Source: Clostridiales bacterium (GTDB lineage Bacteria > Bacillota > Clostridia > UBA1381). Taken from it: DNA of 35,868 nucleotides. The translations under genes were made by a program, and so were the position numbers. Below the pieces are notes generated by a model. That model ran no database searches and was not told where the DNA came from. It worked only from the letters and a program-made list of their open reading frames with translations. Of this stretch, positions 1 to 35,868 are shown in pieces (the first letter of the stretch is position 1; the number at the start of each line of letters is the position of its first letter). Location: NCBI GenBank assembly GCA_029219925.1, contig JAQXUJ010000149.1:1-35868 (forward strand), in the 5' to 3' direction.

Positions 1-672
1 CAATCCGGTATATCCGTCAACGGCGGCATCCCTGCCGTCCAGCTCCGGCGACAGATGTACTCCGATTATCGCCGGTATATTCATGGACCGGGCAAGTATT
101 GCCGTGTGTGACGCAGGACTGCCTTTTTCGGTAACAAAAGCAGTAATTTTTTCCTTATCCATTTGCAGTGTTTCACTGGGTGCCAAATCGTCGGCAAAAA
201 TAATGCTGCATTCCTGTTCACTTTTCGGTTTATCCTCTTTTTTTCCGCTTAAGATGTTGATAACCCTATCAGAAATATCCTTCACATCTCCTGCCCGTGC
301 CTGCATGTACGCGTCTTCCATCTCGGCAAACATTTTTGAAAAGCTGTCCGCAGTAAGAAGCACCGCTGTTTCCGCATTTACCTTTTGTTTTTTTATAATA
401 TTTTCCACCGATTCATTGTAGTCAATATCCTCAAGCATCATTCGGTGAATGGAAAAAATCTGTGCTTCCGCTTCTCCTATCTCCTTGTTCGCTTTGTAAA
501 AAAGCAGTTCCAGCTCATGAGCGGCATCATCTCTTGCCTTTATATATCTCTCGGTTTCAGCATCAACATCTTCAATGTGCCGTCTTTTCACCTTCTGCGT
601 ATTACGCTGATATACAAACGCCTTGCCGAATGCAATTCCACCGCATACCGACTTTCCTGTAATTGTTTCCAT
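1..672 (-). CDS. ptsI: PTS enzyme I (PEP-protein phosphotransferase), 5' part only
   Basis: Not in the ORF track because it has no stop inside the window. I translated the reverse strand from the ATG at 672, which follows an AGGAGAG ribosome site 11 bp after ptsH. The 224 visible codons give the N-terminal HPr-binding and phosphohistidine domains. The active-site motif GSPASHTAILAR places the histidine at residue 189, the same number as in E. coli enzyme I. The sequence ends at a typical VHLSPELDGRDAAVDGYTG segment, so the PEP-binding TIM-barrel half lies beyond the left edge. Known role: cytoplasmic enzyme I takes phosphate from PEP and passes it to His15 of HPr, the first step of sugar phosphotransfer uptake. 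It forms an operon with ptsH. The identification is firm; only completeness is unknown. Confidence 0.95.
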   Translation of the reverse strand, partial: METITGKSVCGGIAFGKAFVYQRNTQKVKRRHIEDVDAETERYIKARDDAAHELELLFYKANKEIGEAEAQIFSIHRMMLEDIDYNESVENIIKKQKVNAETAVLLTADSFSKMFAEMEDAYMQARAGDVKDISDRVINILSGKKEDKPKSEQECSIIFADDLAPSETLQMDKEKITAFVTEKGSPASHTAILARSMNIPAIIGVHLSPELDGRDAAVDGYTGL

Positions 673-683
673 TAAAAACTCTC

Positions 684-941
684 CTATAAGTTATTTCTGA
701 AAAAACTCTCCAACGCAGAAAGCGCCTCATCCTCATCTTTTCCTTCCACGGTAATGCGGACGGTATCTCCTTTTTTTACCGAAAGTCCCATTACCGCAAA
801 AATCCTCTTTAAATCCGCCTTCTTATCGTCCTTATACATTGTAATTTCCGATGAAAATTCACTTGCCTTTTTTACCGCCAGTCCTGCCGGGCGTGCATGT
901 ATTCCCAAATCGTCACATATCTTATAGGTAAATTCTTTCAT
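684..941 (-). CDS. ptsH: HPr phosphocarrier protein with Arg at position 46
   Basis: An 85-residue protein of normal HPr length. GIHARPAG contains the phospho-accepting His15 and the Arg17 that supports it. Known role: HPr carries phosphate from enzyme I to the sugar-specific EIIA domains. In most Firmicutes HPr is also phosphorylated on Ser46 by HPr kinase to drive catabolite control through CcpA. Here the equivalent stretch is ADLKRIFAVMGL and residue 46 is Arg (codon AGG), so that switch cannot work by phosphorylation. His15 is intact, so this is not a Crh-type protein. ptsI follows 11 bp downstream in the same direction, so the sugar-transport role is likely kept. A second HPr with Ser46 could exist elsewhere in the genome. 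Confidence 0.93.
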   Translation of the reverse strand: MKEFTYKICDDLGIHARPAGLAVKKASEFSSEITMYKDDKKADLKRIFAVMGLSVKKGDTVRITVEGKDEDEALSALESFFRNNL

Positions 942-1030
942 AATATTAATTATTTTCTCCCTTCGCGGTTTTGTTTCTTAATATATTATGATTAAATTAT
1001 AAATTCTTATGCAAAGAGCCGCGTTTTAAA

Positions 1031-1059
1031 TTGACAAATCTTCAAAAAAATATTATAAT
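1031..1059 (+). promoter_or_regulatory. Consensus sigma-A-type promoter for nfnAB-deoR
   Basis: TTGACA at 1031-1036 and TATAAT at 1054-1059 are separated by exactly 17 bp. The nfnA start codon is 33 bp downstream. Both hexamers are perfect consensus, so strong constitutive expression is expected unless a repressor acts. The same 150-bp intergenic region must also hold the leftward ptsHI promoter, for which I see only AT-rich sequence with a weaker TATAAT. Confidence 0.85.
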
Positions 1060-1091
1060 AAAAGCATATTATTTAAGAAAGGGTTTTCTGA

Positions 1092-1940
1092 ATGTATCAA
1101 ATCGTAAAAAAAATATCACTTAATCCAACAGTAACAAAAATGGATATTTATGCTCCTTATATTGCGAAAAAGGCTGAGCCCGGACAGTTTATAATACTGA
1201 GGGTGACAGAGGACGGAGAGAGAATACCTCTTACCGTTGCCGATTATGACCGCAATGCAGGAACCGTTTCCATAATTTTCCAGATTGTGGGCGCTACTAC
1301 AGAGGAGCTTAACCATAAAAAAGAAGGCGAATATATTTCCGATTTCGTAGGGCCGTTAGGCAAGCCGACCGAGTGTAAAAACCTGAAAAAGGTTGCGGTT
1401 GTGGGCGGCGGCGTAGGCTGCGCCATTGCTTTTCCGGTTGCGAAAAAGCTGCACGAGCTGGGCTGTGAGGTTCACTCGGTGATTGGCTTCAGAAACCGTG
1501 ACCTGATAATCCTTGAAAGGGAATTTAATGAGGCTTCGGACAAGCTTGTCATTATGACGGATGATGGCTCATACGGTGAAAAAGGGCTTGTTACCGACGC
1601 TCTTAAATCTCTTATTGAAAGCGGAAATAATTATGATGAGGTTATCGTTATAGGTCCTCTTGTCATGATGAAATTCGTATGCCGTCTTACAAAGGAATAC
1701 GGCATTAAAACTGTTGTCAGCATGAACCCCATCATGATTGACGGAACGGGCATGTGCGGCGGCTGCCGTCTTACCGTGGGCGGAAAGGTTAAATTTGCCT
1801 GCGTTGACGGGCCCGATTTTGACGGTCATGAGGTCGATTTTGATGAGGCAATCCGCCGTTCTTCAATGTACAAGCCCTTTGAAGAACACTCCCGTGAGGA
1901 AACCTGTAATCTGTTTAAGGAGGTAGATAAAAATGCCTAA
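1092..1940 (+). CDS. nfnA: NfnA: FAD/[2Fe-2S] subunit of NADH-dependent reduced ferredoxin:NADP+ oxidoreductase
   Basis: 282 residues with the ferredoxin-NADP reductase fold. An FAD-binding barrel (about 1-95, RIPLTVADYD) is followed by an NAD-binding domain with the VAVVGGGVGCAIAFPVAKKL loop (about 98-120). The C-terminal cluster GTGMCGGCRLTV plus FACVDGPDFDG provides cysteines for a [2Fe-2S] centre. This is the architecture of dihydroorotate dehydrogenase electron-transfer and NfnA/SudB proteins. Known role: with NfnB it bifurcates or confurcates electrons among NADH, NADPH and ferredoxin in the cytoplasm of anaerobes. The ATG has AAAGGG 8 bp upstream. Its last 8 bp overlap nfnB, whose AAGGAGG lies inside nfnA, so the two are translationally coupled. 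Pairing with the next gene is what separates it from a PyrK-type protein. Confidence 0.9.
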   Translation: MYQIVKKISLNPTVTKMDIYAPYIAKKAEPGQFIILRVTEDGERIPLTVADYDRNAGTVSIIFQIVGATTEELNHKKEGEYISDFVGPLGKPTECKNLKKVAVVGGGVGCAIAFPVAKKLHELGCEVHSVIGFRNRDLIILEREFNEASDKLVIMTDDGSYGEKGLVTDALKSLIESGNNYDEVIVIGPLVMMKFVCRLTKEYGIKTVVSMNPIMIDGTGMCGGCRLTVGGKVKFACVDGPDFDGHEVDFDEAIRRSSMYKPFEEHSREETCNLFKEVDKNA

Positions 1941-3324
1941 TATGTCACCTAATAAGAATCCAATGCCCTCCCAAAAACCGGAGATAAGAAATAAAAATTT
2001 TGATGAGGTTGCTCTCGGATATTCTGCGGAAACAGCAATTGACGAGGCAAAAAGATGTCTAAACTGTAAAAATATGCCCTGTGTTGCCGGCTGCCCGGTC
2101 AAAATTCATATTCCGGCGTTTATTAGGGAGGTTGCCGAGGGAAATTTTGAAAAAGCCTATCAGATAATTTCCGAATCAAGCTCACTTCCCGCCGTTTGCG
2201 GCAGAGTATGTCCTCAGGAAAACCAGTGCGAAGGAAAATGTGTAAGAGGAATTAAGGGTGAGAGCGTCGGAATTGGGCGTCTTGAACGGTTTGTAGCCGA
2301 TTGGCACAATGAAAATTCCGCGGAAAAGCCTAAAAAGGCGGAACCTAACGGTCATAAGGTTGCGGTTATCGGTTCCGGACCTTCAGGGCTTACGTGTGCG
2401 GGAGATTTGGCTAAAAAGGGATACAGCGTAACGGTTTTTGAGGCTCTGCATCTTGCCGGCGGCGTTCTTATTTACGGCATTCCCGAATTTCGTCTGCCGA
2501 AGGACATTGTGCAGAAGGAGGTAGAAACTCTGTGCGAGCTGGGAGTCGAAATAAAAACAAATATGGTTATAGGCAAGGTTCTGTCCATTGATGATTTACT
2601 GGACGACGGCTATGAAGCCGTGTTTATCGGTTCCGGAGCAGGACTTCCGAAATTTATGGGAATACCGGGTGAAAATCTGAACGGCGTTTACTCCGCAAAC
2701 GAATTTTTAACCCGTGTAAATTTGATGAAGGCTTATAAGGATAATTCAAAAACACCTATTAAACATAGCAAAAAAGTAGCTGTTGTAGGCGGCGGAAACG
2801 TTGCTATGGATGCGGCGCGCTGTGCAAAGCGTCTTGGTGCTGAGGAGGTATATATTGTATACCGCCGCGGCGAAGAGGAGCTTCCGGCACGACGTGAGGA
2901 GGTGGAGCATGCAAAAGAAGAGGGGATCATCTTTAAACTGCTTACCAATCCTGTTGAAATTCTTCCCGACGACAATAATTTTGTAGGCGGAATTAAATGT
3001 GTGGAAATGGAACTGGGAGAGCCGGACGAATCGGGAAGGCGTCGTCCTCAGCCTAAGGAAGGCAGTGAATTTGTCCTTGATGTTGACTGCGTAATTATGT
3101 CCATCGGCACTAGTCCCAATCCTCTTATAAAATCTACAACCGAAGGTCTTGACACTCAAAAATGGGGAGGAATTATCGCCGACAGCGAAACCGGACTCAC
3201 CTCCCGAAAGTATGTCTATGCCGGCGGTGACGCGGTTACCGGCGCCGCTACGGTAATTCTTGCTATGGGAGCAGGGAAAACCGCTGCGGAGGCGATTGAC
3301 AAAGCAATAATGAATAAGGAGTAA
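1933..3324 (+). CDS. nfnB: NfnB: NADPH-binding bifurcating subunit, glutamate-synthase small-subunit family
   Basis: 463 residues, the usual length for NfnB/GltD-like proteins. Near the N terminus, CLNCKNMPCVAGCPVKIHIP and PAVCGRVCPQENQCEGKCV supply the cysteines for two [4Fe-4S] clusters. An FAD-binding GXGXXG motif follows (VAVIGSGPSGLTCAGDLAKKG, about residue 143), then a second nucleotide loop for NADPH (VAVVGGGNVAMDAARCAKRLG, about 283). The closing YVYAGGDAVTGAATVILAMGAGK is the FAD-contacting end typical of the family. No large glutamate synthase subunit is nearby and NfnA precedes it, so NADH/ferredoxin/NADP transhydrogenation is far more likely than glutamate synthesis. Public annotations often call this protein GltA. 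Confidence 0.9.
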   Translation: MPNMSPNKNPMPSQKPEIRNKNFDEVALGYSAETAIDEAKRCLNCKNMPCVAGCPVKIHIPAFIREVAEGNFEKAYQIISESSSLPAVCGRVCPQENQCEGKCVRGIKGESVGIGRLERFVADWHNENSAEKPKKAEPNGHKVAVIGSGPSGLTCAGDLAKKGYSVTVFEALHLAGGVLIYGIPEFRLPKDIVQKEVETLCELGVEIKTNMVIGKVLSIDDLLDDGYEAVFIGSGAGLPKFMGIPGENLNGVYSANEFLTRVNLMKAYKDNSKTPIKHSKKVAVVGGGNVAMDAARCAKRLGAEEVYIVYRRGEEELPARREEVEHAKEEGIIFKLLTNPVEILPDDNNFVGGIKCVEMELGEPDESGRRRPQPKEGSEFVLDVDCVIMSIGTSPNPLIKSTTEGLDTQKWGGIIADSETGLTSRKYVYAGGDAVTGAATVILAMGAGKTAAEAIDKAIMNKE

Positions 3325-3330
3325 AATTTT

Positions 3331-4098
3331 ATGCTTGCGGTTGAGAGAAGAAATCAAATTGAAGATATTATTCAAAAAAATAAGAGCGTAATGGTGCTGG
3401 AGCTGGCAAAAAAATTTGACGTCACCACCGAAACCATACGCGGCGATTTGGAAAAACTCGAAAAGCAGGGAGTATTGGTGCGCACCTACGGCGGCGCAAC
3501 TCTGGTGGAGGGTTCTCTTTCCGATATTCCACTGTCCGACCGTGAGGTTATTAACTTTGAGGGAAAACAGCGTATCGGCAAGCGTGCATCAAAGCTGATT
3601 AAGGACGGTGAAACGGTGTTTCTTGACGCCTCCACCTCCAGTCTGCATATCGCCCGCAACATTAAGGATAAAAAAAGCCTTACCGTTATCACCAATTCGG
3701 AACGGATTGTAAACGAACTGGCGGTCTGCGAAAATATCCGCGTTATTTCCACCGGCGGTCTGCTTACTGTGAAAAATATGTCATATATAGGAAGGATTGT
3801 GGAAAAAACACTTCGAGAAAATTATTTTGCTAATAAAGTATTTTTCTCCTGCCGCGGAGTTACCGTTGCGAGAGGACTTACAGAGTCAAATGAAGCGGAG
3901 GCGGAAATCAAAAAGGCGATGATTGAATGCTCCGAATCAGCCGTTTTTCTTTGTGACCATACCAAAATAGGTAAAATAGGCGTTCCGGTGATAAGTTACT
4001 TCGACCGTATCGACACGGTCATCACCGATGAAAAAATGACCGATGAATGGCGGAATTGTCTTGCTGAAAATGATGTAAACTTAATTGAGGAATTATAA
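3331..4098 (+). CDS. DeoR-family transcriptional repressor
   Basis: 255 residues, the normal DeoR length. The N-terminal winged helix-turn-helix is clear (RRNQIEDIIQKNKSVMVLEL, then AKKFDVTTETIRGDLEKLEKQG at about 27-48). A DeoRC sugar-phosphate sensor follows, with the conserved IKDGETVFLDASTSS and FLCDHTKIGK segments. DeoR regulators are usually released from DNA by a sugar phosphate and sit beside fructose, tagatose or galactitol genes. Here it lies 6 bp after nfnB, and its AAGGAG overlaps the nfnB stop, so it should be co-transcribed with nfnAB. The nearest sugar genes are the divergent ptsHI. Its targets cannot be read from the sequence; nfnAB autoregulation or ptsHI control are both possible. 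Confidence 0.88.
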   Translation: MLAVERRNQIEDIIQKNKSVMVLELAKKFDVTTETIRGDLEKLEKQGVLVRTYGGATLVEGSLSDIPLSDREVINFEGKQRIGKRASKLIKDGETVFLDASTSSLHIARNIKDKKSLTVITNSERIVNELAVCENIRVISTGGLLTVKNMSYIGRIVEKTLRENYFANKVFFSCRGVTVARGLTESNEAEAEIKKAMIECSESAVFLCDHTKIGKIGVPVISYFDRIDTVITDEKMTDEWRNCLAENDVNLIEEL

Positions 4099-4102
4099 AA
4101 AT

Positions 4103-4172
4103 CGCGCCCGTTGATATGTTTTTTAAAAGCCTTGCAGCTTTAATTCATCATATCCTTGGGTGCGTTTTTTTT
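4103..4172 (+). terminator. Terminator after deoR
   Basis: CGCGCCCG...GATATG at 4103-4118 pairs imperfectly with CATATC...GGGTGCG at 4149-4164. Eight T residues follow directly. The loop is long (30 nt) and the stem has interior mismatches, so it is plausible rather than perfect. It would end the nfnAB-deoR transcript. Confidence 0.65.
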
Positions 4173-4284
4173 CATATAGAATTATTTGTAATCTCCCAAA
4201 TAATCCTTGTTTATTTCAAGCAGTTCGTCACACAAATTTTTTACCAAAAAAATGAAATTATTTGCAGCATTTTACCGAGATGAT

Positions 4285-4305
4285 GAGTATTATTAATGAA
4301 TACTC
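4285..4305 (+). promoter_or_regulatory. 5'-UTR hairpin just before the ribosome site of the SLH protein
   Basis: GAGTATT and AATACTC form a perfect 7-bp stem with a 7-nt loop, ending 7 bp before the GGGAAG ribosome site of the surface-protein gene. There is no T tract, so it is not a terminator. It could protect the mRNA 5' end or influence ribosome access. The rest of 4173-4325 is AT-rich, and I see no convincing promoter hexamers there. Confidence 0.5.
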
Positions 4306-4325
4306 TAAGAAGGGAAGAAAATATT

Positions 4326-6368
4326 ATGAAAAAATTTTTTAGTATTATTTTATGTTTAGCAATGCTTTCAGCATTACCGGTTTCTGCGGCAGAAGACCCG
4401 ATGGAAGCTGCTTTGGGTTCCGTAAAGGAACGTATTGAAATCCCCGCAGAGCTTACCGAGTTTGAAAGCAGAACCTTAAAGGACGATAACAACAATATAA
4501 CCTACGACTTTAACTGGTCGGACAAAGAAGGAAAAATGCTTGAAATACAATGCGATAAATACGGCAGAATTTCAAGCTATTGGTCATGGGACAACAGCGA
4601 GCATGACGGAGAAACTCATCTTTCGCCGTATACTAAGGCAGACGCTCTTTCCTTCGCAGAAAGCTTTTTAAAACAGGTTATGCCTGATGTATTCAGCGAT
4701 ATTTCCTGTCTGGAATTGGATAATGACGGTGGAATCGGTTCAATGGACAGCTACGGAACAAGCTATACCTTTAATTTTATCCGTAAGTATGAGGGGGTTG
4801 AGGTTTTATCCAACAATACATCTGTAACCGTTATTGCGTCTGAGAACGGTCTGACTGTACGCCGTATGTTCTCCGAATATGATTATGACACCGAATTTAT
4901 TATTCCGGAAAATGAATTGGATAATCCCGAACAGGCATATCGGACAGCTTTCCCAATAAAACTGCACTATGAAAAGGATTACGAAAAATCAGAAGATACA
5001 GACATTGATATTACCAAGCTTGTTTATTCGGTTGAGGAAAGCGGAACAGGCTTTATTTCAGCCGAAAACGGTGAAATTAAAAAGGAGAAGCTTCATGCCG
5101 AACCTTATCCTGTGAACGAATCGGCAATGGATGCCGCAGCCGGGGACAGTTCTTTCTCAAGAAAAGAGTCCTTTACAGAAGCGGAACTTGCTGAGCTTAA
5201 TAATGTTGCGGGACTAAAAACCGAACAGGAAATTGAAAAAATATTCCGTAATATTTCAGATTTACAAATGACTTCCGAAATGAAGCTGAAAAATTCTCAG
5301 ATTTATAAATATGATGACAATTACATAATGAATTTATATTTTTCAGATGATAAGAACCGTTCATTATACGTATCTGCTGACGCAAAAACAGGAGAAATAA
5401 AATCCATAAATAATTACAATAACAATAATTACGACAAAGATTACGAAATATCAGAAACTCAAAAAGCAGAAACCGAAAAGAAAGCGGAAAACTTTTTAAA
5501 ACTCGCAGCGCCGGATATTGCTGCAGAATATGAGCTTGATACTCTTAACAGCAGCTCGTCAACCGCAAGTCTTTATTATGTAAGAATGGTAAACGGCGTT
5601 GACTATTCGGTTAACTTCGCAAATATCTCATATAATGTTAAAACCGGAATGCTGACAAATTATTATATAAATTACAGTGACGCAGCGTTTGATAATCCCG
5701 AAAATGCAGTTGATGGTGACACAGCATATGATAATCTTCTTTCAAAATATCCTCTTAAAAAGATTTATGTATTAACAGACAGCGATATGTTTGAGCTATG
5801 CTACACGCCGTCTAAGGGATATTTGAATATTGACGCAATTTCCGGCGAAGTAATAGAAACGTCGGAACAGCAAGGAGAATTTTCCGACATTAAAGGACAT
5901 TGGTGTGAAAATGCTGTTACACGCCTTGCTGAAGTAGGAATACGCCTTAGCGGCAGCGAATTTAAACCTGACGAAGAAATAACCAAGAGCGACCTATTAA
6001 AGCTTTTTGGCGCGGGATTGGAAGGAACAGGGTATCTTTATTATAAGAACAGCGATATTGCCTCATCTATGCTTCGAATGAAGGTAATAAAAAAGGACGA
6101 ACCTGTTGATGAATCTCCTGTCACCAGGGAAGATGCATGTGTTTATATGGTTCGTCTGGCAGGGTTTGAACGTGTTGCCAAGCTTACCGATATATTTAAG
6201 GTGAGCTTTTCAGACAGCGCCGATATTTCTCCCGAAAAAATCGGTTATGCCGCTATTTTGTCCGGTATGGGTATTGTAGCCGGTGATAATGGAGAACTTC
6301 TGCCTAAACAAAATATTACCCGTGCTGAAGCTGCTCAAATGCTTTATGTTTATTTATTATCAGATTAA
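4326..6368 (+). CDS. Secreted surface protein with YcdB/YcdC-type repeats and C-terminal SLH domains
   Basis: I chose the ATG at 4326, not the ORF-track start, because it follows AAGGGAAG and opens a classic signal peptide (MKKFF, hydrophobic core, ALPVSAAE cleavage site near residue 22). The mature protein is about 660 residues. Residues about 100-500 hold repeated units of the YcdB/YcdC (DUF4901/PepSY-like) kind, recognisable from ADALSFAESFLKQVMPDV and KKAENFLKLAAPDIAAEYEL with following beta-rich segments. From about residue 517 there are SLH-type units: FSDIKGHWCENAVTRLAEVG, a weaker one near 595, and a last one ending ITRAEAAQMLYVYL. SLH domains usually bind pyruvylated secondary cell-wall polymer, so this is probably anchored at the cell surface. 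Its biochemical role is unknown; no catalytic motif is visible. Confidence 0.82.
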   Translation: MKKFFSIILCLAMLSALPVSAAEDPMEAALGSVKERIEIPAELTEFESRTLKDDNNNITYDFNWSDKEGKMLEIQCDKYGRISSYWSWDNSEHDGETHLSPYTKADALSFAESFLKQVMPDVFSDISCLELDNDGGIGSMDSYGTSYTFNFIRKYEGVEVLSNNTSVTVIASENGLTVRRMFSEYDYDTEFIIPENELDNPEQAYRTAFPIKLHYEKDYEKSEDTDIDITKLVYSVEESGTGFISAENGEIKKEKLHAEPYPVNESAMDAAAGDSSFSRKESFTEAELAELNNVAGLKTEQEIEKIFRNISDLQMTSEMKLKNSQIYKYDDNYIMNLYFSDDKNRSLYVSADAKTGEIKSINNYNNNNYDKDYEISETQKAETEKKAENFLKLAAPDIAAEYELDTLNSSSSTASLYYVRMVNGVDYSVNFANISYNVKTGMLTNYYINYSDAAFDNPENAVDGDTAYDNLLSKYPLKKIYVLTDSDMFELCYTPSKGYLNIDAISGEVIETSEQQGEFSDIKGHWCENAVTRLAEVGIRLSGSEFKPDEEITKSDLLKLFGAGLEGTGYLYYKNSDIASSMLRMKVIKKDEPVDESPVTREDACVYMVRLAGFERVAKLTDIFKVSFSDSADISPEKIGYAAILSGMGIVAGDNGELLPKQNITRAEAAQMLYVYLLSD

Positions 6369-6407
6369 TTATTTTAATAAAATTACTTAATAATTACAGT
6401 TTAATGC

Positions 6408-6454
6408 AAATCCCGTCAAAGTCATATAAAATCTTGACTTTGACGGGATTTTTT
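6408..6454. terminator. Bidirectional terminator between the SLH gene and ppx
   Basis: AAATCCCGTCAAAGTCA at 6408-6424 pairs perfectly over 17 bp with 6435-6451, with a 10-nt loop. The right arm runs into six T residues, giving a strong terminator for the rightward gene. The leftward ppx stop codon lies at its edge (6453), so the same hairpin probably ends both convergent transcripts, though the leftward T run is poorer. Confidence 0.92.
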
Positions 6455-7301
6455 ACATCATCGAATTTTTTATCAGGTATCCGTCGCGTACTCCGCATTT
6501 CTTCACGAAAATTTCTTTTTTTCCATAACATTCAGCTATAGTTTGCATTATAATTATTCCAACAACGATATTATCATATCGGTTTTTTATTACATTCCTT
6601 ATTTTTTCTTCGGGATTTTCCTCAATATACTGAATAAGCCTGTCCAACATTTCAACATTTAATATATCGGTATTCTCACGGCTGTTTAAATAGCTGTAGA
6701 ATTTGGCGGCAGTTTTTGCTGTTCCTCCCATCATATAGATTTTTCCTTCCTGTCTGCACCCGTTAAGCATTTCATGTATGCATAATTTTATTTTTTTCTT
6801 TTCCTCACAGGTAGGGAATTTTCCGCTGACAAATTTATTTTTCATATTCCGGCATCCGATAGGATAAGATTTTGAAAAGGTCAAATCACCTTCCTTAAAA
6901 ATCATTATCTGACCGCTTCCTCCTCCTAAATCTACACCTATTCCGCTTTCTTTTCTTCCAATTGTGGATTTAAGTCCCAAAAAATCGTATTCCGCCTCTT
7001 CATCACCACTCAGAATATCAATACTTATTCCCGTTTGTAAATACACCCTATTCTTAACCTCTTCACGGTTTTCGAGAACACGGACAGCATATGTGGCAAA
7101 TGCCATAACAGGTATTTCTCCCGCTTTTTCCTTTAAATAAATAAGAGCATTACAAAGCTTTTCTATTCCTTCATCAGAAAGCCTGTTATTTTCGGTGTCC
7201 CCTATTATTTCTGAATTTAAAGCAATATTTGATACACTTTTCCCCATATAAAATGTAACCAATCTGATGGTATTTGAACCAATATCTATAATCCCTGTCA
7301 T
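6453..7301 (-). CDS. Ppx/GppA-family phosphatase (exopolyphosphatase or pppGpp phosphohydrolase-like)
   Basis: 282 residues. The opening GIIDIGSNTIRLVTF is the first phosphate-binding loop of the ASKHA fold, and GIGVDLGGGSGQIMIF (about 120) is the second, with the DLGGGS signature of Ppx/GppA. Known activities are hydrolysis of polyphosphate or of pppGpp to ppGpp, both cytoplasmic. It covers just the two ASKHA halves, without the C-terminal HD-like domain of the long E. coli Ppx. Two in-frame ATGs exist. I prefer 7301 because GGAGG is 8 bp upstream of it but only 2 bp from the ATG at 7307. It sits directly after the terminator of the upstream gene, so it may be expressed by read-through. Substrate cannot be told from sequence. 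Confidence 0.85.
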   Translation of the reverse strand: MTGIIDIGSNTIRLVTFYMGKSVSNIALNSEIIGDTENNRLSDEGIEKLCNALIYLKEKAGEIPVMAFATYAVRVLENREEVKNRVYLQTGISIDILSGDEEAEYDFLGLKSTIGRKESGIGVDLGGGSGQIMIFKEGDLTFSKSYPIGCRNMKNKFVSGKFPTCEEKKKIKLCIHEMLNGCRQEGKIYMMGGTAKTAAKFYSYLNSRENTDILNVEMLDRLIQYIEENPEEKIRNVIKNRYDNIVVGIIIMQTIAECYGKKEIFVKKCGVRDGYLIKNSMM

Positions 7302-7323
7302 ATGCATATCCTCCTTTTTTTAC

Positions 7324-7350
7324 AAAAAAAGAGTATTCATAAGAATACCC
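7324..7350 (-). terminator. Terminator between the HisRS-like gene and ppx
   Basis: On the reverse strand GGGTATTC-ttat-GAATACTC forms an 8-bp stem with one G-U pair, followed by seven T residues. It begins directly after the stop codon of the gene at 7351. The ribosome site of ppx lies only 10 bp past the T run. It is a strong intrinsic terminator by shape, so it may attenuate ppx expression within the operon. Confidence 0.85.
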
Positions 7351-8142
7351 TTAATGTCCGTGATGGTGTCCGCAATCACAGTCATCTCCATGATGATCGT
7401 GACAGCAGCAGTCCTCATCTTCTTCATAATAACCCAAGAAGTCAGCAACGGTCGTTTCAGTTATTTCATCCTTTAAAAAGTCCTTAATAAGAAGTTTTCC
7501 GTCGGCATACACCCTTATTATACACGACAATCCCTTATCGACAGTATATTTTTCCGCATCTTCAATATTCCCGTCTTCATTATAATACTCAATAATACAG
7601 CCGTTCACACGAAGATTATATGCCACATCATATGCAAGTCCTTCTGCATTTTTTTCCGCAAAAACCAGACTTCCTTCCGCCTCCCGGCCCTTTATATCGG
7701 CACCCGCTTTTTCCAATGCCTTTAAAAATGACGGTATTAATATAGTACAGCTGCTTTCCTTTTCTGTAAAAACTCCCCTTGCAAAAATTTCATTATTAGC
7801 CGATACTGTAAATTTTGTTTCATTTTCACCGTTCATTCTGACCATTTTTTCAAATCCAAACAGAACCAAAAGGTCATATAAAGCAGCGTCACATACCGAA
7901 ATCTCAAAATTTTCAAGACCGTTCGCCATAGCAGCCTCAGCGCATAATGCCGCCATTTCCGCTCTTTGCTTTGCCGTTGCGCTGCCACTCATTACAACAG
8001 CCTCATCACCGTTTAAATAAAATAATTTTTTATTGTGTAAATCAATCAATTTTACTTCTTCTGTTTCCGAAAAACCAAAAGAAGTAAAAACTGTCCACAA
8101 AATGTCCTGAACCTCTTTCTTTTTTCCGCACAAATTAATCAT
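7351..8142 (-). CDS. Histidyl-tRNA-synthetase/HisZ-like paralogue with Cys/His-rich C-terminal tail
   Basis: 263 residues; not a standard annotated family that I can name with certainty. Several stretches follow the HisRS/HisZ pattern. AEMAALCAEAAMANGLENFE (about 61-80) matches the helix before motif 3, and LRVNGCIIEYYN plus AEKYTVDKGLSCIIRV and KLLIKDF (about 178-225) match the HisRS anticodon-binding domain. I do not see the arginine motif 2 or histidine-binding motifs, so aminoacylation is unlikely. The protein ends in about 30 acidic residues rich in Cys and His (EDCCCHDHHG, then CDCGHHHGH), a composition typical of Zn, Ni or Co binding. AAAGGAG lies 6 bp before the ATG, and it follows the helicase-loader gene by 19 bp in the same operon. 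HisZ (regulatory partner of short HisG) is an alternative, but no his gene is nearby. Confidence 0.55.
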   Translation of the reverse strand: MINLCGKKKEVQDILWTVFTSFGFSETEEVKLIDLHNKKLFYLNGDEAVVMSGSATAKQRAEMAALCAEAAMANGLENFEISVCDAALYDLLVLFGFEKMVRMNGENETKFTVSANNEIFARGVFTEKESSCTILIPSFLKALEKAGADIKGREAEGSLVFAEKNAEGLAYDVAYNLRVNGCIIEYYNEDGNIEDAEKYTVDKGLSCIIRVYADGKLLIKDFLKDEITETTVADFLGYYEEDEDCCCHDHHGDDCDCGHHHGH

Positions 8143-8161
8143 TTTTTTCTCCTTTCAAGAA

Positions 8162-9148
8162 TTATTCTCCCTTTGTAAGCCTTGCCTTTCTAATATCCTC
8201 TGCTTCAAATCTCAGAATAATAAAGCTTTCAAACAATCTTGACTCAATTCGTTCGGTATAAAGCCTTATAAGCCCCTGAACGGTCATATTTGTACTTATT
8301 ATCATCTTTTTTTTCAGTCCTATTCTCTTATCAACCATATCGAACAAAAACTGCTTTGACAGAGGAGTCGGCACCTCAACACCCATATCGTCTATTATAA
8401 GAAGGTCCGCCTGTTCCATCATATCAAGAGTTTTCTCAAAATCATTATCCTTTCTCCTTCCGAATTTATAATCCTCATATTCGGAAAAAAGATTTACAGC
8501 AGTTACATATACGACCGTTTTCCCCATATCCATCATTCTTTTTGCTATGCAAGAGGATAAAAACGTTTTTCCTACGCCGCAGCCGCCGTAGAAAAGAAGA
8601 TTTTTAAAGTCGTCCTTTTCACAGAATTTTATTGCTGTATCATAAATACTCTTCATATTTTCCTTTTCTGTCATATTAAGAGAGGGAATTTTTCTATCAC
8701 TGTAATAATCAAAGGAAAATTCCGAAAAATCATGCAGCATATTTTCCATATTAGACATTTTATGGTGCATTTTAATAATTTTATTTACAAAGCACGGGCA
8801 TTTTTTTCTGTCGATATACCCCGTATCAAGACACTTTTCGCATTTATATTTTACCTCGTCATAATCGAGAGGAATATTATTTTCAAGGAGAAGTCTTTTT
8901 CTTTTTTCCTTCAAGTCAGCAAGTTTTTTTTCAAATTCCCTGTTAAATTCCGCACTTTTCTCCGGATTTTTCAGAATTCTTCCCATATTTTCAAGACCCG
9001 CCGCGGAAATATCCTTTTCAATCTTCAGAATCTCCGGAAATTTCTCATGCACATCCTTAACTCTCTTTTCCCGGTCAAGCCGTGCGACGGTTCGGTCATA
9101 ATCGTATTCATTCATTATTTTTGTTATTGCTTCATCGGAATAACTCAT
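8162..9148 (-). CDS. DnaI/DnaC-type helicase-loader AAA+ ATPase
   Basis: 328 residues. An N-terminal helical region is followed by a zinc-type cluster CEKCLDTGYIDRKKCPCF (about 106-123), as in B. subtilis DnaI. The AAA+ core has Walker A FYGGCGVGKTFLS (about 186-198), Walker B LLIIDDMGVE (about 251-260) and a sensor-1 IISTNM segment (about 285-290). Known role: loading the replicative DnaB-type helicase on single-stranded DNA at the origin or at restarted forks. It lacks the features of an IS21 IstB, and no transposase is nearby. Its placement in the dnaA-dnaN direction, about 3.3 kb downstream of the candidate oriC, supports a replication role. Its ATG overlaps the hemZ stop codon (ATGA), with AAAGGAG 7 bp upstream. 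Confidence 0.85.
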   Translation of the reverse strand: MSYSDEAITKIMNEYDYDRTVARLDREKRVKDVHEKFPEILKIEKDISAAGLENMGRILKNPEKSAEFNREFEKKLADLKEKRKRLLLENNIPLDYDEVKYKCEKCLDTGYIDRKKCPCFVNKIIKMHHKMSNMENMLHDFSEFSFDYYSDRKIPSLNMTEKENMKSIYDTAIKFCEKDDFKNLLFYGGCGVGKTFLSSCIAKRMMDMGKTVVYVTAVNLFSEYEDYKFGRRKDNDFEKTLDMMEQADLLIIDDMGVEVPTPLSKQFLFDMVDKRIGLKKKMIISTNMTVQGLIRLYTERIESRLFESFIILRFEAEDIRKARLTKGE

Positions 9149-10605
9149 ACTTCTTCTCCTTTCCCCGATTTCCTGTAAAATTCGGCTATTTCTTCCTTTT
9201 TTTCAAGGATTTCATCAAATCTTCTTATATATTCATACGGTTCCTTAAAATTAACGACTCTTTCTATCCGGTCACCCATTACAACCTTTGACGCTCCGCC
9301 GCCTCCTAAGGCTATTATTGTCTGAATTTCCTCCATGATATTAATGTTGTATGAAGACATATGACTTTTATCGGCATATCCTACATTTTCAAGATTTCCG
9401 GAAATATTTTTCTGACGGTACATATAATATGGTTCTTTACCCGCTTCCATCATCTTTTTTTGAGCATATCCGAGCATTTTATTCATTTCTTCATAACCGG
9501 TAAGTCCGTATTCTGATAATTTAAGAGCGGCAGCTCTTTTTACGCACATTGAATGAACTGTTACCTCCTCCGGATTAAGCTTCAGAATTTCATCAATGCT
9601 TTTTTTAAACATATTAAAATTCTCATCCGGAAGTCCGGCAATCAAATCGGTATTTATATTTTCAAATCCCAGCTTTCTTGCGGCGGCAAAAGCCTTTAAA
9701 AATTCTTCGACCGTATGCTTTCTGCCTATTTTGACAAGGGTTTCATCATTCATTGTCTGAGGATTTATACTTATTCTGTTAACTCCTCCGTATTTTGCAG
9801 TCATCAGTTTTTCTTCCGTTATGGTATCCGGTCTTCCCGCCTCAAGGGTAAATTCGTCAAGACGAGATAAATCGATATTTTTATTTATGCTTTCAAATAT
9901 TCTACCCAAATTTTCCTCAGACAAGGTTGTGGGAGTGCCGCCTCCTATATAGATGTTCTGCACCGAAAATCCAAGCTCCTTTAAGATTTCTCCTGTTTTT
10001 TCAATTTCTCGGCACAAAAGACGGCAAAATTCGTCCATATAAATTCCGCTGTGCTTTATATCGGTGGATACAAATGAACAGTAAAGGCAGCGTGAGGGAC
10101 AAAAAGGAATCCCTATATAGATGCTCACAGAATTTTCAAATGCTCTTTTTAATATTTCCTCTTCATTTTTTGCAACATTAACCGCAAGCTCGCATTTTTC
10201 TTCCGAAACACCGTATATATCACGGATTATCTTCTTTACTTCCTCATAATCGTATCCTTCATCATGAAGCTGACGGACATTTTTTGCCGGACGAATTCCG
10301 CTCATTACTCCCCATGGAAGAGGTATGTTTCTTATTTTTTTCGCGGCATTACAAAAACTTTTCATACAGCAACAGCCATATATTTTCTTTTTCTTTTTTT
10401 CATCCGATTCGGAATTTTTAAAATTAAAGCTATAATTTCCTTCAAATTTTTTATTTTCAAAAATAATCTCTGTATGAACCCTTACAACATCGTTCTCATG
10501 TATAAAATCGGTTATAACCGTCCCTTTTTCGTCTTTACCGAAAAAGATATTCAGAAAAACATTCATTTCATAGGCGCAGCTGTAGCCTCTTTGTATTAAT
10601 TCCAT
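9145..10605 (-). CDS. hemZ: HemZ-type radical SAM protein (coproporphyrinogen dehydrogenase family)
   Basis: 486 residues from the preferred ATG at 10605, which has AAAGG 7 bp upstream; the track start at 10638 has no clear ribosome site. The first 150 residues form the HemZ-specific N-terminal domain. The radical SAM cluster motif is GIPFCPSRCLYCSF, with three cysteines for a [4Fe-4S] cluster, followed by the IYIGGGTPTTLS glycine motif that binds SAM. Known members of the wider HemN family decarboxylate coproporphyrinogen III or act as heme chaperones (HemW). The clostridial HemZ branch is poorly tested, so haem synthesis should not be assumed. No other haem gene is present. Its stop overlaps the helicase-loader start by 4 bp. 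Confidence 0.85.
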   Translation of the reverse strand: MELIQRGYSCAYEMNVFLNIFFGKDEKGTVITDFIHENDVVRVHTEIIFENKKFEGNYSFNFKNSESDEKKKKKIYGCCCMKSFCNAAKKIRNIPLPWGVMSGIRPAKNVRQLHDEGYDYEEVKKIIRDIYGVSEEKCELAVNVAKNEEEILKRAFENSVSIYIGIPFCPSRCLYCSFVSTDIKHSGIYMDEFCRLLCREIEKTGEILKELGFSVQNIYIGGGTPTTLSEENLGRIFESINKNIDLSRLDEFTLEAGRPDTITEEKLMTAKYGGVNRISINPQTMNDETLVKIGRKHTVEEFLKAFAAARKLGFENINTDLIAGLPDENFNMFKKSIDEILKLNPEEVTVHSMCVKRAAALKLSEYGLTGYEEMNKMLGYAQKKMMEAGKEPYYMYRQKNISGNLENVGYADKSHMSSYNINIMEEIQTIIALGGGGASKVVMGDRIERVVNFKEPYEYIRRFDEILEKKEEIAEFYRKSGKGEEV

Positions 10606-10660
10606 TTTATCGCCTTTCATAAAGCATCTTTCCGACATAGATCGATAATTAAATCATCTA

Positions 10661-11257
10661 TTAATTTATTCTAAAATATCCGTTTTTCTTTTCCTCGCCT
10701 ATTGTGGTAGAGGGTCCATGTCCCGGATAAACCTTGGTTATATCCGGAAGTGCATATAACTTTTCAACAGAATTTTTCAATTTCTCATAATTTCCCGTAG
10801 GTAAATCCCACCGTCCTACACTTCCGGCAAATAGCGTGTCTCCGGAAAAAAGGCTGTTTCCGGCTAAATAGCAGGCACTCCCATCGGTATGTCCCGGTGT
10901 GTAGATACATTTTACCCGTATACCATCTAAATTCTTTTCCTCTCCGTCCGAAAATATTCTATCTCCTGAGGAACGAGGAAGTATCTCCTTTTCGCAAAGA
11001 CTAATTTCAGGATTAATCATATTAACACCACAAAGTTTGGATGTCAGCACCTTTTTTCCCCGTCTAATCTCATTCAACGACCATAAATGGTCATAGTGAC
11101 AGTGGGTTAAAAGTATATAATTTATTTGTATATTTTCCGTTTCTCTTAAAATTTTAAAGGTATCAATACCGGGGTCAATCAAGATTCCTCTTTCTCCTTC
11201 TTTCAGGAGATAACAATTCTGCCCCATCTGTTCTGAAATAATAGTTTTAACTTCCAT
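10661..11257 (-). CDS. Metallo-beta-lactamase-fold hydrolase, glyoxalase II-like
   Basis: 198 residues, the size of short MBL-fold hydrolases (YcbL type). All metal ligands are visible: THCHYDH (about 51-57), the YTPGHTDGS histidine (about 119), the SGDTLFAGSVGRWDLP aspartate (about 140) and the YPGHGPST histidine (about 182). Proteins of this shape cleave S-lactoylglutathione or related thioesters; most Clostridia lack glutathione, so the natural substrate is uncertain. It starts 2 bp after dnaN with no clear ribosome site of its own, so translation is probably coupled to dnaN. It is conserved in form, not truncated. Confidence 0.85.
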   Translation of the reverse strand: MEVKTIISEQMGQNCYLLKEGERGILIDPGIDTFKILRETENIQINYILLTHCHYDHLWSLNEIRRGKKVLTSKLCGVNMINPEISLCEKEILPRSSGDRIFSDGEEKNLDGIRVKCIYTPGHTDGSACYLAGNSLFSGDTLFAGSVGRWDLPTGNYEKLKNSVEKLYALPDITKVYPGHGPSTTIGEEKKNGYFRIN

Positions 11258-11259
11258 AA

Positions 11260-12393
11260 TTAATTATAAAGACGAACAGGAAGTATCATGAACACATAGC
11301 TGTCGTCATTTGAATTAGAGCGGATAAAGCAGGAGCTTCTCGGATTTGAAAATTCCATTTTCACTTCCTCTTCTTCACAGGCTCTTAATGCCTCAAGAAG
11401 ATATTTGTGGTTAAATCCTATTTCAATGTCGTCACCGCTTACCGAAACATCCACAACGTCATGAACCTTGCCTTTGCCGGTCATACATGTAATTTCTATT
11501 TTATCCATTACAATATTAAGGCGCACAGGCACCTTTTCCGCCTTTGCGGAAATATCATCATTAATAAGAAGAGAGGCTCTTTCAAGACTTTCGGAAAGCT
11601 CCGCGGTATTTGCTACCACAACAATACTGTTTGGGGTAGTCAAAACCGGCTTATAATTAATGTATTCACCCTCAAGAAGCCGGGTAATCACTCTATATCT
11701 GTCAAATTCAAACATGGCATGCCTATCCGAAACAATAACGGAAACAGTCTTTTCCTCGTCGTCCTCCAAAACCTTAAATATTTCACGAAGGGTAAGTCCG
11801 GGCAAAACGAACTTTTTACTTTCAAGAGAGGAATCAACAATTTCTTTGCACATTGCAAGGCGGTAACCGTCGGTTGAAACAATCGAAAGAACGCCGGTTT
11901 CAATTTCAAAAAGAGAGCCGGTTAAAATAGGCTTTCTTGCCTCGTTCTGAGAAACGGCAAAAATCGTTTTTCTTATCATTTTTTTAAGGACCGTCTGTTT
12001 TATTGTAAAACGGTAGGTCTCGGTAATATCGGGAACAGCTGGATATTCATAGCTGGAAAGTCCCTGTATATTAAATTCGGATTTTCCGCATTTAATAGTC
12101 ATAACATTATTTTCTTCATTAACGGTTATAAGAATATCACTGTCGGGAAGACGCCTTACAATTTCTCCGAAAATCTTTGATGAAATTGCGATACTTCCAC
12201 CTTCCTGCACATTGCATTCATCAATGTATTCAATGCAAAGGTCAAGATTATTCCCGGTAACAGCAAGAGTCCCGTTTGCTTCTGCGTCAATTTTTATGCA
12301 TTCCAAAATAGGCATTATAGTTTTTGATGAAACAGCCTTCTGAACTGTATTAATAATTTTTAAAAGCTGCTGTTTGCTTATGGTTAGTTTCAT
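11260..12393 (-). CDS. dnaN: DNA polymerase III beta subunit (sliding clamp)
   Basis: The start is ATG 12393 (MKLTISKQQLLKIINTVQKA), not the track start at 12543: AAGGAG sits 8 bp upstream, and the extra 50 residues run through the AT-rich probable origin. The resulting 377 residues are a normal clamp length. Diagnostic segments are KTIMPILECIKIDAE, YEYPAVPDI, the TDGYRLA motif and the terminal YVFMILPVRLYN. The last is the family's C-terminal M-P-x-R-L hallmark that closes the partner-binding pocket. The clamp encircles DNA and tethers polymerase. dnaA lies 253 bp upstream in the same direction, the common arrangement, but recF, gyrB and gyrA do not follow; an MBL hydrolase does. Confidence 0.97.
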   Translation of the reverse strand: MKLTISKQQLLKIINTVQKAVSSKTIMPILECIKIDAEANGTLAVTGNNLDLCIEYIDECNVQEGGSIAISSKIFGEIVRRLPDSDILITVNEENNVMTIKCGKSEFNIQGLSSYEYPAVPDITETYRFTIKQTVLKKMIRKTIFAVSQNEARKPILTGSLFEIETGVLSIVSTDGYRLAMCKEIVDSSLESKKFVLPGLTLREIFKVLEDDEEKTVSVIVSDRHAMFEFDRYRVITRLLEGEYINYKPVLTTPNSIVVVANTAELSESLERASLLINDDISAKAEKVPVRLNIVMDKIEITCMTGKGKVHDVVDVSVSGDDIEIGFNHKYLLEALRACEEEEVKMEFSNPRSSCFIRSNSNDDSYVFMILPVRLYN

Positions 12394-12646
12394 TATTATC
12401 TCTCCTTTGTGCGGATAACTGAATCTTTTGTTTTTTTCATAGGTAGGTACGTATATATAATATATTTTTAGTAGTATATAGTAGTAACTGTGAGGATTTG
12501 ATGGAAATCTCTTTTTTACCCCGTAATAACGGGAAAATTCCATTCAAAAGCATATGTTAACAAAGTGTGGAATTATGAAAGTTTTCAACTGGTAAAAACC
12601 GGAAAAAAATTATTAACCGGTATTCCACATTTAAAAGTGAATAAAA
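12394..12646. other. dnaA-dnaN intergenic region: candidate oriC with DnaA-trio element
   Basis: 253 bp without a gene. On the + strand TAGTAGTATATAGTAGTAA (12469-12487) is a run of TAG/TAA triplets next to an AT-rich tract (GTATATATAATATATTTTT, 12451-12469). Read on the dnaN sense strand this is TTACTACTATATACTACT followed by A/T, which closely resembles the DnaA-trio and unwinding element of B. subtilis oriC, at the same place between dnaA and dnaN. DnaA-box-like 9-mers flank it: TGCGGATAA at 12410-12418 (8/9 to TTATCCACA on the reverse strand), TATTCCACA at 12621-12629 (7/9) and TGTGGAATT at 12566-12574 (6/9). No perfect box is present. A dnaN promoter is not obvious, so dnaA read-through is possible. 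Confidence 0.6.
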
Positions 12647-13978
12647 TCAAAGGGAATTAATATCCTTGATAATGGCGTCAATATCGGCTTTTAAGCCGCT
12701 GTCAGACTTAATTGATTCCATAATTTTATCCACACCGTACATAACCGTTGTTCTGTCACGGTTTCCAAGAGCCTTTGCTATCATAACAAAATTCATATCG
12801 GTAAGAGTTTTGCAAAGATACATGGCAACCTGACGGGGAAAGGCAATATTTTTCTGTTTTGATTTTCCCAAAAGCTCGTCCTCCGAAATATTATAGAAGG
12901 AGGAAACGCTTTCAATAATCTTCTGGGGAGTTATCTTAATAATACCGTCGTCAGGTATTATTGATTTTATGGCTGCTTCGGCAATTTCCATATTAACGCT
13001 GGTATGTTTTATACCGGCGTAGGAAATAATTTTTAAAAGAGCGCCTTCAAGCTCACGTACATTTGAATCAATTCTTTCGGCTATATAGGAAAGAACCTCT
13101 TCACTTATATATGTGTTTTGACTTTCTGCCTTTTTTTTCAGAATTGCCACGCGTGTTTCGTAATCGGGGCTGATAATATCTATATTAAGACCCCATTCAA
13201 AACGGGTTTTAAGACGTTCTTCAATTGTAACCAGATCCTTTGGCATACGGTCGCTTGTTAGAACAATTTGTTTATTGTTAAGGTACAGGTCGTTGAAGGT
13301 ATGGAAAAATTCCTCCTGAATACCCTGTTTGTTTTCGATAAACTGAATATCGTCTATTAACAGAACATCGACGTTTCTGTACAGCTGACGGAAGGAACCC
13401 ATATCTTTTACATGCAGAGATTCAATCATTTCATTGGTAAATCTCTCGCTTGTTACGTATACCACCTTCATGTCAGGCGAATTTTTTAAAATTTCATTGC
13501 CGATTGCCTGCATAAGATGAGTTTTTCCCAAACCGGAATTTCCATAAAGAAACAATGGATTGTTTTTTTCCTGTCCGGGATATTTTGCGGTGCTCATGGC
13601 AATTGCAGTTGCATATTCGTTAGATGAGCCTACAACGAAGTTATCAAAAGTGTATCTCGGATTAAGATGACTTTTCACTGCCGGCGTTACGGCTTGTCTG
13701 ACCGGTGCCGCCGGGCTTTCCGGAGTGTATTCATCCTTAAGGACAATTGTCAGTTTAACCGGCGCCGCCGTTATTTTTGAAATTGATTTTTCTATTATGG
13801 AGGTGTATCGGAGTTCAATCATTGTTTTACAGAGCTGTGAAGAAACACCCGCCACAAAGCTGTTGTTTTCAAAGGAAATGGGAACAATGTCCTTAATATA
13901 TGTATTGTATCCCACAACCGAATTGATGTCCTGCTTTATATATGAAAGGGAAGCAGTCCATATTTGTTTTATATCCAT
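12647..13978 (-). CDS. dnaA: Chromosomal replication initiator DnaA
   Basis: The start is ATG 13978 (MDIKQIWTASLSYIKQDIN), with AGGGGGA just upstream, not the track start at 14011. This gives 443 residues, a normal DnaA length. Domain I (1-80) is followed by a short Pro/Ala-rich linker. The AAA+ core begins at NPRYTFDNFVVGSSNEYA, with Walker A GNSGLGKTHL and Walker B VLLIDDIQFI. The DNA-binding domain IV ends with DRTTVMYGVDKI, matching the DnaA signature that reads the DnaA box. Known role: DnaA-ATP opens oriC and recruits the helicase. A promoter lies at 14028-14056 and the candidate unwinding element lies downstream, between this gene and dnaN. Confidence 0.97.
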   Translation of the reverse strand: MDIKQIWTASLSYIKQDINSVVGYNTYIKDIVPISFENNSFVAGVSSQLCKTMIELRYTSIIEKSISKITAAPVKLTIVLKDEYTPESPAAPVRQAVTPAVKSHLNPRYTFDNFVVGSSNEYATAIAMSTAKYPGQEKNNPLFLYGNSGLGKTHLMQAIGNEILKNSPDMKVVYVTSERFTNEMIESLHVKDMGSFRQLYRNVDVLLIDDIQFIENKQGIQEEFFHTFNDLYLNNKQIVLTSDRMPKDLVTIEERLKTRFEWGLNIDIISPDYETRVAILKKKAESQNTYISEEVLSYIAERIDSNVRELEGALLKIISYAGIKHTSVNMEIAEAAIKSIIPDDGIIKITPQKIIESVSSFYNISEDELLGKSKQKNIAFPRQVAMYLCKTLTDMNFVMIAKALGNRDRTTVMYGVDKIMESIKSDSGLKADIDAIIKDINSL

Positions 13979-14027
13979 TTTTATCCCCCTACCGGAATTT
14001 ATACATATCAAAAAGAGTCCTACTCTA

Positions 14028-14056
14028 ATAATATCAGAAAATAAAAGAATTTACAA
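14028..14056 (-). promoter_or_regulatory. dnaA promoter
   Basis: On the reverse strand TTGTAA (14056-14051) and TATTAT (14033-14028) are spaced by 17 bp, each one or two bases off consensus. The dnaA ATG is 49 bp downstream. I found no perfect DnaA box overlapping it, so autoregulation is not evident. The rest of 14057-14170 is very AT-rich and otherwise featureless. Confidence 0.7.
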
Positions 14057-14175
14057 GAAAAAAAGAATTATTTTTTAAGGAAAATAAAAAAATTGTATAT
14101 ATTTAACCATAATTAAGACAAAATAATAAAAAGAAGAGGAGATAAAATATTATTACGGTTATATTTTTATCTTCC

Positions 14176-14205
14176 AACATTAAGGAATATTAGTATTTTA
14201 ATGTT
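14176..14205 (+). promoter_or_regulatory. 5'-UTR hairpin upstream of eno ribosome site
   Basis: AACATTAA and TTAATGTT form a perfect 8-bp stem enclosing 14 nt, in which AATA and TATT can extend the pairing. It ends 10 nt before the GAGGG ribosome site of eno. There is no T tract. Placement resembles 5'-stabilising hairpins on highly expressed mRNAs, but no function is proven here. Confidence 0.5.
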
Positions 14206-14207
14206 AG

Positions 14208-15506
<1,299 letters not shown>

Positions 15507-15508
15507 AT

Positions 15509-15537
15509 TTGACAATTTCCTTTTGATGTTGTATAAT
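15509..15537 (+). promoter_or_regulatory. Promoter of the ArsR-family gene
   Basis: TTGACA (15509-15514) and TATAAT (15532-15537), spacing 17 bp, both perfect. The -35 begins 3 bp after the eno stop codon. The sequence over and just after the -10 (TATAATAATTATAAT) is strongly symmetric and could be an autoregulatory operator. Confidence 0.85.
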
Positions 15538-15566
15538 AATTATAATATCATGAGGGGGCATAGTCG

Positions 15567-15911
15567 ATGAAATGTGAACATTGCCGGTATAATACGGAAA
15601 TTGTGGACAGACTGAAAAATGAGGTCCCGTCCGAGGCGTTTTTAGGACAACTGACCGATGTTTTTAAGGTGTTCGGAGACACAACAAGAATAAAAATAAT
15701 GTGGAATTTATTTGATAATGAAATCTGCGTTGCGGACATTGCGGAAAAAACCGGAATGAGTCAGTCCGCCATAAGTCATCAGCTTCGGCTTTTAAAACAG
15801 GCACGGCTTATTAAGGCGCGGCGCGACGGAAAAAACACATTTTACTCCCTTAATGACGAGCATGTGAAAAGAATTATCGAGCAGGTAATGATTCATATAA
15901 GTGAAAAATAA
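15567..15911 (+). CDS. ArsR/SmtB-family metal-responsive repressor
   Basis: 114 residues. The winged helix-turn-helix is clear (VFKVFGDTTRIKIMWNLFD, then GMSQSAISHQLRLLKQARLI as recognition helix and wing). In the last helix, DEH...IHISE gives Asp-x-His-x10-His-x2-Glu, the alpha-5 zinc site of SmtB/CzrA sensors, with every ligand present. The N terminus has KCEHC, and EICVADIA near the third helix keeps a cysteine, so a CadC-like site for soft metals could also form. Known behaviour: repressor released by Zn(II) or related metals. No metal transporter is within reach in the window, so it either regulates itself or acts at a distance. GAGGGGG is about 9 bp before the ATG. Confidence 0.88.
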   Translation: MKCEHCRYNTEIVDRLKNEVPSEAFLGQLTDVFKVFGDTTRIKIMWNLFDNEICVADIAEKTGMSQSAISHQLRLLKQARLIKARRDGKNTFYSLNDEHVKRIIEQVMIHISEK

Positions 15912-15916
15912 TATAT

Positions 15917-15948
15917 AGGCTGGACGATGAAATCGTTCAGCCTGTTTT
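15917..15948. terminator. Shared terminator of the ArsR gene and the AraC-type gene
   Basis: AGGCTGGACGA and TCGTTCAGCCT form an 11-bp stem with one G-U pair and a TGAAA loop. TTTT follows in the rightward direction, with a further T6 at 15953. The stop codon of the leftward regulator (15937) lies inside the hairpin, so the convergent genes are packed against a single terminator. Confidence 0.75.
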
Positions 15949-16653
15949 AGTATTTTTTCTGTATTGTGACGGCGAAATTCCCGTTTCCTTACGGAATGTT
16001 AATGCAAAATAATTATAGTCTGAAAATCCCGATTTACCCGCAATGGAAGTGACCGAGAGATTGCTTGTTTTCAACAGCTCTTCTGCATATGAGATGCGCA
16101 AACCGCAGATATATCGGTGAACGCTCATTCCTTTGATTTTTTTAAAAAGATGACATAAGGAGGATACCGAACAGGAGCAGAAATCAGCAATATCATTATT
16201 GGATATTTTGTTGTAAAAATTTCTTTGAATAAATTTAATGGCACGGTTAACCAGCTCATTATCGGTTATTTCAGACCGGTCATCAGGACATATAAATATT
16301 AAATATTCAATCATTCTGCAAAGGGGTGTTATAACTGTACATAAATTTTCGAGTTTTTCTTCCGTGCTTATGCATAATGTTCCGCCGCACTCGAGGGGAA
16401 AGATTAACTCCTCAACTCCGGCATGACAAATTCTGCATGTAATTTTTTCTTCTTCCTTTTCGTGCTGCTTTATGCATTTGTCCCATTCTTCATTCTCGCT
16501 TTTTACAAGAAGACATTTTGGATTTTTATGAAGGTTGTATTTGAGCAGAGGCAGCATATATTCTGTAAAAGTCGTATGTATGGAAACATAAATTTTATTT
16601 TCTTCCAGGTATTCAATATAATGTTCAATATCGGATAAAAGCTTGTTAATCAT
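15937..16653 (-). CDS. AraC-family regulator with PocR-like sensor domain
   Basis: 238 residues from ATG 16653, chosen over the GTG at 16662 because AAAAGGGTG lies 6 bp upstream. The N-terminal half has ITCRICHAGVEELIFPLECGG followed by a TLCIS strand, the cysteine-histidine pattern of PocR domains, which sense small metabolites such as 1,2-propanediol. The C-terminal 100 residues are a double helix-turn-helix: ISNNDIADFCSCSVSSLCHLF and VTSIAGKSGFSDYNYFALTF with the closing KETGISPSQYRK. It is divergent from an FAD oxidoreductase, and two direct repeats lie between them. The inducer is unknown, and no propanediol or cobalamin genes are in view. Confidence 0.85.
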   Translation of the reverse strand: MINKLLSDIEHYIEYLEENKIYVSIHTTFTEYMLPLLKYNLHKNPKCLLVKSENEEWDKCIKQHEKEEEKITCRICHAGVEELIFPLECGGTLCISTEEKLENLCTVITPLCRMIEYLIFICPDDRSEITDNELVNRAIKFIQRNFYNKISNNDIADFCSCSVSSLCHLFKKIKGMSVHRYICGLRISYAEELLKTSNLSVTSIAGKSGFSDYNYFALTFRKETGISPSQYRKNTKTG

Positions 16654-16681
16654 AATAATCACCCTTTTTATAATATCATAT

Positions 16682-16712
16682 TTTGCAAAAAAATCAATAT
16701 TATTTGCAAAAA
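16682..16712. promoter_or_regulatory. Two 10-bp direct repeats 21 bp apart: candidate AraC-type operator
   Basis: TTTGCAAAAA occurs at 16682-16691 and again at 16703-16712, a period of 21 bp or two helical turns. They lie between the divergent regulator and the FAD oxidoreductase, 29 bp from the regulator start and 60 bp from the oxidoreductase start. AraC-family proteins typically bind such direct half-sites. The AT-rich background makes chance repeats easier, which lowers certainty. Confidence 0.5.
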
Positions 16713-16771
16713 TTTATATATATTCAGAATATTAAAACTGATAAAATCAAGAAAAAAGGAGAGGAAAGTCT

Positions 16772-18025
16772 ATGGAAAAAAATATAATAAATACAGATGT
16801 TTTAGTTATTGGAAGCGGACCTGCGGGATTCAGCGCGGCATACACGGCAGCAAAAAACGGAGCGGATACAATTATTGTTGAGCAATGCGGAGATATCGGC
16901 GGGATATCTACTGCAGGGCTTATGAGCCATTGGACGGGAAGCTGCGGAAACGGGATATATCATGAAATATTAAAAAGAAGTGCCGAAAAAAATGAAGGAG
17001 AGCTGCATAATAAGGTAACAACTGTTATAGATAACGAAAAACTGAAAACTCTGTATCTTGAAATGCTGTCCGAAGCAGGTGTGAAAATAATGCTTTATAC
17101 CTTTGCCTGCGACGCAATAATGGAAGGAAACGCAATAAAGGGAGTATCTGTTGTTAACAAATCCGGGTTTACGGATATTTATGCCGATGTTGTAATTGAT
17201 GCTTCTGGTGACGGTGACATAGCATACAAAAGCGGTGCAGAATATATTAAAGGAAGAGAGAAAGACAATAAAATGCAGCCTGCAACAATTATGTTTAAGG
17301 TTGGAGGCGTGGATTTTGAAACAGCTGTTTTTCCGCCTTCGTTTGAAACCACCGTTGAAACGGAAAAGGGAGAACTTCAGCAGTTGGCAAAGCAGATATT
17401 GCCTCCGCCGGCAGGACATGTTTTATTATATAAAACAACTCTTCCGGGAGTTGTGACATGTAATATGACCAATTGTATTGATGTTGACGGAACGAAAGAG
17501 GAGGATTTAACAAAAGCTACAATAACTTGCAGAAATCAGATGGATGATATTGTCAAATTCCTTCGGGAGTATGTTCCGGGATATAAAAACTGCTTTATCA
17601 TTAATTCCGCATCATTAGTCGGTATCAGGGAAACCCGTCATTTTAAAGGTGAATATACCCTTACTGAGAAGGATATTTTGGAAGCAAGGGATTTTGACGA
17701 CTATGTAGTAAAGGACGCATATTTTAATTTTGACGTACATAATATACAAGGATCTGGACTTGATAAAACCGGTTCTCAAGAAAAATTTAATCAGAAAAGA
17801 GGATATACAATTCCGTATCGGTGCTTGATTCCGGAAAAAATAGAAAATTTACTGCTTAGCGGAAGAAATATTTCCGGAACCCATATGGCACATTCAAATT
17901 TCAGAGCAATGCCGATTTGCGCCGGTATAGGAGAGGCGGCAGGAGCGGCGGCAGCGGTTGCCGTGAAAAAGAATATTTCTGTTAGAAAAGTTAAGGCAGA
18001 GGAAATTAGAAAATTAATATTTTAA
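16772..18025 (+). CDS. FAD-dependent oxidoreductase (FAD_oxidored family)
   Basis: 417 residues. The N terminus has the dinucleotide loop VLVIGSGPAGFSAAYTAAKNGA with the acidic end IIVEQCGDIGGISTAGL. DVVIDASGDGDIAYKSGAEY is the second FAD-contacting signature, and near the C terminus LLLSGRNISGTHMAHSNFRAMPICAGIGEAAGAAAA closes the FAD site. This matches the group of clostridial FAD-dependent oxidoreductases with unknown substrates, often found near carbohydrate or hydroxy-acid genes. No transmembrane segment or signal peptide is seen. GGAGAGG lies 8 bp before the ATG. It is divergent from the PocR/AraC gene, which suggests induction by that regulator's ligand. Its transcript has no terminator until the + strand hairpin at 18191. 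Confidence 0.85.
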   Translation: MEKNIINTDVLVIGSGPAGFSAAYTAAKNGADTIIVEQCGDIGGISTAGLMSHWTGSCGNGIYHEILKRSAEKNEGELHNKVTTVIDNEKLKTLYLEMLSEAGVKIMLYTFACDAIMEGNAIKGVSVVNKSGFTDIYADVVIDASGDGDIAYKSGAEYIKGREKDNKMQPATIMFKVGGVDFETAVFPPSFETTVETEKGELQQLAKQILPPPAGHVLLYKTTLPGVVTCNMTNCIDVDGTKEEDLTKATITCRNQMDDIVKFLREYVPGYKNCFIINSASLVGIRETRHFKGEYTLTEKDILEARDFDDYVVKDAYFNFDVHNIQGSGLDKTGSQEKFNQKRGYTIPYRCLIPEKIENLLLSGRNISGTHMAHSNFRAMPICAGIGEAAGAAAAVAVKKNISVRKVKAEEIRKLIF

Positions 18026-18076
18026 GAATAACATAAATTATCAAAAGAACAGTGAGGCAGGTAACATATTTTCATG

Positions 18077-18110
18077 AAAAAAATCGGAACAAGAGAAACT
18101 TGTTCCGATT
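18077..18110 (-). terminator. Terminator abutting the tRNA-Thr 3' end
   Basis: A perfect 12-bp stem (18082-18093 with 18099-18110, loop AGAAA) followed on the reverse strand by seven T residues. The stem begins at the final A of the encoded CCA end. It ends the leftward transcript containing tRNA-Thr and possibly rpsU-yqeY. Confidence 0.92.
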
Positions 18111-18185
18111 GGAGCTGGTAATGGGACTCGAACCCGCGGCCTGCTCATTACGAATGAGCTGCTCTACCAACTGAGCTATACCAGC
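18110..18185 (-). tRNA. tRNA-Thr (anticodon CGT), with encoded CCA
   Basis: 76 nt including CCA. The acceptor stem GCTGGTA/TACCAGC pairs fully. The D arm is GCTC-AGTTGGTA-GAGC. The anticodon arm GCTCA-TTCGTAA-TGAGC puts CGT at the anticodon, reading the ACG threonine codon. The T loop TTCGAGT is standard. The T stem is unusual: GCGGG faces CCCAT, giving three G-C pairs, a C50-A64 mismatch and a G49-U65 wobble. The gene is encoded alone, 35 bp after yqeY. The fold is otherwise complete, so I call it functional with moderate doubt. Confidence 0.9.
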
Positions 18186-18190
18186 ATATG

Positions 18191-18219
18191 ACGGAGAACC
18201 AAAACGGTTCTCCGTTTTT
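18191..18219 (+). terminator. Rightward terminator between tRNA-Thr and yqeY
   Basis: ACGGAGAACC and GGTTCTCCGT form a perfect 10-bp stem with a 5-nt loop. Only on the + strand is it followed by a T run (18215-18219). It therefore faces transcripts coming from the FAD oxidoreductase, after they cross the tRNA in antisense. For the leftward yqeY-tRNA transcript it would be a hairpin without T tract, perhaps a processing site. Confidence 0.75.
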
Positions 18220-18220
18220 A

Positions 18221-18664
18221 TTATGATAATAAACTTTTCGCAATTTCGTTTATCATTCGACCGTCGGCGCGACCGACAGTTTTTGCCTTTACCGCTGACA
18301 TGACCTTTCCCATATCCTTCATGGAAGAAGCGGCTGTTTCGGCAATTACGTCTTTGACGATTACCTCCAGCTCTTCGCGTGACAGCTGCTTGGGCAAATA
18401 TTCCATCAAAACATCCATTTCCGCCTTTAATTCGGCGATTAAATCGTCTCGGCCGCTCTTTTCATAATCAGGGAGAGAATCTCTGCGCTGTTTCAGCTGC
18501 TTTGAAATTACCTCCAAAACGCCGTTATCGTCAAGAGCTACCTTATTGTCCTTTTCAAACTGCAGGACGCCTGCGCGTACCATCTGAACAGTATTTTTTC
18601 GGACAACATCTCTATTTTTCATTGCCGATTTTAAATCATCGGCGAGTCGTTCTTTAAGAGTCAT
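18221..18664 (-). CDS. yqeY: GatB/YqeY domain protein
   Basis: 147 residues, the usual YqeY length. It opens with MTLKERLADDLKSAMKNRDVVRKNTVQMVRA and carries LPDYEKSGRDDLIAELKAEMDVLMEYLPKQLS, the helical-domain signature, then the tail domain ending VGRADGRMINEIAKSLLS. YqeY resembles the tail of the GatB amidotransferase subunit; its exact role is not established. It sits 14 bp downstream of rpsU, the standard Firmicutes pairing, so a translation-linked role is likely. The stop lies beside the rightward terminator hairpin. Confidence 0.93.
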   Translation of the reverse strand: MTLKERLADDLKSAMKNRDVVRKNTVQMVRAGVLQFEKDNKVALDDNGVLEVISKQLKQRRDSLPDYEKSGRDDLIAELKAEMDVLMEYLPKQLSREELEVIVKDVIAETAASSMKDMGKVMSAVKAKTVGRADGRMINEIAKSLLS

Positions 18665-18678
18665 CTTAAATCTACTTC

Positions 18679-18855
18679 CTATTTAAACTTTCTCTTACGA
18701 GCAGCCTCGGATTTCTTTTTGCGTTTAACGCTTGGCTTTTCGTAATGTTCACGCTTTCTGATTTCCGACATAACTCCCGATTTTGCGCACTGACGCTTAA
18801 ATCTTCTGAGAGCGCTGTCAAGAGATTCATTTTCCTTAACACGAACTTCTGACAT
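18679..18855 (-). CDS. rpsU: Ribosomal protein S21 (bS21)
   Basis: Missing from the ORF track because it is only 58 residues; the track entry at 18672-18929 is a different frame over the same DNA. The reverse-strand reading begins [20 protein letters not shown] and ends in the lysine- and arginine-rich tail [10 protein letters not shown]. This is bS21, a small 30S subunit protein that helps initiation. GGAGGG lies about 9 bp before the ATG. It heads the rpsU-yqeY unit and has its own promoter at 18947-18976. Confidence 0.97.
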
Positions 18856-18946
18856 TTGTATTTCCCTCCCTCCGGCAAAACAATTTCCGGCTGTTTGATG
18901 GATAATATGGAAGAATATGATAACTTCACATTATACCACGATAATT

Positions 18947-18976
18947 ATTATACCTCATTTTATATGTAAATGTCAA
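18947..18976 (-). promoter_or_regulatory. rpsU promoter
   Basis: On the reverse strand TTGACA (18976-18971) and TATAAT (18952-18947) are separated by 18 bp. The rpsU ATG is about 91 bp downstream. A second TATAAT on the same strand at 18935-18930 has no matching -35. The site lies in the gap between hit and rpsU, so rpsU is separately transcribed from nth-hit. Confidence 0.8.
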
Positions 18977-19012
18977 GGTTTTTAGAAATATTTTTGAAAT
19001 TTGAGGAAAATA

Positions 19013-19357
19013 TCAGCCGGCGGGCCATAAAAACTGTCTTCCGCCGGTTAAATGGAAGTGAAGATGGGGTACGGTTTGACAGCCATCTTTGCCGCAGTTG
19101 TTCACTACACGGTAACCGTTTTCGGCAAATCCCAGATTTTTTGCTATTTTGGGAATTACTTCAAATATATGAGCTACATATTTGGAGTTTTCCGGCGTTA
19201 TATCGTTTGCCGATTCAATATGAACCTTAGGTATTATAATCACGTGATGAGGCGCCTGCGGATTAATGTCATTGAAGGCATATACCATTTCATCCTCATA
19301 AACCTTTGTTGACGGGACTTCGCCCCTTATGATTTTACAAAATAAGCAATTTTCCAT
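19013..19357 (-). CDS. HIT-family nucleotide hydrolase (HinT-like)
   Basis: 114 residues from ATG 19357 (MENCLFCKIIRGEVPSTKVYED), with AAGGAG 9 bp upstream; the longer track ORF reads back into nth. CLFC are the zinc-type cysteines of many bacterial HIT proteins. FNDINPQAPHHVIIIPKVHI and the active-site triad VPHLHFHLTGGRQF are textbook HinT. Known role: hydrolysis of nucleoside phosphoramidates such as aminoacyl-AMP; cytoplasmic. It follows nth by 22 bp in the same direction. Nothing is missing. Confidence 0.93.
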   Translation of the reverse strand: MENCLFCKIIRGEVPSTKVYEDEMVYAFNDINPQAPHHVIIIPKVHIESANDITPENSKYVAHIFEVIPKIAKNLGFAENGYRVVNNCGKDGCQTVPHLHFHLTGGRQFLWPAG

Positions 19358-19379
19358 TTTTATTTTCTCCTTTTTAATA

Positions 19380-20021
19380 TTATTTATGTGAATATGTTCT
19401 GCATAAATGACGTATTTGACAAATTTCGCATTTAGGCGATCGGGCAGTACATACGAGTCTGCCGTGGTTGACAAATCTATGACACAAATTAAGCTGTTCA
19501 TCGGGCGGAATAATTTTTTTAAGATCTGCTTCTATTTTTTCCGGAGCTTCTTCTTTTGTAAGACCTGTTTTCCGTGAAAGGCGTATGCAGTGGGTGTCCA
19601 CTACCACCGCAGGTTTGCCGAAAATGTCGCCCAAAACAAGATTTGCGGTTTTTCTGCCGGTCCCCGGAAGAGTCAAAAGCTCCTCCATACTGTCGGGAAT
19701 TTCAGAACAGTAATGTTCTGTAAGCCGTTGGCAGCATAAAATTATATTTTTTGCCTTGTTACGGTAAAATCCGGTGGAGCGTATATCGTTGCATAGCTCC
19801 TCATAATCGGCATTTGCAAAGGATTCGGCGTCCGGGTATTTTTTGAAAAGCGATTTTGTTACAATATTAACACGGGCGTCGGTGCACTGTGCCGACAGCT
19901 GTGTTGCAATCAACATTTGCAGTGGCGTTTCGTAATTTAACGTGCATTTCACGTCAGGATATTCCTTCTTTAGAATTTCTATTATTCCCTGTGCTCTTTC
20001 CTTTTTTGTCACTACATTCAC
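19380..20021 (-). CDS. nth: Endonuclease III (bifunctional DNA glycosylase/AP lyase)
   Basis: 213 residues, normal length. The helix-hairpin-helix LPGTGRKTANLVL contains the catalytic Lys, and VVVDTHCIRLS the catalytic Asp. The tail CTARSPKCEICQIRHLC has the C-x6-C-x2-C-x5-C pattern for the [4Fe-4S] cluster. Known role: removes oxidised pyrimidines and cuts the abasic site in base-excision repair. The start is a GTG. Two GTGs are possible: 20021 (used here) and one three codons later, which has GAGGTG 6 bp upstream and may be the better one. A promoter lies 10 bp upstream. hit follows. Confidence 0.95.
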   Translation of the reverse strand: MNVVTKKERAQGIIEILKKEYPDVKCTLNYETPLQMLIATQLSAQCTDARVNIVTKSLFKKYPDAESFANADYEELCNDIRSTGFYRNKAKNIILCCQRLTEHYCSEIPDSMEELLTLPGTGRKTANLVLGDIFGKPAVVVDTHCIRLSRKTGLTKEEAPEKIEADLKKIIPPDEQLNLCHRFVNHGRLVCTARSPKCEICQIRHLCRTYSHK

Positions 20022-20030
20022 CTCACTTCC

Positions 20031-20059
20031 ATTATACCGCCTTTTTATATTTTTTTCAA
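20031..20059 (-). promoter_or_regulatory. nth-hit promoter
   Basis: On the reverse strand TTGAAA (20059-20054) and TATAAT (20036-20031), spacing 17 bp. The first GTG of nth is only 10 bp past the -10, giving a nearly leaderless mRNA, which favours the second GTG three codons later as the true start. Confidence 0.75.
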
Positions 20060-20088
20060 CAGAAAAATCAAGTAAAGTAAAAAAATTA

Positions 20089-20117
20089 TTGATTTTCTAT
20101 GTGCTTTATGCTATAAT
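20089..20117 (+). promoter_or_regulatory. Promoter of the Wzz-like/BY-kinase pair
   Basis: TTGATT (20089-20094) and TATAAT (20112-20117), spacing 17 bp. Transcription should begin near 20124, which lies after the track ATG at 20120. This is the main reason for moving the start of the next gene to the TTG at 20153. Confidence 0.8.
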
Positions 20118-20152
20118 TAATGCATAGTATGTATTTTACGGGAGATGATATT

Positions 20153-20848
20153 TTGAACGACCAGCTTAGCATAACAGATATTATTGATATGCTCATAAAG
20201 AGATGGTGGATTTGGGTAATTACGGCGTTGCTGTTCAGCATTACGGCGTTTGTATATACGGAATTGTTTATCGACCCTCTGTACAAAACAGAAGGAACGC
20301 TTTACGTAAACGCTCTGCGTACACAGACCTCCGATGTTTCTTCGGCTAATTTGACGGCGTCTCAGGAGCTTGTCGAAACATATAAGGAAATTCTCAAAAG
20401 ACGCACATTCCTGTCACAGATATCTGATGACCTCGACGGGAGATATTCGGTAAGTAATCTTGACAAAATGATTTCCATGTCTGCTGTTAACGAAACGGAG
20501 ATACTGGAAATCAGTGTAACGGGAAAGGTTCCCGAAGACGTTTACGAAATATGCCACAGTATTCTGCTTCATGCGTCGGACGAGCTTGTCAGGGTAGTAA
20601 ATGCAGGTTCGGTAAAAATACTGGATGACGGACAGGTTCCTAAAGCACCGATTTCACCCAACGTAAAGACAAATACCCTTATAGCTTTTCTGGCAGGTAT
20701 GGTAATCGGAGGATTGATTATACTTGTTTTGGAGTTGTTTGATACCCGAATCAAGGGCAGGGAAGATATTATCAATAAATATGAAGAACCGCTTTTGGGT
20801 GAAATTCCGGAGGTTATAACGCCAAGGAGAGCAGGTGATGCCAAATGA
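20153..20848 (+). CDS. Wzz/YveK-like chain-length determinant and kinase adaptor
   Basis: 231 residues from TTG 20153, which has GGAG 8 bp upstream and lies downstream of the predicted transcription start; an ATG at 20129 is the alternative. Topology is typical of Gram-positive Wzz proteins: a transmembrane helix near the N terminus (about 17-35, WWIWVITALLFSITAF), an outer domain of about 130 residues with coiled helices, a VPKAPISPNVKTNT proline motif before the second helix (about 180-200), and a short cytoplasmic tail. Known role: membrane partner that activates a cytoplasmic BY-kinase and controls polysaccharide chain length. The kinase gene overlaps its end by 4 bp (ATGA). No glycosyltransferase, Wzx or Wzy gene is nearby. 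Confidence 0.85.
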   Translation: MNDQLSITDIIDMLIKRWWIWVITALLFSITAFVYTELFIDPLYKTEGTLYVNALRTQTSDVSSANLTASQELVETYKEILKRRTFLSQISDDLDGRYSVSNLDKMISMSAVNETEILEISVTGKVPEDVYEICHSILLHASDELVRVVNAGSVKILDDGQVPKAPISPNVKTNTLIAFLAGMVIGGLIILVLELFDTRIKGREDIINKYEEPLLGEIPEVITPRRAGDAK

Positions 20849-21801
20849 ATATCTTAAAAGCAATCGGAGATTTCAACGTCAATAAAGCCAATAACAGGCG
20901 TGAAGAAGCAACAGCAAGAAGAGTCAATACGCTTATTAATGAAAAAACCGACTTCGTAGTAAGAGAGGCATACAATGCCGCGAGAACGAACATTATTTAC
21001 TCCCTGGGAGGAGAAAAGAACGGCGGCAAGAAAATTCTTATAACAAGCGCAAGTCCTAATGAGGGGAAAACCACTACCTGTATTAATCTTGCAATTACCT
21101 TTGCCCAGCTTGAAAAGAAGGTTGTAGTAATTGATGCGGATTTAAGAAAACCGCGTATTTACAGACATCTGTCCATTGACAGAGAAAATGGTTTGTCCGA
21201 TCTTTTGTGCGGTTTGATTACTATTGATGAGGCTATTAAGCATTGCCCGGAGAAAAAAATTGACTGTATAACATCGGGGCAGATCCCTCCCAATCCGGCG
21301 GAACTGCTTGCATCAAAAGAAATGGAAAAGGTTCTTGACGATCTGGCAGAAAGATATGATTATATTTTTATTGATACCCCGCCCGTTACAGTCGTAACGG
21401 AGGCGGCAGCTATGGCTAAAAATGTCAGCGGTGTTATTTTGGTGGTAAGGCAGAATAATACAATACATGAATCTATTAAGCGTGCAAGGGACAACCTGAA
21501 AATGGCAAACGCTAAAATTTTGGGTTATATTTTAAATGATATTGACCCGAACACATACGGCTACGGTTCATATAGTAAGTATGGCGTATACCGTCGCAAG
21601 GCATACAGCTATGGTTATGGAAAGTACGGCTACGGCTACGGTTATGGCTATGGTTACGGAAAATCACGCTACGGCTACGGTTACGGTTATGGCTATAAAG
21701 AGCAGCAGCGGCAAGAACATGCTGACGATACAGAAAAAAATAAAAAGAAGGAAAAGAAAACTGGTTTTCTGAAGTCAAAGAAAAATACTTCAAAAAAGTA
21801 A
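20845..21801 (+). CDS. BY-family tyrosine kinase with long Tyr-Gly tail
   Basis: 318 residues. Walker A SASPNEGKTT (about 68-77), Walker A' VVVIDADLRKPR (about 94-105) and Walker B YIFIDTPP (about 173-180) define a bacterial tyrosine kinase of the CpsD/YwqD/EpsB type, related to MinD. Known behaviour: activated by its Wzz-like partner, it autophosphorylates a C-terminal tyrosine cluster and cycles to control polysaccharide assembly. The usual cluster has a handful of tyrosines. Here residues 238-284 hold 19 tyrosines, mostly as (Tyr-Gly) repeats, then a Lys-rich end. The start overlaps the adaptor gene, so the two are translationally coupled. A strong terminator follows, making this a two-gene unit with no capsule genes in the window. 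Confidence 0.9.
   Translation: MNILKAIGDFNVNKANNRREEATARRVNTLINEKTDFVVREAYNAARTNIIYSLGGEKNGGKKILITSASPNEGKTTTCINLAITFAQLEKKVVVIDADLRKPRIYRHLSIDRENGLSDLLCGLITIDEAIKHCPEKKIDCITSGQIPPNPAELLASKEMEKVLDDLAERYDYIFIDTPPVTVVTEAAAMAKNVSGVILVVRQNNTIHESIKRARDNLKMANAKILGYILNDIDPNTYGYGSYSKYGVYRRKAYSYGYGKYGYGYGYGYGYGKSRYGYGYGYGYKEQQRQEHADDTEKNKKKEKKTGFLKSKKNTSKK
21556..21696 (+). repeat. Tyr-Gly coding repeat in the kinase tail
   Basis: 141 bp encoding residues 238-284 of the BY-kinase. Units are GGC/GGT plus TAC/TAT in varying codon order, with uninterrupted stretches such as GGCTACGGCTACGGTTATGG. Synonymous variation shows it is not a young perfect microsatellite, but 6-bp period slippage could still change the number of tyrosines without shifting the frame. 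Confidence 0.85.
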
Positions 21802-21828
21802 TAGAAATAGAACATTGTATGAGATATA

Positions 21829-21872
21829 AAAATCCCGGCAAATCATTAATATCATGATTTGCCGGGATTTTT
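21829..21872. terminator. Bidirectional terminator between the BY-kinase and yebC
   Basis: An 18-bp stem, AAAATCCCGGCAAATCAT with 21854-21871, and a 7-nt loop. T runs exist on both sides when read in either direction. It serves the convergent kinase and yebC genes. Confidence 0.93.
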
Positions 21873-21890
21873 AATGTTTATTAAGGATAC

Positions 21891-22619
21891 CTATTCCTCA
21901 GGCATATCCCAGTTGTGGTAGACGTTCTGCACGTCGTCATCATCTTCAAGATTTTCCAGCAATTTAGTCATCATAAGGATTTGCTTTTCGTCGGTGAGCT
22001 GAGTCATTGTTTGCGGAAGCATTGATATTTCGGCGGAAGAGAAGGTATATTTGCTGTCCAATGCGTCGCGCACAGTATGAAAATCCTCCGGAGAGGTGGT
22101 GATTTCAATACATTCCTCATCAACCGATATGTCGTCCGCACCTGCTTCCAGTGCGTCCATGGTTATTTCGTCCTCATCAATACCGTCGTTTTCAATTACA
22201 AGAACGCCTTTTTTATCAAACATAAAGCTTACACAGCCGTTTGTGCCCAGATTTCCGCCGAATTTATCAAAATAATGACGTACATTTGCCGCGGTCCTGT
22301 TTCGGTTATCCGTGAGGGTATCGACAATAACGGCAACACCGCTGGGACCGTAGCCTTCATAGGTGACGGTTTCATAATTATCGCCGTCGGTTGAGCCGGC
22401 AGCTTTTTTTATGGTGCGCATAATATTTTCATTGGGCATGTTAGCGGCTCTTCCTTTGGAAATGGCGTCCTTCAAAGAGGAATTATTATCCGGGTCGGGA
22501 CCGCCGGCCTTAACTGCTACACATATTTCACGGGAAATTTTTGTAAATATTTTAGCTCGCTGAGCGTCGTTTGCACCTTTTTTTCTTTTAATTGTACTCC
22601 ATTTTGAATGTCCTGACAT
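21891..22619 (-). CDS. yebC: YebC/PmpR (TACO1) family protein
   Basis: 242 residues, standard length. It opens MSGHSKWSTIKRKKGANDAQ, the family hallmark, and continues through ARIFTKISREI-like, GGNLGTNGCVSFMFDKKG and a closing acidic end. Members were long called transcriptional regulators; more recent work on the family points to a ribosome-linked role easing proline-rich stalls, related to mitochondrial TACO1. AAAGGAG lies 7 bp before the ATG. It is separated from jag by a terminator and so may have its own promoter, which I did not find in the short gap. In many genomes yebC sits beside ruvC; here that neighbour is absent. Confidence 0.95.
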   Translation of the reverse strand: MSGHSKWSTIKRKKGANDAQRAKIFTKISREICVAVKAGGPDPDNNSSLKDAISKGRAANMPNENIMRTIKKAAGSTDGDNYETVTYEGYGPSGVAVIVDTLTDNRNRTAANVRHYFDKFGGNLGTNGCVSFMFDKKGVLVIENDGIDEDEITMDALEAGADDISVDEECIEITTSPEDFHTVRDALDSKYTFSSAEISMLPQTMTQLTDEKQILMMTKLLENLEDDDDVQNVYHNWDMPEE

Positions 22620-22640
22620 AAATTTTCTCCTTTCTTACGC

Positions 22641-22672
22641 AAAAATTGATGTCTTTTTCTCGACATCAATTT
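22641..22672 (-). terminator. Terminator after jag
   Basis: On the reverse strand AAATTGATGTC and GACATCAATTT make an 11-bp stem with an 8-nt loop, running into five T residues. It closes the rpmH-rnpA-yidD-yidC-jag unit before yebC. Confidence 0.85.
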
Positions 22673-22686
22673 ATGTGACGGAAATA

Positions 22687-23442
22687 TCATTCTTCTGATT
22701 TTCCCGACAAGAATTCATCAAAATTTTCATATTTGTTATGGTTCTGCTGTCTGTATTCCGATGTCGATATCTTAGGTATATGACGTGTGTGAGATTGATA
22801 ACGGGGCTCGGAATTCTGAGGAGCAATTACAACCTTTCTGTAGGGTTCTTCTCCGACAGAGAATGTTGTTACATTTTCGTTTGATTGAAGAGCTGAATGA
22901 ATTATACGTCTTTCATAGGGATTCATAGGCTCAAGGGTATATTTTTTGCCTGTGCGTGTTACCTTGTCGGCAAGACGGGATGCAAGGGCCAAAAGAGCGT
23001 CCTGCCGCTTTGCACGGTAATTTTCCGTATCAAGTATTACCCGCACTCTTTCCTCCGATTCGCGGTTTACGACAAGGGACGTCAGATACTGCAGAGCATC
23101 CAGAGTATCTCCGCGCTTGCCGATAACAAGGCCCATATGTTCGCCGGACATATCAACGTTAAGAGATTCCTCGCCGGTTTTAGCAGCAATTTCAACCTCC
23201 AGATTCATAGCCTCAAACACTTCGGAAAGAAAATCTTTGGCTATAACAGCGTTTAAATCCTTTGCTTCCGCCATTACTGTTGCGCCCTTTGAACCGATGC
23301 CCAAAAAGCCTTTTGAACCCTCGTCAAGTACAGTAATAACAGCATCTTCTTCATTTATACCAAGCTCGCTTAAAGCTGCCTGCTTAGCTTCTTCTACGCT
23401 TTTGGCGGTTTTTTCTGTTTTTGTCAGGTACTTTAACAACAA
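22687..23442 (-). CDS. jag: Jag/KhpB RNA-binding protein
   Basis: About 251 residues from a TTG at 23442 (LLLKYLTKTEKTAKSVEEAKQ), 6 bp after AGAGG. The ATG at 23448 touches that site and the track start at 23493 lies deep in yidC. Domain order is Jag-N (to about 45, ending DEGSKGFLGIGSKGA), a KH-like domain with the VIGKRGDTLDALQYL loop, and an R3H domain with EPMNPYERRIIHSALQ. The C-terminal 40 residues are Gln/His/Ser-rich and probably disordered. Known role: KhpB binds small RNAs and mRNAs with KhpA and affects cell elongation. The 5' end overlaps yidC by 59 bp. Confidence 0.92.
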   Translation of the reverse strand: MLLKYLTKTEKTAKSVEEAKQAALSELGINEEDAVITVLDEGSKGFLGIGSKGATVMAEAKDLNAVIAKDFLSEVFEAMNLEVEIAAKTGEESLNVDMSGEHMGLVIGKRGDTLDALQYLTSLVVNRESEERVRVILDTENYRAKRQDALLALASRLADKVTRTGKKYTLEPMNPYERRIIHSALQSNENVTTFSVGEEPYRKVVIAPQNSEPRYQSHTRHIPKISTSEYRQQNHNKYENFDEFLSGKSEE

Positions 23443-24367
23443 AATCATCCTCTTTTCTATCAAAATATTTATTAAGCACATACTGCTGAACAATCTGCAT
23501 AACGCTGGATATAATCCAGTAAATACCCATTCCGGAAGGCAGCGTAAAGGTGAAAAATCCGGTCATAATAGGCATCATTAGATTCATTGATTTACTCATT
23601 GACTGTGCCGGGTCGGCATCCTGCGTTTTGACGTTGGGATTCTGCGTCATGCTCTGGGATTGCTTCATCGAGAACCAAGTGGTAAGCATAGCAAGAATAG
23701 GGATAAGTATAAGAAGAACCGTTCCTATTTCCGCGAAATTACCCGACATAATGGCAGATATGGACTTGCTGGGGATACCCGACAGATCAAGTCCCAAAAA
23801 ATTAAAATTAATATCCCAGCCAAAATCATGCGCCAAACCAAGCTTATCCGCCCAGGTAGACAGGTGAATCTGATATATCTTATTTGCCTGGTCAATAGTG
23901 ATGTCGGCAAGATTTCCGATGTCTGAGGGAAATTTTTCCTTCATCATGGAAAGAACTGTCTTAACATTGGCAATAACGGTGTCCGACGCAAAATCAATGC
24001 CCTTAATATATGTAAGGGGACGCTGAATTACACGGTAAAGAGCAAACAGAACAGGCATCTGTATAAGAAGGGGCAGACAGCCTCCCGACATGCTGACGCC
24101 GTTTTCCTTGTAGACCTTCATCATTTCGGCGGACAGCTTTTGCTGATCGTTTGCGTACTTTTTCTGCAGCTCTGCAATAATCGGCTGAATCTTCTGCTGT
24201 TTTTTCATTGCCTTCTGGGAATGAATCTGCAACGGCAGCAGAATAAGCTTTATAATAATTGTAAATAAAATAATTGAAAGACCGTAGTTCTGAACCAGAT
24301 CGTAAATTATACGAATCAGAAAACCAAGCGGTCTTGTAATGCAAAGTTCAAACAAACTAAGTTTCAT
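23384..24367 (-). CDS. yidC: Membrane protein insertase YidC/OxaA
   Basis: 327 residues, Gram-positive (OxaA-like) size. The first helix runs directly from MKLSLFELCITRPLGFLIRI. SIILFTIIIKLILLPLQIHSQKAMKKQQKIQP is the signature with the charged groove region. Further helices follow at about 200-220 (GTVLLILIPILAMLTTWFSM) and 255-285 (LMMPIMTGFFTFTLPSG). The N terminus has no lipobox, unlike Bacillus SpoIIIJ. The tail DKNRKNRQKRRRS is basic, as expected for ribosome contact. Known role: inserts and folds membrane proteins with or without Sec. GAGAGG lies 7 bp upstream of the ATG. Confidence 0.95.
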   Translation of the reverse strand: MKLSLFELCITRPLGFLIRIIYDLVQNYGLSIILFTIIIKLILLPLQIHSQKAMKKQQKIQPIIAELQKKYANDQQKLSAEMMKVYKENGVSMSGGCLPLLIQMPVLFALYRVIQRPLTYIKGIDFASDTVIANVKTVLSMMKEKFPSDIGNLADITIDQANKIYQIHLSTWADKLGLAHDFGWDINFNFLGLDLSGIPSKSISAIMSGNFAEIGTVLLILIPILAMLTTWFSMKQSQSMTQNPNVKTQDADPAQSMSKSMNLMMPIMTGFFTFTLPSGMGIYWIISSVMQIVQQYVLNKYFDRKEDDFVVKVPDKNRKNRQKRRRS

Positions 24368-24388
24368 TGATGTACCTCTCTTAAATAG

Positions 24389-24601
24389 CTACGGAAGGGG
24401 ATCATAGCCACCCTTATGAAAGGGATGGCATTTTAAAAGTCGGCGAAGAGCAAGATAACTTCCCTTTAGAGCTCCGTATTTTTCCAGCGCCTCCAGCGCA
24501 TACTGCGAACATGTAGGAATAAACCTGCAGGACGGCGCCGACTTCAGTCCGGACAGATTTTTCTGATAAAATCTAATTAAAAAGATAAGCAGCTTTTTCA
24601 T
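24389..24601 (-). CDS. yidD: Membrane protein insertion efficiency factor YidD
   Basis: 70 residues. An N-terminal amphipathic stretch, [15 protein letters not shown], is followed by [19 protein letters not shown], the invariant YidD core with its cysteines, and [16 protein letters not shown] at the end. It assists YidC-dependent insertion at the inner face of the membrane. Its ATG overlaps the rnpA stop by 4 bp, and yidC follows 21 bp later. Complete and normal. Confidence 0.96.
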
Positions 24602-24933
24602 AGTATCATGTCCAATTTAGAAAATGCGTATCGCGCGTCCTTTAAAACGGTGTCGCATTTTTTTCCGATAATGCCGGTGCGTGCAATTATAACAACGTCA
24701 TAGCCCTGCTTCAGACTTGGCGAAAGCAGACGATAGCTCTCACGCATAAGACGTTTTGCCCGATTGCGCTTTACCCCTTTTCCCACGGTTTTGCCGCAGG
24801 TCAAGCCCAGCCGGCTGCGCCCGAGACGGTTTTTCTGAATATAAATTACTACCGTACGGGTAACGACGCATTTGCCTCGGTAATAAAGGCGCTTAAAATC
24901 CTTATTCAGCTTTAATGTATTTTCACTGTTCAT
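24598..24933 (-). CDS. rnpA: Ribonuclease P protein component
   Basis: 111 residues. [26 protein letters not shown] and the RNR signature region [20 protein letters not shown] identify the RNase P protein, which binds RnpB RNA to mature tRNA 5' ends. The AGAGGG ribosome site is about 11 bp from the ATG, slightly far. A 6-bp hairpin CTGCGC-ttttat-GCGCAG sits directly before it (24949-24966) and may modulate translation. The 135-bp gap to rpmH holds no gene. Confidence 0.95.
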
Positions 24934-25068
24934 AAAATCATATTCCCTCTGCGCATAAAAGCGCAGAAATTTCAGAATAAAGGCTTAGCCGGCGCTTTAA
25001 AAAGCATAACATTATCAAAAAAGGCAAAAAGCATAAGGTAAATAGCCTCTTTACTTCTCGCCTCAATT

Positions 25069-25203
25069 TTATGCTGACAATTTCTTTCTGCCCTTTAGTC
25101 TTCTCTTAGATAAAATCTTTCTGCCGGAAGCAGTAGCCATTCTCTTTCTAAAACCGTGTTCCTTAGCTCTCTGACGCTTTTTAGGCTGATAAGTTCTCTT
25201 CAT
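25069..25203 (-). CDS. rpmH: Ribosomal protein L34 (bL34)
   Basis: Absent from the ORF track because it is 44 residues. The reverse strand from ATG 25203 reads [20 protein letters not shown] through a basic middle to KGRKKLSA. This is the universal bL34 pattern. A GGGAGGTGTT ribosome site lies about 8 bp upstream. It heads the rpmH-rnpA-yidD-yidC-jag cluster from a consensus promoter. The usual neighbour dnaA is 11 kb away. Confidence 0.97.
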
Positions 25204-25278
25204 ATTCTGAACACCTCCCGATATTTTGAAATATAAGCTCTAACAATACCTTGCGGTAAAAAATTAGACATCGCATCT

Positions 25279-25307
25279 ATTATATTAGTTTTTTTCGTGT
25301 TTGTCAA
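25279..25307 (-). promoter_or_regulatory. rpmH promoter
   Basis: On the reverse strand a perfect TTGACA (25307-25302), 17 bp, then a perfect TATAAT (25284-25279). It gives a leader of about 70 nt before rpmH. It lies just downstream of the terminator at 25353-25391, so the ribosomal cluster is insulated from upstream transcription. Confidence 0.9.
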
Positions 25308-25352
25308 GGGGTTTTTCAAAAAAAATGCTGTATACCCTTTATTTTTTGAACG

Positions 25353-25391
25353 AAAAAGGCGTATTACACGTCCGAAAACATATAATACGCC
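25353..25391 (-). terminator. Terminator of the candidate small RNA
   Basis: GGCGTATTA (25358-25366) and TAATACGCC (25383-25391) make a perfect 9-bp stem. On the reverse strand five T residues follow. No protein gene ends here; the nearest upstream stop codon on this strand is at 25653. Confidence 0.85.
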
Positions 25392-25462
25392 CTTCTCCAT
25401 CTTGGTCTTCCTAAGAATTTGGTTCCACAAAAATCCCCGTCATACACAAGACTATTAACCGC
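25353..25462 (-). ncRNA. Candidate small RNA of about 110 nt, unknown family
   Basis: The unit between the promoter at 25469-25497 and the terminator at 25353-25391 contains no ORF of plausible quality; the track frame 25200-25430 runs through the terminator and the rpmH promoter. The predicted RNA starts GTGCGGTTAATAGTCTTGTG and ends in the GC-rich terminator hairpin. GTCTT near the 5' end can pair with AAGAC about 45 nt later. I tried to match it to SRP RNA (no GGAAGCAGCC-type loop), 6S RNA, tmRNA and common riboswitches, and saw no convincing fit. A very short coding transcript is the main alternative. Confidence 0.5.
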
Positions 25463-25468
25463 ACTTTA

Positions 25469-25497
25469 ATTATATGATATAGATATTTAATTTTCAA
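25469..25497 (-). promoter_or_regulatory. Promoter of the candidate small RNA
   Basis: On the reverse strand TTGAAA (25497-25492), 17 bp spacer, TATAAT (25474-25469). It points leftward into a region with no coding frame and ahead of the terminator at 25353-25391. Confidence 0.75.
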
Positions 25498-25561
25498 TAG
25501 CTTTGGAAGTAATTGTACACGCGGCAGTTTCTATACAATTATGGGGGACTTTTTGTTGCAG

Positions 25562-25582
25562 AAAAACGGCTTAATCAAGCCA
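25562..25582 (-). terminator. Small terminator-like hairpin after the phosphodiesterase gene
   Basis: On the reverse strand TGGCTT-gatt-AAGCCG, five Watson-Crick pairs plus one wobble, followed by TTTTT. It is short, so only moderately convincing, but it sits in the right place 70 bp past the stop at 25653. The rest of 25498-25652 shows nothing I can identify. Confidence 0.5.
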
Positions 25583-25652
25583 AAGTTAATTTTAATGTCA
25601 CGTAAAATAACAGTTTAGTCGGCAATTGTCGATTTTGTTTAATCTTGCGGAG

Positions 25653-26129
25653 TTAAAAAAGATACGATGCGTCGCATACAGCAGATTTTAAAACGCCGTT
25701 TTCAATTTCAATCACGCCGTAGGTACCGCCGTAATTAATGCTGCCGGGGTTTAAAAGAACAACGCCGCGGGTGCAGTCGTTATATCCGGCATGAGTATGC
25801 CCGAACACCGCACAGTCGCAGCCGGAATCACGTGCTCTGTTTAATAATGTACGGTAGTCATATTCGAGCTTTACCCCGTAGTCGTGCCCGTGGGTCAGAA
25901 ATATTTTTTTACCTTCGGCTTCAACAATCAGTTCCCGTGGCGCTGATGAAAAATCACAGTTCCCCTGCACATATTTTATCGGAATTTCGGGGAACATGCG
26001 TTCAAGCTCCATGGCGTCGCTTGAGTGATCGCCGGCATGAAGAATCATATCGACTCCAACAATGTTTCTGATTACGGCGGCGCATCGGGTGATATTTTTA
26101 TGTGAATCGGAAAAAACAAGTATTCTCAA
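25653..26129 (-). CDS. YfcE/MJ0936-family metallophosphoesterase
   Basis: 158 residues, typical of single-domain members. Metal-binding motifs are all visible: FSDSH (6-10), LHAGD (30-34), GNCD (about 56-59), THGHDYG (about 79-85) and GHTH (about 109-112), with NPGS near the end. Known members hydrolyse phosphodiesters such as cyclic nucleotides or bis-p-nitrophenyl phosphate in vitro, with unclear natural substrates. The start is a TTG, supported by AAAGGAGG about 10 bp upstream; no ATG fits. It is divergent from spoIIE and appears to be a single gene. Confidence 0.92.
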   Translation of the reverse strand: MRILVFSDSHKNITRCAAVIRNIVGVDMILHAGDHSSDAMELERMFPEIPIKYVQGNCDFSSAPRELIVEAEGKKIFLTHGHDYGVKLEYDYRTLLNRARDSGCDCAVFGHTHAGYNDCTRGVVLLNPGSINYGGTYGVIEIENGVLKSAVCDASYLF

Positions 26130-26187
26130 AACGGAAGACCTCCTTTTAATCAGTATAGCATTATTATTGTAGTTTTTCCATAGAAAA

Positions 26188-26254
26188 TGTCAAATTGTAA
26201 CGTAATTGTATTTTTTGTCGAAAGCTTATTATAATACGACACGGATTTTCGGCA
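26188..26254. promoter_or_regulatory. Spo0A-box-like sites and promoter region of spoIIE
   Basis: TGTCGAA at 26216-26222 is a perfect 0A box core. TGTCAAA at 26188-26194 differs at one base, and TGCCGAA on the reverse strand at 26248-26254 fits TGNCGAA. TATAAT at 26230-26235 (with a poor -35) and another at 26276-26281 could be the -10. In B. subtilis spoIIE is activated by Spo0A bound at such boxes. An 8-bp hairpin CGGATTTT/AAAATCCG at 26242-26261 lies in the same stretch. Confidence 0.6.
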
Positions 26255-26312
26255 AAATCCGAGCGGTGTAAATGGTATAATTGCTTTACTATATCGGAAA
26301 GGAAGCAGGCAA

Positions 26313-28340
26313 ATGAATATTACTATACCTAAGATGAGGGAAAAAACCATTGTGCTGCCGGGCAGGGACGAGATTGCAAAAGGGCTTTTACTGATAGCCC
26401 TTGCCGGTGCTCAGATGCCGGGCATGAGACCGCTGGGGGTCGCTTTTGCGGCAACCTTCCCGGCAGAAAGCGCATATATAGCGCTTGTCGGACTATGTGC
26501 CGGCATGGCTGCGGCAAAAATTTCGGCATTAAAATATATACTGTCCTTTTTCATTTATTACATATTTATATATATGAAGAAAACCAAGGGCGGTTCAATT
26601 AAGGCTGTGGCGCTGGGGGTATCGATACTCCTTGCGGGAATGGTCAGCTTTCTGTGGACGGGATTTTCACAGACGGAGGCAATTCTGCTGGTACCCGAAG
26701 CGGTAATTGCCGCCGCCGCTTTTCGGCTTTTTGAACATCAGGGAGAACACAGTGCTACGGGAAATTTTGCCAATTTGGTCATTATCGGTGCCGCTTTAAA
26801 CGGTCTGATACACGCCGTAGTTCCTTATATAAGCCTTAATGCGGCAGTTTTTGCGGCGTTCTTTCTGCTTATGTGTATAGGTTATGCCTGCGACACGCCT
26901 GCCGCGGCTCTGTCGGGTGCGGTTATGGGATTTATTATGTACATGAACGAGCCGGAATGCGTGAAAACGGCGGGAATGCTTGCGTTGGCGGCAATGGCAG
27001 CATCGGTCATGAAGGTAATGGGAAAAGGAGGCGTTGCGGCGGGATTTCTGTGCGGACTTACGGTGTGCGTGCTGTATAACGGAAGTCTGGGAGAATGGAA
27101 AATCATTGACATCTTCATGCCCACAGCGGTGTTCGTGTTGCTGCCGGAGGGTCTGCACTACCGTATAAGCACCGCTATTAACCGCCGGACCGAGCCGGAA
27201 TTTGAAGACCCGGATTTGAGCATGCGGGTTGCGGCTCAGCTGCGTACGGTGGCAAAGGCGGTGAGTGATTTGGCGGACGGCGTTACGTTTTCGCCGGGCA
27301 GGGTAAACAACGAAGAACAAAAGGAAATGTTTGACACAGTAGCGTCACGGGTATGCCGAGGCTGCCAAATGGAAAGAAATTGCTGGAAAAAGGACAGCCG
27401 CAAAACCTATGAGAGTATGTATGAACTGTGGAGAACCATGGAGGAGGACGGCTATTGCGACTACACAAATATGCCCCATGCCTTCCGGCAGGTGTGCATG
27501 CGCTCCGAAAGCTTTTTGAGCGAGTTTAAACACGCTTACGAGCTTTATAAGCAAAATGCCCTATACCGCGGAGAGGCCCTGTCGGGAAGGGATATTGTGG
27601 CACGGCAGTACGGCGAAATTTCAAATGTAATAAACATGCTTTCGCATGAAGTGGAGGCGGGAGCGGAAACAAGAGAATACTCCCTTCGGTATCGCGTGAA
27701 CGTATGCGCGGAGCAAGAACCGAAGCAGGGACAGGCTGTTTGCGGCGACACCCTTATTCATTTTTCCCGCGGTAACCGATATTATGTGATTTTGTGCGAC
27801 GGTATGGGCTGCGGTGAGGCGGCGCTTGCGGAAAGTCGGCTTACCGCAAGGCTATTCACAGAATTTTTAAAAGCCGGGTTTGAAAAGGAGACGGCGGTGA
27901 ACATGATAAATTCAGCCCTGGCATTAAAAGCGGACAAGGAAAGCTTTTCAACGGTGGATTTGCTTGAAATCAATATGGAAACGGGAGTGTGTCAGTTTTT
28001 GAAAATTGGCAGCGCACAGAGCTTTATAAAAACAAAAAGCAGTATCGAGGAGGTATCTTCAAAAGCGCTGCCAATAGGGATTATGGAGAGCATTGAGGTT
28101 ACGGCTCAGGAGTTTCAGCTTAAGAATAACGACCTAATCCTGATGGTTTCGGACGGCGTCGGAGAGGCCGGTGATGGCGTTTTAAAAAACGACTGGATAA
28201 AAAAGATGATTATGCTGGAAAACCGGAACGACAGCGAGCTTGCCAAGCTTATTCTGGTGGGAGCCAAGGCGCGTATGCGATTCAGCGACGATATTACAAG
28301 CGTTGTTATCAGAATTATCAGAGAAAATAAATCCGAATAA
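26313..28340 (+). CDS. spoIIE: Stage II sporulation protein E (membrane PP2C phosphatase)
   Basis: 675 residues against 827 in B. subtilis. The N-terminal 290 residues are about ten hydrophobic helices. A central regulatory region follows, including the cysteine-containing segment VCRGCQMERNCWKK. The C-terminal 220 residues are a PP2C phosphatase: VILCDGMGCGEAA with the metal-binding Asp, LILMVSDGVGEA and RFSDDITSVVIR with the other acidic ligands. Known role: at the polar septum it dephosphorylates SpoIIAA to release sigma-F in the forespore. The missing length falls mainly in the central domain. AAAGGAAG precedes the ATG. Its presence implies that the organism sporulates or recently did. 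Confidence 0.95.
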   Translation: MNITIPKMREKTIVLPGRDEIAKGLLLIALAGAQMPGMRPLGVAFAATFPAESAYIALVGLCAGMAAAKISALKYILSFFIYYIFIYMKKTKGGSIKAVALGVSILLAGMVSFLWTGFSQTEAILLVPEAVIAAAAFRLFEHQGEHSATGNFANLVIIGAALNGLIHAVVPYISLNAAVFAAFFLLMCIGYACDTPAAALSGAVMGFIMYMNEPECVKTAGMLALAAMAASVMKVMGKGGVAAGFLCGLTVCVLYNGSLGEWKIIDIFMPTAVFVLLPEGLHYRISTAINRRTEPEFEDPDLSMRVAAQLRTVAKAVSDLADGVTFSPGRVNNEEQKEMFDTVASRVCRGCQMERNCWKKDSRKTYESMYELWRTMEEDGYCDYTNMPHAFRQVCMRSESFLSEFKHAYELYKQNALYRGEALSGRDIVARQYGEISNVINMLSHEVEAGAETREYSLRYRVNVCAEQEPKQGQAVCGDTLIHFSRGNRYYVILCDGMGCGEAALAESRLTARLFTEFLKAGFEKETAVNMINSALALKADKESFSTVDLLEINMETGVCQFLKIGSAQSFIKTKSSIEEVSSKALPIGIMESIEVTAQEFQLKNNDLILMVSDGVGEAGDGVLKNDWIKKMIMLENRNDSELAKLILVGAKARMRFSDDITSVVIRIIRENKSE

Positions 28341-28356
28341 CGGAGGGGGAAGAAAT

Positions 28357-28575
28357 ATGAGCATACAAAATGAGCTTGCGGCAAAGGTGCTGGGAGATAT
28401 TATCGCAAAGGGAATGAGTATGAGCGGAACCGATTTGACCGACCGGGTGCATACCGAGGCGATTTCGGCTCTGGACTCAATACGTCTTGTCATGTATAAT
28501 TCATCCCTTGACGAGCATGGCAAGCTGACAGCTATACAGAAGGTAATGGAAAGGTATAATATTACAGAAGAATAG
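28357..28575 (+). CDS. Conserved-looking small protein of unknown function
   Basis: 72 residues from ATG 28357, which follows CGGAGGGGG by about 8 bp; the longer track ORF overlaps spoIIE without a ribosome site. I do not recognise it. The sequence (MSIQNELAAKVLGDIIAKGM, then VHTEAISALDSIRLVMYNSS) is soluble, mostly helical and acidic, without cysteines or membrane segments. It begins 16 bp after the spoIIE stop and is probably co-transcribed with it, so a sporulation link is possible. The good ribosome site supports that it is expressed. Confidence 0.75.
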   Translation: MSIQNELAAKVLGDIIAKGMSMSGTDLTDRVHTEAISALDSIRLVMYNSSLDEHGKLTAIQKVMERYNITEE

Positions 28576-28578
28576 GTA

Positions 28579-28607
28579 TTGAACTGCGCCCAAAAATGTG
28601 CTAAAAT
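28579..28607 (+). promoter_or_regulatory. Promoter of the HD-domain gene
   Basis: TTGAAC (28579-28584), 17 bp, TAAAAT (28602-28607). The -35 begins 3 bp after the upstream stop codon and overlaps the track start of the next ORF, which argues for the internal GTG start at 28639. Confidence 0.65.
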
Positions 28608-28638
28608 GAAGACACAACATCAAAAAGAGAGTGATAGC

Positions 28639-29112
28639 GTGAGCAATTCAATAAACAGGAGAGTTTTTCAATACGGGGCGGATATTCTGTCATCGGACGG
28701 TGTAAAGTCCCAGAAAAATTTCATACAGCACGGTGATACAAGCATATACGAACATTCGCTGAATGTGGCGATGCTGAGTCTTTTTATAGTAAGCCTTCTG
28801 AACATCAAAGTAAATGAGCGTGCCATTGTCCGCGGTGCATTGCTGCATGATTATTTTCTGTACGATTGGCACAAAAAATGTGATGAAAACAGGCGGCATG
28901 GAATTTATCATGCAGGACGCGCACTGAAAAATGCACGACGCGATTTCCGGCTCAGCCCTGTGGAGGAGGACATTATTAAAAAGCATATGTTTCCCCTTAA
29001 CATTGCGCCGCCGAAATATCGTGAAAGTGTAATTGTGTGTATTGCCGACAAAATAGGTGCCGCAGCGGAAACCCTGTTTTTGAGCCGGCACATTTTCAGG
29101 AAGAAAAGATGA
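28639..29112 (+). CDS. HD-domain phosphohydrolase
   Basis: 157 residues from GTG 28639 (VSNSINRRVFQYGADILSSD), preceded by AGAGAG; the longer frame starts inside the promoter. The HD ligands are visible: YEHSLNVA, the ALLHDYFLYDWH motif and the late Asp in CIADKIGAAAE. The closest shape I know is the clostridial HD family annotated from HGDTSIYEHSLNVA-type openings. HD proteins hydrolyse phosphate esters of nucleotides or related compounds; the substrate is unknown. It follows the spoIIE unit but has its own promoter, and a strong hairpin terminator lies directly after it. Confidence 0.85.
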   Translation: MSNSINRRVFQYGADILSSDGVKSQKNFIQHGDTSIYEHSLNVAMLSLFIVSLLNIKVNERAIVRGALLHDYFLYDWHKKCDENRRHGIYHAGRALKNARRDFRLSPVEEDIIKKHMFPLNIAPPKYRESVIVCIADKIGAAAETLFLSRHIFRKKR

Positions 29113-29164
29113 AAAATCCCCGGCGGACAATTAGGAAAAAGATTGACCGCAGAGGATTTTTTTT
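29113..29164. terminator. Terminator between the HD gene and the aminotransferase
   Basis: AAAATCCCCGGCGG (29113-29126) pairs with CCGCAGAGGATTTT (29147-29160) at 12 of 14 positions, followed by eight T residues in the rightward direction. A T5 run on the other side may let it end the leftward aminotransferase transcript (stop at 29176), so I call it bidirectional. Confidence 0.85.
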
Positions 29165-29175
29165 AATATAGAAAC

Positions 29176-30354
29176 TTACACGGATTTATGATTTTTAGCA
29201 AATTTTGAAATACGGGACAGAGCTTCTTCGATGCTGTTGATGGAATATGCGTATGAACAGCGGATAAAGCCTTCGCCGCACGGTCCGAATGCCGTGCCGG
29301 GAACGACTGCCACCTTTTCCTCCTGTAAAAGCCGGTTCGCAAACTCCTCGCTTGTCATGCCCATGGACTTTATGCAGGGGAAAACATAGAAGGCGCCCAA
29401 AGGCTCAAAGCATGAAAGCCCCATTGAGCGGAATCCGTCTACAATATACCGGCGGCGGTAGTTGTATTCCTGACGCATTTTTTCCGTTTCCTTGTCACAG
29501 GAGCGCAGGGCCTCAATTGCCGCAAACTGACTTGTGGTCGGGCTGGACATAATTCCGTACTGGTGCAGCTTTAACATCTGCTTTATAACCGGCGCAGGTC
29601 CCATCGCATAGCCCAGGCGCCAGCCGGTCATGGCAAAAGCCTTTGAAAAGCCGTTTACAACCACGGTGCGCTCACGCATGCCGTCAATAGCGGAGAAGGG
29701 CGTGTGTCCTTCGTCGTCATAGCGCAGCTCTCCGTAAATTTCGTCCGACAAGACCATGATGTCCGTTCCGCGGAGAACCTCTGCGATTGCCTCAAGGTCT
29801 TTTTTGGACATAACAGCGCCGGTAGGATTATTGGGGAAGGGCAGAATTAATAATTTTGTTCTGTCGGTTATTTTTTCCCTGAGCTGCCGGGGAGTAAGAC
29901 GGAAGTTGTCCTCCTCCTTTGTTTCGATTACTACGGGAACGCCCCCTGACATTTGTGTGCATGGCTTATAGCAGACAAAGCTTGGTTCGGGGATAATAAC
30001 TTCATCGCCGGGCGTTACAACGCAGCGGATCATAAGGTCAATAGCCTCGCTGCCGCCCACGGTAACCAAAACCTCCGATTTTGCGTCATAGCTGATTCCG
30101 TATTTGCGGTTTGTATAATTGCAGATTTCCTGACGCAGCTCCATGAGTCCTGCATTCGCCGTGTAGTATGTGCGTCCCTTTTCGAGGGAGTATATGCCTG
30201 CCTCGCGGATGGGCCACGGCGTAACAAAGTCCGGTTCGCCCACGCCAAGTGAAATTGCGTCCTCCATGGTGGCAACCACATCAAAGAATTTGCGTATGCC
30301 GGAGGGCGCTATGCTCTGAATTGATTTCGTGAGTATTTTTTCGTAGTCCATCAT
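29176..30354 (-). CDS. Class I/II PLP-dependent aminotransferase
   Basis: 392 residues, full length. Fold-type I landmarks are in order: SLGVGEPDF near the N terminus, PFPNNPTGAVMSKKDL, SDEIYGELRYD and VNGFSKAFAMTGWRLGYAMG, in which the Lys of SKAF binds PLP, then FIRCSYAYSINSIEEAL with the substrate-carboxylate Arg. The closest named groups are PatA/aromatic or aspartate aminotransferases of Firmicutes; substrate cannot be fixed from sequence. Its ATG overlaps the stop of the upstream lrp gene by 4 bp, a conserved arrangement in Clostridia that suggests the regulator controls amino-acid use together with this enzyme. Confidence 0.93.
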   Translation of the reverse strand: MMDYEKILTKSIQSIAPSGIRKFFDVVATMEDAISLGVGEPDFVTPWPIREAGIYSLEKGRTYYTANAGLMELRQEICNYTNRKYGISYDAKSEVLVTVGGSEAIDLMIRCVVTPGDEVIIPEPSFVCYKPCTQMSGGVPVVIETKEEDNFRLTPRQLREKITDRTKLLILPFPNNPTGAVMSKKDLEAIAEVLRGTDIMVLSDEIYGELRYDDEGHTPFSAIDGMRERTVVVNGFSKAFAMTGWRLGYAMGPAPVIKQMLKLHQYGIMSSPTTSQFAAIEALRSCDKETEKMRQEYNYRRRYIVDGFRSMGLSCFEPLGAFYVFPCIKSMGMTSEEFANRLLQEEKVAVVPGTAFGPCGEGFIRCSYAYSINSIEEALSRISKFAKNHKSV

Positions 30355-30836
30355 AATGTTATCACCTGTCTTGAATCCTCTTCATCGTTATAGAATATCA
30401 TGCCGTCGTCCTTGTACTTTTTCAGCACGAAGCTTGTAGCCGTGTTCAGTACATTGTCCATGGGCGCCAGCTTTGACGCAACAAAAAGCGCTACGTCCTT
30501 CATGGAGCGACCTTCAATAATAACACATAAATCATAGGAACCCGACATCAGATAAAGTGACTTAACCTGCGAATATTTATAAATTTTTTCCGCAACCTTA
30601 TCAAAGCCCTCTCCGCGCTGCGGCGAAATTCGCAGCTCGATTATGGCGGTTACCAGCTCCTTGTCGGTTTTTTCCCAATTAATCATGGTTTTATAACCTA
30701 CAATAATGTTTTCCTTTTCAAGTCCTTTTATTATTTTCGCTACCTCTTCCTCAGTGCTGCCTATCATTTGAGCAATCTGTTCGTTGGTAAGAGGTTTGTT
30801 GTTGTTTTCCAAAATATCAAGTATATCGTTTTCCAT
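30351..30836 (-). CDS. Lrp/AsnC-family transcriptional regulator
   Basis: 161 residues. An N-terminal winged helix-turn-helix (ILDILENNNKPLTNEQIAQMI with EEVAKIIKGLEKENIIVGYK) is followed by a RAM/AsnC ligand domain (ELVTAIIELRISPQRGEGFD, then VKSLYLMSGSYDLCVIIEG). Known members sense amino acids as octamers. It is translationally coupled to the aminotransferase. AAGGAG lies 7 bp before the ATG. Two 11-bp direct repeats with a 20-bp period lie directly upstream and may be its own operator. It begins 35 bp after the yitT stop, so read-through from yitT is possible. Confidence 0.92.
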   Translation of the reverse strand: MENDILDILENNNKPLTNEQIAQMIGSTEEEVAKIIKGLEKENIIVGYKTMINWEKTDKELVTAIIELRISPQRGEGFDKVAEKIYKYSQVKSLYLMSGSYDLCVIIEGRSMKDVALFVASKLAPMDNVLNTATSFVLKKYKDDGMIFYNDEEDSRQVITL

Positions 30837-30849
30837 TATGATTCTCCTT

Positions 30850-30880
30850 TTTCACTTATTATACTAAAATTTCACTTATT
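30850..30880. repeat. 11-bp direct repeats upstream of lrp
   Basis: TTTCACTTATT occurs at 30850-30860 and 30870-30880 (AATAAGTGAAA on the lrp strand), exactly 20 bp apart. The upstream copy contains the yitT stop codon, and a TATAAT lies between the copies on the lrp strand. The position suggests an Lrp operator, which is inference. Confidence 0.5.
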
Positions 30881-31771
30881 TATAATATCGCCCGCAGGGG
30901 GCGCGGCAGAAGCTGCCGCCTGCTGGTTTGCAATAAAAACATCTGCCGCCTCAACGATTGAGATATATGCGGAGGGGTCGTTTTCGTGAACAATATCCTT
31001 CATTCTTCCAATTTGAAAACGGTTAACCACAATGTAAATGACCGTTTTCGGCATACCTGAATAATAGCCGGTAGCGTCCATCATTGTTATGCCGCATTCA
31101 AAGGCTTCGGAAAGGGCGGCGCATACTTCATGTGGTCGTTCCGTCACAATGGTCGCCGCCTTGGAGCGGTCAAAGCCTTCCACTAAAAAGTCAACGGTTT
31201 TAAGAGCGGCGCCGTAGGTCACTATTGAATAGAGGGGCAAAATCCAGCTGCCGATTATAAAGCCGCTGATTATATAAAGCGCCGTATTGTAAATCATAAC
31301 AAATGTGCCTACGGTAAGGCCCAGCCGTTTCGCGAATATGACCGCCATGACTTCGATGCCGTCCATTGCTCCGCCGAATTTAATGGCAAGACCGCTGCCT
31401 ATGCCGGAGATGACTCCACCGAACAGTGCGCAAAGCAGCAAATCCTCCCCTGCCAGCGGCGACGCAACACTTACGTCGATGGGCAGAACATAGGTTATCA
31501 GGTATGCCGTGATGGAATAAACGCAAACTGAGTATATGGCATAAACGGTGAAAACCGCGCCTTGTTTTTTCAGTCCGTATAAAAACAGCGGTATATTTAA
31601 TATAAGAAGAAACAGCGACAGGGACATATATTCCGGCGTAATCTGCGAGAGCAGAATGGACGTACCGGAAATTCCGCTGTCATAAAGGTTCACAGGCGCA
31701 ATAAAAACGGTTACTCCGAAAGCATTGATTATTCCCGCCAGGGTGAGAAAAAGAAAATTGGTAAATTTCAT
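30872..31771 (-). CDS. YitT-family membrane protein (DUF161 plus DUF2179)
   Basis: 299 residues. Five or six hydrophobic helices fill the first 190 residues. The conserved VNLYDSGISGTSILLSQI and FGGAMDGIEVMAVIFAKRLG segments carry the glycine-rich YitT signature. The soluble C-terminal DUF2179 domain begins at about 205 (ATIVTERPHEVCAALSEAFE) and includes GYYSGMPKTVIYIVVNRFQI. The last 20 residues are Ala/Pro-rich. The function is unproven; a transport role is often assumed. GAAAGGA precedes the ATG and a promoter is at 31810-31838. Neighbouring lrp and the aminotransferase may hint at amino-acid related transport, but this is weak. Confidence 0.9.
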   Translation of the reverse strand: MKFTNFLFLTLAGIINAFGVTVFIAPVNLYDSGISGTSILLSQITPEYMSLSLFLLILNIPLFLYGLKKQGAVFTVYAIYSVCVYSITAYLITYVLPIDVSVASPLAGEDLLLCALFGGVISGIGSGLAIKFGGAMDGIEVMAVIFAKRLGLTVGTFVMIYNTALYIISGFIIGSWILPLYSIVTYGAALKTVDFLVEGFDRSKAATIVTERPHEVCAALSEAFECGITMMDATGYYSGMPKTVIYIVVNRFQIGRMKDIVHENDPSAYISIVEAADVFIANQQAAASAAPPAGDIINK

Positions 31772-31809
31772 GCGTCCGCCGTCCTTTCATTTTTAGCATA
31801 TCACCTATA

Positions 31810-31838
31810 AGTATATCATATGCGGCAGTCAAATGCAA
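31810..31838 (-). promoter_or_regulatory. yitT promoter
   Basis: On the reverse strand TTGCAT (31838-31833), 17 bp, TATACT (31815-31810). A second overlapping reading, TTGACT-N17-TATAGG, is also possible. The ATG is about 38 bp downstream. It stands back to back with the hflX promoter. Confidence 0.65.
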
Positions 31839-31887
31839 TATTTTTCACTTTTGTCTGTTAAATTTTTATGAAAAACGTATGAATTTA

Positions 31888-31916
31888 TTGACAAATCGGA
31901 AAAAATAGATGATAAT
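31888..31916 (+). promoter_or_regulatory. hflX promoter
   Basis: TTGACA (31888-31893), 17 bp, GATAAT (31911-31916); the hflX ATG is 32 bp downstream. It likely drives hflX-yigZ and perhaps the following lipoprotein, trxA and queG, since I see no terminator between them. Confidence 0.75.
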
Positions 31917-31948
31917 ATAAGGTAAGAAGATGTCGAAAGGACTTGCGT

Positions 31949-33214
31949 ATGGAAGCTACATCAAACGAAATAAAAAAGGAACGCGTTCTTCTGGCCGGGG
32001 TTCACACCGGCTGCCGCGACATACTTTCCGATACCACCGAGGAATCAATGGCGGAGCTTGCAGAGCTGGCAAAAACGGCGGGAGCGGAGGTTGTCACGTC
32101 GGTGGTGCAGAATAAAGCCGAGCTTGAATCAGCCACATATATGGGCGAAGGAAAGCTTGAGGAAATCAAAAATTTGCTGGACGAGCTTGAAATAGACACG
32201 GTTATCTTTGATGATGAGCTTTCGCCCGTTCAGCTTAGAAATCTTTCGGATATTTTCGGCATAAAGGTTATCGACAGAACAATTCTTATTCTTGATATAT
32301 TTGCGATGCGTGCGAAAAGCGGCGAGGGCAAGCTCCAGGTTGAACTGGCGCAGCTTAAATATCGGCTGCCCAGACTTCGGGGGCTGGGTGTGCAGATGAG
32401 CCGTACCGGCGGAGGAATCGGCACAAGAGGTCCCGGAGAAACCAAGCTGGAGTCGGACAGGCGGCATATTAACCGTCGCATTTCGGCTCTGGAGGAGGAA
32501 ATTAAAGAACTGCAAAAGCACAGGGAGCTGCTGCGCTCACGAAGGCGCAAGGACGGCGTTATTACCGCATGTCTGGTCGGTTATACAAATGCCGGCAAAT
32601 CGTCACTTTTAAACCGCCTTACCGATGCAGAGGTTTTGGCGGAAAACAAGCTCTTTGCAACGCTTGATACTACATCCCGTGGGCTGGTTCTGGAGGACAA
32701 CAGAAAAATTCTTCTTGTGGATACGGTTGGATTTATACGCAAGCTGCCGCATCATTTGGTGGAGGCGTTTAAATCAACCCTTGAGGAAACGGTGGTGGCG
32801 GACTTTTTGCTGCATGTGATAGATTCATCAAATCCGCAGTACGATAATCATATCCGGGTTGTAGACAAGGTTCTTGCGGACCTGGGCGCCGGAGACAAAC
32901 CCATAATCGGCGTTTATAACAAAGCTGATTTATGCACTGAGGACGTTGTTTTTAATAACAGCTATGCCGCCGGTGTTTCGATTTCGGTGAAAACTGGTCA
33001 GGGGCTTGAGCGGCTCATGGAGCTTATTGGTGAAATTGCACCGGGAAAAAAACAGAAGGTTTCCGTTCTTGTTCCCTATTCTGAGGGCTCTTTGGTGAAC
33101 GAGCTGCATGAAAATCAGAAAATTCTCTCGGAGGAGTATACAGAAGAAGGAACAAAAATAACACTGCTTGCAGACCGGCAGGCCTATGAAAAGCTGAAAA
33201 ACTACATTATATAA
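31949..33214 (+). CDS. hflX: Ribosome-associated GTPase HflX
   Basis: 421 residues from ATG 31949, with AAAGGA 7 bp upstream, two codons inside the track start. The N-terminal HflX domain (GEGKLEEIKNLLDELEIDTV, then the nucleotide-binding helical SGEGKLQVELAQLKYRLPRL and GIGTRGPGETKLE) precedes a coiled linker. The G domain has P-loop GYTNAGKSSLLNRL, switch region FATLDTTSR, G3 DTVGFI and G4 NKAD. Known role: GTP-dependent splitting or rescue of stalled 70S ribosomes, especially under heat or antibiotic stress. It starts a rightward run of housekeeping genes. Confidence 0.96.
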   Translation: MEATSNEIKKERVLLAGVHTGCRDILSDTTEESMAELAELAKTAGAEVVTSVVQNKAELESATYMGEGKLEEIKNLLDELEIDTVIFDDELSPVQLRNLSDIFGIKVIDRTILILDIFAMRAKSGEGKLQVELAQLKYRLPRLRGLGVQMSRTGGGIGTRGPGETKLESDRRHINRRISALEEEIKELQKHRELLRSRRRKDGVITACLVGYTNAGKSSLLNRLTDAEVLAENKLFATLDTTSRGLVLEDNRKILLVDTVGFIRKLPHHLVEAFKSTLEETVVADFLLHVIDSSNPQYDNHIRVVDKVLADLGAGDKPIIGVYNKADLCTEDVVFNNSYAAGVSISVKTGQGLERLMELIGEIAPGKKQKVSVLVPYSEGSLVNELHENQKILSEEYTEEGTKITLLADRQAYEKLKNYII

Positions 33215-33223
33215 TGAAACGAG

Positions 33224-33871
33224 TTGATTTATATTTCAAAAAAAGAATGTTATAAAACGGTGGAAAAGGACGGCGAGTCGCTGTTCACAGACAGAAAATC
33301 AAAATTTATAGCCCATGTAAAGCCGGTGGACACCGAAGAGGCGGCACTTGCGTTTTTGCAGGAGATGCGTTCAAAATATAGTGACGCCCGGCATAATGTG
33401 TATGCGTATATTATTGATGAAAACAACATTTTCCGCTATTCTGACGACGGAGAGCCGGGCGGCACAGCGGGTATGCCGGTGCTTGATGTGATGCGAAAGG
33501 CAGGTCTTGTGGACGTAATCACGGTAGTGACACGGTATTTCGGCGGAACGCTGCTGGGAACGGGCGGACTTGTTCATGCATATGGCACCGCCGCACGGAC
33601 GGCGCTGGAGGACGCCGGCATAATTACCAGGGCTTTGTGCGGCGTTTATTCGATAACGGCGGATTATCCCACCGCCGGCAAACTGCAATACCATACTGCG
33701 TCAAAGGGATACATACTTGAGAATACCATTTACGGAAAGGACGTTGAATTTACGGTGTGCCTAAGGCGCGGCGAGGTTCGTCGATTTACCGAAGAGGCAA
33801 CGGAAATATCGGGCGGCAGAGCAATTATAAAATCTGTCGGAGAAAAATATATAAATCTTCAGGAGGAATAA
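33224..33871 (+). CDS. YigZ/IMPACT-family protein
   Basis: 215 residues. FTDRKSKFIAHVKPVDTEEAA and SDARHNVYAYIID followed by SDDGEPGGTAGMPVLDVM are the UPF0029 core, and VVTRYFGGTLLGTGGLVHAYG its second half. The C-terminal DUF1949 domain (TADYPTAGKLQYHT) completes it. Function is not firmly known; the family is linked to ribosome or translation control (IMPACT in eukaryotes) and sits next to hflX here. The start is a TTG at 33224, because no in-frame ATG lies near the conserved N terminus; the ribosome site is weak, so coupling with hflX translation 9 bp upstream is likely. Confidence 0.92.
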   Translation: MIYISKKECYKTVEKDGESLFTDRKSKFIAHVKPVDTEEAALAFLQEMRSKYSDARHNVYAYIIDENNIFRYSDDGEPGGTAGMPVLDVMRKAGLVDVITVVTRYFGGTLLGTGGLVHAYGTAARTALEDAGIITRALCGVYSITADYPTAGKLQYHTASKGYILENTIYGKDVEFTVCLRRGEVRRFTEEATEISGGRAIIKSVGEKYINLQEE

Positions 33872-33874
33872 AGT

Positions 33875-34474
33875 ATGAAAAAAAATTGGGCAGCAGCAAT
33901 TGCGGCGGTTCTTATCCTAACAGCAGGTTGTAAGCAAACGGCGGATTTGCTTGAAACTGATAAGGAAGTAGATGCGGAGGTGACGGTAAGATCTTCGCCG
34001 ATACCAACTCCCAAGGTGGAGGAACCGAAAACTACCATTCCCTTGACGACTACGCTGAAAATGACCAACGACTGGACAATTATGGGCGATTTTAATATGG
34101 AGCTTACCCAGCGCGGGAAAAAGGACCGAATAGTTTTGGCTACTTCCGCAAAGGCTAAAAACGGCGAAATGCAGTGGGATGACAGCCAGTACTGGACTCT
34201 TGCGGTCATAGCGGAAGATGGCGCATATAATCTGTTTTCCCAGAGAATGCAGGGATATGTCTATATGGAAGCCAACGAAGGCTTTATCAGGGGCGTGTCC
34301 ACAGAGGTAATAACCGCATACATCTTCAGTGGGGCGGACAGGGAAATAAGGAATTATATTTTTGACAGCGACGAAGGAGTCTTTGTTGAGGAACAGATGT
34401 TCTCGACCGCAGAATTTTCTACCGGCGGAATTAATAATCTGTACTCAACTATCCCCGAATATAAAGCAAAATAA
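33875..34474 (+). CDS. Predicted lipoprotein of unknown function
   Basis: 199 residues. It starts MKKNWAAAIAAVLILTAGCK, a lipoprotein signal with lipobox LTAGC, so Cys19 should be lipidated and the protein anchored outside the membrane. A Thr/Pro/Glu-rich spacer (about 30-60) is followed by a domain with alternating beta segments (NDWTIMGDFNMELTQRGKKD, then YWTLAVIAEDGAYNLFSQRM). I do not recognise a family. AGGAGG lies 9 bp before the ATG, and the start is 3 bp after yigZ. It precedes trxA by 12 bp, but one cysteine only (the lipobox) argues against a redox role. Confidence 0.75.
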   Translation: MKKNWAAAIAAVLILTAGCKQTADLLETDKEVDAEVTVRSSPIPTPKVEEPKTTIPLTTTLKMTNDWTIMGDFNMELTQRGKKDRIVLATSAKAKNGEMQWDDSQYWTLAVIAEDGAYNLFSQRMQGYVYMEANEGFIRGVSTEVITAYIFSGADREIRNYIFDSDEGVFVEEQMFSTAEFSTGGINNLYSTIPEYKAK

Positions 34475-34486
34475 GGAGGAATTTTT

Positions 34487-34801
34487 ATGACGCAGGAACT
34501 TACGGGAAACAATTTCAATGAGATAATTAAATCTGACAAGCCGGTTATGGTTGATTTTTGGGCAAGCTGGTGCGGACCCTGCAGAATGCTTGCGCCGGTA
34601 ATTGATGAGATTGCGGAGGAATATGCCGGCAGGATAACGGTGGGAAAGGTGAATGTGGACAGCGAGAGTGCGCTTGCGTCGCAGTACGCTATTGTTTCCA
34701 TACCTACGGTTATTATCTTCAAAGACGGGAAAGCGGTTGAAAAGTTCGTAGGCGTGCACAGCGGAGATGATTATCGTGATGTGCTCGACGAGATTTTATG
34801 A
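34487..34801 (+). CDS. trxA: Thioredoxin
   Basis: 104 residues. PVMVDFWASWCGPCRMLAPV contains the WCGPC redox site (Cys31 and Cys34), with IVSIPTVIIFKDGK holding the cis-proline loop. Complete, cytoplasmic, no signal peptide. Known role: reduces protein disulfides, with thioredoxin reductase supplying electrons. AAGGAGG is about 8 bp upstream. The last 4 bp overlap the queG start (ATGA). Confidence 0.96.
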   Translation: MTQELTGNNFNEIIKSDKPVMVDFWASWCGPCRMLAPVIDEIAEEYAGRITVGKVNVDSESALASQYAIVSIPTVIIFKDGKAVEKFVGVHSGDDYRDVLDEIL

Positions 34802-35664
34802 AACAAAGGATAATTGACCTTGCCGGAAAACTGAAGATTTCCGATATAGGATTTTGCAGCACAGAGGAATATAACAGACAGTCGGGAGGCGGCGAAACCG
34901 CCTCCTTTGTTAAAGGAGGGCAATGCCGCACCCCGGAGCAAATTCTTCCCGGTGCAAAATCAATAATAGTCTGCGCGTTCGGTTACTATACCGGCGGTGA
35001 AAAGGGGAATATTTCAAGGTATGCCCGTGGTGCCGACTATCATATGGTGACGGCGGAAAAAATGAAGCATATCACCCGGCTGCTGGAGTCGGAAGGGTAT
35101 AGTGCAGCGGCTTTTGCCGATACGGGCGAGCTGAATGAAAGACTGCTGGCAAGGCTTGCGGGAATTGCGTTTGTAGGGCGAAATCGTATGGCGATAAATC
35201 CAAGGCTGGGCAGCTATTTTTTTATAGGGTACATTCTCACCGATTGTCTGCTTGAGGCGGATTCGCCGTGCACGGATTCCTGTGCCGGATGTAACCGCTG
35301 CGTGGAGGCGTGTCCGCTGGGAGCGCTTTCTGACGGATTTGACGAGGAAAAATGTCTTTCCTATATAACGCAGAAAAAGGGCAGTCTCTCAGAAACGGAA
35401 GAAAGAGCAATAACCGAGGCGAACACAATATGGGGTTGCGATATATGTCAGGAGGTTTGTCCGCATAACGCTAATCCGGCTGTGACCGAAATCGAGGAAT
35501 TTAAAAGGGATTTGATAATCAATCTTCATATTGATGAAACCCTATCAAATAAAGCGTTCATGCGGATTTACAGAGGCAGAGCTTTTGCGTGGAGAGGAAA
35601 GGGCGTACTTTTGCGAAATCAAAAAATTGTCGAAAAATTAAAAAAAAATAAAAAAAGGACTTGA
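34798..35664 (+). CDS. queG: Epoxyqueuosine reductase QueG
   Basis: 288 residues. The cobalamin-binding N-terminal part includes ARGADYHMVTAEKM and FADTGELNERLLARLAGIAFVGRNRMAINPRLGSYF, where the Asp of ADTGELNER aligns with the catalytic Asp of QueG. Two [4Fe-4S] motifs follow: CAGCNRCVEACP and WGCDICQEVCPHN. Known role: final step of queuosine synthesis in tRNA anticodons, using cobalamin. It is shorter than E. coli QueG (379) because the C-terminal HEAT-like repeats are lacking, as in some Firmicutes forms. Its TGA stop overlaps the -35 of the next promoter, and no terminator is seen. Confidence 0.93.
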   Translation: MKQRIIDLAGKLKISDIGFCSTEEYNRQSGGGETASFVKGGQCRTPEQILPGAKSIIVCAFGYYTGGEKGNISRYARGADYHMVTAEKMKHITRLLESEGYSAAAFADTGELNERLLARLAGIAFVGRNRMAINPRLGSYFFIGYILTDCLLEADSPCTDSCAGCNRCVEACPLGALSDGFDEEKCLSYITQKKGSLSETEERAITEANTIWGCDICQEVCPHNANPAVTEIEEFKRDLIINLHIDETLSNKAFMRIYRGRAFAWRGKGVLLRNQKIVEKLKKNKKRT

Positions 35665-35689
35665 CAAAGGAAAACAAGGGTGATATAAT
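35661..35689 (+). promoter_or_regulatory. Upstream promoter (P1) of a probable rRNA operon
   Basis: TTGACA (35661-35666), 17 bp, TATAAT (35684-35689), both perfect. The -35 shares its first bases with the queG stop codon. A tract of A residues lies just upstream (35638-35657), like an UP element. Confidence 0.8.
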
Positions 35690-35747
35690 GAGTAAGCTGT
35701 CTTTGAGAGAGGCGGGAGAAAGAAAATAAAAAAGTTTCAAAAAAGCC

Positions 35748-35776
35748 TTGACAAATGCTCAAAGATATGATAGAAT
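35748..35776 (+). promoter_or_regulatory. Downstream promoter (P2) of a probable rRNA operon
   Basis: TTGACA (35748-35753), 17 bp, TAGAAT (35771-35776), with an A-rich tract upstream. Both promoters are followed by the same TAAGCTGTC sequence. P2 transcription would start near G35783. Confidence 0.8.
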
Positions 35777-35868
35777 AAATAAGCTGTCCTTGGACAGCGT
35801 TGAACATTGAAAAATAAACAGTGCAGAGTTCTTGTCAGTGAACAAAGGTTCACAAAAGAAAACCATGA
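35777..35868 (+). other. Probable rRNA leader (16S gene expected past the right edge)
   Basis: GCTGTC-CTTG-GACAGC (35783-35798) forms a 6-bp hairpin with a CUUG tetraloop at the predicted RNA 5' end. GTTGAACATTGAAAAATAAACAG resembles leaders in front of Firmicutes 16S genes. GTGAAC-aaag-GTTCAC (35838-35853) is a second hairpin. No protein frame of sensible length lies here. The rRNA gene itself is outside the window, so this stays inference. Confidence 0.55.

What the first reader, a model, noticed from the sequence alone, without database searches (positions are those of the whole stretch)
7351..8142. Degenerate HisRS/HisZ-like protein with a Cys/His-rich tail in the dnaN-side operon
The gene keeps the HisRS pre-motif-3 helix and anticodon-binding domain patterns but I cannot find aminoacylation motifs, and it ends with a stretch like CCCHDHHGDDCDCGHHHGH. 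A synthetase paralogue fused to a metal-binding tail, transcribed with a helicase loader, has no named function that I know. It could sense histidine, uncharged tRNA or metal.
Basis: partly seen in the sequence, partly recalled or inferred. Interest (0 to 1): 0.65.

Follow-up and report, generated by a model that had tools for sequence, protein, structure and literature searches.

The report
Stripped HisZ remnant with metal-like tail
This gene is what is left of a bacterial histidine-synthesis regulator (HisZ, itself a descendant of a tRNA-charging enzyme) after its enzyme-like core was cut out, while one small domain and a cysteine/histidine-rich, probably metal-binding tail were kept under selection, which suggests that the end of the protein has a job of its own.

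Summary
In detail: 7351-8142 (-) is a conserved 263-aa gene ending in 12 Cys/His of 22 residues. It descends from HisZ, the regulator of HisG, not directly from HisRS. Of 50 same-family genomes with a match, 41 have a full-length HisZ, next to hisG in 40 (the other ends at a contig edge). Many of these carry the same kind of tail, so the tail is not a new fusion here. In nine genomes (seven of the window's genus, G056, G068) the protein is short, never beside hisG, and lacks motif 2, the YYTG and GGRYD motifs, the insertion domain and the motif-3 Arg. The own genome has a separate compact hisZ-hisG-hisD cluster. The retained C-terminal domain is acidic and lacks the HisRS Lys/Gln stretch, so tRNA sensing is unlikely. 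Selection is purifying, strongest on that domain, yet one congener deleted the gene cleanly. Similar Cys/His elements sit on heavy-metal P-type ATPases, HtpG and zinc-ribbon proteins in the family. Best reading: a non-enzymatic cytosolic metal-binding protein built from HisZ leftovers. Origin about 0.9 certain; metal function about 0.45.

The parts
7351..8142 (-). CDS, 263 aa: HisZ-derived short protein
8053..8124 (-). residues 7-30: remnant of the motif-1 helix of HisZ (KKKEVQDILWTVFTSFGFSETEEV)
   Evidence: alignment with full-length HisZ
7834..7986 (-). residues 53-103: retained core helix and strand (AEMAALCAEAAMANGLENFEISV) joined to the LYDLLVLFGFEKMV helix; the insertion domain between them is deleted
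   Evidence: helix 57-73, strand 79-83, helix 86-94 in the model
7708..7818 (-). residues 109-145: shrunken antiparallel strands and motif-3-like strand-helix without the motif-3 Arg; YYTG and GGRYD motifs gone
7423..7674 (-). residues 157-240: HisZ-type anticodon-binding-like domain, 38-77% identical to that of other short and full-length members
7354..7422 (-). residues 241-263: Cys/His-rich tail EDEDCCCHDHHGDDCDCGHHHGH
   Evidence: disordered in the model
7329..7352 (-). terminator-like hairpin directly after the stop codon
8162..9148 (-). upstream neighbour: DnaC/DnaI-like ATP-binding protein (NF005304)
   Evidence: order conserved in the genus
6453..7307 (-). downstream neighbour: Ppx/GppA-family protein; next to the short gene also in G056 of another genus
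9145..14011 (-). rest of the same-strand run: hemZ, MBL-fold hydrolase, dnaN, dnaA

Best explanation
The protein descends from the HisZ of this bacterial family, which often carries a C-terminal Cys/His tail. SHOWN by comparison: in lineages where a compact hisZ-hisG-hisD cluster supplies HisG and its partner (the window's genus and G056), or where no hisG was found (G068), the family-type HisZ has lost its synthetase-like active-site region and insertion domain, yet kept the N-terminal helix, a shrunken core, the C-terminal anticodon-binding-like domain and (except in G068) the tail. SHOWN: the remainder is under purifying selection, strongest on the C-terminal domain. INFERRED: it is not an enzyme, does not regulate HisG and does not read anticodons; a small folded body presents the disordered tail, which binds soft or borderline metal ions (Zn, Ni, Cu or Co) and acts as a cytosolic metal buffer or chaperone, in the way the Cys/His-rich tail of the co-chaperonin HspA does for nickel in Helicobacter. 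The C-terminal domain may dock to a partner that full-length HisZ of this family also uses.
For: Origin: C-terminal domain profile against full-length HisZ E=1.3e-39, HisRS only 2.7e-4; N-part profile against full-length HisZ E=2.4e-14, with HisRS, compact HisZ and shuffled controls at about 0.04 or worse. Tree: all short forms fall with family HisZ, apart from HisRS, 99/99. Full-length relatives pass the HisZ cut-off TIGR00443 and sit beside hisG. Replacement: own compact cluster; short form in 9 of 9 genomes without hisG beside it. Intermediate: the G068 short gene still sits between a CDF transporter gene and ttcA, the ancestral neighbours, with hisG and hisA gone. The retained domain is dispensable for HisG work: G023/G026/G029 HisZ beside hisG lack it, and in G003 it is replaced by HisG in one frame. 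Selection: G060/G065 dN 0.24, dS 1.35 overall; C-terminal domain dN 0.15, dS 0.95. Metal: 12/22 Cys/His; the same CxCGHxH element on heavy-metal P-type ATPases, HtpG and zinc-ribbon proteins, none in the reversed-pattern control. Not tRNA: domain charge.
Against: No metal binding was measured, and disordered Cys/His runs can be tolerated without function. The tail is absent from G068 and from several full-length HisZ groups (g2, g10, g17), so it is not needed everywhere. G067 of the same genus has cleanly lost the gene, so it is not essential. No metal transporter or known metal-enzyme maturation gene lies beside it in the window. In the window's own genome no second protein with the CxCGHxH pattern was found, and HtpG in this genus has no Cys/His insert. 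Which came first, the compact operon or the shortening, is not resolved.
Confidence: 0.5

Rival explanations
1. It is a decaying HisZ: after the compact his cluster took over, the old gene shrank and is on its way out; domain and tail have no present function.
For: Several internal deletions relative to HisZ; fast N-part (35-63% identity inside the genus); clean loss in G067.
Against: Open frame kept in 7 of 8 genus genomes where the locus could be read, at a fixed operon position; dN/dS about 0.18 for G060/G065, and the C-terminal domain 76-78% identical in several pairs at near-saturated synonymous sites; the tail keeps its Cys/His character while its sequence changes.
Confidence: 0.2
2. It still works in histidine control: a minimal HisZ that binds HisG or the compact HisZ and tunes ATP phosphoribosyltransferase, perhaps in response to metal.
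For: HisZ descent; a short-form HisG is present in the own genome.
Against: The deleted parts hold most of the synthetase-like body; HisZ proteins that lack the C-terminal domain still sit beside hisG or are fused to it, so what this protein kept is what HisG does not need. Short forms also occur where no hisG was found (G061, G063, G068), though these genomes are only 73-80% complete.
Confidence: 0.12
3. It is an RNA or uncharged-tRNA sensor, in the manner of the HisRS-like domain of GCN2, perhaps linked to the neighbouring Ppx/GppA-family protein and the stringent response.
For: HisRS-type fold (Foldseek E=2.5e-10; the GCN2 HisRS-like domain 9bf3 also matched, E=1.1e-6); adjacency to a Ppx/GppA-family gene in two genera.
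Against: The domain is acidic, net -5 to -10 (HisRS -2 to +5), and the HisRS stretch GLKxQMKYADK is not conserved. A terminator-like hairpin separates the gene from ppx in the window.
Confidence: 0.08

Closest known systems
HisZ, ATP phosphoribosyltransferase regulatory subunit (TIGR00443 / PRK12292)
   Same: Descent; N-terminal helix, part of the core, C-terminal anticodon-binding-like domain. Among characterised HisZ, those of A. baumannii and P. arcticus have a C-terminal domain that those of L. lactis and T. maritima lack (PMC10795190).
   Different: Here the synthetase-like active-site region and insertion domain are deleted, hisG is not adjacent, and a separate HisZ sits with HisG.
Histidyl-tRNA synthetase (TIGR00442) and its C-terminal domain
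   Same: Overall fold of what remains.
   Different: No catalytic motifs; acidic C-terminal domain without the HisRS Lys/Gln stretch.
[quoted passage not shown]
   Same: Works-like comparison only: a housekeeping-type body with a Cys/His-rich tail; that tail binds nickel, and its deletion lowers cell nickel and raises nickel sensitivity (review PMC3856676).
   Different: Unrelated body; metal binding not tested here.
GCN2 HisRS-like domain
   Same: Degenerate HisRS body in a non-synthetase protein; Foldseek match 9bf3.
   Different: No kinase; body far smaller; charge argues against tRNA binding.

Membership tests
HisZ (TIGR00443) | Score above the curated cut-off of 271.65 bits | tested here: not met
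   No TIGR00443 match for the window protein; full-length relative L031 scores 341.9
HisZ (TIGR00443) | Synthetase-like core with motif 1-3 regions and YYTG/GGRYD regions | tested here: not met
   Alignment: only remnants of the motif-1 helix and motif-3 strand-helix remain
HisZ (TIGR00443) | Shared descent with HisZ | tested here: met
   Profiles E=1.3e-39 and 2.4e-14, tree 99/99
HisZ (TIGR00443) | hisG next to it, as in full-length relatives | tested here: not met
   hisG lies on another contig (C246) beside a different hisZ
HisZ (TIGR00443) | Binds and regulates short-form HisG | not testable with these tools
   Needs a protein assay
Histidyl-tRNA synthetase | Motif 2, VRGLDYY, GGRYD and motif-3 Arg | tested here: not met
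   the genome has a separate HisS with these motifs (C24)
Proteins with a metal-binding Cys/His tail (HspA-like in working) | C-terminal Cys/His-rich extension | tested here: met
   12 of 22 residues, P=3.6e-13
Proteins with a metal-binding Cys/His tail (HspA-like in working) | Binds Ni/Zn/Cu/Co | not testable with these tools
   No binding assay possible

The most novel reading that the evidence does not exclude
The C-terminal domain plus Cys/His tail of tailed HisZ is a metal-responsive arm that ties histidine synthesis (histidine being a metal ligand) to metal load, and the window protein is that arm set free: a metal sensor or chaperone made from a twice-derived tRNA synthetase, encoded with replication genes.
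Probability: 0.15. Interest if true: 0.75.

Novelty: new variant of a known kind. Interest (0 to 1): 0.42.

Why it matters
It shows a second step of repurposing in a synthetase line (HisRS to HisZ to a stripped protein) and a natural dissection: where HisG no longer depends on the protein, the C-terminal domain and tail survive, and in other lineages where HisG still has it as neighbour, that same part has been dropped. This makes the unexplained C-terminal domain of HisZ a testable independent module. Tails of the same kind on HisZ, HtpG, zinc-ribbon proteins and metal-export ATPases point to a metal-handling habit of this bacterial family that I did not find described in the papers searched.

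Tried and rejected
phmmer against PDB sequences gave only chance hits (FOXL2, E=0.56). PHROGs: nothing. Direct descent from HisRS: rejected by tree and profiles. A new fusion of the tail to a synthetase paralogue: rejected, since full-length HisZ carry it. The CDF transporter beside hisZ as support for a metal function: set aside, since it is found in g2, g4 and g16 and does not follow the presence of the tail. HtpG inserts in the own genus: looked for, absent. The structure model rests on 7 sequences only (pLDDT 59, pTM 0.41), so its fold matches are supportive, not independent, and the high rmsd values (14-19 A) mean that domain placement is not to be trusted. Literature searches for a Cys/His-tailed HisZ found none. 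dS is near saturation for most pairs, so dN/dS is usable only for G060/G065.

Full report
CHECK. The gene at 7351-8142 (-) is real and codes for 263 aa. It has no Pfam match and only sub-threshold NCBIfam matches to HisZ (E=7e-4, residues 136-223) and HisRS (E=0.0085). The tail has 12 Cys/His in 22 residues against a background of 3.1% (P=3.6e-13). The gene is the last of a same-strand run dnaA-dnaN-MBL-hemZ-DnaC-like-gene, followed by a terminator-like hairpin at 7352-7329 (10 pairs, z=-3.4) and then a Ppx/GppA-family gene.

RELATIVES. A search of 70 genomes of the same family found 50 with a match. Nine are short proteins of 249-300 aa: the window, six further species of its genus (G060-G065), G056 (genus g13) and G068 (g16). 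Forty-one are full-length (or contig-cut) HisZ proteins, mostly 411-468 residues in open frame. In 40 of these 41, hisG lies just downstream on the same contig; in the last, G007, the contig ends there. None of the nine short genes has hisG next to it. L031, a full-length tailed member, passes the HisZ cut-off TIGR00443 (341.9 against 271.65 bits). Where the surroundings were read, the full-length order is usually hisZ-hisG-hisA, often followed by a ttcA-like gene, and sometimes with a cation-efflux gene upstream. The Cys/His tail is present on full-length HisZ of nine other genera, so it is older than the shortening; groups g2, g10 and g17 lack it, and the g10 and g17 proteins read end in a GFRR/GFRM-type motif instead.

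REPLACEMENT. The own genome carries a compact hisZ (366 aa) - hisG (212 aa) - hisD cluster on contig C246 and a normal HisRS on C24. G062, G064, G065, G067 and G056 have the same compact cluster. Genus g12 (G054, G055) has the compact cluster and no family-type HisZ was found there. In G068 the short gene still lies between a cation-efflux gene and ttcA with hisG and hisA missing, and it keeps more of the HisZ core (PF13393 E=1.7e-9), like an intermediate. G068 groups with a full-length HisZ (91/86) rather than with the other short forms, and G056 is unresolved, so shortening may have happened more than once; a single origin is not excluded.

WHAT WAS KEPT. Alignment: kept are the motif-1 helix, the helix-strand unit AEV..A.IEA..A.GLE.F.V.V, the YELLCLYGFEKYI helix, a motif-3-like strand-helix, the whole C-terminal domain and the tail. 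Lost are motif 2, the YYTG and GGRYD motifs, the motif-3 Arg and the roughly 85-residue insertion domain. Profile comparison: N-part against full-length HisZ E=2.4e-14; against HisRS 0.043, compact HisZ 0.039, five shuffled controls 0.04-0.65. C-terminal domain against full-length HisZ E=1.3e-39, against HisRS 2.7e-4. The exact placing of the LYDLLVLFGFEKMV segment differs between the two alignment methods; the reading above rests and on the close match of G068. The AlphaFold model (7 sequences, pLDDT 59) shows the expected alpha/beta C-terminal domain, a small core and a disordered tail; the best PDB match is HisRS 1qe0, E=2.5e-10. The alignment contained HisZ, so this is not independent of the sequence evidence.

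SELECTION. For G060/G065, the only usable pair (dS 1.35), dN is 0.24, about 0.18 of dS; the C-terminal domain has dN 0.15, dS 0.95. The neighbours have dN 0.14 (ppx) and 0.12 (DnaC-like). Among the pairs examined by region the domain is 65-78% identical while the N-part is 35-63%. One species, G067, has a clean deletion: the DnaC-like stop is followed after about 34 bases by the ppx start. In G066 the contig ends at this point.

FUNCTION. The part retained here is dispensable for HisG: five g7 genomes (G017, G023, G026, G027, G029) have HisZ frames of only 333-336 residues with hisG on the same contig (three read in full, 329 aa), and in G003 HisZ runs on into HisG in one frame with this domain gone. 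So the domain and tail probably serve something other than HisG. tRNA binding is unlikely: net charge is -5 to -10 in the short forms against -2 to +5 in HisRS, and GLKxQMKYADK is not conserved. Metal binding is suggested by composition and by company: the pattern for CxCGHxH was found in 16 of 41 relatives and never in the reversed control; besides HisZ it lies in the N-terminal extension of heavy-metal P-type ATPases (G001, G014, G068), in the linker of HtpG (G008, G014, G032) and at the C-terminus of zinc-ribbon proteins (G008, G014) (names assigned by reading the sequences, HtpG also by Pfam). One hit in an IleRS (G059) and one in a short frame of G075 look incidental. The precedent for a Cys/His tail on an unrelated housekeeping body is HspA of Helicobacter pylori (PMC3856676). 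A tie between histidine synthesis and copper stress has been reported for Brucella (PMC13001215). Both are analogies, not tests.

VERDICT. Descent from HisZ about 0.9; non-enzymatic metal-binding role about 0.45; combined statement 0.5. It is a new variant of a known kind, of moderate interest.

Noticed in passing
G003:C188 (L044, L087): HisZ and HisG are read in one open frame of 579 codons, with the HisZ C-terminal domain replaced by HisG: a natural HisZ-HisG fusion (or an assembly join).
   Followed up: partly
G023:C30, G026:C2, G029:C1 (L181-L183): HisZ of 329 aa next to hisG has lost the whole C-terminal domain and tail, the mirror image of the window protein.
   Followed up: partly
L129/L144/L149 (G014:C5), L127 (G001:C18), L141 (G068:C105): Heavy-metal P-type ATPases with long N-terminal Cys/His stretches of CGCGHDHHEH type.
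   Followed up: partly
L189 (G014), L150 (G008), L146 (G032), L188 (G031): HtpG/Hsp90 with a Cys/His insert (ECDCGHDHE type) in the linker before the PLW motif; absent in the window's genus.
   Followed up: partly
G066:C18:3366-4721 (L187): A second Hsp90 that scores far better against Pfam (E=1e-110) than the genus's HtpG, with two in-frame TGA codons; perhaps a contaminating contig.
   Followed up: no
L108 9576-13118, L109 15163-16899, L111 5142-8739: In several species of the genus, genes that look like an electron-bifurcating [FeFe] hydrogenase (by reading the N-termini only) lie just beyond ppx.
   Followed up: no
window 4296-6368: 690-aa protein with YcdB/YcdC repeats (DUF4901) and an S-layer homology domain, on the opposite strand just beyond ppx.
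   Followed up: no
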